The position numbers were made by a program, and so were the translations under genes. Below are positions 1 to 64,000 of a stretch of 64,000 nucleotides of DNA, piece by piece. The stretch spans positions 10,843,001 to 10,907,000 of the forward strand of contig CM059585.1 in assembly GCA_030407085.1 (NCBI GenBank). Direction: 5' to 3'. Numbering within the stretch: the first letter of the stretch is position 1; each line of letters starts with the position of its first letter. The stretch is from Trichopria drosophilae (taxonomy: Eukaryota > Arthropoda > Insecta > Hymenoptera > Diapriidae). The notes below the pieces were generated by a model. The model ran no database searches. It was not told where the DNA came from and was given only the letters and a program-made list of their open reading frames with translations.

Positions 1-259
1 TGTCCAGTCAGACAAGATGGCGGCCTTCTTCCCTTATTCTAATTTTTCTCTCTCCCCCACTACTTAGATTTGTAGTCTCACTTTTGCCTCTTTTTCTTTT
101 GTTGCGCATGCGCCGTTATTTGTATTTAGAAAATCCACACGTCAACACACGTAAGTGGGGAGAACGCGTGAGGGGAAATATTAGAATAGGAGAAGAGAAA
201 AAATTAGAATAAGGGAAGACATTAGAGTAAGGGAAATTAGAATAAGGGAAGGAGTACTG
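1..259. mobile_element. Partial MITE (pogo-like, 'CAGTACTCCTTCCC' family), 3' part
   Basis: The stretch ends in an arm reading attagaataagggaaggagtactg, followed by TA at 260-261. It is the inverted counterpart of the complete copy at 34848-35072, sharing the GCGCATGCGCC core, the 'gtggggagaacgcgtgagggg' block and the 'attagaataagggaag' arms. The left end is probably outside the window. Positions 12-40 differ from the other copy and resemble the 'aagatggcggc' end of the 6011/47443 family. TA target site and CAGT termini suggest pogo/Tigger-type mobilisation (inference). Confidence 0.7.
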
Positions 260-719
260 TATTTTTGTCAAAGTATTATTATCATGGAATGAACAAATTT
301 TGATATTTTTGGAAATTATCAGGTGTTAGCTGAGTATTTTTGCATTATTTGTTGGTTTTTCGAAGTGGGTCGAAAAATGGTTCATCAAATTTTGTCTGTT
401 GTTTAGATCGACTAAGTTTCTTCTTAATTAGTTGCTATACTACCCTTAGCTCACTTTCGGTGCCTATAGTATACAAAAAATGAATCACATAAAAAATTAT
501 GCTCGAAGACAGAAAGTTGGGTCGTATCTGGTGCCTCTCCCCTACAAATTTTCATTTTGTAAAGGTATAACAAAAATCTGAAATAGTTTCAGACCAGCAA
601 ATAAATTTCATTTCTTAAATGAAATCTATTAAGTATTTACAAACGAGGAACATGAATATTTTTGGTTACGAGCTGACGTAAAAGAAACACGCTAATACGA
701 CTAAATCTTGTAACGATCT
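260..719. other. 3' flank of the phosphorylase kinase gene, no feature seen
   Basis: AT-rich sequence downstream of the stop codon at 720-722 of the minus-strand kinase gene. It should contain that gene's 3' UTR. No ORF, RNA gene or repeat was recognised here. Confidence 0.5.
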
Positions 720-3700
720 TTACGATACTTTGCACATTTCGATCGCTTCCGTGTGATCAAGGATATCGGTAACAGTAGTGACGACTCCGCCTGTGAGTAC
801 ATTATTGACAACCGCTCTAGCCAGACAACTCGTAGTCATTGAATAATGCGCAGAGAAAAAGCTCGACATATCATCCGTCTTTTCTATATTTTGATCCTGC
901 AAGAAACAAAAAATTTTAACGCTGGCAAAAACTTAAGGAATTGTCTTACCTTGCAGAAGACAATAAAGGCATCTTCTACGAGTCGATTCAGGTCTAGTTG
1001 TCTTTGGAAAGTTAATTCTGGATTACGCAGAAGAATGGTCGATACAATATTCAACAGCTGCAAAAGAATTACGAATTTATTTCTCTTATAATATGGGAAA
1101 TGAAATTAATGTTTACCTCTACGACTATTTGTCGATATTCTGGTAATTGTATGTGGTGAAGAATAGATTCGACTAGTAGAGCGAATGTCAATTCCGATCG
1201 TGTCATATTGGAGAGAGTCGGTTGCTGGGGTAATTCTCTTCCGTTAACGCATAGACCTCCAGGGCAACGCATTAAAACTTCCCATACTTGATTGTAGAAG
1301 TGGGCTGGGACTCGACACAAACTGCCTTCAATTTTTCTGCGTCCAAGTAGCGATAAGCTTTTAGGGAAAAAACAAACATATCATTATATATTTCATTAAT
1401 AAATATATTGATACACTTATTGAAACTTACTTTTCTTGAACGGCCCAATCTTTGACTGTTAAAACTTTGATTAATAGTTGTCGAACCTCATATGGACTGT
1501 AATTTTCGATAGGCTTCAATGTTTTGCCAAACATTTGAAGGTAAAGTTTCATGGCTTCTAGAACCCATCTGTAGAAAATCCCAATTATTATTGTTAATAA
1601 TACAATAATATAAATACAGTAGAACCCCGCTGGATTGGCACTTCTCGGAATCCCTTTACCCCCACTACGCCGCTCGCCGCCTAAGGGCTGTGTCTAGTTA
1701 GACCTACGCATCGGTTTGGAGTTACAATAGGAAGCAGAGAGATTGTCTGTGATTGGTCATGAACGTCACGTGATTATGGCGTAGAGGTGGAAGCGATGCT
1801 TCCCCTATTGTCGACAGTCCAGCGGGGTTTGTGGGGAATACTCGGAACCGACCGTGACAATCCAGAGGGGTTCTACTGTAAATCTTTTTTCTTCTCTGAC
1901 CCTTTCGTAAGTAAAAATTTTCTTGATGAGTTTCTTTTATTTTATGTCAGATTTACTTGGTGTAATAACTAGACAATTTTTAACGTTTCGGTCATTTATT
2001 TTGACCTTCTTCAGAAAATTATAATTCTAAAAAAATATAAAGTAATACAAAATACAAAATAATAAAAATTACAATATAAAAAATAAATATTTCTAAACAA
2101 CTTTTCATGACCTTCTATTCGGATTTTATTTGGAAAGTAGTAAAAATGTTTTTGTTCAGAAATATTTATTTTTTATATTGTAATTTTTATTATTTTGTAT
2201 TTTGTATTTGTTTATAATTTTTTAGAATTATAATTTTCGGAAGAGGGTCAAAATAAATGACCGAAACGTTAAAAATTGTCTAGTTATTACACCAAGTAAA
2301 TCTGACATAAAATAAAAGAAACTCATAAAAAAAATATAAATAATAATAAAAAAAAGACCGATCGAGAATCGAACCCCGAACTTCTGTGTACGAACAGTAA
2401 GCACTCGGCCATTATTGTTGCCATGGAAATAAACAATAACACAGGTCTACAAAAAAAAGAGGGTCTTGTTGTTGGGAAGCTGTTGGTCATTTTTAACGTA
2501 ATTTTGTGCGCGAATCTGAAGTCAGAATTGCTCCATCAGGTCAGGATGTTGAGATATTTGAGGTTATGTTCTCGAAAAACGCGTTTTTTGCTATGTTTGA
2601 GGTTACGTAATACTTTTGCGTAATACTTTTACTGTAATATTTTTGCGTAACGATCTTTCTCGGATGTAAAGTTGTAAACTATGCTCAAGTATAAGATTAC
2701 GTTTGTCTTTACTATTAAGGTCATTTTTTGGTAATATAGTCGTAGAAATTTTGACGATGCTATTCTACGCCATCTATATTTGCATATACTAATAAAATTG
2801 TTCATATTTTCGATGTATGTTAAAATAAAGTTCATTTTTTATTTATAAATGCATGGATGTGAATTATTATATCGCAAACTGAGCAAATTGTAAATGCATC
2901 TTTACATTCCAGAATGATTATTACGCAAAAATATTAGTCTACAAAATGTAGCAACAAAAAATTTACTTCCAAAAATTTCAACTAATAGATAATTAAAAAA
3001 TGAAACTTTTTCTTCCTTAAAAATTTGTTATATCACGTCAATTTTCCGATAAAGAGCAGATTGAAAAATAACCACATTATTTTGTTAAAAATTAAATAAG
3101 TATTTGTAAAGAATTGTCAGACAAAATCCCGAAGAGGCAAATTGAAACTGAAGGGATTATCTATCGATCACACGTTGCACCTTTCTCTTGCAATAATTTT
3201 TTAAAAAATGGGAGCGATTAAAGAAAAATAATAATACTCAAAAATGACTTTAGTAAATCGAGCATAGTTCAAAGGCAACTGCACGTATGGAAATGAAACC
3301 ACAGCGACTGAGAAGCTGAAAGTCTCCTCTTTAATTCTCTTTTTTTATTTGTTTTCCGTACGTTAACTTGGCGATGAGATATTAACATTTTAAATGAACC
3401 AAAATTCCACAAGGGTAATCTCATAATTATGACGGGTACTGTTTTTATACAAGATTCCAAGTAACCACAGTTTTTTGAAAATCACCCATATGCATATGGA
3501 TAATTCTAGTGCAGATACCTGCACAATAGTAGTTTTTCATGCAAGTGCGTAAAAGTTTTTCTACGAAAATGCGTGAAGGATTTTTGACTGTCAAAAAATC
3601 AATTTCTGCAATGTGAAAACCAAACGAAGAGCCGCAGTGCTGCGAATACCGCGGCACCTAGCGGTTACTACGATTGTTCTTTAAAAAATATATATATATT

Positions 3701-6700
3701 GAATTAGAATTTTTTTTTTTTTTATTTTTTTTTTATTAATTAATTAACGGGCGGAATCGCCCTTTTTACTCAATTGTTGGCTTATTATTATTTTACTATG
3801 ATTTTGCGAGAGCTGCAGATCGACTTAGACAGATGGCGCCATACTTCACATTTGTGTATGAAATGTAGGGCTGCAGAAACCTACACCAAGTTTTGATATA
3901 TAAAAGTGACAATCTTACCCAATTCGAATTTTCAATATACCCTTGAACATTTCAGGATTTGTCCCAATAAGTCTGCCACAGTATAACAAAACTTCTTGCT
4001 GCAGCACGGCATGAATGACATTATGCGGCTGAATCGTCGAATACATGACAGATTGAATCTCGGAAGGTGTCATTGGTTTGTCAAAGACGGTCTCTTCGTG
4101 TCCGATGACTCCGACTGTGATCTAGAAGGTGTTTCATTTTTAAACACCAGTAAGAAAATGTCGAATCGTTAACACCTTACCTGTTTGCCTTTAACTAGAA
4201 CGCCAGTTATAAAAGGACTTATACTGTCCACAGTGTGATTCAGTAAACTGCTGCAATACCGAACAGCCATCCAGTACCTAAGACCCCCCGCTTGCTGATA
4301 CAGCATTCTTAACGACTCTCCAACTGAAAGTATTTTTAGAAATTTTCGTTAAAATATCTGAGCTCGATGATAAACTAAAAAACGAAATACATTTGTGTAC
4401 CTGTAGTTCCGTTGATTTCGTAATTGATACCTTCGCGTTTAAGAAGAATACCGTAAAGTTGGCACTTTGCATATAAACCTGGTGCGTTTCGAATTTCGTC
4501 TATGATTCTAGGTAATGATTCGTTATTAAAATTCTGGAAACACAAAATAATAACCGTGCACTTCTTAACAACTCAATGTTGAACATTTAACAACAATTTC
4601 TCGTTCCAAAACGAAATAAATGTGTAATGGATACGTAATGTACAATTATTTTCTACGTAGAATAGTGAAATAAAAGAAGTCGAATATCTAACGAAAGTTG
4701 ACAAAGAAATTAAACATAAGAAATTGTTTAAAAAGTTTTAAACTCGTAAATAAAAATAAATTAGGGGTTATTTAAACTTTACAAATCGTAATCGTAATTT
4801 GCAGTTGATTCAAGAAACTTTGTACGAGTGAGGGAGTTACTGTACATAACCTCAAATTCTTAGAATTCTGACCTCACATTCAGATTCTACGTACAAAATT
4901 GCTTTAAAACATTTATTATTCTAAACTGACACGTACCGAATAGTCCGCCACATCTTCTTTATAGGACAAAGCTTTGGGCACATCCGTCAAACTCTGATAC
5001 CCGATGTAGTCGTGTTCAAGTTGTTTGAAAGGCGAGAGTTCTAGATCATCTTCCATCGTGTTAACAAAGTCCAAGTGTTCGATACACGAAGACGATATGA
5101 GATTCTGAAGGCGACCGATACGTACTTTTGTACCATCGCAGTACCCCTTCTTCAGCATCGCAAACAGATCGAGCATTTCTTTAAATTGTGGATCCCTGAA
5201 CAGATAGCATTCATATTTTATGTACAAATTGCAAAAGTAAAAAACGATGGTAATTGAAAATGAAGAAAGAATACAAAGAAACAAAGGCAGAACGATAACA
5301 GAAAGATATCGAATACCTCATATGCTCTTCTCGTATCAAAAGGCAAACTGTAGGTCTCCCAGAAAGCCTCCAATACTTTCCAACAAACTGCAATTCAGTT
5401 TTGATGTCGTCAATTAGAAGAGCCATGTCCCGGTACAAATAAAACTCCGAAACTTCGAATATAAGTGGATAACAAAGAACGGTCATACCGCACACTCTGT
5501 AAATCTGTGGTCATTAGGAATTATTAACTGTAAATTCACATCGGACAGTTTGCAAGCTCACCTTACTGGTACCTAGAGAGCCGATAGGTCTGGAAGGGCG
5601 ACCTTGTAAATTAAGTTTCTCGTTCACTCCTAAACTTTGATATACCTTGACTAATTGCTTAGAGGATAAGATCTGCACCGGTTCGACCTCGTGCGGTGTT
5701 TGAGTTTGTATTCCATAAGTCGCCATCATGGCTTGGAGTCTCATCGACTCGGCAATCAAAACTATTTGAACTACGAGATCCGTGTGAGTTCCCTGAGATG
5801 CAAAAAGAGTGTCAGCTTTTCGACGACGCGAAATTTCTAACCTCTACATCGTTGCACGTTTGTTCGAATGATGACATGCTTATACTATCCACAGTTTGGC
5901 TAACGTCTATAATTACGTTGCAGTGCGCATCTTGATCGACTATAAAATACATTACTACGTGTCTTATATATAAAAGACAGAAGAAGCAGACAGCTAATGA
6001 GACAGTAATACAGTGGCCCTCCTCTTATTTTAACTGCGTCCTTTATTTTAACTTTCTTTCGTCCGTTATGTTAACTTCTTCCCCTCATGAGTTCCCCCAC
6101 CATTCGCCATTTGAAAGTGTTAAAAAGAGTGCGGACTGCTGTTTGCGCTTGCGAATACAGTGAAGAAGGACGCCACTATATCTCCTCTCTCTGTTTTTAT
6201 TCTCTCATACTGCGAGTGGTGGGGATGAGGGGAAACGGTAACATAAGGGAAGAAGCCACCATTTTCCTTGACTTGAAAAGTTAAAATAAGGGGAGGGCCA
6301 CTATAGTAGGTGTAACGTTCCTTCGCATGCACGTATTAGCGGCTATATTCGAATAATCGATGAGTTACAGACATGTACACAATGGATCTGGTCCTGCACC
6401 ATACAATTACATAGACCACTAACTATAGAATACATCTGCTACTTATTTATAGCAGGCATAGAGAGAAATCTACTTACACTACTTACGGGCTTCGCCTGTG
6501 CCGAATGTAAATAAAAACAATATGTAGTATATTGGCTGATGGTAAATATTAAAAATATGTTGTAAACATAATAATGTAAGATTATATTGTTGTACTTGAT
6601 TCAAACATTACTTCAAAAGTGACGATAAATAAGACGTTAAAATAATGTACCATGGTATGTGGGTGTCACTTTTGTAGTTGTTTTGCTATTTTTCATGGGA

Positions 6701-9700
6701 AGCCAACGGTATCCTATTCACACCTATCACTCTTAATTAGCGTTATGTCTAATATTTTTCGCAAACTGTATTCTTGCTTTTTTTGGAATTCCAATTTATA
6801 CTTAATAAAGTTGTATAATTTTGTATTTATGGTTTTATTTGAATAACCACCGAAGTCAAAGAGTATATTGATGAGAAATTTTTTACATACCTGAAAAGCT
6901 GAGTAACGTCCAGCTCGACGCGGTCGATTGTACGAAGGCAAATATCGACGAATAGGATCAAGTTCGTTGATGTGAAGCAGTTCAGCGGTAAGTAACTGTG
7001 CGATGACAAACATTGCTTGATTCCATAAGTAAATTGGACAGCTGTCGTCGCTGTTTCTTCGATACATACATCCCCTGCCGACTTCGCTAGGAATTCTTGG
7101 TGTGGTTCCAGGTTCTAATCTTTCTGATTCTATGTTATCTTCTGACACGTAATAATACATTGGAACTACGGGATCTTTAACAACAAAAAGTCGTTTAAAA
7201 AGAAGTACTTTACTGTAACTAATAAGTGAAGATTTCAATTGCGATACCTCCGTTCATGTCTTTTGACAATCGAGCTTTCAGCAAATTTTGATATTCTTCG
7301 ATTTGTTCTGGTAAAGTCTTGAAGACTCCATCGATGATCATAAAAATGTAAAAAATTGGCCATTCGCACTCGATGTGATCGAATTCCTATAAGATTTCTT
7401 TTATTAATTTCTTTTTTGTTACGAAGAATGCTCAACTTGTTCATAATTTCGTTACCTTAATGTCCCCCGATTCGTAATAACGACGCTGTGGATTTTCTAT
7501 AACAGTTTTGAAACCATCCCTTCCAAATCTCTTAAAGCCGTAGTTACCCTTGAGTCTCCTTATTATATTTGCTTTTGTTTCTGTGTAAAGAACCTCTTCG
7601 TGTGTGGAGAACGCAGGGAAAGAAAGAGTTGGAAGTAATGCTGCATCAACACTCTAGAAAATGAGTTGTAATAAGACAACAAAACTACGTAACGTAGGGG
7701 GAAATTTACCTTAGAGCTGGATTCCCGAGGAAGCATAGTTTCGAAAATACTTCGATTGCGATTATGTGCATCAATGTCAACGTAAATAACTGACCAAGAT
7801 GCACCCTTCTCGCCAAAAAGATTACATCCGTTGATGGCCTCTAATGCACTTTTAGCCATGCCGATGGAACTAGCATGGATTTCAGGCGTTCCATCGTTAT
7901 ATCGACTGCCTCTTTCCCACATTCCGTAATCTGGCGTTCGGTAAGCTCTTTCGACATAATAGACCAGATTCTGTACGAAAGCTACTTCGTCTCTGGTGTA
8001 AATAATTTGTAAGCCTGACGAAATCATTTGCACCAGGAAGATCAAATATAGGGAAACGACATCTATCTATAAAAGAGAAACTATAATTGAGGAAGTTTCT
8101 TAATTGTATTTATCACAGTTCAATACAGGAAATCTATTAATGCCAATAATGTAGTATTACAAATTTTAAATCCTTTTACAAAGTCCTCGATAATGTTGTT
8201 TTTGTTAAGTATAAATTTCTCTCGGTCGTGAGAATATTTCTACATCTCAGGACAGAGAAATGTCCTGATTACTTATTAATTTCTGTAATTTTTATAATTC
8301 ATAACGAAAATAAGGAGGGCATTACGCGGTTTAATTCAAATCTATCCTCTAGTTGGCGCCGTGCTTTGACCTAACGCGCCCAATAACGCGACCTGTCTCG
8401 CGTTTTACCAAAAAATAATGTACCTGTAATGTATCGTTAGATTTTGACGATTGCGACTTTAGTATCTATCTACTTATTGCTATAGTGATGACGCAAAAGT
8501 ATTGTAATATCTGGCGACGGTAAACAGAACTTAATTGATGGTATCATTTTAAAATTAAACTTCCACAATGACTTACTTATGTTACATGAACGATCCTGTA
8601 AAACTATTTTAAATAATTTTCACAATTATTGAAAGGCTATCTAAAGTCAGTGTGATTTCAAATAAGTTGACATAACCTTACAATTTACGAAAGATGCGAT
8701 TAAATACAAAGCAAAAGAGGTGAATTGTTAAAATTAAATTAAAAGTACTATCATTTCTATCTTGACTTCCATATTATAAAAATTCACGTGGATTTCCACC
8801 TTGTAAGCGGTATTTGGAAAGTGTACTTGGATTTTCTTCCAGTATAGTTAGGCGTTTCGCCACCAGATGCCAAACATCTCGGTTTTGCGCTTTACGCTCG
8901 CGGCTCTCGTGGTAGAAATAAAACTTTGTAGAAACCACTTATAAAATCCACAGCAATTCTCACATAAATCCTCGTGGAATCGACGTACAAAATCCACATC
9001 AATTCACATGTAAAATCCACACATTAATCCCCGTCGAACTCAGTATATATTTAGTTGCTCTCCCTATACATTTAATAGATTTAGGTTAAGATAATATTTA
9101 GTCATTTTATTCATTTTTTTTCTCGGTGTGCGTGGATTTTTCTTGTAAAAATGTCGGGAATTTCCACAACAAATACTCATGTAAAATCCACGTAGAATCC
9201 ACGTATAAAATACACAAAATCCACATTAGTCCACATGTATATTTAGTCATTTTGATTGATTTTTTCTGTCTGTGTACGTGGATTTTGCGTGAAGTCCTCG
9301 AAAATTTTCGTGGAAAACCGCGTAGAATCTACAAATAAAATCTATACGAATTCACGTAGTAAATCTGCACATAAATCCTCGTGGAATCCAGTATACATGT
9401 AGTTGACCTCCGTAGAGGTTTAAGGTGGCTCCGGCACGAGGTAGCGTATTTAGTGGGTTCCCACTCGGAGCCTTAATAATTTTTGTAAATAGCACGTCTT
9501 TTCGTGTGTACTATAGAATATAAGCATGTAAAATAGGTCATAAATCTACGCATTATCGCGTTAGTGTGAAAATCGAAATGCCAAATTTCTGATCATCCAT
9601 TAATTGCAGATGCTCCTAACCTAACATATTACATTCCGCGGACTTTAGCATTAAATACTTATTCGAAATAGCCGGAAATGTATGATTATGCAAAATGCAT

Positions 9701-12700
9701 TTTATTTCCATTTACCTACGGATAATAGTCATATTATTTTTGCATGTAATTCTGTATTGTACGTAAAATTATACTTGTATTATGCATTTCAAAACCCGCC
9801 GACCCATAAAGCTACACGTTAAAACTCTGATTTTAAACGATTTTTTTCTTTCTGGGATATTCGATAACCCTACTTGAATTTTAACACTAGGATACAAATA
9901 TATTTCAAGAACCCCTACAAATTTTCTGTATTGTAGGAATTTTTTACCGAGTCAGCTTAATAGATTTTTGTCAATCTAATATGTAGTAATATTTATTAAC
10001 TTTTTCTCGTAGTGTACGTACATTTTTTTCGTAAAAATTTCAGGAATTTCCACAACAACTGCTCGTGAAAAATACACGTAGAATCCACGTAGAAAATACA
10101 CACATAAATCCTCCTGGAACTTAGTATATCTTTAGTTGTTCACCCTATACATTTACGTGTATTTTTTTTATAAAAATTTATGCAATTTCCACAGAAAATG
10201 CTCATGAAAAATCCACGTATACTCCACGTATAAAATCTATACTAATACACATAGAAAATACACATAGATTATTTCGTAAAACTTTATGAATTCACTCAAA
10301 AAAATACTCGTGGAAAATCCACGTATAATGTCCAGACCAATATACGTATAAAATCCACACAAGAATCCTCGTGGAAGTTAGTATATATTTAGTTATTCTC
10401 CCTACACATTTAATAGATTTACGTTAACCTAATATTTAGTCATTTTATTCATTTTTTCTCTTGGTGTACGTGGATTTTTTGCATAAAATGTTGGGAATTT
10501 CCACAACAAATACTTATGAAAAATCTACGTAGAATCTACGTATAAAATACATAATAATCCACGTACAAAATTCGCAAATAAAATCTGTTGGAATCTACTT
10601 ATAAATTCCACCGTAATTACCACAAATCTTCGTGAAATCTACATAAATCCAAGTGTAAAGTCAACACATGAATCCTCGTGGAACTCAATATATATTTAGT
10701 TGCTCTACCTACCCACTCAATAGATTTGTGCTAACCTAATATTCATGCATTTTTATTCATTTTTTTCTGTCATTGTACGTAGATTTTTTGCGTGAAAATT
10801 TCGGGAATTTCCAAAACAAAATTTCATGGAAAATCCACTTAAAATCCACGTATAAAATCCGCAGCAATTCTCGTAAAAAATTCGCACATTAAATATGATG
10901 GGATATAATATGATCCACAGATAAATTCCACACTCATTCTCACATGAATCCTCGTGGAACTTGTATATATTTAGTTGTTCTCCCTACACATTTAATAGAT
11001 TTACGTTGATCTAATATTTAGTCATTTTATTCATTTTTTCTCTCGGTGTACGTGGATTTTTCTCGTAAAAATGTCGGGAATTTCCACAACAAAATTTCAT
11101 GGAAAATCCACATAAAATCCACGGATAGAATCCACAATCCACGTAAAAAATTCGCACATAAAAACGTATATAATATAATATAATCCACTTATAAATTTCA
11201 TACTAATTCTCATATGAATCTTCGTGGAATATACGTATAAAATCCACATAAGAATCTTCGTGGAACTTAGTATATGTTTAGTTGTTCTCCTTACACATTT
11301 AATAGATTTACGTTAATCTAATATTTAGTCATTTTTTCTCTCCGTGTACGTGGGTTTTTCTCGTAATAATGTCGGAAATTTCCACAACAAATACTCATGG
11401 AAAATCAACGTAGAATCCACGTATAAAATACACAACAACCCACATCAGTCCACATCTATAATCACACATAAATCTTCGTGGAACCCACGTATAAAATTTA
11501 CAAAAATCCATTCAAATCTACGAGAAATCCAGACGGAATTTTTTTAATGTATTAAAATATTATTTTATTTCGATATATTAGCTATATACTTACTTAACCA
11601 AACATGGATACAATTTGAAACAGAACAATTTGTAGGAAAGGAATACATTTAAATTCCTATAATGCAGTTAAGTCACCACGTATTTATTTCCATTGTCCAA
11701 CAAAAGTGGATGAATAAAGAAATTAAAAAGAATTCAGAACACATATTCAAAACATAACCTATAAAAATATCGACAAATGATACATACATCCAACGAATTA
11801 AATTGAATGGGTTCGAATTCATATTAAAATAGGAGATTTGCATTCTTTAACCATCGTCTTGTTAGGAAATCATAACAGAAAAGAATCAAAACGTTTTATA
11901 AATGTATAAATATATTTATTTAAAATAAACTGTAGGTGCATAAAAATAATTAGATGTAAAGTGATTAGATTTACAGGATCAATCATGTAGGTTCTTAATG
12001 AATCGTACGATATATTTAAACGCTTCGAAAATTTGCAGGTTATGGAGACATTAGGAAAGCAACATACGATTGATATTGCAATTGACAGAATTTTGTATTA
12101 AACAGGTAACCATACAAAACTGTGTATTGACAAATTCTACTCACCTGTAGATGATAATAATCTTCATCTTTATATATCTCGCTGCCTGTGTCCAGATGAA
12201 ATTTGCAATGTAAAGCAAAACGGTTACACTGGTGTCGTAAAAACAACTCGATTCTAGACGATTGCTTCATCCAACACTCCAAAATGCCTCGCATGCATTT
12301 TATAGCTGACTGGCCAAGCTCGTAAGATTTACCACGATCGTCATCTATGCGTCTATTACCACAATTAATTTCTTTTAAAAAATTCTAAAATAAATTGCAC
12401 ATTTTACCTGTATGCCTGATATAAACTCCACACAGCTGCAGCACAATATATACTTTCTCTGACACTCCCAACGATTTTATCCGTTGAAATTTTCGGAAAT
12501 AGACCAGTTATACAATTCTGATGTTGCAGAATTTGTCTTTTAACTAAAATAGAATAAGTTTTATTTCAAATCTTTAGTGTTTGATCTACATTCTTACCAA
12601 TGCCATAATATATATCGAGTTGCTTGACGGTGTCTTCGTAGTTCGAAATCTTTAAAAACATATCAATATCCAAATCAATAACGCTTCCATGACGAATGTT

Positions 12701-12797
12701 TCGCAGTTGCAACGCAGATCTATAAGGATGACAAACAATAAATTTTCTTTATTTTTTGCATCGAATAGTTTACTTACCTTGCATTTGTAGTCGGCAT
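720..12797 (-). CDS. PHKB: Phosphorylase b kinase regulatory subunit beta (19 exons)
   Basis: Regulatory beta subunit of the cytosolic phosphorylase kinase holoenzyme, which activates glycogen phosphorylase. Exons: 12778-12797, 12598-12719, 12408-12543, 12145-12352, 7710-8066, 7456-7653, 7248-7386, 6891-7174, 5842-5939, 5562-5792, 5317-5504, 4937-5195, 4401-4533, 4181-4323, 3919-4121, 1431-1568, 1117-1357, 950-1057, 720-896. All have GT/AG borders, and phases agree except at exon 8/9. The product is about 1128 residues, near family length. Recognisable family blocks include [63 protein letters not shown] and [15 protein letters not shown]. The N-terminal half is the glucoamylase-like helical region of the PhK alpha/beta family. 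The protein ends in CKVS, a CaaX-like tail that fits the known farnesylation of this family. The ATG lies in a short first exon encoding MPTTNA. Exon 9 (98 nt) joins in frame only through a donor 4 nt downstream of the canonical one. Skipping it is also in frame. Confidence 0.93.
1617..1878. mobile_element. 262-bp MITE with 'CAGTAGAACCCC' TIRs and TA target site
   Basis: The left end reads cagtagaaccccgctggatt. The right end, reverse complemented, reads cagtagaacccctctggatt, so the TIRs agree at all but one or two positions over about 22 bp. TA flanks both sides (1615-1616 and 1879-1880). CAGT termini with TA duplication are typical of pogo/Tigger non-autonomous elements. It lies in an intron of the kinase gene and has no coding capacity. 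Confidence 0.85.
1970..2024 (-). ncRNA. Type I hammerhead ribozyme-like motif (Penelope-like end)
   Basis: Minus strand: CTGAAGA (2008-2014, fits CUGANGA), then A, then GGTC, a 9-nt loop, GACC (helix II), then GAAA (1986-1989), CGTT and AAAA. The AAAA can pair with the TTTT before CTGAAGA as helix I. Helix III is very short, as in minimal hammerheads of Penelope-like retroelements. One extra A lies between the core and helix II, so activity is uncertain. Confidence 0.5.
2228..2280 (+). ncRNA. Degenerate hammerhead-like motif, opposite arm
   Basis: Mirror of the motif at 1970-2024. The core reads CGGAAGA (2238-2244) instead of CUGANGA, so the conserved U4 is lost. Helix II (GGTC/GACC) and GAAAC (2263-2267) are kept. 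Expected to be inactive. Confidence 0.4.
2348..2425 (-). mobile_element. tRNA-derived SINE head (A-box/B-box like)
   Basis: The minus strand shows TGGCCGAGTGC (2401-2411), close to the pol III A box, and GGTTCGATTCT (2365-2375), close to the B box. The spacing is about 25 nt, and a T-run (2348-2354) follows. No convincing acceptor or anticodon stem can be folded, so this is not a functional tRNA. A SINE fragment is the likeliest reading. Confidence 0.4.
2426..3918. other. Intron sequence of PHKB, nothing recognised
   Basis: AT-rich intronic sequence before exon 15 (3919-4121). It contains poly(A/T) runs near 3700-3740 and a small GGGCGGAATCGCCC hairpin at about 3748. No ORF with family resemblance was seen. 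Confidence 0.4.
6011..6303. mobile_element. 293-bp MITE with 'CAGTGGCCCTCC' TIRs, TA target site
   Basis: The left TIR is cagtggccctcctcttattttaac. The right end, reverse complemented, is tagtggccctccccttatttta. TA flanks both sides (6009-6010 and 6304-6305). A second copy lies at 47443-47722 with the same interior, including 'accattcgccatttgaaagtgtt' and 'gcggactgctgtttgc'. Both ends carry G-rich and C-rich 'taaaataagggg' arms, as in the 1-259/34848 family. It lies in the PHKB intron between exons 8 and 9. Confidence 0.85.
8067..8939. other. PHKB intron 4, proximal part, nothing recognised
   Basis: Intronic sequence between exon 5 (starts at 8066 on the minus strand) and the tandem array. 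It has no coding potential or inverted repeats that stand out. Confidence 0.4.
8940..11545. repeat. Tandem array of 'aaatccacgtagaatccacgta' units in PHKB intron 4
   Basis: A degenerate array. A block beginning 'tagttgttctccctacacat' recurs at about 9052, 10132, 10390, 10690, 10971 and 11280, giving a period of about 260-310 bp. Each unit has 'tttagtcattttattcatt', 'cggtgtacgtggatttttc', 'gtcgggaatttccacaacaa' and several copies of an inner motif of about 18 bp built on 'aatccacgta'. A unique insert lies at about 9420-10010. Short ORFs inside (9126-9338, 11344-11547) are by-products of the repeat. Confidence 0.85.
11546..12144. other. PHKB intron 4, distal part, nothing recognised
   Basis: AT-rich sequence between the array and exon 4 (12145-12352). 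No feature could be supported. Confidence 0.4.
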
Positions 12798-13154
12798 GTT
12801 TCTGATTTCTATAAAAAAGAAATATTTTTTAAAAACAATAATAAATTAAAAGTTAGAAGAGTAAACTAACTTCTACAAAATTACTACTATACTAAATAAC
12901 TTCTACTTGATCAGTGTTTTCAATTTTTTCAAAAAACTTCTATTACATGACAAAACAAAACAAACTGTCAAAGTTTTTTCTTCCCTAACCTCTTTTAAAT
13001 CAGCTGTTTTGAAGGTGACATTTGAGTCGCGTTTCCAACGCCATCTTATCTCATCGTTGTAAATCCGCCTTTATTCGAAGAGTTGGTGGCACTGCGATCG
13101 AGTTTATTCTTTTTTGTTGGCAACGCTGAGGTGCGTGATCCTTTTCTCTTCACG
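12798..13154. promoter_or_regulatory. Shared divergent promoter region, PHKB / RpL11
   Basis: The 357 bp between the PHKB start codon (minus) and the RpL11 start codon (plus) must hold both transcription starts and 5' UTRs. The half nearer RpL11 is richer in G+C. No TATA box was seen at a position that would decide a start. Shared regulation is inference from spacing. Confidence 0.55.
13139..13150 (+). promoter_or_regulatory. TOP-like polypyrimidine tract of RpL11
   Basis: The sequence ccttttctctt just before the ATG at 13155 is an almost pure pyrimidine stretch, as expected for the 5' terminal oligopyrimidine tract of a ribosomal protein mRNA (growth/TOR-linked translation in known cases). 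The actual cap site is not visible from sequence. Confidence 0.5.
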
Positions 13155-14295
13155 ATGGCGGTGAGTTTAGCAGAAAATTTTCTATCGTTTTAAAATCCGT
13201 GAATATCTTAAAAATCTTAAGAAAATAATCGTTTTTCCGCGTACCCTAAATGAAATAATGATTTCCTTTAAATTTCCGCAATATTCGTTTTGGAAAAGAA
13301 CTTGTCGCAATTTTCATAATTGCCTCCGACAACATTCTAACCTCCAAAAACAACTTTTCTATTAATGTTTATTAATTAAAAAAAACTTGTGAATTCATCA
13401 TGACAGGACGCGAAGAATGTTCCAGGAAAGAAAGTCGAAAAGAAGGCAAAGAAGGAGCCGAAGGATGCATCCAAAAATGTTATGCGAGAAGTCAAAATTC
13501 GCAAATTATGCCTCAACATCTGCGTTGGAGAATCTGGAGACAGACTTACCAGAGCAGCTAAGGTAATATACTTTTTTATATTAATTACAATTGTACTTAA
13601 AAACAATCGTAAGATTGTAACGATCATTTTTCATGTGTACATTATCGTTTTTCAGGTATTGGAACAACTGACCGGTCAACAGCCAGTGTTTTCAAAAGCC
13701 AGGTATACCGTACGTTCTTTCGGTATTCGGCGTAATGAAAAGATCGCTGTCCACTGCACCGTTCGTGGAGCAAAGGCTGAAGAAATCCTCGAAAGAGGAT
13801 TGAAAGTACGAGAATACGAATTGCGCAAAGAAAACTTCTCGTGCACAGGAAACTTTGGATTCGGAATCCAGGAACACATTGATCTTGGCATCAAGTACGA
13901 CCCCAGCATCGGTATCTACGGTCTGGACTTCTACGTTGTCCTCGGTCGTCCAGGTAACTTAATTTTCATGCCTAAATATGCACATTATCTGGTATCATAG
14001 ATGTTTTTTTATTTTAAAAAATGTCTATCGTTCTTTCGAACATGTGCTAGAATAAATGCTTCTTATTTGCAACCCGTGCCAACTCGCTTTACTTGGTACG
14101 TTACTCGATGGAAGCTACATTAACCTAAAAAAAATTACCAAATATTTAATACAATTGTTCGTTACAGGATTCAATGTAGCCCACAGGAGAAGGAAAACGG
14201 GCAAAGTCGGTTTCCAACACAGACTAACGAAAGAAGACGCTATGAAATGGTTTCAGCAGAAATACGACGGTATTATTCTTGCTGGCAAAAAGTAA
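13155..14295 (+). CDS. RpL11: 60S ribosomal protein L11 (uL5), 4 exons
   Basis: Large-subunit ribosomal protein that contacts 5S rRNA at the central protuberance. Exons 13155-13160, 13407-13562, 13656-13953 and 14168-14295 give 195 residues with consistent phases. Diagnostic stretches are [59 protein letters not shown] and [19 protein letters not shown], ending DGIILAGKK. The lysine-rich start is longer than in vertebrates, as in other insects. The first coding exon is only ATGGCG, followed by a strong donor. An AATAAA signal follows at 14326. Intron 3 carries an H/ACA snoRNA candidate, a common arrangement for ribosomal protein host genes. Confidence 0.97.
13976..14122 (+). ncRNA. H/ACA box snoRNA candidate in RpL11 intron 3
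   Basis: Hairpin-hinge-hairpin-tail layout. The 5' hairpin has outer stem GCACAT (13980-13985)/ATGTGC (14042-14047) and an inner stem of about 13 bp starting ATAGA (13997)/TCTAT (ends 14028), with an internal loop between. H box AGAATA (ANANNA) is at 14049-14054. The 3' hairpin has outer stem GCTTC (14058-14062)/GAAGC (14111-14115), an asymmetric pocket, and inner stem CGTGCCAA (14075-14082)/TTGGTACG (14093-14100). The ACA box is at 14117-14119, 3 nt from the inferred 3' end. The spacing of about 16 nt from inner stem to ACA fits pseudouridylation guides. The rRNA target was not determined. Confidence 0.65.
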
Positions 14296-14325
14296 TTACA
14301 TATCTTATGTATTTTACCTTAATTT

Positions 14326-14331
14326 AATAAA
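14326..14331 (+). terminator. RpL11 polyadenylation signal AATAAA
   Basis: Canonical hexamer 31 nt downstream of the stop codon, the first such signal after the gene. Confidence 0.7.
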
Positions 14332-14647
14332 AAAAGAAAATAAAACCTACGTCTATCCGTTTTTCATTTATTTCCTGTGTTAGTAACATAACCTCGAATA
14401 TTTCTGGGGGAAATTCTAGGGAATTAGATAACTTTAAAAATCTAGGGATTTGATAAAACACTAGATCTAGGGTTATTAATTTTTCTGACGTTGGCAGCAG
14501 TACGTGGTGAAGTGGCAAATGACATAACCTTCAAAGTTACTGTCAAAATTATGTTTTTGACGGTAAAACGACGTAAAACGTCCAAGAAGTGTTTACCGCG
14601 TGTCGAATAAAGTTTTGCTAAAAATTCTCGTTAATAAAACAAAAAAA

Positions 14648-17600
14648 ATGGATAAAGAAAGGATTTTAGCAGCCAGAAAGAAAGTACAGTATTGTTGCAC
14701 ATTGTAAATCTGGTAGTACTTTAAGAGCCCAGTTTAATAATTTTCATTTTAGCTCAAGGAGTTTCAGCGTAACAAAAAAGATCAAATCGAGAAACCGCAA
14801 GTGGAACGAAAACTTTCGCAGGTCTGAAAATTACTCGGATAATTTTCAATACGGATATTTTTATACCTAAATTTCTTTGTAGGATGAAAGTACGAAACTC
14901 GCTGTGGTCGGCAGAAAAGAAAATACTTTTGAAAATGTACAACACGACTGTTTTAATAATGGTACGGAAATATTAAATCATGAGAATGTATCGGAAACTG
15001 CAAATGAGGTAAAACCTGACGAGCAGAGCACAGCGTTGACAAATGATAAAACTTTGTTGAATCATTCGCCTGTGGCGTTGAATAAGGAACATTTACAGAT
15101 GGCGACGGCTATAACAGATGCTTTAAACAGTAAACGAGTAGAGACTTTACCAGTTGCGAGCGTGGAGGAACAGAAAAAACTCATCACGAAGTTACAGAAT
15201 CAAATCGGACAGTATGTAAGTGAACGAATGTAGTTTATATAAACTTTGAATTTATTTACTAGGTAAATATTTACAGTAATGTACAGTAGTAGTACAATAT
15301 GGGTCATTCTCCAGAAAAGTATAATTTTATGTCCCCAGTTAATATTTTATCCAAATAACGGAATTTTCCTGTTCCTGAAAATTGTTATGGCTTTGTAAAA
15401 TGTGTCCCCATGTTTTAAAAAATAAATGTAAGTACAGAATACATTTCCAGTACAAAAAAAAAATAAAAGTAGATACAGACAATCGTTCTACAATTTCGAT
15501 TACTTTTAGACTATGTGTGTGTATAATATTACTGCTTTCAAAATTAATTTAAACCCAAATTTAGTAATGTTAGAACTAAGTACGTTTATTCCTTGTAAGC
15601 CTCCTGTCATATTTGCGACGCTAATTTAGCATGTTACGAAAGCGAGTAATATCTTAAAATATTAAGAAAAGATAAACTCTTAAGTGCATTTGACCGAAAT
15701 TTATTTTGTTCTTAAGTTAACATGGTTAATATGTTGACGTGTATTAGTAATAGAACGGATTTTTATTGAACTTAACATCAATTTTCTTAACTACTTTCAG
15801 TATTAATCATCAGTAATATGCGATAATCAAAACTTTCTTTTTACATCGCTAAAATAACTAAACATATCAATTTATAATTTTCCATAATAATTTTAACTGT
15901 TTTCAGTTTTATAAAATAAATATTATTAAGTTACTATTTTTATTCTTACTCTTTATGAGTCACTAATTCGCTAAGAGTGAGAACATTTCGCCATTTTTAT
16001 ATAAAATTTCCATTAAAAAATTAAATTACTTGCATATTTCACGCGTATCGATGGCTGCTGCATTATTACTTCGTATTTACGTAATTAGCAAGCCAATGAA
16101 TATATTTAAACTTTAAATTTTTATAATCTTTTATTTTGTGGAAAAAAAAATACGTCGATTTTACACTTTTTCGAAGAATAACCCATATATACTTATACTT
16201 ATATCGTACGCTGCAGAGATACATAAAAGTATCTGTACGCAGCCCAGAGCTTAACCTAAGAACTTAAAAACTAAGTCTAAGCCTAAAAAGAAAAACTTAG
16301 CGAAATTAATTAACAATGCAGCAGGCGTAAAATACATTTGGAAAGAGATATATGGGTGATTCTCCGGAAACAGGGCATTTTCGTGTCTTTACGTTATATC
16401 TGACAAAAACTTTGACAATAAATTATTAAATTTCGATAGAAATGTTAAATAAATATCCCTGGCCCATGTTAATTTGAAAAAATAATACTTCTGTTACAAA
16501 AAACTGGTGTAAAATGACATTTGAAGACTAAAAGTAGCATTTTTGATATGTCCAAACCTCTAAGTTCAAAACTTTAAAATATTAGCGCTATTAAGAAACC
16601 GAATTATTTTAATTTATTCAAATAATACTTCTATAGTACAGCTCAAACTGTACAATCTCTCTCTGTATAATATTTAATTAAATCAATATATATACTTATA
16701 ATTAGTGAAATGTTAATGTCTTAAGAAATTTCTATGAGGTAACGACAATGCGTAAACTGGTATAAATGAACTGGAAATAATTAACTTTTTTACTAAAACT
16801 TATGAGAAAATCAAAGAAAAAACACTACACTTTACTAATCCTCCATAGAAAATTGAAAAGAGAACATATTTACCTCATGAACAAGTAAAAACTGTATAAA
16901 AATACCACGTATTTTTATTAAATTAATTGTCGTCACCCGTCCTAATTTTTGTATTTTTATACAAACAGCAATTAAAAAACGGTGAAAAGTTAAAGATTAA
17001 CGGAATAAACGTTACTGGCAATTTGTTTTTTAATTTATTATTGTTTAAAATATGTAAAATTGGATTTTTTTACAAATTTTCATTGTCGTCACCTTCATTG
17101 TCGTTACCAAACATTTGGCGTATCAGGTACGAAACAAGAACAAAGTGTAACCCGTAGCAGAAAATATTTTTCAAATCATAAATAACATTTATATTTCTCT
17201 TAGACATTTATTTAAATATAATTTAAAAAACCACAAAATTAAACTTTATATTTGTTACAACGTTATGAATCAAGTTTATTATGAAATAATATTATTTATT
17301 AAAATTATGAATATAATATTATCATTGTAGTTACTAACCAACGACACATTAACTTTAATAAATTTATTTTCTCTAAAACTTCTTCAAAAATTCTTGTGTT
17401 TTTCTTAATTTTTTAATTATTACATAATAAATAATTTTCATTTATTCACAAAAATGCACTAAATCAGATATGTACATTATGTTTTTGACTCTTTAGAGTT
17501 ATTTTTTTCAAGTTTTTAATAAGCAATTGTTGGTTTATATAGCCGTATGAAAATGCGTCATAGTAAAAGTCTTCCCCTTTCCTTTAAAATAATTTTGTAA

Positions 17601-20600
17601 CGTGACTACTTTAACAATAACTTCACTTGGTGCTAATAAGCAAGAATCCATTATAAAAAAAACCGAATTTACAGTAACTTAAAAAAAAAAATTTTTATTC
17701 TTGAAAATGCCCTGTTTTTGGAGAATCACCCATATACCATTTACTTAAAATACTTGTTTTAGGTAGTTATAGTGGTACAAAATACACTCTAAAATATACT
17801 TGTTCTGCATATCAAGCAGTTTTTTGCAAATCTTATCATTGTGCTCTAAGATTTTAATAATTCTTTTATGAACGTTTTTTAGTAAACACATTATTGACTT
17901 ATTCGCAGAACCCCATGCTATTATTCCATACGTAACTATACTGAACTATAAACAATACATAACAGATCGTAAATTTTTTGGGGTAAGTATTTTACTTACA
18001 AGAGAACCTTCAGACGATGTGTTTTTAAAAAAAATTAATACTTTGCTAAAGTGTAGCATATACCCCACCTCAAATTGTTAGTTTATATATACAACCTGTG
18101 TTTTGAAACCGGAAGTTGCCCTGAACATTTTAAAATTGCGGAAATTATACCTATTTTTAAGAATAGAGAAAAACATATCGCAAATAATTATACACCAATC
18201 TCACTTATTTCAAATTTTGCAAAAATTTTCGAAAAACTAATTTACAATAGAATTTATCAATTCCTTATAAAGTTCAAAGTTCTATCGGATAATCAATTTG
18301 GGTTTTGAAAAAATCTTGAAACTAAAGATGCGTTTTTAAATAAATAAACTCAGTCAAATAGGTATCAGGGGTTTATTCTTAAAACTAATCAAAAGTTATT
18401 TGCTAAATAGAAAACAGTTAGTTAAATTTGGAAATACAAAAAGTGAATTATTGACAGTACAATCTGGTGTACCTCAAGGTACTGTCCTTGGGCCACTACT
18501 ATTTATTATATATACGAATGATCTGTTTCATGCTGTGCAAGAGGATAGTATGCCTGAGCATTTTGTTTTAAATATTGGTAATGAAACCATTGAAAGATCA
18601 GAGTACACAAAATATCTCGGGGTTATAATAGATTGCCATTTAAGATGGGATCATCATATAATGAGCTTTGTTAAGAAAAGTAAATATTATATATACATTC
18701 TAGCGAGGCTAACAAGGGTACCCTCAGTAACATAAGAACTTAAAAACTAAGTCTAAGCCTAAAAAGAAAAACTTAACGAAATTAATTAACAATGCAGCAG
18801 GTGCAAAATACATTTGGAAAGAGATATATACCATAAAATACTTTAGTCGCTTAAATTTGTATGTCATAAGTTTCCTAAATTACGTATAATATGACTTAAT
18901 TTCTTACTATTATTTGAAGTGGATAAAGTTTTAAATTCATGAGGTAATTTGTTAAAATGTAACGTAACTATATATTTGTGATTTCGCCTATTTCTTGTTT
19001 CACTTTCGGTAATATCGACTTTTTCAGAGTTATAGAACTGCAATTGACATATATTGATGTTTTAGGTAGTTATAGTGGTACAAAATACACTCTAAAATAT
19101 ACTTGTTCTGCATATCAAGCAGTTTTTTGCAAATCTCATCATTGTGCTCTAAGATTTTAATAATTCTTTTATGAACGTTTTTTAGTAAACACATTATTGA
19201 CTTATTCGCAGAACCCCATGCTATTATTCCATACGTAACTATACTGTAATATAATCAATACATAACAGATCGGAAATTTTTTGGGGTAAGTATTTTACTT
19301 ACAAGAGGACCCTCAGACGATGTGTTTTTAAAAAAAATTAATACTTTGCTAAAGTGTAGTACATACCCCACCTTGAATTGTGCCAAAGCAGTTCGATGCG
19401 CTTCTCAAGCATTTTTGAGAAAAACGAATTGGAAATTTTCTGTATGGTGGACGTTCAGCGGTGGTAGCACGCTGGGTTGTCACTTCAATTTATCTAGATT
19501 TAAATCTCGGAACCGGATATGTTTGCAGATTTAAACTTTCGATAGTACATTATGTTATAAACAATTTTAAAAATATATAAGATCATAGATATTAACAATG
19601 TTAACAATTTTTTAAATTAAATATTCGAAAAAGAAACTTAGATTTTGAAAATTAAAAATGGCGAATCCAAGATGGCCGACATAAATGTAAAAAGTTTACT
19701 TGATTTTGATGAAAGTTGGTACTCGGGAATTTTTTGGGTCGCTGATTACGAATTTGAAGTCAGATTTTGTAAATTCAAAATGGTGGATTCAAGATGGCCG
19801 ACATAAATGTGAAATATTACTTGAATTTTTAAATGAATAATTAAACGTTAAATGCTATATTTTAGGAAAAAATGGAACCAGTTTTTCACCGTTTTTCGAT
19901 ATCTGAAGTACAGGGCTGTACCACTTCTGGCACTTTTTTTTTTTAAACAGCTACCACTGAAGTGGTTAATAACGGAATAGAAATTGTGCAATAATTTACG
20001 AATGATTTATAAAAATCGTTGAAATTAAGTGTCAAAATGAAGTACATAAACTTATTAGCAATTGTGGAAAGAGTAAATTAATAAAAATTCCGAAAATATA
20101 AGGACAAATTATATCTGTTGACACATATGAGTCGATCAGAAAAAAAAAAAACAATTTGGAACCGTATTCATGCAGAATATTAGCTATTCTCTTCAGATGT
20201 GGCACATTAAAATGTAAAAATTATAATTAAAAATTATCGTAAAAGAATTTTGATCTGTTAATTGCTGACTGCCCATATTAATTTTAAACGTTTATGTTCC
20301 TAATAAACAGCTTTTTGCTCGTTAATCAACATAACCTGAAGTCAACATATATAATTTTTCCTTATATTTTCTGAATTTTTATTAATTTACAGTTTCTACA
20401 ATTGCTAATAAGTTTGTGTACTTCATTTTGACACTTCATTTCAAGGATTTTTATAAATCATTTGTAAATTATTGCACAATTACTATTTCGTTATTAAGAA
20501 ATTCTATAAGTATTTACAATCATTTGCTCTATGGTAGTAAAAATAAATTGAAAGTTAAGATTATTTAACTTTCTTTTTCGAATTTATAATTTAAAAAATT

Positions 20601-23600
20601 GTTAACATTGTTAATATCTATGATCTTATACATTTTTAAAATTGTTTATAACATAATGTACTATCGAAAGTTTAAATCTGCAAATATATCCGGTTCCGAG
20701 ATTTAAATCTGGGTAAATTGAAGTGGCAACCCAGCACGCTACCACCGCTGAACATCCACCGTACGGAAAATTTCAAATTCTTTTTTCTCGAAAACGCTTG
20801 AGAAGCGCATCGAACTGCTTTGGCACAATTCAAGGTGGGGTATATGCTACACTTTAGCAAAGTATTAATTTTGTTTAAAAACACATCGTCTGAGGGTCCT
20901 CTTGTAAGTAAAATACTTACCCCAAAAAATTTACGATCTGTTATGTATTGATTATATTACAGTATAGTTACGTATGAAATAATAGCATGGGGTTCTGCGA
21001 ATAAGTCAATAATGTGTTCACTAAAAAACGTTCATAAAAGAATTATTAAAATCTTAGAGCACAATGATAGGAATTGCAAAAAATCGCTTGACATGCAGAA
21101 CAAGTATATTTTAGAGTGTATTTTGTACCACTGTAACTACCTAAAACATCAATATATGTCAATTGCAGTTCTATAACTCTGAAAAAGTCGATATTACCGA
21201 AAGTGAAACAAGAAATAGGCGAAATCACAAATATATAGTTACGTTACATTTTAACAAATTACCTCATGAATTTAAAACTTTATCCGCTTCAAATAATAGT
21301 AAGAAATTAAGTTGTATTATACGTAATTTAGGAAACTTATGACATACAAATTTAAGCGACTAAAGTATTTTATGGTATATATCTCTTTCCAAATGTATTT
21401 TACACCTGCTGCATTGTTAATTAATTTCGTTAAGTTTTTCTTTTTAGGCTTAGACTTAGTTTTTAAGTTCTTATGTTACTGAGGGTACCCTTGTTAGCCT
21501 TGCTAGAATGTATATATAATATTTACTTTTCTTAACAAAGCTCATTATATGATGATCCCATCTTAAATGGCAATCTATTATAACCCCGAGATATTTTGTG
21601 TACTCTGATCTTTCAATGGTTTCATTACCAATATTTAAAACAAAATGCTCAGGTATACTATCGTGGTAATTCCCAAAAGTTAAACAAACGGTTTTTTAAC
21701 ATTTAACGTTAACCCATTATCATCTAACCAATTGTACTGTCAATAATTCACTTTTTGTATTTCCAAATTTAACTAACTGTTTTCTATTTAGCAAATAATT
21801 TTTGATTAGTTTTAAGAATAAACCCCTGATACCTATTTGACTGAGTTTATTTATTAAAAAACGCATCTTTAGTTCCAAGATTTTTTCGAAACCCAAATTG
21901 ATTATCCGATAGAACTTTGAACTTTATAAGAAATTGATAAATTCTATTGTAAATTAGTTTTTCGAAAATTTTTGCAAAATTTGAAATAAGTGAGATTGGT
22001 CTATAATTATTTGCAATATGTTTTTCTTCATTCTTAAAAATAGGTATAATTTCCACAATTTTAAAATGTTCAGGGCAACTTCCGGTTTCAAAACACAGGT
22101 TATATATATAAACTAACAATTTAACAATATAATGCATTATCATTTTAATGGTAGAAGTATGGAGATTATCGGTACCACCTTTTTTATTTTTTAATTCCTT
22201 AATAATCTTAAGTATTTCATCTTCATTTGTAGGATATAAATAAATTGTTTTATTATTTGCATTTGGAAAAGCGGGTGAGCTCGTTGTTTTATTAGATAGA
22301 TATTTATTATGCCTCCACAATAATGTGCTTACATAGGACTTCCTTTATACAAAACTTGATTCCACATTGCATTTACCGCGGTTACACAACACATGAATAA
22401 AAACAAACATATCAATTACTTAATCATTTACACCTCTCTCTCTCTCTCTCTTCTTACTAGTTCTATCATCTCCATCCATCCAATTCCCCTACCATCCTCA
22501 TTTAATACATCCATACCTCTTTCTCCTTTCTCCCTCACATACTCGCAGTTGTTTCTTAAATGTTCGACATTCTCTCTCTCCCTCTCGCACAGTCTACACT
22601 TTCTCTCGTCCTCCTCCATCCAGTACCTATTTCCCCTCTCCTCGTTCCCGCATCTCCACCTCGCTATTCTCACCAATCTTTTCCCCTCATTTCTCTTACA
22701 GATTCATACATACGCTGGTACCCAACTCACACATGACCTAGACGCTCTCACTTTCTCCCCTCTCTCTTGTTCATCCACTTCTATATCTCTTTCCCTCAAA
22801 CCCTCCCATTTATTCTCTCCCCATTCATTCAAAGCTTCCTCACTCATACCTCCTCTCCATAAATAATTCCCCCTCTCAACACTCTCTCTTGTCCATTCAC
22901 TCCTATTATTCTCTCTTTCATCATTCCTTTTCTCCAACATGCATTTCAAACCCAACTCCCCTCCTCCTCCTTTCTCCAGTTTTTCCTCAAACCTTCCCGC
23001 CCTCCATCCCATTTCCACCCTCAATTTATTTCTTGTCAACTCTTCTCTCACTATATACCCCGGTGTTACTCTTTCCAGTCCTAAAATCCACTTGAGGTAT
23101 TTTTCTTGCAGCCCTTCCACCTCCTTCCATTCTTGGTATCCCCATATCTCCACTCCATAAAATAAAATCCCTTTCACTATACTGTCAAAGAGTTTTAACC
23201 TCCACCTTACATCCTCTTTAAATTTCCTCTCTCCGTAGCTCCATACCCATCCCATTGACATCCTAGCTTTTCTCACCCTTTCTCTCACATGTTCTTTTTC
23301 CCCTCCAGGCCTAGTTACCACATACCCTAAATATTTGTATTCCTTCACTTCCTCTATTCTTTCTCTTCCCCACCACCAAAATCTTTCCTTCTCCTTCCCT
23401 CCCTTATTTTTAAAAACCATCACTTTTGATTTCTCCACACTCAATTCGAGCTTTTTTCCTTCCATATATCTTTTTACTCCCCTTATCATATCTCTTAATC
23501 CTTCCTCTTCCTCTGCCAGCAACACAATATCATCCGCATATTCTATTGACCTTATCCGATCATTTCCTACCCTAATTCCTCCCCTTCCTTTCTTCAACTC

Positions 23601-26600
23601 CTCTTCAATCTACCCCCTTCTCTACCCAGAATTCCCTTGATATTTTATCTCCTCGTTGTTTTATTATAATTATTATTATTGAGGGAGGCTGTTTTTTTAA
23701 TAATGTTACAAAAATAGTGGTTAAAAAAGCGCGCAATGTTCCTCTCCCCTACTATCTTATTGTGATTTTCTACATCATTTAAATACTCAATTTTTGTTAA
23801 CTTTGAGTGTTTACCTCTACCTAATTTCTCGTTTACAAAAGACCACAGTTTTATCAGATTATTCTTAAAGTCATCAATTTTTCTCTTTTCAAAATTTTGT
23901 TTTGCATTTTTTAACATTTTAAGCAAGATCTTTTCATAGTTTTTATAAGTGGTTTTTAGTTTTTCATCATTCGGTTTTTTTCTTATATAGTACCTCTTTT
24001 GTTTCAATCGATTTGACCAATGCAGCAGTTATCCAAGATTTTTTTGGAAAATGTTTATTTTTTTTAATACAAGTTGCTTTGTTCACTATATTTTGTATTT
24101 TATGAATTAATAAATTTATTGAATCATTGATATTACTTTTTAAATATACTTCACTCCAGTCCGTTTGGCGACAGAAGTTCATTAACCTACATTTATCAAT
24201 ATAATGATGTTCGTGTTTTGTTAATGTTATGCTTCTATTCTCATTAATTTCTATAAAAAGGGGATAGTGGTCAGTTAGCTTATAATTAAGTGTAATAGAT
24301 TTTATATTAGTGTATATGGACTAATTGATAGAGCTATTATGTTATCACATACCAAATTCCGAGAAAATAATATTAACATAGTTAAACGTATTCTAAGAGA
24401 AAACAATTATCCTGAAGATATCATCAAAGATTGTCTTAACCCTTTTCGTCCCAAAAGTCCAGAATTTGGACACAACTTTCAACGATGTAACTTTTGTTCC
24501 AAACAGCGGTAACAAAAATTGAAATAAGATAAAATCGATAGATTTGGACCTCCTCTTTCAAATGCCGTGGTCAGAAACAGCCGGAAATTACAGAGAAAAA
24601 AATTATGATCATTTTTTCGAAAAAAATACTGGTTTTTTCGACATTTTTTCCCAATAATTGCGTTTTTTGACATTGAAAAGGGCAGTGCTGATCGTTGCAA
24701 AACATACTAATCGCGTTTTTTTGCTCAGACTATTCTTCTCCCGTCGGATTTTTTTCAAAAAACAAAATGGCGGTTTCAAGATGGCGTCTGGAAGTTGTAA
24801 GTTTGAATTTTCTTGCACAAATATCGATTATTTGAACGTGTAACGGCTCAAATCATGGAGAATTGCAATGAAAAAGTAATTATTATCATTTGTGAATACC
24901 TAGTCTCAAATTAATTAGACACAATGGGTTTATACCGATTCTTTGTCTAATTTTCACACAATTTTCGACGTTTCCGTAACATTGCTTATGTGTGAAATTA
25001 AAAATGACCGTATAACCTTATGACCTATTAATTATCGGGTTATAACCTAAAAATTTAGTACAGTTCCACTTTTTTTTATTTTTAAAATACTTTTCTTCAT
25101 TTTTTTTTTATTTTAATTTTATTACTTTCATTTTTTTTGTATTCAAAACACGTGGAGGCAATGAGGAAATATTTGTTTTTTATTTTTGTGTTTTGTTTTG
25201 TATTTTGTAAATCAATATTGCAGGTTTGAAAGTTATGTTGCACTATAAGATGTGAATTGACCTGCGACCTGCAAATTGAGTGAAAATCAGACAAAATATC
25301 GGTAATAACCCATTGTACACGACTAATTTGAGGTTATGAATGAATCATGATAGGACTATGTATTCACAAATGATAATAATTACTTTTTCATCGCAGTTCT
25401 CCGTGATTGGAACCGTTACGCGGTCAAATAATCAATATTTATGGGAGAAAATGTAAAATTACAACTTGGAGACGCCATCTTGAAGCCGCCATTTTGTTTT
25501 TTGAAAAAAATCCGACGGGAGAAGAATGGTCTGAGCAAAAAGACGCGATTAGTACGTTTTGCAATGATCAGCACTGCCCTTTTTAATGTCTAAAACGCAA
25601 TTATTGGGAAAAAAACGTCGAAAAAATCGGTATTTTTTTTCGAAAAAATGATCATAACTTTTTTCTCTGAATTTTCCGGCTGATTCTAATCACGTCATTT
25701 GAAAGAGGAGGTCCAAATCTATCGATTTTTACTTATTTCAATTTTTTTAACGCTGTTTGGAACAAAAGTTACATTGTTGAAAGTTGTGTCCAAATTCCGG
25801 ACTTTTGGAACGAAAAGGGTTAAGAAGAGGATTCATAAAACAAATAACTCTACATCTTTTTTTAAAAATGAACCTACGTACAACAAAACAACCATTATAC
25901 CATACATCAAATGTGTTTCTGAAAAAAATCAGATATAATATGAAATACAAAAATATCAGAATTGTTTTCAAACCTTTCAACACGAATATTGGAGGAATAA
26001 AACCGTATAAGGATAAACTAGATAATATGAAGCAAAGCTGCGTTGTTTATTTAATCAAATGCTCTAATTGCAACTCTGTTTACATTGGACAAACGGGAAG
26101 ATTATTAAAAGATAGGATCTTAGAGCATAAAAATAATATAACATTAAATGATTCACAATTAACAGGGTTAAGTTTACATAGAATCAATACTGGACACAAT
26201 TTTGACTTTGACAATACACAAATTTTAGCTATTGAAAGGAACACAAATAAAACATTTAGAAAACTTTTTTATTAAACAATATAATACTGTGAATATTAGA
26301 TTTGAAATTTCTCGATTACCTGAATTGTATCTTCCGTTACTACACATGTAAATTTTGAAATCGGCGTTCTTTTCCTATCTGTACATTGACAATATATTGA
26401 ATATTTCAGTTGCAAACAAGAACTCAGGCAACTTAGTTCTAAATTTTAATTTTCAAACAATTTTTAACTTTTTTTCGTTTGTTTTTTAAATTTTCACTAT
26501 TGGACTGAATTAGAAGTTTTTACATAATTTTTAGGTAAGAAACATACTTTTTATTTTATGTCAATGTTTGTCTTCTTGTTAGAAGTGTATAAAAAATATT

Positions 26601-29600
26601 TTCAAATTTTTTTTTTACAATTATTACTTATTTTTTTCATATTTTTTGATGTATATTTTTTTTTAAATTTGTATGATAATTTTTGTTAATATTATGTTTT
26701 GTTAATGTATATAATTTTTTTTTGTATTATTTTACAGAATAAATTTCTGATGAGGGCTACGAAAAGTTAGCCGAAACGTAATTTTTGAAGTTTTTTGTTT
26801 ATTTATTTCCATTTTCCGTGATGATGACCAAGAAACACATACATATCTTATTGAACATATTTGTTTAAAATATATTGGAAAAATAAGTTTTATGAACAGT
26901 GTTTTTTAACACAATTTTTATTTATATTAGTGTATTTGGTTTTGACGAACGCATTGTCAATACAAGACACTTCCCCATTTTCACCAACTCTTGTAGTAGA
27001 ATTAAAATATGGAATGTAACCACACTCAAGAAAATTAACTAAGGTTGCGCTACCAATGTCATTTTTAAGAATGTTTATGGGTCATTCCATGTAAAATTTA
27101 CAATCCAAATTTTTTTTTTCTTGTTTTTGAAAAAAAAATAAAATATACGTGTTTTTTTATTTGAATATGATATTCAATATTTTCGAGATATGATTTTTCA
27201 AAGTTTTTAAGAAAAGAAAAAGTAACTTTTTGAAATGCCCATAACTCGAAAAGTATTCATTCTACAAAAAATGTTACAAGGAATGAAAGTTTCCTATTGA
27301 TTTATAATTTATGTAGAAACCGAAAAAAAAATTTTAATTGTTTTTTAATCCATAAGTTTGACAATTTTTATAAACAAATTAGATTATATCATATTTGGGT
27401 ATGTTTTTTTTACTATTTTACACTGAAAATGCGTATTAAAGTCCGTAGAAGATACTGTAAAAATTTAAGAATTTACCGTTCATAACTTGTCGAGATATAA
27501 ATAATTGTTTATATTAAGCCGTGCGCGCTTTTAGCTCCGAGCGCCCTGTCCATACACCCTTGAACCTGTTAAAGCTTGTTATTGTTTAGAGAGCGATTTT
27601 TCTTACATTTCGCATCCTTTCTTAGTGGATAAGTTAATAGTGATGGTTCATATAATTAGTGATTGAAATTAAATTGCGTGATGTCGACTCAAAACTATAA
27701 ACAATTATTTATATCTCGACAAGTTATGAACGGTCCATTCTGAAATTTTTACAGTATCTTCTACGGACTTTCAGTGTAAAATAGTAAAAAAAACATACCC
27801 AAATATGATATAATCTAATTTGTTTATAAAAATTATCAAACTTATGGATTAAAAAACAATTAAAATTTTTTTTTTCGGTTTCTACATAAATTATAAATCA
27901 ATAGGAAACTTTAATTCCTTGTAACATTTTTTGTAGAATGAATACTTTTCGAGTTATGCGCATTTCAAAAAGGTACTTTTTTCTTAAAAACTTTGAAAAA
28001 TCATATCTCGAATATATTGAATATCATATTCAAATAAAAAAACACGTATATTTTATTTTTGTTGTAAAAAACAAGAAAAAAAATATTCCATTGAAAAAAA
28101 AATTTGGATTGTAAATTTTACATGGAATGACCCTTATATTAAAATCGGCAATTATTATATGATTTGGTATATTAAAACTTTGTATGTAAGAGTACATGCT
28201 GTCAATAATGTTAAAATACAATAATTTGTAGAGCAATCGAGTGTCGGAATTGGAAGGTATAGTCGCCGGACACGAAGCACAATTCGAAGCAAGACTCGTC
28301 AGCGAAGTAAGTCCGTTACAAGAACAACTGCAAGTTCAAATACACACGACAGGAATTCTCGTTGCAGAAAAGTCAGAGCTCACCGCAGAGCTCGCACAAA
28401 TTCAAGTTATGTGTCAGCAGAAAGCAGGTAAGTTCGTTTTACTTTGTTGGTTAATTAAATGGAGAATGAATGACTGAAGCGTATGATTCTAATGTTTTGC
28501 GACTCGTTGGAAAAAAGAAGAGGTAGCAGAATTTTCTAGTAGATTAAAAGCGAGTCAACATCGGGTGGCAGAGCTAGAAAAGAAAATTGCTGCGGTGAAA
28601 AATGGAACGAACGAGTCTTTAAAGGATTTCCAGCGAGTTCAACAATCTTACGAAGAAGTGGCTGCGAAATTCTCCGATCTTCAGTAAGAATATTTTCTAA
28701 TTTTTAAAATAGCGGAAACAGTAACTTGGTTTGTTCTTCAGAAAAGAAAAGGAAGATATTGAGTTTGAAGTAGCAGAAATTCGTCAAGTTCTCAACAAGA
28801 GAAACGAGGAGATCGAAGGTTTGCGACAGGAACTTCAAGAAAAAACATCTTTGCTTTCCCTAAGTGAATTGAGAGTACAGCAGCTGACGAACTCGTCTCA
28901 AGATTTGCAGAGCCTCGAAAGTCAGCATCAAACTGTGCAAGTAATGGAACAACACGTATCGCAGTTGAAGGAAGCGATAAAATCTTTGACCATTGAAAAA
29001 GACGAAACGACAAAACAATATCAGAGTTACGTACAGCAGATGGATGAACGATACAATAAAGTATCGGCAGAGGTTTGTTCGAATCGATAAAATAATTTAA
29101 TCCGTATCGTAATGTCTACTTTTATTTTGAAGCTCGAAATGACAAGGAAGTTATATGCGGAATCTCAAGACAGGGAGCAAAGTTACATCCAACGTCTCTC
29201 CGATATGGAGCAATTGTTGCAGCGCGAGAGGGAAAGAGTCGTCCAACCCGTCGAAGATCAAAAAGAACAAATCGAATTGCTAACGAAGAATATAGAGAAT
29301 CTTATCGTCGAGCAAGAAAATTTCCAGAAGACAATTCAAACAAAGGTAAAAACTACCGATTAAAATTTACAAATTTCCTAAAAACTTTTCTCTTTAGGAC
29401 TCGGAAATAGAATCGCTGAAAAGGGACTTGCAAGGATTGGAAGACATGCGCGAAGGTACCATGCAAGCTTCCAAATTAGCTACGGCACTGCAAGGCGAAC
29501 AGCTTGGAGCTTCTCGAGCTGTTGCTCAGAATCAACAATTGAAACAGCAACTAAATGAAATGCACGATGCCTTTGTCCTGCTCGTAAGTGAAACTCTGAC

Positions 29601-32600
29601 TGTATTATGTTGCGAAAACTAATTCATTTACTTTGTAGAGCAATACCAAACTCGACTTGACGGAGCAGCTGCAAGCTGAGCGTACCATCGGTAAAAAACT
29701 GAACGCTCAGTTAAACACAGTCGAGCAACATGTAGACGAGTTGAAGGATGAATTATCGAAGAAAGAAGTTTCGTTACAAGAGTTGGAGAAAGAAAAATTA
29801 GTTGCAGATCAAATGCAACAATTCCAAGCGCAATCTCGTAATGCTGATACGATAGAACACGAGTTGGAGAAATCATTGGTAATTATCAAACATTAAAAAT
29901 ATTGCTAGACCTTCGGAAAGGCTGGGTCAGCTGGAAAAAATTTTATTGACAAAAAATATCGAAAAAACGTCCTTTTTTTAGTTTTTTCCATTTATCTTGA
30001 AAACTCTAACTCGCACGAAAAAAAGTTTCAAACAAAAAATGTAGAGCTTGAATTTGTCTACAAAAAAGATTCAATACAATTTCTTCCTAAAATTAAAAGT
30101 AACGCCGTAAATGAAGGTTGAATATGAGAATGTAGTCAGGGAATTTCAGAAGAATAGGAACTAGCCGGATTCAACCTCCGCTAGATGGCGAATTGCGATT
30201 CCGCGGTCGATACGCGTTCTCGTCTCAATAATGGGTTACTGTTTTGTTGATTAGGCTGCTTGTTAGTCACGGCAATATACAGCAAAGACGGAATTTACGC
30301 ATACCCAATTTATTATTGGATGCGCTAATGAAAGATGGTGTATTCAGTTTCTTATTGACGAATAAACGAATTCAGCTTAGTTATGACAATCAGATGTTTC
30401 GTTTTTTAAGTTTTTACATCTTGCTGAGTATTTGCTCAAACGAGGACACCCGTTAAAAATTCGAATCTCTGCGTTTTTTGACGTGATCGCCGAATTTCAA
30501 AAAAACATGATGTCAGCTAGTTCCATCGAGTTACCGACTAATTAACCCATTATCGCCTGAAATGACAATTTTTATACTTCATTTTCAATCAAGTATTTCA
30601 TATCAAAATCAAAATTGAAAACAATTGAGAGGTGCGTATCCTACTGTTTTCGAGGTCGCTCTTCAAGATTCCGAGGTCAAAATTGAGTTTCAGCCATCAG
30701 AAATTCAAATATGGCGCCAAATATGACAAAAATTTCCAAAAAATTGGAAATTTTGTATTCTTATCAATTTTTTTCGAGCTATTAGAATATTGGAATTTTA
30801 TTGAAACCTTGCATAATGGTGCATAAAATAGTTGAATTTTAAGGAAAAATTTTACTTTTATACCCTACATCATTCTAACGACTTCAAAATGGCGTCAACA
30901 ATGAAAATTTCTTTGAGAAATTCCTTGACGTTCTAACTCAAAAACTACGAACTTTTTAAAAAAAATGCTAAGAATGAAAAGTTCTTAAAATTCATCAAGC
31001 GATATAGTGGAATTTTTTCAAAATTTTTTGATGACATTTTGAGACATTACATTTTTTTCAAAATTGTAATTTATTTACAAAAAATTCTGAAAAAAATTTA
31101 GTGTATTCTCTGATGAATTCTAAGAGTTATTTGTTCTTTGCAATTTTTTCGAAAAGTTGATAGTTTTCGAGAAAATGAATTTCAAATATTATAGTTTAGG
31201 ATTTTTTCCCCCCAAAAACTATTAACTTTTGGAAAAAATTGCAAAGAACAAAAAACTCGTAAGTGAATACACCAAATTTTTTTCAGAATTTTTCATAAAT
31301 AGATTATGATTTTGAAAAAAGTTTTGAAAAAAAATTTCTCAAAATGTCATCACAAAAATCTGAAAAAATTCCACTATATTTCTCGATTAATTCTAAGAAC
31401 TTTTCATTCTTAGCATTTTTTTATAACAGCATGTAGTTTTAGAATTAGAACGTTCAGAAATTTTTCAAAGAAATTTTCATTGTTGACGCCATTTTGAGGT
31501 CGTTACAATGATGTGGGGTATAAAAGTAAAATTTTTCCTTAAAATTCAACTATTTTATGCACTATTATGCAAGGTTTTAATAAAATCCCAATATTCTAAT
31601 AGCTCGAAAAAAATTGATAGGAATAAATAATTCCCAATTTTTTGGAATTTTTTTAAAAGTTCGACGCCATATTGGAATTCCTGATGGCTGAAACTCAATT
31701 TCGACCTCGGAATCTTGAAGAGCGACCTCGAAAACAATAGGATATGTACCTTTCAATTGTTTTCAACTTCGATTTTGATATGAAATACTTGATTCATAAT
31801 GAATTTTTTTAGATAATTTTGTGCTCTACATTTTTTGATTGCAACTCTTTTTCGCGCAACTTCGAGTTTTCAAGATAAATGCAAATAATTTGTAAAAATG
31901 ACATTTTTTTCGATGTTTTTTCAATACAGCGGCCAAGATATGTCCGAGCGACAAATTTTGACTTCAGATTCGTGTTCAGCGACCCAAAATACGTCGAAAA
32001 ACATGTCAATAAAATTTTTTTCAGTCTTTCCGAAGGTTTACCAAAATATTTATTGAAATAATTGAAATTAAAATAAATATAATTCAAGATGACAATCGAA
32101 AACCTGAAAAAAGAGAAACTGCAATTACTCGCGACCCTTGAGGAATTGAAAGGGAAGAATGTCGAAGAGACATCGATGAATGGAGAGCTCGATAAAGTAA
32201 CGGATTCCAACATCATAGAACCTTTAGAAACTGACGATGAGGAACGATTAAAACTTTTAGAACCTTTTAAAAAACTGGAAGTAAAATTCAAAGACGCTAT
32301 GGAGAAGGTTGCAGAATTAAGCGATGACAAGCAGCGCCTTGAACATATTGTACTTCAGTTACAAAGCGAGACCGAAACTATCGGTGAGTAATTCATCGTT
32401 ACAATCTAACCTAAAAAAATTGTTCATTCCTTAATATAAATTATTGAATGCGCAGGTGAATACGTAACGTTGTATCAAAAGCAGCGTGCGATTCTTCTCA
32501 TGAAGACGACTGAACGAGAGGAGATGTTCAGCAACCTTGTGGAAGAGCGAAACGTTCAGCAAGCGCAACTCCATAAACTAAAAATGCTGATAACGGATCT

Positions 32601-33537
32601 ACTCAACGTAAAGTATCCTACTGTCAGTCCTGCGACAGTAGCGGACGAGCACATTCCATTGACCGCTGAAGCCGGTAAGAACAATTTCTAATCCGAGTAC
32701 ATGTTGTAACGAATTTTTTTATGATTGTCCCTGTTCGGGCGCCATTGTAACGAATTTTTTTATGATTGTCCCTGTTCGGGCCCCATTGTAACGATTTTGT
32801 TATGATTCTGGGATTAAAAATAATTTTTTGGCATGCGTAATTAATTTTATGTAAATAATTATTATTTTATATGGATCGGTGTTTTGTCCCAGGTCTGCTC
32901 ACGGACTCGTCAGTTGGGCTATGTGAGCAGACCCTGTCCAAGACACGAAACTAATCATAAATCGTAAATATATATATATAGTAAAATAAAGGATACTACT
33001 CACACACATCCCTACCGCGACGCGCAAAACCGGAACCGCCACCGATCCTTAGTGATCTTCTTCGCGACACAAACTAACTGATACTGATCAACCGAGTTGA
33101 TATTTATACGATTGTCATGCAGGTTTGTAAACAAGCATAATAAATATAAACAAAACAATTGAAAGATTCCTTCCCTATCTCTTATTTTTCTTTATATTCC
33201 TCTATAATACCTCCACCTCTAAAGCATGGTGCATCATAACAAAACACACCGTTACAATGTGAGGGTTAGAATTTTATTAAAATCGGCAACATTATTACAG
33301 TCACTTGTATAATAATAAAAATTGTCGCTCTTCATAGGAGAGAATGCTGACGACAAGAGACTCGAGGTGACGGAGGAGCAGCCTTGCGCCACGGAGGTTA
33401 TCATAGATCCCAAGGACACTACGACGTCGCAGATCCTGGATCTCCTGTCCGACATTAAGGACTGCAGCAATCTTCATAGCCTCGGTCCCAACTTCCATCA
33501 CTGTCCGTGGTGTTCGGGGAAGCTGATCACTGTTTAA
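14648..33537 (+). CDS. GM130: Golgin GM130 / GOLGA2 homologue (12 exons)
   Basis: Cis-Golgi coiled-coil tether that binds p115 at its N-terminus and GRASP65 at its C-terminus. Exons: 14648-14683, 14753-14821, 14883-15215, 28232-28427, 28518-28683 (alternative acceptor 28521), 28742-29072, 29133-29345, 29398-29583, 29639-29878, 32089-32383, 32456-32674, 33338-33537. Phases agree throughout, giving about 827 residues. The N-terminus has RILAARKKLKEFQRNKK, like the basic p115/importin-binding motif of GM130. The family signature LQVQIHTTGILVAEKSELTA is in exon 4, long heptad coiled coils follow, and ETETIGEYVTLYQKQRAIL spans exons 10-11. The C-terminus ends HHCPWCSGKLITV, a PDZ-ligand-like tail. 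Intron 3 is 13 kb of nested transposons. The segment joining exons 9 and 10 is shorter than in vertebrate GM130, so an exon between 29878 and 32089 may have been missed or lost. Confidence 0.92.
15300..16185. mobile_element. TA-flanked TIR element, 'TGGGTCATTCTCC' family
   Basis: The left end is tgggtcattctccagaaaag. The right end, reverse complemented, is tgggttattcttcgaaaaag. TA duplicates at 15298-15299 and 16186-16187. No coding region was seen in 886 bp. It is related by its termini to the elements at 16353-17732 and 27078-28134. Confidence 0.65.
16250..18073 (-). mobile_element. LINE 3' fragment interrupted by a TIR element
   Basis: 16250-16352 matches 18732-18828, and 17733-18073 matches about 19050-19378. 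Together they form a shortened copy of the 3' portion of the LINE that also flanks the large inverted duplication. Read on the minus strand this portion encodes the RT C-terminal segment (GIIAWGSANKS type). The 16353-17732 element sits inside it. Confidence 0.6.
16353..17732. mobile_element. 1.38-kb TA-flanked TIR element, 'TGGGTGATTCTCC' family
   Basis: The TIRs are tgggtgattctccggaaaca at the left and, reverse complemented, tgggtgattctccaaaaaca at the right, extending through 'gggcatttt'. The host sequence is known from the uninterrupted copy at 18823-18835 (gagatatatacc). Here it reads gagata-TA-[element]-TA-tacc, showing a 2-bp TA duplication. No ORF longer than about 75 codons is present, so it is non-autonomous. 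Confidence 0.8.
18074..18735 (+). pseudogene. LINE reverse transcriptase fragment (left arm)
   Basis: Encodes RT pieces in at least two frames: FKIAEIIPIFKNREKHIANN (fingers/palm) and SGVPQGTVLGPLLFIIYTND (RT block 5), then YTKYLGVIIDCHLRWDHHI. The block containing the catalytic YADD/YSDD motif C is missing from the fragment. Frame breaks near 18308-18400 show it is dead. The nearest families are Jockey-superfamily non-LTR elements. Confidence 0.8.
18736..19560 (-). pseudogene. LINE 3' part inverted relative to its RT (left arm)
   Basis: The minus strand reads the RT C-terminal segment (for example SIVTYGIIAWGSANKSIM), while the adjoining 18074-18735 reads the RT core on the plus strand. The same opposite polarity occurs in the right arm (20650-21475 against 21480 onward). 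This is the structure left by twin-priming-type inversion during target-primed reverse transcription (inference). Confidence 0.6.
20650..21475 (+). pseudogene. LINE 3' part inverted relative to its RT (right arm)
   Basis: Mirror copy of 18736-19560. Plus-strand reading gives the GIIAWGSAN-type RT C-terminal segment with stops. It joins the minus-strand RT core at about 21480 with the junction 'gttactgagggtacccttg'. Confidence 0.6.
22295..23651 (-). pseudogene. 5'-truncated LINE fragment: RT with YADD and C-terminal CCHC
   Basis: The minus strand encodes RT palm motif C (IRSIEYADDIVLLAEEEEGL), the thumb region (KYLGYVVTRPGGEKEHV, GILFYGVEIWGYQEWKEVE) and a C-terminal zinc knuckle (CRLCERERENVEHLRNNC). 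A single in-frame TGA at about 22704 splits it. It is flanked by a 15-bp target duplication, ctcgttgttttatta (22280-22294 and 23652-23666), so the insert is complete at its 3' end and truncated at its 5' end. The style matches R1/Jockey-type elements common in ant genomes; the clade was not resolved. Confidence 0.88.
24440..25819. mobile_element. TTAA-flanked palindromic element (piggyBac-like, non-autonomous)
   Basis: Termini are CCCTTTTCGTCCCAAAAGTCC and its near reverse complement, flanked by TTAA at 24436-24439 and 25820-25823. The arms stay complementary for about 400-600 bp, including 'aaaatggcggtttcaagatgg' and its mirror. Removing the element and one TTAA restores the Penelope frame across the gap: DCL then KKRIHKTNN. 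CCC/GGG ends and TTAA duplication are piggyBac hallmarks. There is no transposase. Confidence 0.88.
26737..26788 (+). ncRNA. Type I hammerhead ribozyme motif of the Penelope-like element
   Basis: CTGATGA (26747-26753), then helix II from GGGCTA/TTAGCC around a CGAAAAG loop, with a bulged G, then GAAA (26773-26776) and CGTA. Helix I can form between AAATTT upstream and ATTTTTG downstream (A-U, a 2x2 internal loop, then four pairs). Helix III is only the minimal ACGU type, which in known Penelope ribozymes works best as dimers. Its location near the 3' end of a Penelope-like element matches established examples. Confidence 0.72.
27078..28134. mobile_element. 1.06-kb foldback element, arms over 400 bp, TA target site
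   Basis: Termini are TGGGTCATTCCATGTAAAAT with a mirrored right end. The arms (about 27078-27505 and 27700-28134) are nearly perfect inverted copies through 'aagttatgaacggt', 'cttctacggactttcagtg' and 'acccaaatatgatataat'. A unique loop of about 195 bp (27505-27700) has the only GC-rich stretch. Deleting it with one TA restores the LINE frame ADFNI-NILKNDIGS. It ends less than 100 bp before GM130 exon 4. Confidence 0.85.
29909..32042. mobile_element. 2.1-kb palindromic element between GM130 exons 9 and 10
   Basis: Termini CCTTCGGAAAGGCTG (29909) and, mirrored, CCTTCGGAAAGACTG (32042). Inverted arms include 'accttgcataatggtgcataaaatag' type blocks at 30590-30850 against 31500-31790, and 'ttcattgttgacgccattttga' blocks. 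The symmetry axis is near 31200. A block at about 30100-30590 is present only in the left half. No protein-coding signal was found. It ends about 46 bp before the start of exon 10. Confidence 0.7.
32705..33256 (-). mobile_element. LTR element remnant: 470-bp LTR plus two tandem PBS units
   Basis: On the minus strand, an LTR with TGTAACG...CGTTACA ends spans 33256-32787. It is followed by two 41-bp units (32786-32746 and 32745-32705), each made of a primer-binding site matching tRNA-Lys (GGCGCCCGAACAGGGAC in one, one base changed in the other) and the last 22 bp of the LTR. ATGT flanks both sides (32701-32704 and 33257-33260), the 4-bp duplication of Ty3-type integrases. There is no coding region. 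It lies in the last intron of GM130. The arrangement looks like a solo LTR or retrozyme/TRIM-like element. Confidence 0.85.
32876..32946 (-). ncRNA. Type III hammerhead-like fold in the LTR
   Basis: Same sequence as 60238-60305 on the opposite strand. On the minus strand: GUGU, C17, helix I UUGG...CCAA, core CUGACGA (32907-32913 on the plus strand), helix II GUCC...GGAC, AAA, ACAC closing helix III. The catalytic G12 is A, so it is predicted to be inactive unless another pairing is used. Confidence 0.5.
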
Positions 33538-33852
33538 CGCCGCTCAATCACATTCGTACCTGTACCATAAAGGATGCGCGAGAAACTGTAGACGAATTGT
33601 AATAAGTGTAAATAGGCGCAAGAGTTTTTTTTTTAACCTTAATTCGTGCTTCGTCTTTTCTAACCTCCTAATGTGCAATAACCCTCCGACGAGGCTGAGT
33701 ATTCTTGATAAAGTGAACGACTCATTCCGGACAGTCTTGATTTATCGACACGATTATTACTTGCGACAAATTTTATTGTATAATGTACCATATTTCGATT
33801 GGCACTTAATAATTAATGATTTCTTTACACGTACATAAAAGTATCCGTTGAT

Positions 33853-36800
33853 TCAGGAGTCGTCTTTGTGTTTTGAATTCTTGTCGCTGTGCTGCGCGCT
33901 AAAGTTCAACGAGCTCAAGGAAGGAGAGCGATCGGTGTTGGTGTCGTTCGGTCGTCGACGTATCGGTGTCGAGGTTCGACCGCGCACCAGGAGTGACCTC
34001 TCGGTGCTCATGTGGGTGCCGTCTCTGTTGGATATCGACGAGACGTCGCTGATGTTCGGTAGCCGGTTCTCCTGCACCCCGCGTTTCAGAACTATTGACC
34101 TCTTGTTCACCGGCGTCGCGTCCGAGTTCGACGAAGAGCTCAGGGCGTACGCCTCCCGGGTCTTCTGCAAGGTAATCTGTGCCCAAGAACCGATGTACTC
34201 TACTAGCTTTTCTAAATCGGGAGACGAGGCGAAGAAAGTCCTGAGGTCCGACGACGTCGAGCTCGTGATCTCGGAGATGCCGGACCAGCCGGAGAAGCTC
34301 GTCGAACTCGTCGACGTCATTTTGTTCTTCGTCGCCGCCTCCTCTTCGAACTGGGTAATCTCGTTCTCGGGGACGTCCGGCAGCGTGTGCATTTCCGGCG
34401 CCTCGCTCTGATGGAGCTGATCCAGGGGTACGTCCGGGAGGCTGTGCATCGATTCCGCGGAGACGTTCCCGTTCGACGTCTTCTTCGAGAACCTTCGAGG
34501 GGTTCTCGGGGTCCTTTCTCGCTCGTTCGACAATCTCGTCTCCTCGGTGTCCGTTACCCTGGGCGCGCTGTTCGTCGACCTCGATTGCAACTCGACGTTT
34601 CGTCGAGCTTTTGCTGGACTGCGACTACTGACACGACTCTTATTCGCCCCAGTGTCTGGAGTATCCATTTCGGTGATTGCTGACAATTCGTGCGCCTGCT
34701 GGAATTCTTGCAATATTCTGCTAACAGACGATTAAATTTATATTTATAACCTTTAAAAAATGGAAATGTAATTTTACAACTTGCATTACATTCAATTCAA
34801 TTTAGTTTATTGCCTTAAATACTTCGTACAATTTTAATTCATTAGTACAGTACTCCTTCCCTTATTCTAATGTCTTCCCTTATTCTAATTTTTTCTCTTC
34901 TCCTATTCTAATATTTCCCCTCACGCGTTCTCCCCACTGACGGATGTTGACGTGTGGATTTTCTAAATGCAAAAAACGGCGCATGCGCAACAAAAGAAAA
35001 AGAGACAAAAGTGAGACTACAAATCTAAGTAGTGGGGGAGAGGGGAAAATTAGAATAAGGGAAGGACTACTGTAGATACAGTTTGGTCTCGTATATAATG
35101 AGTATTAACGGTATTATTCAGGTATTAACGATGTTCTCACGTAAGTTCTTCAGGAAACTTGTCTGTGAAAAGACAGTAAGAAAAGGATAAAAATATGAAA
35201 AAAAGCAATACAGGTAACGATAAAAATAAGTAATGGTAATATAAAAATATAAAAAAAACATAATATAATATACATTTCAATAAACATTTATCACTTGTTT
35301 TCTTTTTAAATTGATTTTTTTATCATTTCTTTAAAAATCAAACAAAAAAAACCATGACAAATTTTTTAAAATTATGTCAAGTATTCGAAAACTAATCTGA
35401 AGGATAACATCAAGAAATTGCGTCATTACATAAACTTCATTAAATAATTTTAGTAATTATTGCAACTGAAACGTGGACAATCCAAAACGTTAACTTATTT
35501 CCCATTCCTGGTTATAAAGCTATATATAATGGAAGCCGTAGAAATCAAAATGATGGAACAGTTATATATTTAAAAGAAAATCTGCATTATTCATATGAGA
35601 TTATACCTATTAATGATAACAATGTAATAAAATTAACAATAATGCTGTCATCAATGGAGAAGATAGAAATAATAGCCCTCTATAGACAAGTTATCTCATA
35701 TTTTGAACTCATTGGACCCAAATGCCACCCAATTATTAATTGGCGATATTAACATAGACATATTGAATAACTCACCATCTACTCTAGAATACCTCACTGA
35801 ATTAAGATCCCATGCATTCAACTCAGCTATAAATATACCAACAAGAGAAGACAAGAGTTCTGCAACGTGCATAGACCATATTTTTTATAGAGAAGGAAAA
35901 TTTAAAAAGAATCTTTTCGCAGCAGTTCTCAAAAATGCCATTACCGATCATTATACAATCATTATTTCTGTACTGCAAGATCAAAACCCAAAACCTCCAA
36001 CTACTCCACGAATGGGTGGGGTCCAAAGCTCCGAATGTTCAAAATTCCGAATAGTCCAAATATCCGAATTTCAAAAAATCGAATGATATTTATCCAAATG
36101 TTTGAATACCCGAATGGTCGAAAATCCGAATGTCGAGCTTAATGACATTTTTACTCCGTATTTCGTCATGAGAATAGTTTGAAATGTTAAATAACCTTAA
36201 AAATCGAATATCCTATTGTTCAAAAATCCGAATAATCGAAATTCGAATGTTTGGAAATCCGAGTAATGGAAAGCCGAATGTTCGGAATTCCGAATAATGG
36301 AAATCCGAATGTTCGAATATCCGATCTGCTATAAAACCATTCGGAAATGGAGGATTCGGATTTTTGAACATTCGGTTTTTCTTGATTCGGATATTCGAAC
36401 ATTCGCATTTTCGACCATTCGGGTATTCAAACATTCGGATAAATATCATTCGATTTTTTGAAATTCGGATATTTGGACTATTCGGAATTTTGAACATTCG
36501 GAGCTTTGGACCCCACCCCCACGAATAAGACGGAAAATTAATTATACTAAATTAGTAGCAATTGCGCAAATAGAGACATGGAACGACCTTTATGTGACGA
36601 ATGATGTAGGTGCAAATATATTAGTAAAAAAAATTCAAAATCATATAAATCAATCCACATCAATTCAAACAACTGCAAGAACAAAAAAGAAAACACCCTG
36701 GATTACTCGTGGACTATTAACTTCAATGTTAATAAGAGATAAACTTTGGTCTCAGACACAACATAATCCCCACAATGTGGCATTAAAAAACCACTACAAA

Positions 36801-39800
36801 AAATATAGGAACTATCTCTAGAAACTATTAACGAAAACCAAAAATAAATACTTTGAAAACTACATAAACAACTGTAAGAAAGACCCTAAAAAATTGTGGC
36901 AAACAGTTAACGACTTAGTGGACAAAGGCCTAAAATGCAAAAATGACAAGATCACTAAAATAAAAACCCAGTTAGATCAAAATATTGATGATTACAAAAT
37001 AGCAAATGAATTCGTTAATTATTTCACGAACGTAGGAAAAAACTTAGCAAGTAAAATCGTTCAAGTTCCAAAACCTCCTTGGATTCATTCACAGCTAAAC
37101 TCAATCTACCTTGCGGATGTCAATGAAACTGAGATTGCAAACGCCATCTGATCCTTGAAACTTGGTAAAGCAATAGGACCTGATTTAATATCCGTCGAAT
37201 CTCTTAAAAAAGAAGCGCCATTCATTCTCAAACCTTTAACCTATCTGATAAACCTCCGTTTCAATAAAGGTATCTGCCAAGCAAAATTTAAGACTGCAAA
37301 AATGATTCCAATATACAAAACTGGAGACAAATACGAAGTATCAAACTATAGACACATCGCAATAATTTCTTCACTAGCTAAAATCTTTGAGATATGCTTG
37401 AATAATCGTCTCATACAATTTTTGTATTCAAACAGTTTATTAAACTATTATTAATTCGGTTTTAGACCGAACAAATCTACTGAGGACGCTGTAGGCGAAG
37501 CTACACGATACATTTGTAATGCCTTGGACCATAGCAAACCTTTCCTGGCTATCTTATAGATTTAATGAAGGCCTTTGATACACTTGATCATAATATTCTT
37601 TTGGACAAGCTAGAGAGGTGTGGAATCAGAGAAACTGCTCTCCAACTATTAACAACTTATTTGTACAACATACCTCAATACGTAAAAATAGGAACAACAC
37701 AAAGCGAAATCCTACACTGTTAGAAATTTCGGTAGCAATTTTCTGAAACATGTAACCGAAGTTTTTTTACGGTTACCGTTTCAGAATTTTACGAAACATG
37801 AACGGAAATTTCGGGAACGGTAACCGTAAAAAGCTTCGGTTACATGTTTCAGAAAATTTTGTTACAGTTTCAGAATTTTCAATTGCAGTAACAGAATAGT
37901 ATAAGAGGAGTAAAATTTGTTTGCTTTATCATATTTTTTTGTGTTTTCTATGATTTATTGTCCTTCGTTTGGGGAAGGCTACCCTGTTATTAAAAATAGA
38001 AAATTTAATAAAAACAACACTGTTTTGTAAATGTGCAGCAGGGTAGAAAAAATACGATATATATCTATCGCCTTTCTACTAATAAGAATCAACATTATAC
38101 AATTCAACAATATTCGGATGACACTCGTTATACTGGTCCCACTTTTATTTAACATATATATTAACGATCTTTTTTCTGTGGAAACAAGAGGAAAAATCAT
38201 CGCATATTCTGACGACACATTCTTATATTTCGAAAGTGCATCTTGGAAACACGTCTTGGATACTGCATCTAAAGATTTTATACATATCAAAAATTGGCTC
38301 GCTTCAAACAAACTAACGTTAAACTAAAAAAAGCAGTTTGTATCACCTTTGGATGCTACAAAGACAGCATATTAAAACTAAACACCATTGTATTGCACAA
38401 ACCCGACTGTTGCACACCAGCGAATTGTAAAACATGCAAAAGTATTATTGTTAAATCCACAAAATATCTTGGAATAGAAGTTGATGCACATTTATGTTGG
38501 AAATACCATAGAAATAATACAATACGGAAATTACAATATTTGTCCTTTGCCTTTAACCATTTAACATCGGAGCAAAATTGAGAGTAGGTATGAAAACATG
38601 AAACACAATTTTAGGGGTTTTCGGGGTCGCTGATTACGAATATGATGTCAAATTGACAATTTGACAATTGACAGCTGTCAATTCAGATGTCACCTTTCTA
38701 AAAAGTGATTATTTTTGACGAAAATTACAGTATAAGGGTATTTACCATTTTTGTCAAAAATAATCACTTTTTAGAAAAGTTGACATCTGAATTGACAGCT
38801 GTCAATTGTCAAATGTTCAATTTGACATCATATTCGTAATCAACGATCCCAAAAACCCTTATAAACATGTGTCACTTATTTATAATTATTGTTAGTACTT
38901 GGGAAACACAAGTTATTTTTTCTATGTTTGAGGCGCCATCTAGGATACGCCATTTTGAATTTTTTAATTTTGGGACCAAATTCGTATTCGGTGGTTCAAA
39001 AACTTTTAAATTCTGTGTCCCAACATTTTTTTTTTGACTTTGATGTCCGTCTGGGAGTTAACTGATTTTTTTTCACGATTTTTGCGATTTGCATAAACTT
39101 TTGGTTATTTATTTATTAAAAAGAATTTTTTTTCCATTACTTGTATTTTTTTCTAGATACTGGCATCCACACTGAAGAAAATAAGCTAAACCGCATTAAA
39201 AAATATTGATATTCTTGAAAGTTACAGGCGTTTTTGCAAGTGGGACATATATCACGGTGGGCTTGAACCAACTTTAAATAAAGTCTTCCGAAATGGGAGT
39301 TTCTTGTTGATTCTGGTACTGGTGACCTTCCTGAGTATTTTCATCAAAAAATTTAAAAAATCGGTCGGGCACATTTTTTTAAATTGATTTTTAATATTAA
39401 AATAGGAAAATTAATCAAATTACGAAGTATAACGTATGCTTAAATATTTTAAACATATATTATTTTGTTTTTAATGATAGGTTATGAATAAAACAATCTA
39501 AATTGCATAGATTTCTTTTATAGTTTTGTCCACAAGAACTCTGAAATCTAGTGTACACATGAGGATAATGTTTTGTTCAACTTAAACGAATAAAACACGT
39601 TTATGTGAAATCATTGAAAATAATAAATCATTAGTCGTTCTTATTTTAATATTTATTAATATTTTTTTACATATCGGTCACAATAAATATTAAAAATGGA
39701 GACCATTAAATTCGCAAACAGCGCGTAATAAAAAATGTTGCTTGTAGTCCGAATGTGTTGGGCCAACTTTGTGTTTTAGCCAAAAAGTATTAAAGTAATG

Positions 39801-42800
39801 ATGAACCTATTCAAAAGCTTGTTCGCTGAATATTCCTAATCTTAACTGATATTTGTTGCAAAATTCTTGCACGTGTACAAAAATACAATTCGCTTTGGGG
39901 GTAACTGAAATTCCGAGACTTAACCCGTTTCCGCCCAAAATGCCGTAAATTTCACTACATTTTAATCGTCACATTTCTTATAGAAACTAACGATGAATAA
40001 TTCTGAATATTTAGATTCTATAGTTTTCAACCCTCCTCTTTCCGAATCCGAAGTTCGTTTTTCGCTAGGAGCAGCCATTTTTTAAATATGACGGCGAAAA
40101 GGCAAAAAAATAGAGAAAATTGCGATTTTTGGATCGGTTTTTCATGTTTTTCAAAAGGTTCGCGCTGACCGATCATTCCAAAGACCTGGATCTGGTGGAA
40201 TAATGAGTTTGACAAAAAGTTGACATGATCAGATATGCAAAATATAAGATGGCGGATCCAAGATGGCTGATTTTTCGCAGAATTTGTGTTTTTATAGCAT
40301 TTCCGACATTATTATTAGCTATTAATAAATATTATTGTACGCACTTATTATTGATTTACACAATCATTTGTAACAGTATCTTCTATCCGATACTCGAAAT
40401 TCCAAATGGCGGTTCCAAGATGGCCGACTGAAATGTAACAAAATTTCTCGATCCATATGAAACTGACTACTCGGTGGTTTTCGGGGTCGCAGATTACGAA
40501 TATGACATTTGATTTTCATCATTCAAAATGGCGGACCCAAAATGGCGGTCTTTGGAATGATCGGTCATCGCGAATCTATTGAAAAACATGAAAAACCGAT
40601 CCAAAAATCGCAATTTTCTCTATTTTTTTGCCTTTTCGCCGTCATATTTAAAAAATGGCTGCTCCTAGCGAAAAACGGACTTCGGATTCGGAAAGAGGAG
40701 GGTTGAAAACTATAGAATCTAAATATTCAGAATTATTCATCGTTAGTTTCTATAAGAAAAGTGACGATTAAAATGTAGTCAAATTCACGGCATTTTGGGC
40801 GGAAACGGGTTAAATAACTATTTCTGAAATTGTTTATATATTTGGAATAGTCCGGATCTAAAAGTTGATTTTTTTATAAAAATATTCAGGAAGCTCACCA
40901 GTACCAGAATCAACAAGAAAATCCCATTTCAGAAGACTTTTTATTTAAAGTTGGTGGAACTAGTAAAAGATAATAAACCCTTAGAAATTTTCAACCAAAA
41001 ATACTGAAAATCATCAGGAATAAAGAACACACCTATCCAACAATTGAACTTTACAACTTAACTAAGACATTAAATGTAGACAAAATGTATCAATTAAAAA
41101 CAATCAACTATTATATAACACATAAACTCCTGAAATTTAAACAAAGAAACCGTTCAACAAGACTAAACCTGCAAAATCTGGCTCTAACTTTATCTAAGCA
41201 ACCACTGGACAAAAATCACATGATTATAGAGCACCATCCTTATTTAATAAGCTTCCAAAAACTCTCAGAAAACAACTTGGCTATAATCCAAAGAGATCAT
41301 CGTATAACAAGCTACAAGATTTTATAACTTTTCAAGACATATTATAATTACCAAAAATTTGTCAGACCAATAGTTAACCTCTACATATTTTCATAAAATA
41401 TTCTTCTGTCTACATATATTACATATATTATATTTTTTACCAATTGTTATATTAGTATGCAAGTATTTCATCACAGACAAGTTCCCAGAAGAACTTACGT
41501 CAGCTCTAAACATCTCTTGTTACCATCTTTTAACTATACTTAGTGTATAAGAATTTGTAGATGTTTAAGCTAAAAGTACTTCAATTTCTGAACAAAATGC
41601 ACTCAGTCCCATTTTAATGCGATAATTAGAAAAATAGATATCGTAACTTAAAGAAATTCAGTAAATACAACGTCACTACCGCCATTTTGAAAATTTTTAC
41701 AAAATATTCTACCAAGTTATTTTTCATGCCTGTACCCATCAAATATTTCATTTTCGATGAATTTGGAGACAGTTTTGATATTGTTGGCGTGGAATGACTC
41801 ATTACGTAACCTCAAAAAAACATGGCAGATGTTACGCGAAAATCTAATATTCAAACTGGCCGTCGATTTTTTAAAAATCTTACTCTCTCAGTTTTGATAT
41901 TGTTGGCATGGAATGACTCTTATGTTAAAAAACTATTCTTATTAAATAAACATATTTTTCTAAAAAGACTTACCCAAAATGGTTGACTAAACTGGGCGGA
42001 GGTCTTGAAGGGCCCTTCAACTGCGTGCGCGGTCGTGGTTGAGGAACCTTGGGAATGCCAGCCAACATAGGAGCAGAACTCGACGTCTGTTTTCGAAGAA
42101 AATGATTTCATTTATAAAATAAAAAAATCGTTAATTTTTCAATTTCAATTGTTATTTACCTCGTTGACGGGATATTCATCCTCCCATTTATTTACCGCGT
42201 GTTCTTCGTTTCTTGGACTACCAGTTCCAGACATCGCATCTCCAGACTTCCCTAAACCGACATTTTCCACGTTTTTACTTTGCTCAAGGATCTCGTTCAA
42301 CAGCATCTTCACGATTTCTTCGTCGTGATCCACTGGACTCTCAGCAATCGTCTTTTGGACTGCAGCTTGTTTCGTTAGCATTCGGATTCGCTCCAGAGGG
42401 ATGTGAACGCGTTCGTCGCTTACGATTTTCGGTTTTTGAGTTTCACGGGGGACCGTGTCGTTTTCGATTTGCTCGTCGTCCTCCGGTAGGCTCTCGGCGA
42501 GGAAGTCCTTTGATATCTCGCCGCTGATTCGTGGCGACATCTCGATTCTGGAATAAGGCACGGGAGGTTTCGGAATTTTTACACCTTTGCCAGCAATGAT
42601 TTGCTGAGATTCGAAAACAGTTTTTTGAAGTTGTGCGCTTATCGCGTCGATGCTTTCCACCAGTTTACGAACGCCGTCGGCGCGTTCAAATTCCGCTGCT
42701 ACGTGAACTGCAAATTTGATTTTGTATTGTTAATTATTATAATTGACTCAGACCTTTTACAAGTGAGTCATTACAAAAGGTAACATATAATCTGATTTTT

Positions 42801-45800
42801 TTCAACTTGTGCAAGCGCATAACACTGTCCGACACTGATGTTGCCTTTGACAAGCGAAGTATCATTTCCGAAGTATTTTTTTCGTGCTGAAAATGACGGC
42901 GCTAACAGAATTTTGCTATCACGTCACACTTTGGAGAAAAAAATGGCTAAATTTAACCTCATTTTTTAACCACATTTAATTTCATTTTTCTCCAAAGTGT
43001 GACGTGATAGCAAAATTCTGCTAGCGCCATCGTTTTCGGCACGAAAAAATACTTCGGAAATTATACTTCGCTTGTCAAAGGCAGACAAAAAGTAAAATTT
43101 TGCCGGTCAGTGTAATGGCTTGCGGACTTTTAATTACTGTCAATAATAAATTATTAGTGCCGAACATTTATTCGTATTATTATCAATAAACTCGGGTAAA
43201 TATTTTATTGGATCTGTATGTATTCCACCACGGTCTAATTTCCAAGTATATCTGGAGCATATTATGGCCATCAAGGACTACAATTCATCCAATATTCATT
43301 GGACAAAAGATGACTCAGGACTCAGTGTTGCTTCATATGAATCCACTTCTTCATTGTCAACAAGCGCTGCTAATATAAAAGGCTGTTTTTTGAGTAAAAA
43401 TTCCTGAAGTGTGACAAAATTTTCGAATTAAATGAATTCATTCGAAAATTGGTACAATGAAACGTAATTATCAGTTAATTAAAAGGGCCAAAAGATTTTT
43501 CAACAAAATTAAATTTCCCGGATTTATGCGCAATTGAAATTTTTGACAGTATTCTTGTAAAAATCTTGGGATTCAATGATTCGATCTTTATGAAATTTAC
43601 TGGAGGTGAACATGAAATATTGTACCTTTAATTGAAATAATAAAAACTTTCAATTGTTAATATACTTATTGTTATTAAAAAATTAACTTTCAATTTGTTA
43701 AATAAACAAGGTTCTCCACGTCTGAGGAAGTTCATTCAAAGTTTACTGTAAAGAGCATTTTATAACGATACCCATTTTGAAATTTTTTGGATCGTAATTA
43801 GAAATACAGTACTTGCGTTTTTTCTGACTTTCTGTACTAAAATACTGTCAAAAATGTCAATTGCGCATAACTAAAGGAAATGTAATTTTTTTGAAAAATC
43901 CTTTGGCCCGTTTAATTAACTCATAATTACGTTTCATGTTACCTATTTTCGAATGAATTCATTAAATTCGAAAATTTAGTGTCACACTTCAGGAACTTTT
44001 ACTCTTTTATCATTAGATCTTTATCAACACAACACAATAGTCGACACTATGGAATACACAGGCCAAAATAAAACCAATCTCCATACCCAAAACTGGACTA
44101 TACTTTTCCGACGTTTATCAAAGATCTGAATCCAAATCTGGCCGCAGAATTGGTCCATCACGTCAGGATTTTAAAATGTTTTAACCTAAAATTGCAAAAA
44201 ACACTGTTTTTGCTCATGTTCGGTAAATTTTTGTGGCTGAACAAACTGCTTGTTCAAACTTTGTCAAGAACCATATTAAAGCGTTATCATCAACTTTAAA
44301 ATGCTTTTTTAGTCATTTCGTATGTTTTTTTTTCAATGAGTTATCCAAGTTTTTGTCGAGGCATTATGATGCACTTTTAGGTTAGGATATCTCAAATTTT
44401 CGACGCTGTAGAACAATTATACGACCAGATTTTGATTCAGCACATCGAAAACGGTTGGCAAATTATACACAGGTTTCTGAATACATTTGAACCTGATTTT
44501 TGTCAATTTGCGAAAAAAAATTATTCCTACACAAAAACTTACTAAAATGGGCAAAAACTGTCTTTTTCAATACAACAATTTTTTTCAAGAAAGTTTGTTA
44601 GTTATTTTCATGTAATTATACATTTACTTAAATATATGAAAATCATAATTGCTCCCTGACAAAAATTTCGATAACTCGATAAAAAATACATCGTATCGGA
44701 ATTACTAACGAAGCCTTTTAAAGCTAACGAATAGCACCTTTATATTGTTCATACCAAATTGCAAATAATTTTGTACCGCAACCAAAACTTACCACAGTGT
44801 TTTTGCACTTTTACGTTATCTCAAAATCTTGACGTGATAGAACAATTCTGCGACCAAATTCAGATTCAGCGCAATGAAAACCTTCGTCCAGTTTCTGGGT
44901 ATAAATTGTTTTTGGTCTGTGTTATTTATGGGATTTTTGTTTTGCTACAAACCATGAGAGAATCATTTTCGCAGTTAGTCGATCCATTATCATATGATTT
45001 GTGTAATTCTGCCTTAACGTTTATATTAAATAATATTATTAGTACAACTAGATAGTAAAAATAAAAATCTTGCGTCCATGGACCTTGATCTTCAAAATGG
45101 GAGGATGAGCATTTTGAAATTGAATATGGCGACTGGAAGCCGAAAAATTTAGGCTATTTCGAATCCTGCCGAGTACAACAATGTATTTTGATGACAATTC
45201 CATAAATTTTGGTATATTGTTGTATTTTTAGTCACTGATTACGAATCTGTTAACAGATTTCTCAAATCTACAATGGCTGATCCAATATGACGGATAAACA
45301 ATATTTGTCGATTTTAGTAAAAATTTGTTTTGTAGTTTTTTTTGGGCCGCGGAATACGAATCAGTCGTGGGATTTACTACATTCAATATGACGGATCCAA
45401 TACGGTGGTTCGAATTTTGAAATGTGCCTGGATTTTTATGAAACTCGGTATTAGAAAGTTTTGGAATTCCCCAATTTCAAATATGCGCTAAACATGGCAA
45501 AATTCAACATAGCGGATCAATAATGGATTATATAAATGCAAAAAATAGTTGAATTGGGATGAAACTCGGTGTATTAATATTTTTCGGATTGAGAATTTTG
45601 ATTAAATCCAAATGGTGGGTCCGAAATGTTAAACTCACGAGAAAAAATCGTCAATGAAACGAAATACGTCGATTAACCGTCGATAATATCTTCGTTGCCG
45701 GAGATTTTTAAAATTTTTGTTTAATATAAATTTTCATAATCAATTACAATATCGAAATAATCGGTATACCAAGTTGCATCACAATTCAACTAGTTTTTGC

Positions 45801-48800
45801 ATTTCTATCTTCCATTTTGGATCCGCCATTTTGAGTTCATAATAAAAAACGGGGTTCATAAAAATCTGACGACTAATAAATTTAGTAAATCTGACGACAG
45901 ATTCGTATTCCGCGACGCAAAAAAACCCCGTGTACAAATTTTTGCTAAAATCGAAAAATATTGTTTATTTTCGTGGTTTTTCAGAAAATCTACCACGACC
46001 AAAGGTTATTTTTAAATCTATTAAAAATAACTAATATTTTTTTCATTTATTTTAAGAATTTCAAGTACTTTGATTAGTTTTGGCATTAATTTACCGTAAA
46101 ACAGCTCTATTTTAACAACTATTTCGGATTTTTGTAAGGATTTAACCCTTTAAGTCCTAAATGTGCACAATTTGCACACGGATTTCTGTATCGTTTTATG
46201 TATAAAATAAACATTTTTTAAAAATGGAAACATCTATATCCAGTTTTGAGGTTAGTCCAAGCTCACCGTGAAATAATAGTGAAAGGTCTTTAAGTATGTA
46301 CCTTAAGATGATATCATGGCATTAAAATAAACATAAAATTTCACATTGTATTTTTTCGAAAATTTTTCATTCAATAACATACAATTTTCAAATTGTATTT
46401 TTTTCTTTATGTCATTTTTTCACATTGAAATCATTTCAAAATTCTTGATTGAAGCAATAAAATCATGTCCTCGAGACGGGAACTTTTGATTGTGCATATT
46501 AACATTTCGAAAATAAATGTGAAAGTATCCAAAATAGAGGTTAAAACTCGAAAAAATCGGCAACCATTTAATTCTTTCCGTCGCGAAAGTCGGGGAGGCA
46601 ATATTCAGCGCTATTATGTTCCAAGCTTCGTTAAAATGATTGAAATAAGTCAAGATCTGCAGATTTTGACCTCCTATTTCGTATCATATAAAAAAAATAC
46701 CGTTTTTTTCGACGAAATCTCGTAGGAATCGCGTTTTTGACATTAAAAAAGGTAATACCATTGTAAAAGATACTAATCGCGTCTTACTTAACCTTTCCTT
46801 CTTCGGATTTTTTTTTCAAAAAACAAAATGCCGTCTGCAAGTTGTAACTTTGCATTTTGTTACACAAATACCCATTATTTGATCGTGTAACGGTCGAACA
46901 CGTGAAAAATTGAGATGAAAAAGTAATTATCACATTTTGTGAGTATCTAATCTCATGATAGTCCATTCCTAACCTGAAATTAGTTATAAACAATGGATTT
47001 TTACCGAATTTTGTCTGATTTTCACTCAATTTCCGACGTTTTCCTATTATTACGTATGTGTGAAATTGAAAATGACATTTATACTTTAATTAATCGAATA
47101 TAAGTAAAAAACAACTCGATTCCTACGAAAAAATTTGTATTTTTTCGGAAAAATTGTGTTTTTTTCAAATTAATTTCATTTCAATTTTGTTATCGTGTTT
47201 AAGCGTTGAAAGTTGCGTTCAAATTTCGTACTTTTTGGGCCTAAAATGATCAAGACAGTTTTACTTTGCCATTTTCAAATCGATTTTGTTGAATTTTTGG
47301 CAACGATCATTTTATATAATTACGTTTTACGGTTCCGGTGTTTGCCACTTTGAAAATATGGCGCTGTTAGTCGCTCACCTCTAAATTTTCTCATCAAAAT
47401 ATAGAAATTTTCGGGAATTCCAGACAAATTACAAATATGCTACAATGGCCCTCCCCTTATTTTAACTGCGTCCTTTATTTAAACTTTTTTCGTCCCTTGC
47501 GTTAACTTCTTCCCCCACCATTCGCCATTTGAAAGTGTTCAAAAGAGTGCGGACTGCTGTTTGCTCTTGCGCATACAGGTGAAGAAAGACGCCACTATGT
47601 CTCCTCTCTCTGTTTTTATTCTCTCATACTGCCAGTGGTGAGGATGAGGGGAAGCGGTAAAATAAGGGAAGAAGCCGCCATCTTCCTTGACTCGAAAAGT
47701 TAAAATAAGGGGAGACCCACTGTATGTTCTTTTTACGTAGAGTTGCGACAGCAAAGTATTAATACATTTACTGTATTTTTGGTTATAGAGTTTTGTTTTC
47801 GGTGCAAATCGAAATTGTATCCGTGAAGTATCAACAAAAATCTGTAGTTTTAATGAAAATATTTTGATTGTAGCTAAAAAGAGACCTACCTTTTTCACTT
47901 CGAACGTATTCAAGAACATCTTTCAAGGAGTTGATCCTCTTGGAGCAGTCGATCATGTCCTTCCAAGCGTCCGGGGCGTTTTCCGCGACGAAGGTCTGTA
48001 TGTCGTCCAAGTCCGGATGAGTGTGTCTGCAAACCGGGGCCTTACAGTTGCATTGTTTTTGAGAGGCCGTCGGTTTTGCCTGGGATATCGTCATTGGCAC
48101 CTCCGACTGCACTGGTTTCTGCGTTTTACTCGTGGGTTTTTCGTTTGGCCTGGAGTTACTCGCGTTGGCGAATCGCAGCGTCCTTCTGTCTCGCCTGACG
48201 TTCGACGGCAATCGCATTGTCCTCGGCGATGGTGTTTCCGGCGTCGATACCGGACTCACCATGACTCGGGGTTTCGACTTCGTCGACTCGTTTGCCGACG
48301 AATCCAACATTTCGAGGATCGGAGTACTGTTGTTCATCTTCCTCGGGGCGGCATCCGGTTTCGGTGTCGGTGGACTCTTGTACGTTGTCGAAGCGTCAGA
48401 AGCCTCTTGTTTCCGTTCGGTCGATATGTTAGGTGTCGTTTGCACAGCTGCGACTGCTTTTTTGGGAGATTTAATCACGTTTTGTATCGATGGCGTCGGT
48501 TTCTTTGGATTTTCCACCGAAATACCCGAGGACTTGGATGATTTTTTACTGGAGGAACTGGATCTGCTTCCCGGAGTAGATTTGGGCATTTGCTGGACGC
48601 ATTTCTTCGAACTCGTCGTTTTGGGCATTAGTCTTATCTCTTTCTTCTCCATATCGATTACCAAACTGGAAACTACGGACGACGTTCCATCGCGCGATTC
48701 CTTCTCGATATTGATTCTCACCGGTGAATTATTTCTTCTTCCTGGTGTTTTCGTTACCTTCAAACCCGATTCTTTGTCCTTCACGGAAGTAACGGTGATC

Positions 48801-51800
48801 TGCTCTTCCGCGACGTTGATCATTACGTCTGTCCCGTCGGATGAAACGTAACTGCTGACGGAGGTGCTGCTGGTGCTGCTATCGGCATTTCCTGGAGTAA
48901 TCACGTGGACGATCGGTGTCGATGATGCACACGTTCCCTTACATGATTGTTCTGAAACCTTGGGTCGAATTTCCGTTTCGATTTTTGGTGGTTCTTCAGG
49001 CGTTTGGACTTTCGTTCTACTTTCGACCATCTCCGTCTTCGTTCTACATTTTTTACCTCCCGATCGCGCGATTTCCACCTGAACACCTTTATCAAAGGCA
49101 GCGGTCGATGTCTGAACAGCGGTTTCCTTTTTCTTCGTCGCGGGAATGTCTTCTTTACACGACACGTCAATAACCGTTACTTGGGGCTCCTCGAAATGTT
49201 CGGTGGCATTGCAACAAATCTTCTTTTTCCGTTGCGGTTCGCAGCAAGTTTTCCTACTGACGAGATTCAAAATACTTTCCGGTAAATTTGCGCCTAGTTC
49301 CTTCATGATTTTCCATTTTTGCATATCGACGGTTTTCAACATGTCGAGAAGTTGGCCGACATTCGTCCCTTCGCTCTCCTCGTCGGAACTTTTGCTGGAA
49401 CACTCGGCGAAGGATGGCGGTACCGTCCAATCACTACCAAGTGGAGCGTGCTCCAGGTTGCTACGAGGCGTGATCGTTATTGGCCTTTCCGTCGGGACGC
49501 TTGTTTCACCCAAACTCCTTAACGACTCGAAGGTTCGGTTCATCTTCTTTTGTCTTTGCGCCAACAACTCCTTTTTACGCGATGGAGGAATAAGCGCGTT
49601 AACGCTCTGCAGATAATTTTTAGTTAATTAAAAGGCACTTAAAGTAACTACAAAAAATGAAATCAAAATTCTTTCCGAAAGTTTAAGAAACAAATTATGA
49701 AAATCAAAAAAATTCTTCTCCAGTTTGTCGCCAGTTTTCATACTCCGTAAGTTTATGGATATCTTTGTGATATTGTTATGAAATGAAGGTTTTCTATAAT
49801 CTTTGGGTTTACTCTTTTCGAATATGTAGTCCATTTTTCGATATCACTTTCTATTTTTTAAATATGGCTACTTAAACGAAAGAACACGTCGAAAAAAGCG
49901 AAAACTTTTTCAGTAAACTGCAATTTTTATTGTGAAGGACTTCCGGAATCGTGTCAGGCCTCAGAATCCAGTGGCATAACGAGTTTTTACTAAAAGTTAG
50001 TCAATATTAAGATTTAAATTACAAAATGGCGTCTTCACAATGGCGCTCAAATTCGGGTTTTATTTGGATTCTATTCATACGGCATTTTTTTACATTTTAT
50101 TAAAATATTTCTGGTATTTTGACGTCTATTTTGATGAATATGTAGATTATTTTTGAGGTGACTGAATACTAAATTGTAATTGTAACTTCTAAATACTAAA
50201 TACCAGACAATTTTTTTTAAATTTCGGTAAGCCATATTGGATTCGCCATTTCCAAAATGTAATTACGGATTATTATTCAGAAACGTCAAAAATAATCTAC
50301 AAGAAATATTCATCTAAATAAACGACAAGATATCAGAAATATGTTAATAAAACACAAATAACAAACCCCGATAAAAATAAACAATAAACAAAACCCGAAT
50401 CAATATCGCCATTGTGAGGACGCCATTTTGTAATTTAAATTTTAATATTGACTAACTTTTAGTAAAACTAATTATGGCACAGGATTCTGAGGCCTTACAC
50501 GATCTTGGAAGTCCTTCGCAATAAAAATTGTTCACTAAAAAAGTTTTCGCTTTTTTTCACATTTTTTTTCGTATAAGGAACCATATTTAAAAAATGGAAA
50601 GTAATATGAAAAAACGGACTTCAGATACGAAAAGAGCATACTCAAAAACTATAGGAAACCTTCATAACAATATCTCAAAGATATCCTTAAACTTACGGAG
50701 GAGGAAACCGACGACAAATTTGGTAGTTTTGGGACGAAACGGATTAAGTGAAAATTCTCTTTGTTATGTTTCTTTCAAAACCGGAATATGGACAAGATGG
50801 TAAAAATTAATTTAATGATTTAACACGTGAGTTCGTTAATTTGTATTGAAATTTGAATTTATTCACGATGAAGGAAAACCAATTCAACACTGTACGATGA
50901 AAAAGGCGAACTTAATTTAGAAAACACATGTAAAATCCATATGTACTTAGAATTTGGAGGTTACGTACTCGAAAAATTATTTTTTATAGGTTATGTAGTC
51001 GAAAAATTATTTTTTTTTTGAGGTTATGTACTAGAAAAATTATTTTTTTTTGAGGTTATGTACAAGAGAATTTTTTTACTTCATCTTCTTAGTAAGAAAT
51101 CGAAAAATATTGTTTATTTTCGTGGTTCTTCATAAAATCTACCACGACCAAAGGTTATTTAACTAATCTTTTTTTCATTTATTTTAAGAATTTCAAGTAC
51201 TTTTATTCGTTTCGGCATCGATTTACCATAAAACAGCTCGATTTTAATAAATATTTCGGATGTTTGTAAGGATTTAAAGTCAAACTGAAGTTAGCAGTTG
51301 TTAATTTAATAAAACTGTGTTCCATAACCTACAAAAATTCGAAAAATTGAGTTTATTTAAAATTTCCTCGTGAGATTTTTTTCTTTTTAGACTTAAAATA
51401 ATCGTGTGGCGTTAATGAAACAATATCAGAAAACAAAATGTAACTTTTGGGTTAAAGTTACTTAAAAGACGCTTAAAGTAACTACAAAAAATGAAATCAA
51501 AAAGTTCTATCCGAAATTTTAAGAAACAAATGTAAAATCCATATGTACTTAGAATTTTGAGGTTATGTACCAGAAAAATTATTTTTTTTTTGAGGTTATG
51601 TATTCGAAAAATTATTTTTTTTGAGGTTATGTACTCGAAAATTAATTTTTTTATAGGTTATGTACAAGAAATATATTAAATTATGATATTTGGCACAACG
51701 CCACGAGTATTAAACAAACGTAAAATCCATATGTACGTAGAATTTTGAGGTTACGTACTCGAAAAATTATTTTTTTTAGGTTATGTACAAGAGATATATT

Positions 51801-54800
51801 AAATAATGACATTTGTTAATTAAATAAAACTGTATACCATAACCTACAAAAATTCGAAAAATTGAGTTTATTTAAAATTTCGTCGTTAGATTTTTTCTTT
51901 TTAGTCTTAAAATAATCGTGTAGCGTTACTGAAACAATATCAGAAAACAAAATGTCACTTTTGGGTTAAAGTTACTTGAAAGACGTTTAAAGTAACTACA
52001 AAAAATGAAATCCAAATTCTTTCCCAAAATTTTAAAAGAAACAAACGTAAAATCCATATATATTTAGAATTTTGAGGTTACGTACTCGAAAAATTACTTT
52101 TTTTTTAGGTTATGTACTAGAAAAATTATTGTTTTTGAGGTTATGTACTAGAGATACATTAAATTATGGCATTTAGCACAACGCCACGAGCATTTACATT
52201 ACTCCTTTTACATTTACTTCGTCTTCTTAGTAACAAATAAAAAAATATTGTTTATTTTCGTGGTTCATCAGAAAATCTACAGCGACTAAAGGTTATTTTT
52301 AAATCTATTGAAAATAACTAATCTTTTTCACGTATATTAAGAATTTCAAGTACTTTTATTCGTTTGGCATCAATTTACCATAAAACAGTTCGATTTTAAC
52401 AAATATTTCGGATTTTTGTAAGGATTTAAAGTCAAACTGAAGTTGGTAGTTGTTAATTTAATAAAACTGATGCCATAACCTACAAAAATTCGAAAAATCG
52501 AGATTATTTAAAATTTCCTCGTGAGATTTTTTTCTTTTTATTCTTAAAATAATCGTGTGGAGTTACTGAAACAATATGAGAAAACAAAATGTCACTTTTG
52601 GGTTAAAGTTACTTAAAAGACGCTTAAAGTAACTACAAAAAATGAAATCAAAAAGTTCTATCCGAAATTTTAAGAAACAAATGTAAAATCCATGTGTACT
52701 TAGAATTTTGAGGTTATGTACTAGAAAAATTATTTTTTTTTGAGGTTATGTACTCGAAAATTAATTTTTTTTTAGGTTATATACGAGAAATATATTAAAT
52801 TATGACATTTAGCGTAACGCCACCAGCATTCACATTACTCCTTTTACATTTACTTCGTCTTCTTAGTAACAAACCGAAAAATATTGTTTATTTTCTTGGT
52901 TTTTCAGAAAATCTAACACGTAAACAAACGTAAAATCCATATATACGTAGAATATTGAGGTTACGTACTCAAAAAATTATTTTTTTTTAGGTTATGTACT
53001 AGAAAAATCATTTTTTTTTAGGTTATGTACTAGAAAAATTCTTTTTTTTAGGTTATGTACTAGAAAAATTATTTTTTTTTGAGGTTATGTACGCGAAAAT
53101 TAATTTTTTTTAGGTTATGTACAAGAAATATATTAGATTATGACATTTAGCACAACGCCAAGAGCATTCACATTACTCCTTTTAAATTTACTTCGTCTTC
53201 TTAGTAACAAGTCGAAAAATATTGTTTATTTTAGTGGTTTTTCAGAAAATCTAACACGTAAACAAACGAAAAATCCATATGTACGTAGAATTTTGAGGTT
53301 ACGAACTCGAAAAATTATTTCTTTTTAGGTTATGTATTAGAAAAAATTAGTTTTTTTGAGGTTATATACTCGAAAAATCATTTTTTTAGGTTATGTACAA
53401 GAAATATATTAAATTATGACATTTATCACAACGCCACGAACATACACATTACTCCTTTTAAATTTACTTCGTCTTCTTAGTAACAAGTCGAAAAATATTG
53501 TTTATTTTAGTGGTTTTTCAGAAAATCTAACACGTAAACAAACGAAAAATCCATATGTACGTAGAATTTTGAGGTTACGTACTCGAAAAATTATTTTTTT
53601 TAGGTTATGTACAAGAGATATATTAAATAATGACATTTGTTAATTAAATAAAACTGTATACCATAACCTACAAAAATTCGAAAAATTGAGTTTATTTAAA
53701 ATTTCGTCGTTAGATTTTTTCTTTTTAGTCTTAAAATAATCGTGTAGCGTTACTGAAACAATATCAGAAAACAAAATGTCACTTTTGGGTTAAAGTTACT
53801 TGAAAGACGTTTAAAGTAACTACAAAAAATGAAATCCAAATTCTTTCCCAAAATTTTAAAAGAAACAAACGTAAAATCCATATATATTTAGAATTTTGAG
53901 GTTACGTACTCGAAAAATTACTTTTTTTTTAGGTTATGTACTAGAAAAATCATTTTTTTTTAGGTTATGTACTAGAAAAATTCTTTTTTTTAGGTTATGT
54001 ACTAGAAAAATTCTTTTTTTTTTGAGGTTATGTACGCGAAAATTAATTTTTTTTAGGTTATGTACAAGAAATATATTAGATTATGACATTTAGCACAACG
54101 CCAAGAGCATTCACATTACTCCTTTTAAATTTACTTCGTCTTCTTAGTAACAAGTCGAAAAATATTGTTTATTTTAGTGGTTTTTCAGAAAATCTAACAC
54201 GTAAACAAACGAAAAATCCATATGTACGTAGAATTTTGAGGTTACGAACTCGAAAAATTATTTCTTTTTAGGTTATGTATTAGAAAAAATTAGTTTTTTT
54301 GAGGTTATATACTCGAAAAATCATTTTTTTAGGTTATGTACAAGAAATATATTAAATTATGACATTTATCACAACGCCACGAACATACACATTACTCCTT
54401 TTAAATTTACTTCGTCTTCTTAGTAACAAGTCGAAAAATATTGTTTATTTTAGTGGTTTTTCAGAAAATCTAACACGTAAACAAACGAAAAATCCATATG
54501 TACGTAGAATTTTGAGGTTACGAACTCGAAAAATTATTCTTTTTTAGGTTATGTATTAGAAAAAATTAGTTTTTTTGAGGTTATATACTCGAAAAATCAT
54601 TTTTTTAGGTTATGTACAAGAAATATATTAAATTATGACATTTATCACAACGCCACGAGCATTCACATTACTCGCCAATTTTTTTACTTCGTTTTCTTAG
54701 TAACAAAGGTCAAAAACAATTGTTTTCTACGCATAACCTCAAATATCTCAAATATCTCAAATTCTGACGTGGGTCGATTCTAACCTCAAATTGTGATTCT

Positions 54801-57004
54801 ACGTATAAAATTACTTTGAAAATGACCGTCAACATTACAACAACAAAACCTCGTCGACATGTTTACTTCAATAGCCTTGTTTAAATTAAACTTCTGAATA
54901 ATAATGACGACGATAAAAATTTACCAGTGAAAGTTGATATTAAAAAGGCTGAAGGGTATAATGAAATGTTATTTGCGGTAATGAAACGATCCATGAGATT
55001 TTAACACTCGCTTTCTTTACCCGAAATAATAAATTACTTAACTTATCCAAAATTTCTATTAAAATTACAGTTTCCAAATAGCACAGTCAAATTTTCATAC
55101 GTTAAGCAATATTGGAGTTCCTTATTACAAATACAAGAATAATAAAATAAAAAATGACTTACCGGACCCTTTGACAGGTTTTTAGCTTTCGACTTTCGCT
55201 CTTGTCGCGTATATTCATCCATATTTCGTACCAATGCTTCGAAATTAGACCTTGTCCTTGCAGCACTATCTTTCGTGTTTTGCTGCTTCTGTTTTTGTTT
55301 TTCGAACAACATCTGACGAGCCTCTTCAACTTTTGCCAAATCATGAGCAAGGTCTTCTGCAGTCGGCTGAAAAAGAAATCGTTCACAAAACATATTTATA
55401 TAAAAGTAACGAAGGTGTTTACATACCATATTTTTCATGTCGATATGTTCGACAAGTCCTTCCTGTCTGTCAGGTACGCCTCGTTGTCGATTATTGTGTT
55501 TACATATTTGCACATTGTCGCTGCTAGTCTGAAGAGGTCTGCGAGTTAGAGATCGAGTTGGATCGTAAATTTCAAATCCGTTGTCTGTGAAATAAGAAGA
55601 GTCATCGCTTACGGAACTTGATGAACTGGCGGTGCTACTAGTCTCCGAAGTGCTCTGTTTGTAATCGGCAGGATTGTACCTAAAATTAAATGGTTCGTTA
55701 CAAAAGTTCATCGTTGAAAGAAAATGAACGTACTTTACGACTTTTCCAGGCAACGAATTTGCGGCTTGTGAAACAGGAACAGATTGTCGAGGTTCATCAA
55801 TGTCGCTGACATACTTTGCCGCATTCGTTTCAGATGGCTTCGTCGGTCCAGTCGATGTAGCAGTCGCAGATGGAACAGAATCGTCATCCTGCCTATGAAC
55901 CATAGCTTTTAATACTTTAGTTCGAGGTTTCGTTCGAACAACCTGTAAATTTAAAATATTTTTTATAACCTAAAATAAGTAATACGATTATGCGAAAACT
56001 TACTTTGACGTTTGGTTTTGAAACAACTTTTATCGGTGACTTTTTTGAAATACTTTTTTGCGATTTCTTCGATAAAGTTTCTCGAGAGGACTGATCTGAC
56101 AAATCGTCAGAAAAATCAGACGTTTCTTCAATATTCGTCATTGTAGATTTCTGAGGCAGTTGCGCAACCATCGCAGCTCTATCGTTTTCTATTTCTCGTA
56201 CTTTACGCAGTCTCTCCTGTACCGTTACGTGCGGATCTTCTTTCTGTTACAAATATAAAAATAAACGATTGCTCGATAATATTATTCTGTTAATATTTAC
56301 TTTAGTTTCTTTCAATAATTGCATCGCTTCTTTCCCTCGCTGCAGTGCCATTTGACGGTTAATTTTCTTTTCTTCTTCTTTCTTTTCCTTAAGTTCTTTA
56401 AGACGAGCTTCATTCTGAATGGCAAGTGTTTGCGCCAGGTTAATATCTTCTGCAGCCTGTTGATAACGCTGATGGATTCTCATAATCTCTTTATCCCTCT
56501 CGTGTTTCTCCATTTTGTTCAACTCATTTCGCTTTACGCTCTTTGCCCTATCGAGCACTCGAGAAAAAATTTCTCTCGATTGCTGTCGAACCTAAACATT
56601 TCGTAACCAAACTTTTCGATACTTTTGACACATTAAGTTATTACAAAGATTAGTAAACACTTGTATTTCACACTAGTTTTGGAAATTGCATGAAAGAATT
56701 TTGAATATACTGCGAAAGGAAGCAAATGGCAAAGTGTCATCGAGTAAAAGGATGGAATGACAGGACTCGCAGTGTTAAAAATTCATAGAAAATATAATAC
56801 GACAAAACGCGAAGACATCAAACGAGATTAAAAAAGTGACGCTTGTTGTTGCATTCATTTATTTACTTGGCCCACCTGTTTCAGACGTAACCTCTTTTTT
56901 CTGTCTCGTTCATTTTTCTTGATTTGTTCTAGGTCCGACATCGCGAGACGTCCGCGACGAACGCTGAATCCTGCAGATCCAGAAACTGTGACGTTGGCGG
57001 ACAT
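33853..57004 (-). CDS. CEP295/Ana1-like centriolar coiled-coil protein (10 exons)
   Basis: Exons: 56876-57004, 56301-56591, 56004-56243, 55734-55942, 55427-55679, 55163-55366, 47890-49606, 42160-42707, 41974-42086, 33853-34720. Phases agree and give about 1523 residues. The N-terminus (DRKKRLRLKQVRQQSREI, then a basic coiled coil, then NDRAAMVAQLPQK) resembles the conserved head of CEP295, needed for centriole assembly and centriole-to-centrosome conversion. Downstream is mostly low-complexity Ser/Thr/Lys-rich sequence. Exon 7 has clusters CKAPVCRHTHPDLDD and a C-rich KTCCEPQRKKKICC. No ALMS motif was recognised at the C-terminus, so the family call is tentative. The 54-nt intron 55680-55733 is in frame without stops and could be retained. 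It converges tail to tail with GM130 (315 bp between stops). Confidence 0.8.
34848..35072. mobile_element. 225-bp MITE, 'CAGTACTCCTTCCC' family
   Basis: The left TIR is cagtactccttcccttatt. The right end, reverse complemented, is cagtagtccttcccttatt. TA flanks both sides (34846-34847 and 35073-35074). It is an inverted copy of the element at the window start. It lies in the intron before the last exon of the CEP295-like gene. Confidence 0.85.
36014..36518. mobile_element. 505-bp palindromic element with 8-bp TSD (hAT-like)
   Basis: The termini GGGTGGGGTCCAAAGCTCC are perfect inverted copies that continue for over 100 bp. The 8-bp duplication CCACGAAT is at 36006-36013 and 36519-36526. Removing element and duplicate restores the LINE frame (TTPR-IRRKINYTKL). 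The interior is built from repeated 'ccgaatgttcgaatatccga'-type units. The 8-bp duplication suggests hAT-type mobilisation (inference). Confidence 0.88.
37737..37860. repeat. Hairpin inverted repeat inside the LINE RT
   Basis: Left arm 37737-37780 and right arm 37816-37860 are reverse complements (aattttctgaaacatgtaac / mirror, with 'acggttaccgtt'). The 35-nt centre is 37781-37815. It interrupts the LINE between QSEILH and the RT block PLLFNIYIND. Exact insertion borders (about 37718 to 38110) were not resolved. Confidence 0.7.
38613..38870. repeat. Palindrome with arms of about 110 bp, 'gtcgctgattacgaatatga' type
   Basis: The left arm (38613-38723) and right arm (38745-38870) mirror each other, including 'ttgacagctgtcaattcag' and 'aaaaagtgattatttttgac'. 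The outer motif 'ggtcgctgattacgaat' recurs at about 19738, 40487 and, diverged, 45235 and 31970. Confidence 0.75.
39257..40970. mobile_element. Outer inverted-repeat element hosting the TTAA element
   Basis: The block 'aactttaaataaagtcttcc gaaatggga' at 39270-39300 with 'tgttgattctggtactggtga' is mirrored at 40895-40965. The inner TTAA-flanked element 39924-40809 lies between. It interrupts the C-terminal part of the LINE (38578 resumes at about 41000). Confidence 0.6.
39924..40809. mobile_element. 886-bp TTAA-flanked palindromic element (piggyBac-like)
   Basis: Termini CCCGTTTCCGCCC and GGGCGGAAACGGG, flanked by TTAA at 39920-39923 and 40810-40813. Arms of about 300 bp are mirrored ('ctttccgaatccgaagttcg', 'gatcggtttttcatgttttt'). 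The centre carries 'aagatggcggatccaagatgg'. No transposase. Confidence 0.85.
41400..41973. other. Intron of the CEP295-like gene, short direct repeat only
   Basis: AT-rich sequence. The string 'gttttgatattgttggcgtg' followed by 'gaatgactc' occurs at about 41771 and again at about 41890. Nothing else was recognised. Confidence 0.4.
42823..43112. mobile_element. 290-bp foldback MITE, TAA target site (Harbinger-like)
   Basis: The left end is cactgtccgacactgatgtt. The right end, reverse complemented, is cactgaccggcaaaatttta. The arms then stay complementary for about 110 bp ('tttgacaagcgaagtat', 'ttttgctatcacgtcacac'). TAA duplicates at 42820-42822 and 43113-43115. A 3-bp TWA duplication fits PIF/Harbinger MITEs (inference). 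Confidence 0.8.
43397..44006. repeat. Palindrome with arms of about 170 bp
   Basis: The left arm ('attcctgaagtgtgacaaaa', 'cgaatgaattcat') mirrors the right arm ('tgtcacacttcaggaactt'). The pairs 'caattgcgcataa' and 'tactgtcaaaaatgtcaatt' lie inside. No coding sequence. Target duplication not resolved. Confidence 0.65.
44010..46140. repeat. Decayed dispersed repeats ('atggcggatccaatatggcgg' type)
   Basis: Contains repeated, diverged modules such as 'atggctgatccaatatgacgg' (45272), 'gattacgaatctgttaacag' (45237) and 'gacgtgatagaacaattctg' (44835, with relatives at about 44140 and 44410). No boundaries or coding potential could be defined. Confidence 0.45.
46146..47247. mobile_element. Diverged relative of the 24440 TTAA element
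   Basis: Left TTAA at 46142-46145 followed by CCCTTTAAGTCC. The right end 'tactttttgggcctaaaatg' mirrors 'cattttaggcccaaaaagta', similar to the 24440 terminus, but the right TTAA is lost. It shares 'gatactaatcgcgtctt', 'aaaaaacaaaatgccgtctg' and 'atgaaaaagtaattat' with 24660-24890. Confidence 0.55.
47443..47722. mobile_element. 280-bp MITE, second copy of the 6011 family
   Basis: The left end is caatggccctccccttattt. The right end, reverse complemented, is cagtgggtctccccttattt. TA on both sides (47441-47442 and 47723-47724). The interior is about 90% like 6011-6303 by eye. It lies in intron 7 of the CEP295-like gene, about 170 bp beyond the donor of exon 7. Confidence 0.85.
49640..50750. mobile_element. 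Palindromic element with one recognisable TTAA-type end
   Basis: The right end 'ggtagttttgggacgaaacgg' followed by ATTAAG resembles the GGGACGAAACGGGTTAAG end of the TTAA family. The arms mirror each other ('ccttcataacaatatctcaa', 'aaatggcgtcttcacaatgg'), with the centre near 50240. The left terminus is degraded. Confidence 0.55.
50930..54690. repeat. Higher-order tandem array, 'aggttatgtactagaaaaatt' units
   Basis: The basic unit of about 28-32 bp is 'ggttatgtactagaaaaatt' plus a T-run. It is embedded in longer units: 276 bp between the repeated blocks at 53140/53416 and 54083/54359, and a 943-bp duplication of the pair. A longer block at about 51764-52110 recurs at about 53585-53935. Repeated 62-codon ORFs beginning MTFSTTPRAF come from this array and are not genes. 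It lies in intron 6 of the CEP295-like gene. Confidence 0.88.
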
Positions 57005-57461
57005 GATGAGCCGGTTTCACCTTATTGTCATGTTTCAAATTCGACTTTTGACGGTTTTTTGGAGCACGGATCCTCCAAAACTCGAAAATTTCGAACGAAA
57101 CTGCATTTTTGCAACGGATCGGCGTCTACGGCGCTCGCGTCGCTAGTCACGTGATCGTTTAAAAATTTGGACGCCATTTTGCAACGCCGAAGACTTTCGA
57201 GTGGACAAATTTATTGAAATCGATTGAATCTTATTTTGCCGATACGGTTTCTCCGTTTTAACTAAATCACTGAAATTTCTGTTCCTTCGTAAGTATGGAT
57301 TGATCTGATTCAGTTGTCGTCGAAGAAAATCTGCTAATTATTTAATGAAATCATTTTTTTTAGGTTATGTGCGTTTGTGCATCGCGGCAAAATCGCGTAA
57401 AAAAGAAATGTAAAATTATATTTATGAGATTTTACAATTTTGTTGAAATTTCCTATTACTC
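57005..57461. promoter_or_regulatory. 5' flank of the CEP295-like gene
   Basis: Upstream of the start codon at 57002-57004. The first 200 bp are relatively GC-rich ('cggatcggcgtctacggcgctc'), consistent with a housekeeping-type promoter. No TATA box was seen. Assignment is by position only. Confidence 0.4.
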
Positions 57462-57568
57462 CCCTGCAAACACGGAAAGTAACAGTTATGTAATATTTAC
57501 GTAATGGTTACATTGTTACATAAATGTTACATAGTTGTTACATAACTGTTATTTTTATGTTTGCAGGG
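57462..57568. mobile_element. 107-bp foldback MITE, 'CCCTGCAAACA' termini
   Basis: The left end is ccctgcaaacacggaaagta. The right end, reverse complemented, is ccctgcaaacataaaaataa. Both continue into 'acagttatgtaa'. The interior is short, with repeats of 'gttacat'. No clear target duplication. Confidence 0.7.
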
Positions 57569-59078
57569 TCTCGTTGTAAAATTAGATGTTTTCGGTAAAT
57601 ATCCAACGAAAACAGAAGGAAATTTACCGTAAACGTGTAAAATTTACAATGGAAACGTAAATTTACAGCGTAAAAGGTGGAAATAAAAACACCAGTAGGA
57701 ATTATAAATTTACATCGATTGTGTAATTTAAAAACATGTAATTTTACATCGTCTTTGTAATTTTCAATTGTTTTCCATGTAAAAAAGCACAGAAAATGTA
57801 AAATTACACGCGCAATGTAAAGTTTTTGAATTCCGTTGAATCCCTTTATTGAGGGTATTGGATGGAATTCACTGGAATAGAAAAGTTAAATTTGCAATTC
57901 CCACGAATTCCAAGGAATCCCTGAGAATATTGATGTAAACATTATAGGTTAAGTTAGGGAATTGAATGGAATTGCGCGGAAAAAAAATTATAATTTTAAT
58001 TCCTGACAGTTCCAACGAATCCATATTATTTTAGGTTAGGTTAGAGAATTCAATGGAAATGCGCGGAAAAAAAAGTTGCTTATCAGAATTCAACGGAATT
58101 CACATGTCTAACGCGTGAATTCCTATAAAGGAATTGAAAAATTGTCAATTCTGAATGTTCAATAAAAGAATAAAAGATAAAAGCCCTTAATCCCTTTTCC
58201 TTTACTGGGATATACAGGGAGATCCTTTTGTCTATGCCAACCGGCTAATAGTGGATTCCTGAGTTGATTCTAAGTAACTTTTTCGTGTACCAAAATTGGA
58301 TCTGAGGCTCAGTATTTAAGTGAAGAGCCATTGAAATTTAGAAAAAAAATTACTTTTTTGCAATAACTCGGCTTCTTTTCAAGTTATTGCAATGAATGAG
58401 GGCTCATTTTCAAGCTTTTTTTAAGTCCTACAATTCAGTCCTGAGAATTTTTCCGGTTTTTCGCATCTAACTCATTTCGCAAAATAGCTAACGAAATGCC
58501 AAACTTGAAAAAGTTGTAGAGCTTGAAAAGATGAAGAATTTGCTCCCTCATATGTTCGTTTTTAATGAAAATTGAGTACGCGGGAACACTTTTAATGTCG
58601 TAGAATTACGAAAAACCCACATCGTCAGTACCAAAAACGCGTTTGTCGTCAATAGTACTGGGAATCAACGTTACTTTTGATTTACTTATTAATTTAAAAA
58701 GGAATGGTACATTTCTGGAAGATTCGAGACCTCAAATCTGATGTTTACATTGTTTTTCTCTTTTTTTGATAAAGAAATTTTCCATATTGTATCTATTTCC
58801 CAGTTTTTGTCTTTTCAAGAATTTTTGTGTTTTTGTAATCGAAGTCATGACTTTCGCTTTGTTCACTATTTTTGGCTAAAATATTCTTTTTATGTTCTTT
58901 TATTCGAAAATCAAAAGGTCTCTAGGTGTGTCCTATGTAGGATTTTGTTACATTGAAAGCATGGTATTTTGTAAACAACTCCACTTTGCTTATCTATAGG
59001 TACGTGTCTTTTCCCGGTGTAATTTTCGCGATGTTAGTTTTGTACGGTGTTAAAATTATCCTGATATTTTGTTTTTTT
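57569..59078. other. Non-coding, with short imperfect repeats
   Basis: 57590-57840 has repeated 'tgtaaatttaca'-like units. 57850-58120 has about three loosely repeated units of 'gaattcaatggaatt' plus 'gcgcggaaaaaaaa'. Nothing recognisable from 58150 to 59078. Confidence 0.4.
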
Positions 59079-59310
59079 GAAAATATTCAGTCAGCCTAAC
59101 TGCTAAAATACAATCATATTTATCTAACAAATTATATTTTTTAATTTCATCCCATTTATTCTCAATTCTGTTGACTACTAAATTTTTAGTGATGTTTCTA
59201 AACATCGAAATAACATCTAGCGATATTCCTATATGGTTGTTGGGAATTTTAATGATTTTGATTTTGTCAATAAAGGACCAAGAATCTTTTATATTGTTGA
59301 TACAATTCAG
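59079..59310 (-). pseudogene. Penelope-like reverse transcriptase fragment
   Basis: The minus strand is open for about 77 codons with NIKDSWSFIDKIKIIKIP, then GISLDVISMFRNITKNLVV, then NRIENKWDEIKKY. The S-L-D-V-I-S-M-F block is motif A of Penelope-like RTs (usual form SLDVVSLFTNVP). Both ends are broken, so it is a short relic. It differs from the element at 24315, which lacks this part. Confidence 0.7.
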
Positions 59311-60018
59311 GGGCTGCGTGGAAAAACGGCGTAACTCGACTTAGGTGATTTTTCCGGAAAAGAGCGAGTAATGATTTTATTAATGCATGGCTTACGAAAT
59401 TTTTCAAGTATTTTTTGCGCATAAAGCAACTCGAATTAGGCTGTTTTTACGAAAATCGAAATATTCGAATAGATACTTCAGTTATAAAAAATATTGTACT
59501 CGGGGTAAATATCGCAGATTCTTTTTTCGTCGTTGTGTTACGTCCCACGTAACGGCAATACCATTCTTTTATTTAACTCCATCTTTTAAGAAATCCACAA
59601 AACATAATCGGAGCTACGTTGCTTAGTTATACCGATAACAGTTTTTAGTAATAAAGAACACTACCCTACCGATCTCGAAGGGTACAAACAGTGTTGCCAA
59701 GTCCCAGAAGGCAAAATTCGGTAGACCTTCAGTAAAATTTCGGTAGATTTCAGTAGATTCTGTTTAAATCTTTGAATACAACCGTAAAAGCATTATTGTA
59801 TTTATTTATCATGAATATTATGCACCAATGATAATTTTATTAGCGAGTAATTAATTATTTATATTTTTTATTGATTAAATCTCTCGTTAGTTGCATCTCG
59901 ATGTAAACTGGGTTTAATGATATTTTACCAGTGTTCCGCCATGTACACTCTGCACTGTACTGGGTGAGTGCAATAGAATGGAACATAGGGAACCAAACCT
60001 AAAATTTGTAAATGTATA
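59311..60018. other. Non-coding, nothing recognised
   Basis: AT-rich sequence with a short imperfect repeat 'ttcggtagaccttcagtaaa' / 'tttcggtagatttcagtaga' near 59718-59758. No gene evidence. Confidence 0.4.
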
Positions 60019-60205
60019 CACTGAGAGGCTCTTCGGACCGCACCCGAACTACTCAGAGTATAGTAGCGCGACGATAGTTTTCGCACAGGTGTCGACCGAT
60101 TTTTCTGACGGGAGACGTCCGATTTTGTCGGACCGTTGCCAGCAGCCAACAAAAGTCGCAGGCGCGCGGGAATACGAAAAAGAGGCGACATTCATGCTTC
60201 ACAAA

Positions 60206-60397
60206 TATATATATATTTACGATTTATGATTAGTTTCGTGTCTTGGACAGGGTCTGCTCACATAGCCCAACTGACGAGTCCGTGAGCAGACCTGGGACAA
60301 AACACCGATCCATATAAAATAATAATTATTTACATAAAATTAATTACGCATGCCAAAAAATTATTTTTAATCCCAGAATCATAACAAAATCGTTACA
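60206..60397 (+). mobile_element. Partial copy of the hammerhead-carrying LTR
   Basis: Nearly identical to the last 190 bp of the LTR at 32787-33256, in the opposite orientation, ending CGTTACA followed by ATGT. The 5' part of the LTR is missing. It is inserted in the 60019-61136 element. Confidence 0.8.
60238..60305 (+). ncRNA. Type III hammerhead-like fold in the partial LTR
   Basis: GUGU (60238-60241), C17 (60242, GUC triplet), helix I UUGG (60243-60246)/CCAA (60267-60270), core CUGACGA (60271-60277), helix II GUCC (60278-60281)/GGAC (60295-60298), AAA (60299-60301), ACAC (60302-60305) closing helix III. Canonical GAAA would need G at 60299, which is A. The two loops contain an 11-bp perfect complement, GGTCTGCTCAC (60251-60261) and GTGAGCAGACC (60282-60292). 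Confidence 0.5.
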
Positions 60398-60407
60398 ATG
60401 TATATGT

Positions 60408-60640
60408 AACCCTAATAGGTAAAAGATGACAGCTGTATTGACAAGTGATGATAATGAGGTTAATGAAAACTAATATATGGGTTGCTAATTACTGTTAATT
60501 TTTTAATATAAGAGTTTGCTCGTTTATAGGTTATAACTCTAATAGGTGAAAGATGACAGCTGTATCGACAAATGTATGATAATGAGGTTAATGAAAAATA
60601 GTATATGGGTTGCAAATAACTGTAAAATTTTAATATATAT
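60408..60640. repeat. Two-copy tandem duplication, period about 127 bp
   Basis: 'taggtaaaagatgacagctg' with 'atgataatgaggttaatgaa' and 'atatgggttgc' at 60414-60496 is repeated at 60541-60614 with few changes. Confidence 0.75.
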
Positions 60641-61136
60641 TATATATACTAACGATCATACATATAAAAATCATATATATAAGAGAGGTAACTGAATTTT
60701 GTCTTCGTCGACAAAATTCATTAATGCGTTTCACAGTCTTAATTTTTTTTCAGATCATTCACTGTATATTTAAATCTTTTCATATTTTATTTGTACTGTG
60801 TTAAGAATTAAAAAATAGATATGTGTAACATTCATATCTGTAACAAGCAGACATAAGATATATGCTCCATCCGACAAAATTCTTTAATACACAACCCAGT
60901 CCGGCTGCTAACATGAATGTATAAGATGTACTGGGTCGGACCGAAATGTCGCAACTCGTTCGGACTACGCGTAGGTTAGAAGCGCGCCAACTATCTGATA
61001 GCCCCGAACCAATTTCGGATGGCGTTCGGACAATTTTCGTCTGGCAGCGGTCCGACAATTCGAAGCGTACACAGCCTAACGTTCGGATTGTTGTCGGCCA
61101 ATTTCGTACCGCTACGCGCCAAACAGTCCCTCAGTG

Positions 61137-62154
61137 TAGATATTTTGAAGTCACCTTAAATTTTGCATAAATGAGTAGATTTATTATTAAGAATATTATT
61201 AATATCTTATAAACTAATATTTGAAAATTGTAAAAACCAATGTTTACATGCCGTATTTTTTAATAAAATGATGATTTAAGCTCGCAAAATTATTCTGTCG
61301 TATTCACTTTCGAGAAAGATTAATCTTTATTGAATAAAGCAGTTGTGTTTGATGGTAGAAGGAAAATCATTTTTTTCGCAGTATACGATTCTTTCGCATC
61401 TGTTCTCTGGATAAGAGTCCGGAAAACTAGCAGTACTAAAAAAATCGAGTTTACGGAAATAGCAGGGTCCATCTGTAGCGTATTTGCTTTGAATGGTTTA
61501 AATATTAAAACTAATATGCTATTGGACGATTGAGACAAAACATTTCTCCGACTCGATTTCCATTAGTTACTAGCCGTAATATGCGTTTCCCTATGATAGG
61601 TTTCGAAGAACTCTCTCTTTATGATTCAATAATCCCTAGATTGCGTGGGGTTTTTCGAATTTATATGCGGACTTTTTAGGAACCTTCATATATACCCATT
61701 CTTATACAGCCATTTGCAACATGACTTGTACAACTAAAAGTTAAATAAAAAGGCTTTCATCAAATGTTGAACCATATAATTTGATTATCGGCCTTATTAC
61801 ATAATGCCTCTAAATTGCACAGAAAAAATACGGTATAAAATCACTATAAAAAGAAATGCTTAAAATTATTACGTCTTAAAGTCAACCAATATATAGGGTA
61901 CAAATCTGTCCTTGTCAAAGTGGTCTTAATTACATTACATCTTACTTTGAATCCATTACTTACTTAATTTAAATATTTCTTTTTACAGTGTTAATAATAT
62001 TATAAAGGGAGACAATTTTATTGTACTAAATTAATAAAACGCATTTATTTCTTATCTCGTAACAAGATGTAAAATATCATAATAAAATATAAACTTAAAA
62101 TTAATAATTTATCAGAAAATGAAATACATTTTTACTATACATATAGATCTATTA
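61137..62154. other. Non-coding, nothing recognised
   Basis: AT-rich sequence between the TIR element and the transposase relic. It may contain the 3' terminus of the hAT element, but no TIR or duplication could be identified because its other end is outside the window. Confidence 0.4.
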
Positions 62155-62157
62155 CAC

Positions 62158-64000
62158 TCAGTTGTCAGTTGTTCTTTTGTACATGCTGTAATTATGTTTT
62201 TTTAGCATATTTTTTGGAGCCGTAAAGTTAAAGCATGAATCACCCGCGAGCATCGTCTTAGTATGCAAAATCCCAGTTAACATTGGCGTCTCTAACTTAT
62301 TCCTAATTTTAGTTTTGTTCAAATTTATCGTAGAAAAAATACGCTCTACTGCAGCTGAAGAATGGGGCAGGCTTAATAGAGCTAAAACAAAATTACATAA
62401 AATAGGAAACGCTGGTGTACCGTCGCCACTTTTTAATTTGTTGACATGCAACCAAAATTCCATATTTGAAGTCGACGATCCAGGAAGATCAGTGTTTTTC
62501 AGTTTCCGCTATTCGATATCTAGTGCATTATAATCATTCACTTGTATTAAATTAGGAAAATGACATGCCAATGGAATGATGGACGGAAACTCTCCCTGTT
62601 GAATTTTTTCGTGGTCCAGAATAGCCAAATCTTTAATTATTTGGGTGGTTGAATCCTTGAAATTGAATCGTTGAACAATTTGCGAACATGCTTCGACATA
62701 AAATGATAAACATCTTTGGCGGAAATCGAGGAGAGTCTTTGAATCTAGACCATGATCATCGCATAGAATTTTCATTGATAACTTGCCCCCCAAATACACA
62801 TTTTCATTAGGTAAATATTGAGTAGGATTTTTAAAATTCACATCTTCGACTTTAGTTTTTCTTAAATATTCCTGGTTAATAAAAGCATCATATAGTGTTT
62901 TGAGTATAGTGCAGATATTACTGTACAGTTTGTGCAACTGGGGGTTTTCAGCTTGCATTATTAAGTTCAAATCTGTGAAAAATGGCAAAACATATTCCAG
63001 AAATTGCAAGTACAGTTTTATGTAGGGTTCTTTTAACCTGCTCAAGATCATATCGGCTGCTAGAAGCTTATCAGTTGTAACGGCTTGTGTAAAATATTGC
63101 AAAAGTGCATCATATTGCTCTAGAAGCCTATGTATTACTGATATGAGTGATAACCACCGTGTTTGAGAGGGATGCAACATTTTATGTGGTTTTAATTTGA
63201 GAATATTTTGGAATTCTTCAAATTTTGTTTGTCTTTTGTAACTATGGCGCAAATAACTATAAATATCCCTTGCCAGATCTTCCACAACACAAGGTAATTT
63301 TTCGCAAGCATAACTTGCGCAAAGCGCAAAAGAGTGGCAGATACATTTGATGGAAACGAGATGTGGTATATCTTTTTTAAATAATACTGCCAGGGAATGC
63401 TTCTTACCAAACATGTTATTTGCTCCATCAGCACTGGAACCGATCATATTCTTTTTATAGGGTATATCATTTTCTTCAAAAAAATCCGCTATTACCGCGT
63501 GAATGTTATCAGCAGTCGCGTCTGATATTGGTATTAGTCCTAAAAATCTATCGACTATAGATACGTTGTCAAAAAATCTAGCAACACATGCTAAGTTTTT
63601 CATTGAGGAAACATCAGTCGATTCATCAGCCATCAAGGAAAATTTGGTTGATCTTAAACAAGCAGCAAGTTGTTCAAAAGAATATTCGCCGATTACATTT
63701 TGTATAATTTGTGAACATTTTGTCCTGGCGCACGATATCCTCTCAGCTACTTTAGGATCTTGCCCTATCTCTTTGATTAATTTCGCGATGTGATCGGCAG
63801 CAGATTATGCTCGAATATGCATGCAGCGAGTTTTATTTCTGCCTCCTTTATTTTCTCCGCGAGTCTTGTAAAATTTTGGAATTGTGTATTTATAGGTGTT
63901 TGCGAAGTAACAATCGATGTTTTTGATTTATGCTTTGCGCTGTTCAAGTGTTTCGTACATCTGCCTTTCCGCCATTTGCCACATAATCGTTGGCACAAGA
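62158..64000 (-). pseudogene. hAT-superfamily transposase (ZMYM/DUF4371 type), broken, runs off edge
   Basis: The minus strand encodes, from the N-terminal side, a TTF-like zinc region (CTKHLNSAKHKSKTS, about 63960), then the RNase-H-like core with MADESTDVSSMKNLACVA (about 63630) and CICHSFALCASYACEKLP, then the hAT C-terminal dimerisation block LPHSSAAVERIFSTINLNK (about 62370). A frame change lies between about 63777 and 63640. A single in-frame TAG (about 62509-62511) lies shortly before the C-terminal block. The element is otherwise well preserved and looks young. The N-terminus continues beyond the window. Confidence 0.88.

Follow-up and report, generated by a model that had tools for sequence, protein, structure and literature searches.

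Type III hammerhead copies lacking the catalytic G12, and an LTR family resembling plant retrozymes, in an apparently animal genome

Two copies of what a first-pass annotation described as a type III hammerhead in an LTR, with A in the place of the catalytic G12, are found in the 64,000 nucleotides of DNA analysed here (the window). Are these copies of a real ribozyme, and if so, what kind of element does it come from and where is its intact form? The positions of the copies and their parts are given in Table 1. All hammerhead parts that had been named are located in the sequence where the annotation placed them, and the A is present both at 60299 and in the minus-strand copy. This change from G to A in GAAA had been taken as the only one, but helix I has an additional A-C mismatch (A60247, C60266). 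The 4-bp UUGG/CCAA that had been given as helix I is what remains in the window copy, while in most copies read of the repeat family concerned (family A) this helix has 6 bp (UUGGGC/GCCCAA). The complementarity of loop I and loop II is exact over 11 bp in copy 1, or 12 bp with a G-U pair. Given both G12A and the helix I mismatch, cleavage should be abolished or crippled, and we infer that the window copies, lacking the catalytic base, are dead. Elsewhere in the window, an ORF is similar (E 1.5e-12) to the beta regulatory subunit of phosphorylase b kinase, presumably an animal gene, and a complex tandem array of 74-300-bp repeats occupies 50919-54673.

Table 1. Positions in the window of the two hammerhead copies, their parts and the LTR sequences around them
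Feature	Position	Strand	Basis or remark
Type III hammerhead, copy 1	60238..60305	+	sequence; model R1 93.7 bits, model R2 66.4 bits
Copy 1, order of parts: GUGU / C17 / helix I / CUGACGA / helix II / A12 A A / ACAC			
Copy 1, helix III (GUGU / ACAC)	60238-60241 / 60302-60305		
Copy 1, C17	60242		
Copy 1, helix I strands	60243-60248 + 60265-60270		
Copy 1, CUGACGA	60271-60277		
Copy 1, helix II (GUCC / GGAC)	60278-60281 / 60295-60298		
A replacing catalytic G12	60299	+	sequence; G in 50/53 family-A copies
Loop I stretch complementary to loop II (11 nt)	60251..60261	+	sequence; covariation
Loop II stretch complementary to loop I (11 nt)	60282..60292	+	sequence; covariation
Type III hammerhead, copy 2, identical to copy 1	32879..32946	-	sequence; models R1 and R2
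Solo family-A LTR, 552 bp, TGTAACG...CGTTACA	32705..33256	-	two terminal 41-bp units with PBS-like stretch
Target-site duplication ACAT, 3' side	32701..32704	-	sequence
Target-site duplication ACAT, 5' side	33257..33260	-	sequence
5'-truncated family-A LTR piece	60205..60397	+	in AT run of DNA transposon

The two copies belong to one lineage. A 196-bp block (60205-60400, and 32979-32784 on the minus strand) is 100% identical between them. The hammerhead had been placed in an LTR, which holds for the minus-strand copy, in a solo family-A LTR with a perfect 4-bp duplication ACAT (33256-32705), while the copy at 60238 is in a truncated piece. The junctions of this piece show AT-run and ATG microhomology, and it appears to be a shortened copy of the solo LTR that lies 27 kb from it. 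Its host is DNA transposon-like, with matching ends judged by eye to be near 60017 and 61138 (TACACTGAG...CTCAGTGTA); relatives of the host without the LTR piece are found at L011, L021, and L030. Among 28 copies, three changes (T in TTTATGATT, the A in helix I, and A12) are common only to the two window copies (L001 and L002). Because only these two have all three, one window copy probably templated the other locally. The presence of A12 in both had been pointed out, but counting them as two independent witnesses was rejected, since the three private changes are common to both and the piece at 60205-60397 is truncated. Taken singly, G12A is also found in L073 and in a decayed copy (L049:6436-6509) outside the 53 copies considered below, and the helix I A is seen again in the older copies L063 and L067. 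The decayed L049 hammerhead is family-A-like and lies 1.9 kb from a family-C one (see below), on the opposite strand.

The intact form that had been expected elsewhere is found in the same assembly. In the family-A search of this 936-Mb assembly, the best 40 of 590 candidates were scored; these are the matches closest to the window query, so the sample is skewed to young copies. To these, 14 short stretches of older copies were added via a search with the internal region (58 candidates, 40 scored), in which pieces are 65-100% identical and older family-A subfamilies therefore exist. Among the 53 distinct hammerheads (54 rows, L056 and the second L060 row being the same place), G12 is present in 50, the exceptions being the two window copies and L073, and G12-A15.1 reads GAAA in 50 of the 53. 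Thus the annotation's caveat that no genomic copy may have G12 does not apply. CUGACGA is altered in 4 (L026, L068, L072, L075) of the 52 copies where it is readable. C17 is C, A, or T over 51 readable copies, with A in a subset (e.g., L028, L052, L054, L060) and T in one. NUH cleavage sites ending in A can be cleaved. At the family level, three predicted helices in the type III order, CUGANGA ... GAAA, and an NUH site can all be read.

Is the hammerhead better conserved than the LTR around it? In 11 older copies that hold all or almost all of the ribozyme, differences from a young copy number 40 in 747 sites of the ribozyme and 213 in 1923 of the LTR beside it (Fisher p 3e-6, which is optimistic as the copies are related; L062, L064, and L074 are left out). 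Stretch L064 has no hammerhead. In 36 young LTRs the hammerhead is hardly better conserved, with 0.85% difference vs 1.12% for the rest.

Family A, as read from its sequence, is a non-coding LTR retrotransposon with two (once three) LTRs, a primer-binding site (PBS), a polypurine tract (PPT), and 4-bp target-site duplications (TSDs). Its LTRs are about 510-590 bp long. The LTR start was located in 23 of 27 loci, and without L010, which is the 3' LTR of a two-LTR element, an exact 4-bp TSD is found in 21 of the 22 solo LTRs. L039 is an LTR-internal-LTR-internal-LTR array with two internal regions of about 940 bp; its 1449-bp units are 99.93% identical and a single TSD (AGTT) flanks the whole array. 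L060 is LTR-internal-LTR, spans 2.3 kb, and has the TSD GTAT. The type III hammerhead is present in all LTRs of these non-coding elements, three in L039 and two in L060. In both, the PPT aaaaggggggtaa closes the internal regions immediately 5' of the LTR. The internal regions open with a PBS-like stretch, and such stretches in family A (tggcgcccgaccgtaggac and tggngcccgaacagggac) are, we assume, of the tRNA-Lys type and not tRNA-Met. No ATG ORF longer than 72 aa is entirely contained in the internal regions of L039; a 199-aa ORF enters the first LTR from outside and a 727-aa ORF lies beyond the element. A gypsy-like ORF was identified by eye upstream in L060. No coding partner was found in a non-exhaustive look at L039, L060, and pieces of one family-C element (see below). 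Upstream of the ribozyme in families A and B, TATAAATA is followed 26 nt on by ATCAGTT, by eye a putative core promoter; in family A the cleavage site is about 140 nt downstream of ATCAGTT.

The ends of young family-A LTRs (33256-32705 minus, L006, L013, L055, L060) contain one to three terminal 41-bp units, each made of a PBS-like stretch and a copy of the LTR end. The units have two PBS forms, which presumably resemble tRNA-Lys isoacceptors, and they read as if each were the record of one priming event. The PBS adjoining the internal region is an exact fit to neither form, and several older copies are without such units. A tRNA-like stretch (L039:3634-3695, 22.4 bits, cut-off 29) lies in a family-A internal region.

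Hammerheads are also found in three other repeat families of the same genome. In the search with Rfam RF00008 (68 of 124,751 candidates scored), eight places were found, all below the gathering cut-off of 48.5 bits: six in family B, one in family C (L038), and one in family D (L031). Thus six ribozymes are seen for B and one each for C and D. Families B and C look like LTR elements. Family B has 674 first-look candidates, of which 40 were scored at 85-92% (query excluded). One pair of its LTRs is 3.08 kb apart, with PPT-like gtgggggagca before the second LTR, and L047 has the 5-bp duplication ATCAG; at the other B loci no exact duplication could be read. Family C has 1500 first-look candidates, of which 40 were scored at 94-98% (query excluded), with pairs 5.1 and 5.8 kb apart and PBS- and PPT-like ends in one. 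In each of three samples of about 300 nt from a single 5.1-kb family-C element, every frame is interrupted by stops. The exact 33-mer of the family-C ribozyme has a single genomic match, and it is therefore changed or missing in most C copies. Two twister-P1-like matches (L035:724-777 and 3023-3074; 44.4 and 49.5 bits, cut-off 67.2), one on each strand, flank a family-B hammerhead at distances of 0.7 and 1.4 kb. A long hairpin at L038:2789-2974 scores 91 bits against plant MIR820 (cut-off 196) and is possibly a transposon inverted repeat. A viral-contig pattern scan gave no matches.

The covariance-model check proposed in the first-pass annotation has two outcomes. RF00008 scores stay below the cut-off: 38.4-44.5 bits for L031-L038, 22.9 bits for L039, and 19.3 bits for the window copy (E 0.67 over 1701 bases), with helix I misplaced; at the gathering cut-off the whole 64-kb window gives no Rfam match. 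Model R2, built from families B, C, and D only (7 sequences), finds the window copies at 66.4 bits (E 5.7e-19 over 182,903 bases, such E-values being rough), and the family-A copies supplied to it score 72-76 bits. At the level of sequence, the window motif is thus confirmed as a real type III hammerhead.

We favor the following explanation, to which we give a probability of roughly 0.7. The window motif would be a disabled type III hammerhead from a non-coding family-A LTR, the LTRs of families B and C carry the same ribozyme, and the family would move by an RNA-circle route. This is supported by G12 in 50 of the 53 family-A copies read, by the TSDs of the solo LTRs, by the anatomy of L039 and L060 and the short ORFs inside L039, by LTRs of different families being similar in the hammerhead only, by the double changes in helices and loop-loop pairs, by the fewer differences in the ribozyme than in the flanks of older copies, and by a B/C/D model finding A. 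The small number of B, C, and D ribozymes, the single genomic match of the C 33-mer, the absence of any Rfam score at the cut-off, the slight conservation in young copies, the fold energies that favor a hairpin, and the counts of double-change pairs and pair types, which stay at the level of shuffles, count against it, as does the fit of the L039 array to recombination. By analogy with the LTR retrozymes of plants, families A, B, and C are most likely their animal counterparts, whose RNA would be cut at the hammerheads of both LTRs and then circularised. The wider claim is tentative, and we hold it at a little under even odds: that at least three non-autonomous LTR families with dissimilar LTRs and type III hammerheads, whose loops I and II kiss over a helical turn, spread as RNA circles, which would make them animal LTR retrozymes with a new hammerhead architecture.

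In the proposed route, transcription would start in the LTR upstream of the hammerhead (TATAAATA, then ATCAGTT). A transcript through two LTRs would carry two hammerheads, and if both cut, a monomer of one period would be released, about 1.45-1.8 kb (1449 nt in L039 and about 1820 nt in L060). Its ends would be a 5'-OH and a 2',3'-cyclic phosphate, and RtcB is a ligase for such ends; a host ligase of this kind could circularise it. The circle would be copied by a trans-acting LTR-retrotransposon reverse transcriptase, primed by a tRNA, presumably tRNA-Lys. Ligation and tRNA-primed copying of the circle follow the model for plant retrozymes as set out in the parts of PMC4918200 and PMC7761336 used here. 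The L039 array with its single TSD fits multimeric copying, and it fits LTR-LTR recombination as well.

Instead of giving rise to circles, the hammerhead may only trim the transcript, for example freeing a capped leader or a 3' end, with transposition from linear RNA. The solo LTRs look ordinary and their LTR-type TSDs (21/22) are expected of conventional LTR cDNA; we give this explanation something like one chance in four. In LTR reverse transcription, normal strand transfer relies on the repeated region of the linear template, and a cut within this region should do harm. The L039 array within one TSD pair fits a circular or multimeric template. Neither point is decisive.

Another explanation is that the conserved thing is the 11-12-bp hairpin formed by the two loop stretches, serving packaging, RNA export, or dimerisation, and that the hammerhead is a fossil around it. 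The nearest-neighbour energies favor the hairpin over the three-stem fold without loop contact in family A (-28.9 vs -15.0 kcal/mol), B (-35.1 vs -19.9), and C (-23.1 vs -16.5), making it the fold of lowest energy for the A, B, and C sequences examined, and hammerhead folding therefore may be poor. The loop complementarity also covaries. However, so do helices I and III, and the hairpin could form without these. Between families, double changes are found in helix III (GC/AU), helix I (UA/GC/AU), and two loop-loop pairs (UA/CG), while helix II is invariant; a second alignment (17 sequences, window copies excluded) agrees. Over 20 distinct but related hammerheads, 96.9% of the cells are paired, compared with 92.5 +- 0.5% when shuffled (0 of 500) and 28-44% when slid, and 24 cells are changed on both sides vs 7.7 +- 2.0 when shuffled; pairs with double changes (5 vs 4.1) and pair types (13 vs 14.2) are not above the shuffles. 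A lack of covariation in the helices, named in the first-pass annotation as a sign against the ribozyme, is thus not what is found. Moreover, the CUGANGA and GAAA core is retained in A, B, C, and D, and D, in its one ribozyme, keeps the hammerhead without the long complementarity, with the hammerhead as its minimum-energy fold (-14.1). The annotation's other worry, that the loop hairpin alone explains the conservation, fails on this D ribozyme, and we consider a hairpin within a fossil unlikely. Drawn on paper, the four helices are compatible with one another in a single kissing structure. Natural hammerheads are activated by loop-loop contact, and the long loop I/loop II pairing is taken, by analogy, as an extreme form of it.

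Slightly less likely still is that the hammerhead is common to the families through recent exchange of LTR segments, and not through maintenance. It is indeed the only significant similarity among the A, B, and C LTRs compared. With one copy of each, the LTRs match significantly in the hammerhead alone: A with B at 85% over 67 nt (E 1.6e-15; next match 0.035), A with C at 91% over 66 nt (E 1.2e-21; next match 0.034), and B with C at 89% over 73 nt (E 4.7e-22; next match 0.17). However, in all three comparisons the common segment stops at the ribozyme borders and differs by compensatory pair changes, which are not expected of a recent patch. The D ribozyme has no match to A under E 0.19, and its best matches to C (E 0.002-0.006) fall partly in AT-rich sequence; D is too divergent for the LTR comparison. 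Chance resemblance, to which RF00008 alone (E 0.67 for the window copy, 1701 bases) would give room, is rejected as hardly credible in the face of G12 in 50 of 53 copies, the cross-family model score (E 5.7e-19), and four hammerhead-bearing repeat families.

The disabled hammerhead of a putatively circle-forming family-A element, our preferred reading, can be compared with several known systems. The metazoan retrozymes (Cervera and de la Pena 2020, PMC7229834, as far as consulted) have type I hammerheads in 150-450-bp tandem repeats, stated to be without LTR, PBS, or PPT. Family A is like them a non-coding hammerhead-bearing retroelement, of what looks like an animal, but has the type III form, an LTR, and PBS-like and PPT stretches. 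In the parts of PMC7936874 used here, type III hammerheads with loop 1-loop 2 pseudoknots are described for HDV-like RNAs and for termite and dipteran genomes, and the authors looked for this architecture without success in some hymenopterans, hemipterans, and a cockroach. The type III topology of those insect copies and the Watson-Crick pairing of loops 1 and 2 are common to them and family A. However, the contact there involves a motif of 4 nt next to helices I and II that are longer, and here 11-12 bp, and the termite copies are isolated motifs with no LTR context given in those parts. The long loop-loop complementarity offers a new structure for testing tertiary contacts in hammerheads.

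TRIMs and Helenus (Kojima 2024, PMC10886601) are, like family A, small non-autonomous LTR elements with solo LTRs; in the text of that paper available here, 'hammerhead' and 'ribozyme' occur only in a reference. The same text gives tRNA-Lys among the primers of hymenopteran families and tandem arrays in one (fish) family, and places a tRNA-like stretch in the LTR, unlike the sub-cut-off one in the family-A internal region. Two LTRs, PBS, PPT, and the lack of an ORF agree with TRIMs, but the size does not, being above 1 kb in L060 (2.3 kb) and in the L039 unit (1449 bp).

The closest system is that of the plant LTR retrozymes (Cervera et al. 2016, PMC4918200; features as summarised in PMC7761336, both consulted in part). 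These are non-coding LTR elements with a type III hammerhead in the LTR, PBS, PPT, and a 4-bp TSD, and tandem copies and single LTRs are also on record (PMC11722881, in part). Family A agrees in all of these, and differs in having a host that looks animal, LTRs of about 510-590 bp vs about 350, and a period between hammerheads of 1.45-1.8 kb vs about 0.7 kb. The PBS of the plant elements is of the tRNA-Met type, which that of family A, presumably of the Lys type, is not. Their loops are small with non-canonical contacts, compared with 16 and 13 nt and 11-12-bp pairing here. In the open PMC literature, so far as its text could be consulted, no animal LTR retrotransposon with a type III hammerhead is described; unpublished or subscription-only work may overlap, and the part of PMC7761336 used lists insect elements with type III hammerheads as 'in preparation'. 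Family A bears on the bacterial or insect source proposed there for plant type III hammerheads, and its many natural variants can be used for asking why the ribozyme sits in the LTR. As the first-pass annotation said, a type III form in such an LTR is unusual, since the literature consulted divides type III in plant LTR elements from type I in animal non-LTR ones. The family behind the window copies looks like a variant of the LTR retrozymes in what looks like an animal genome, and thus crosses the divide between the plant and animal retrozymes described so far.
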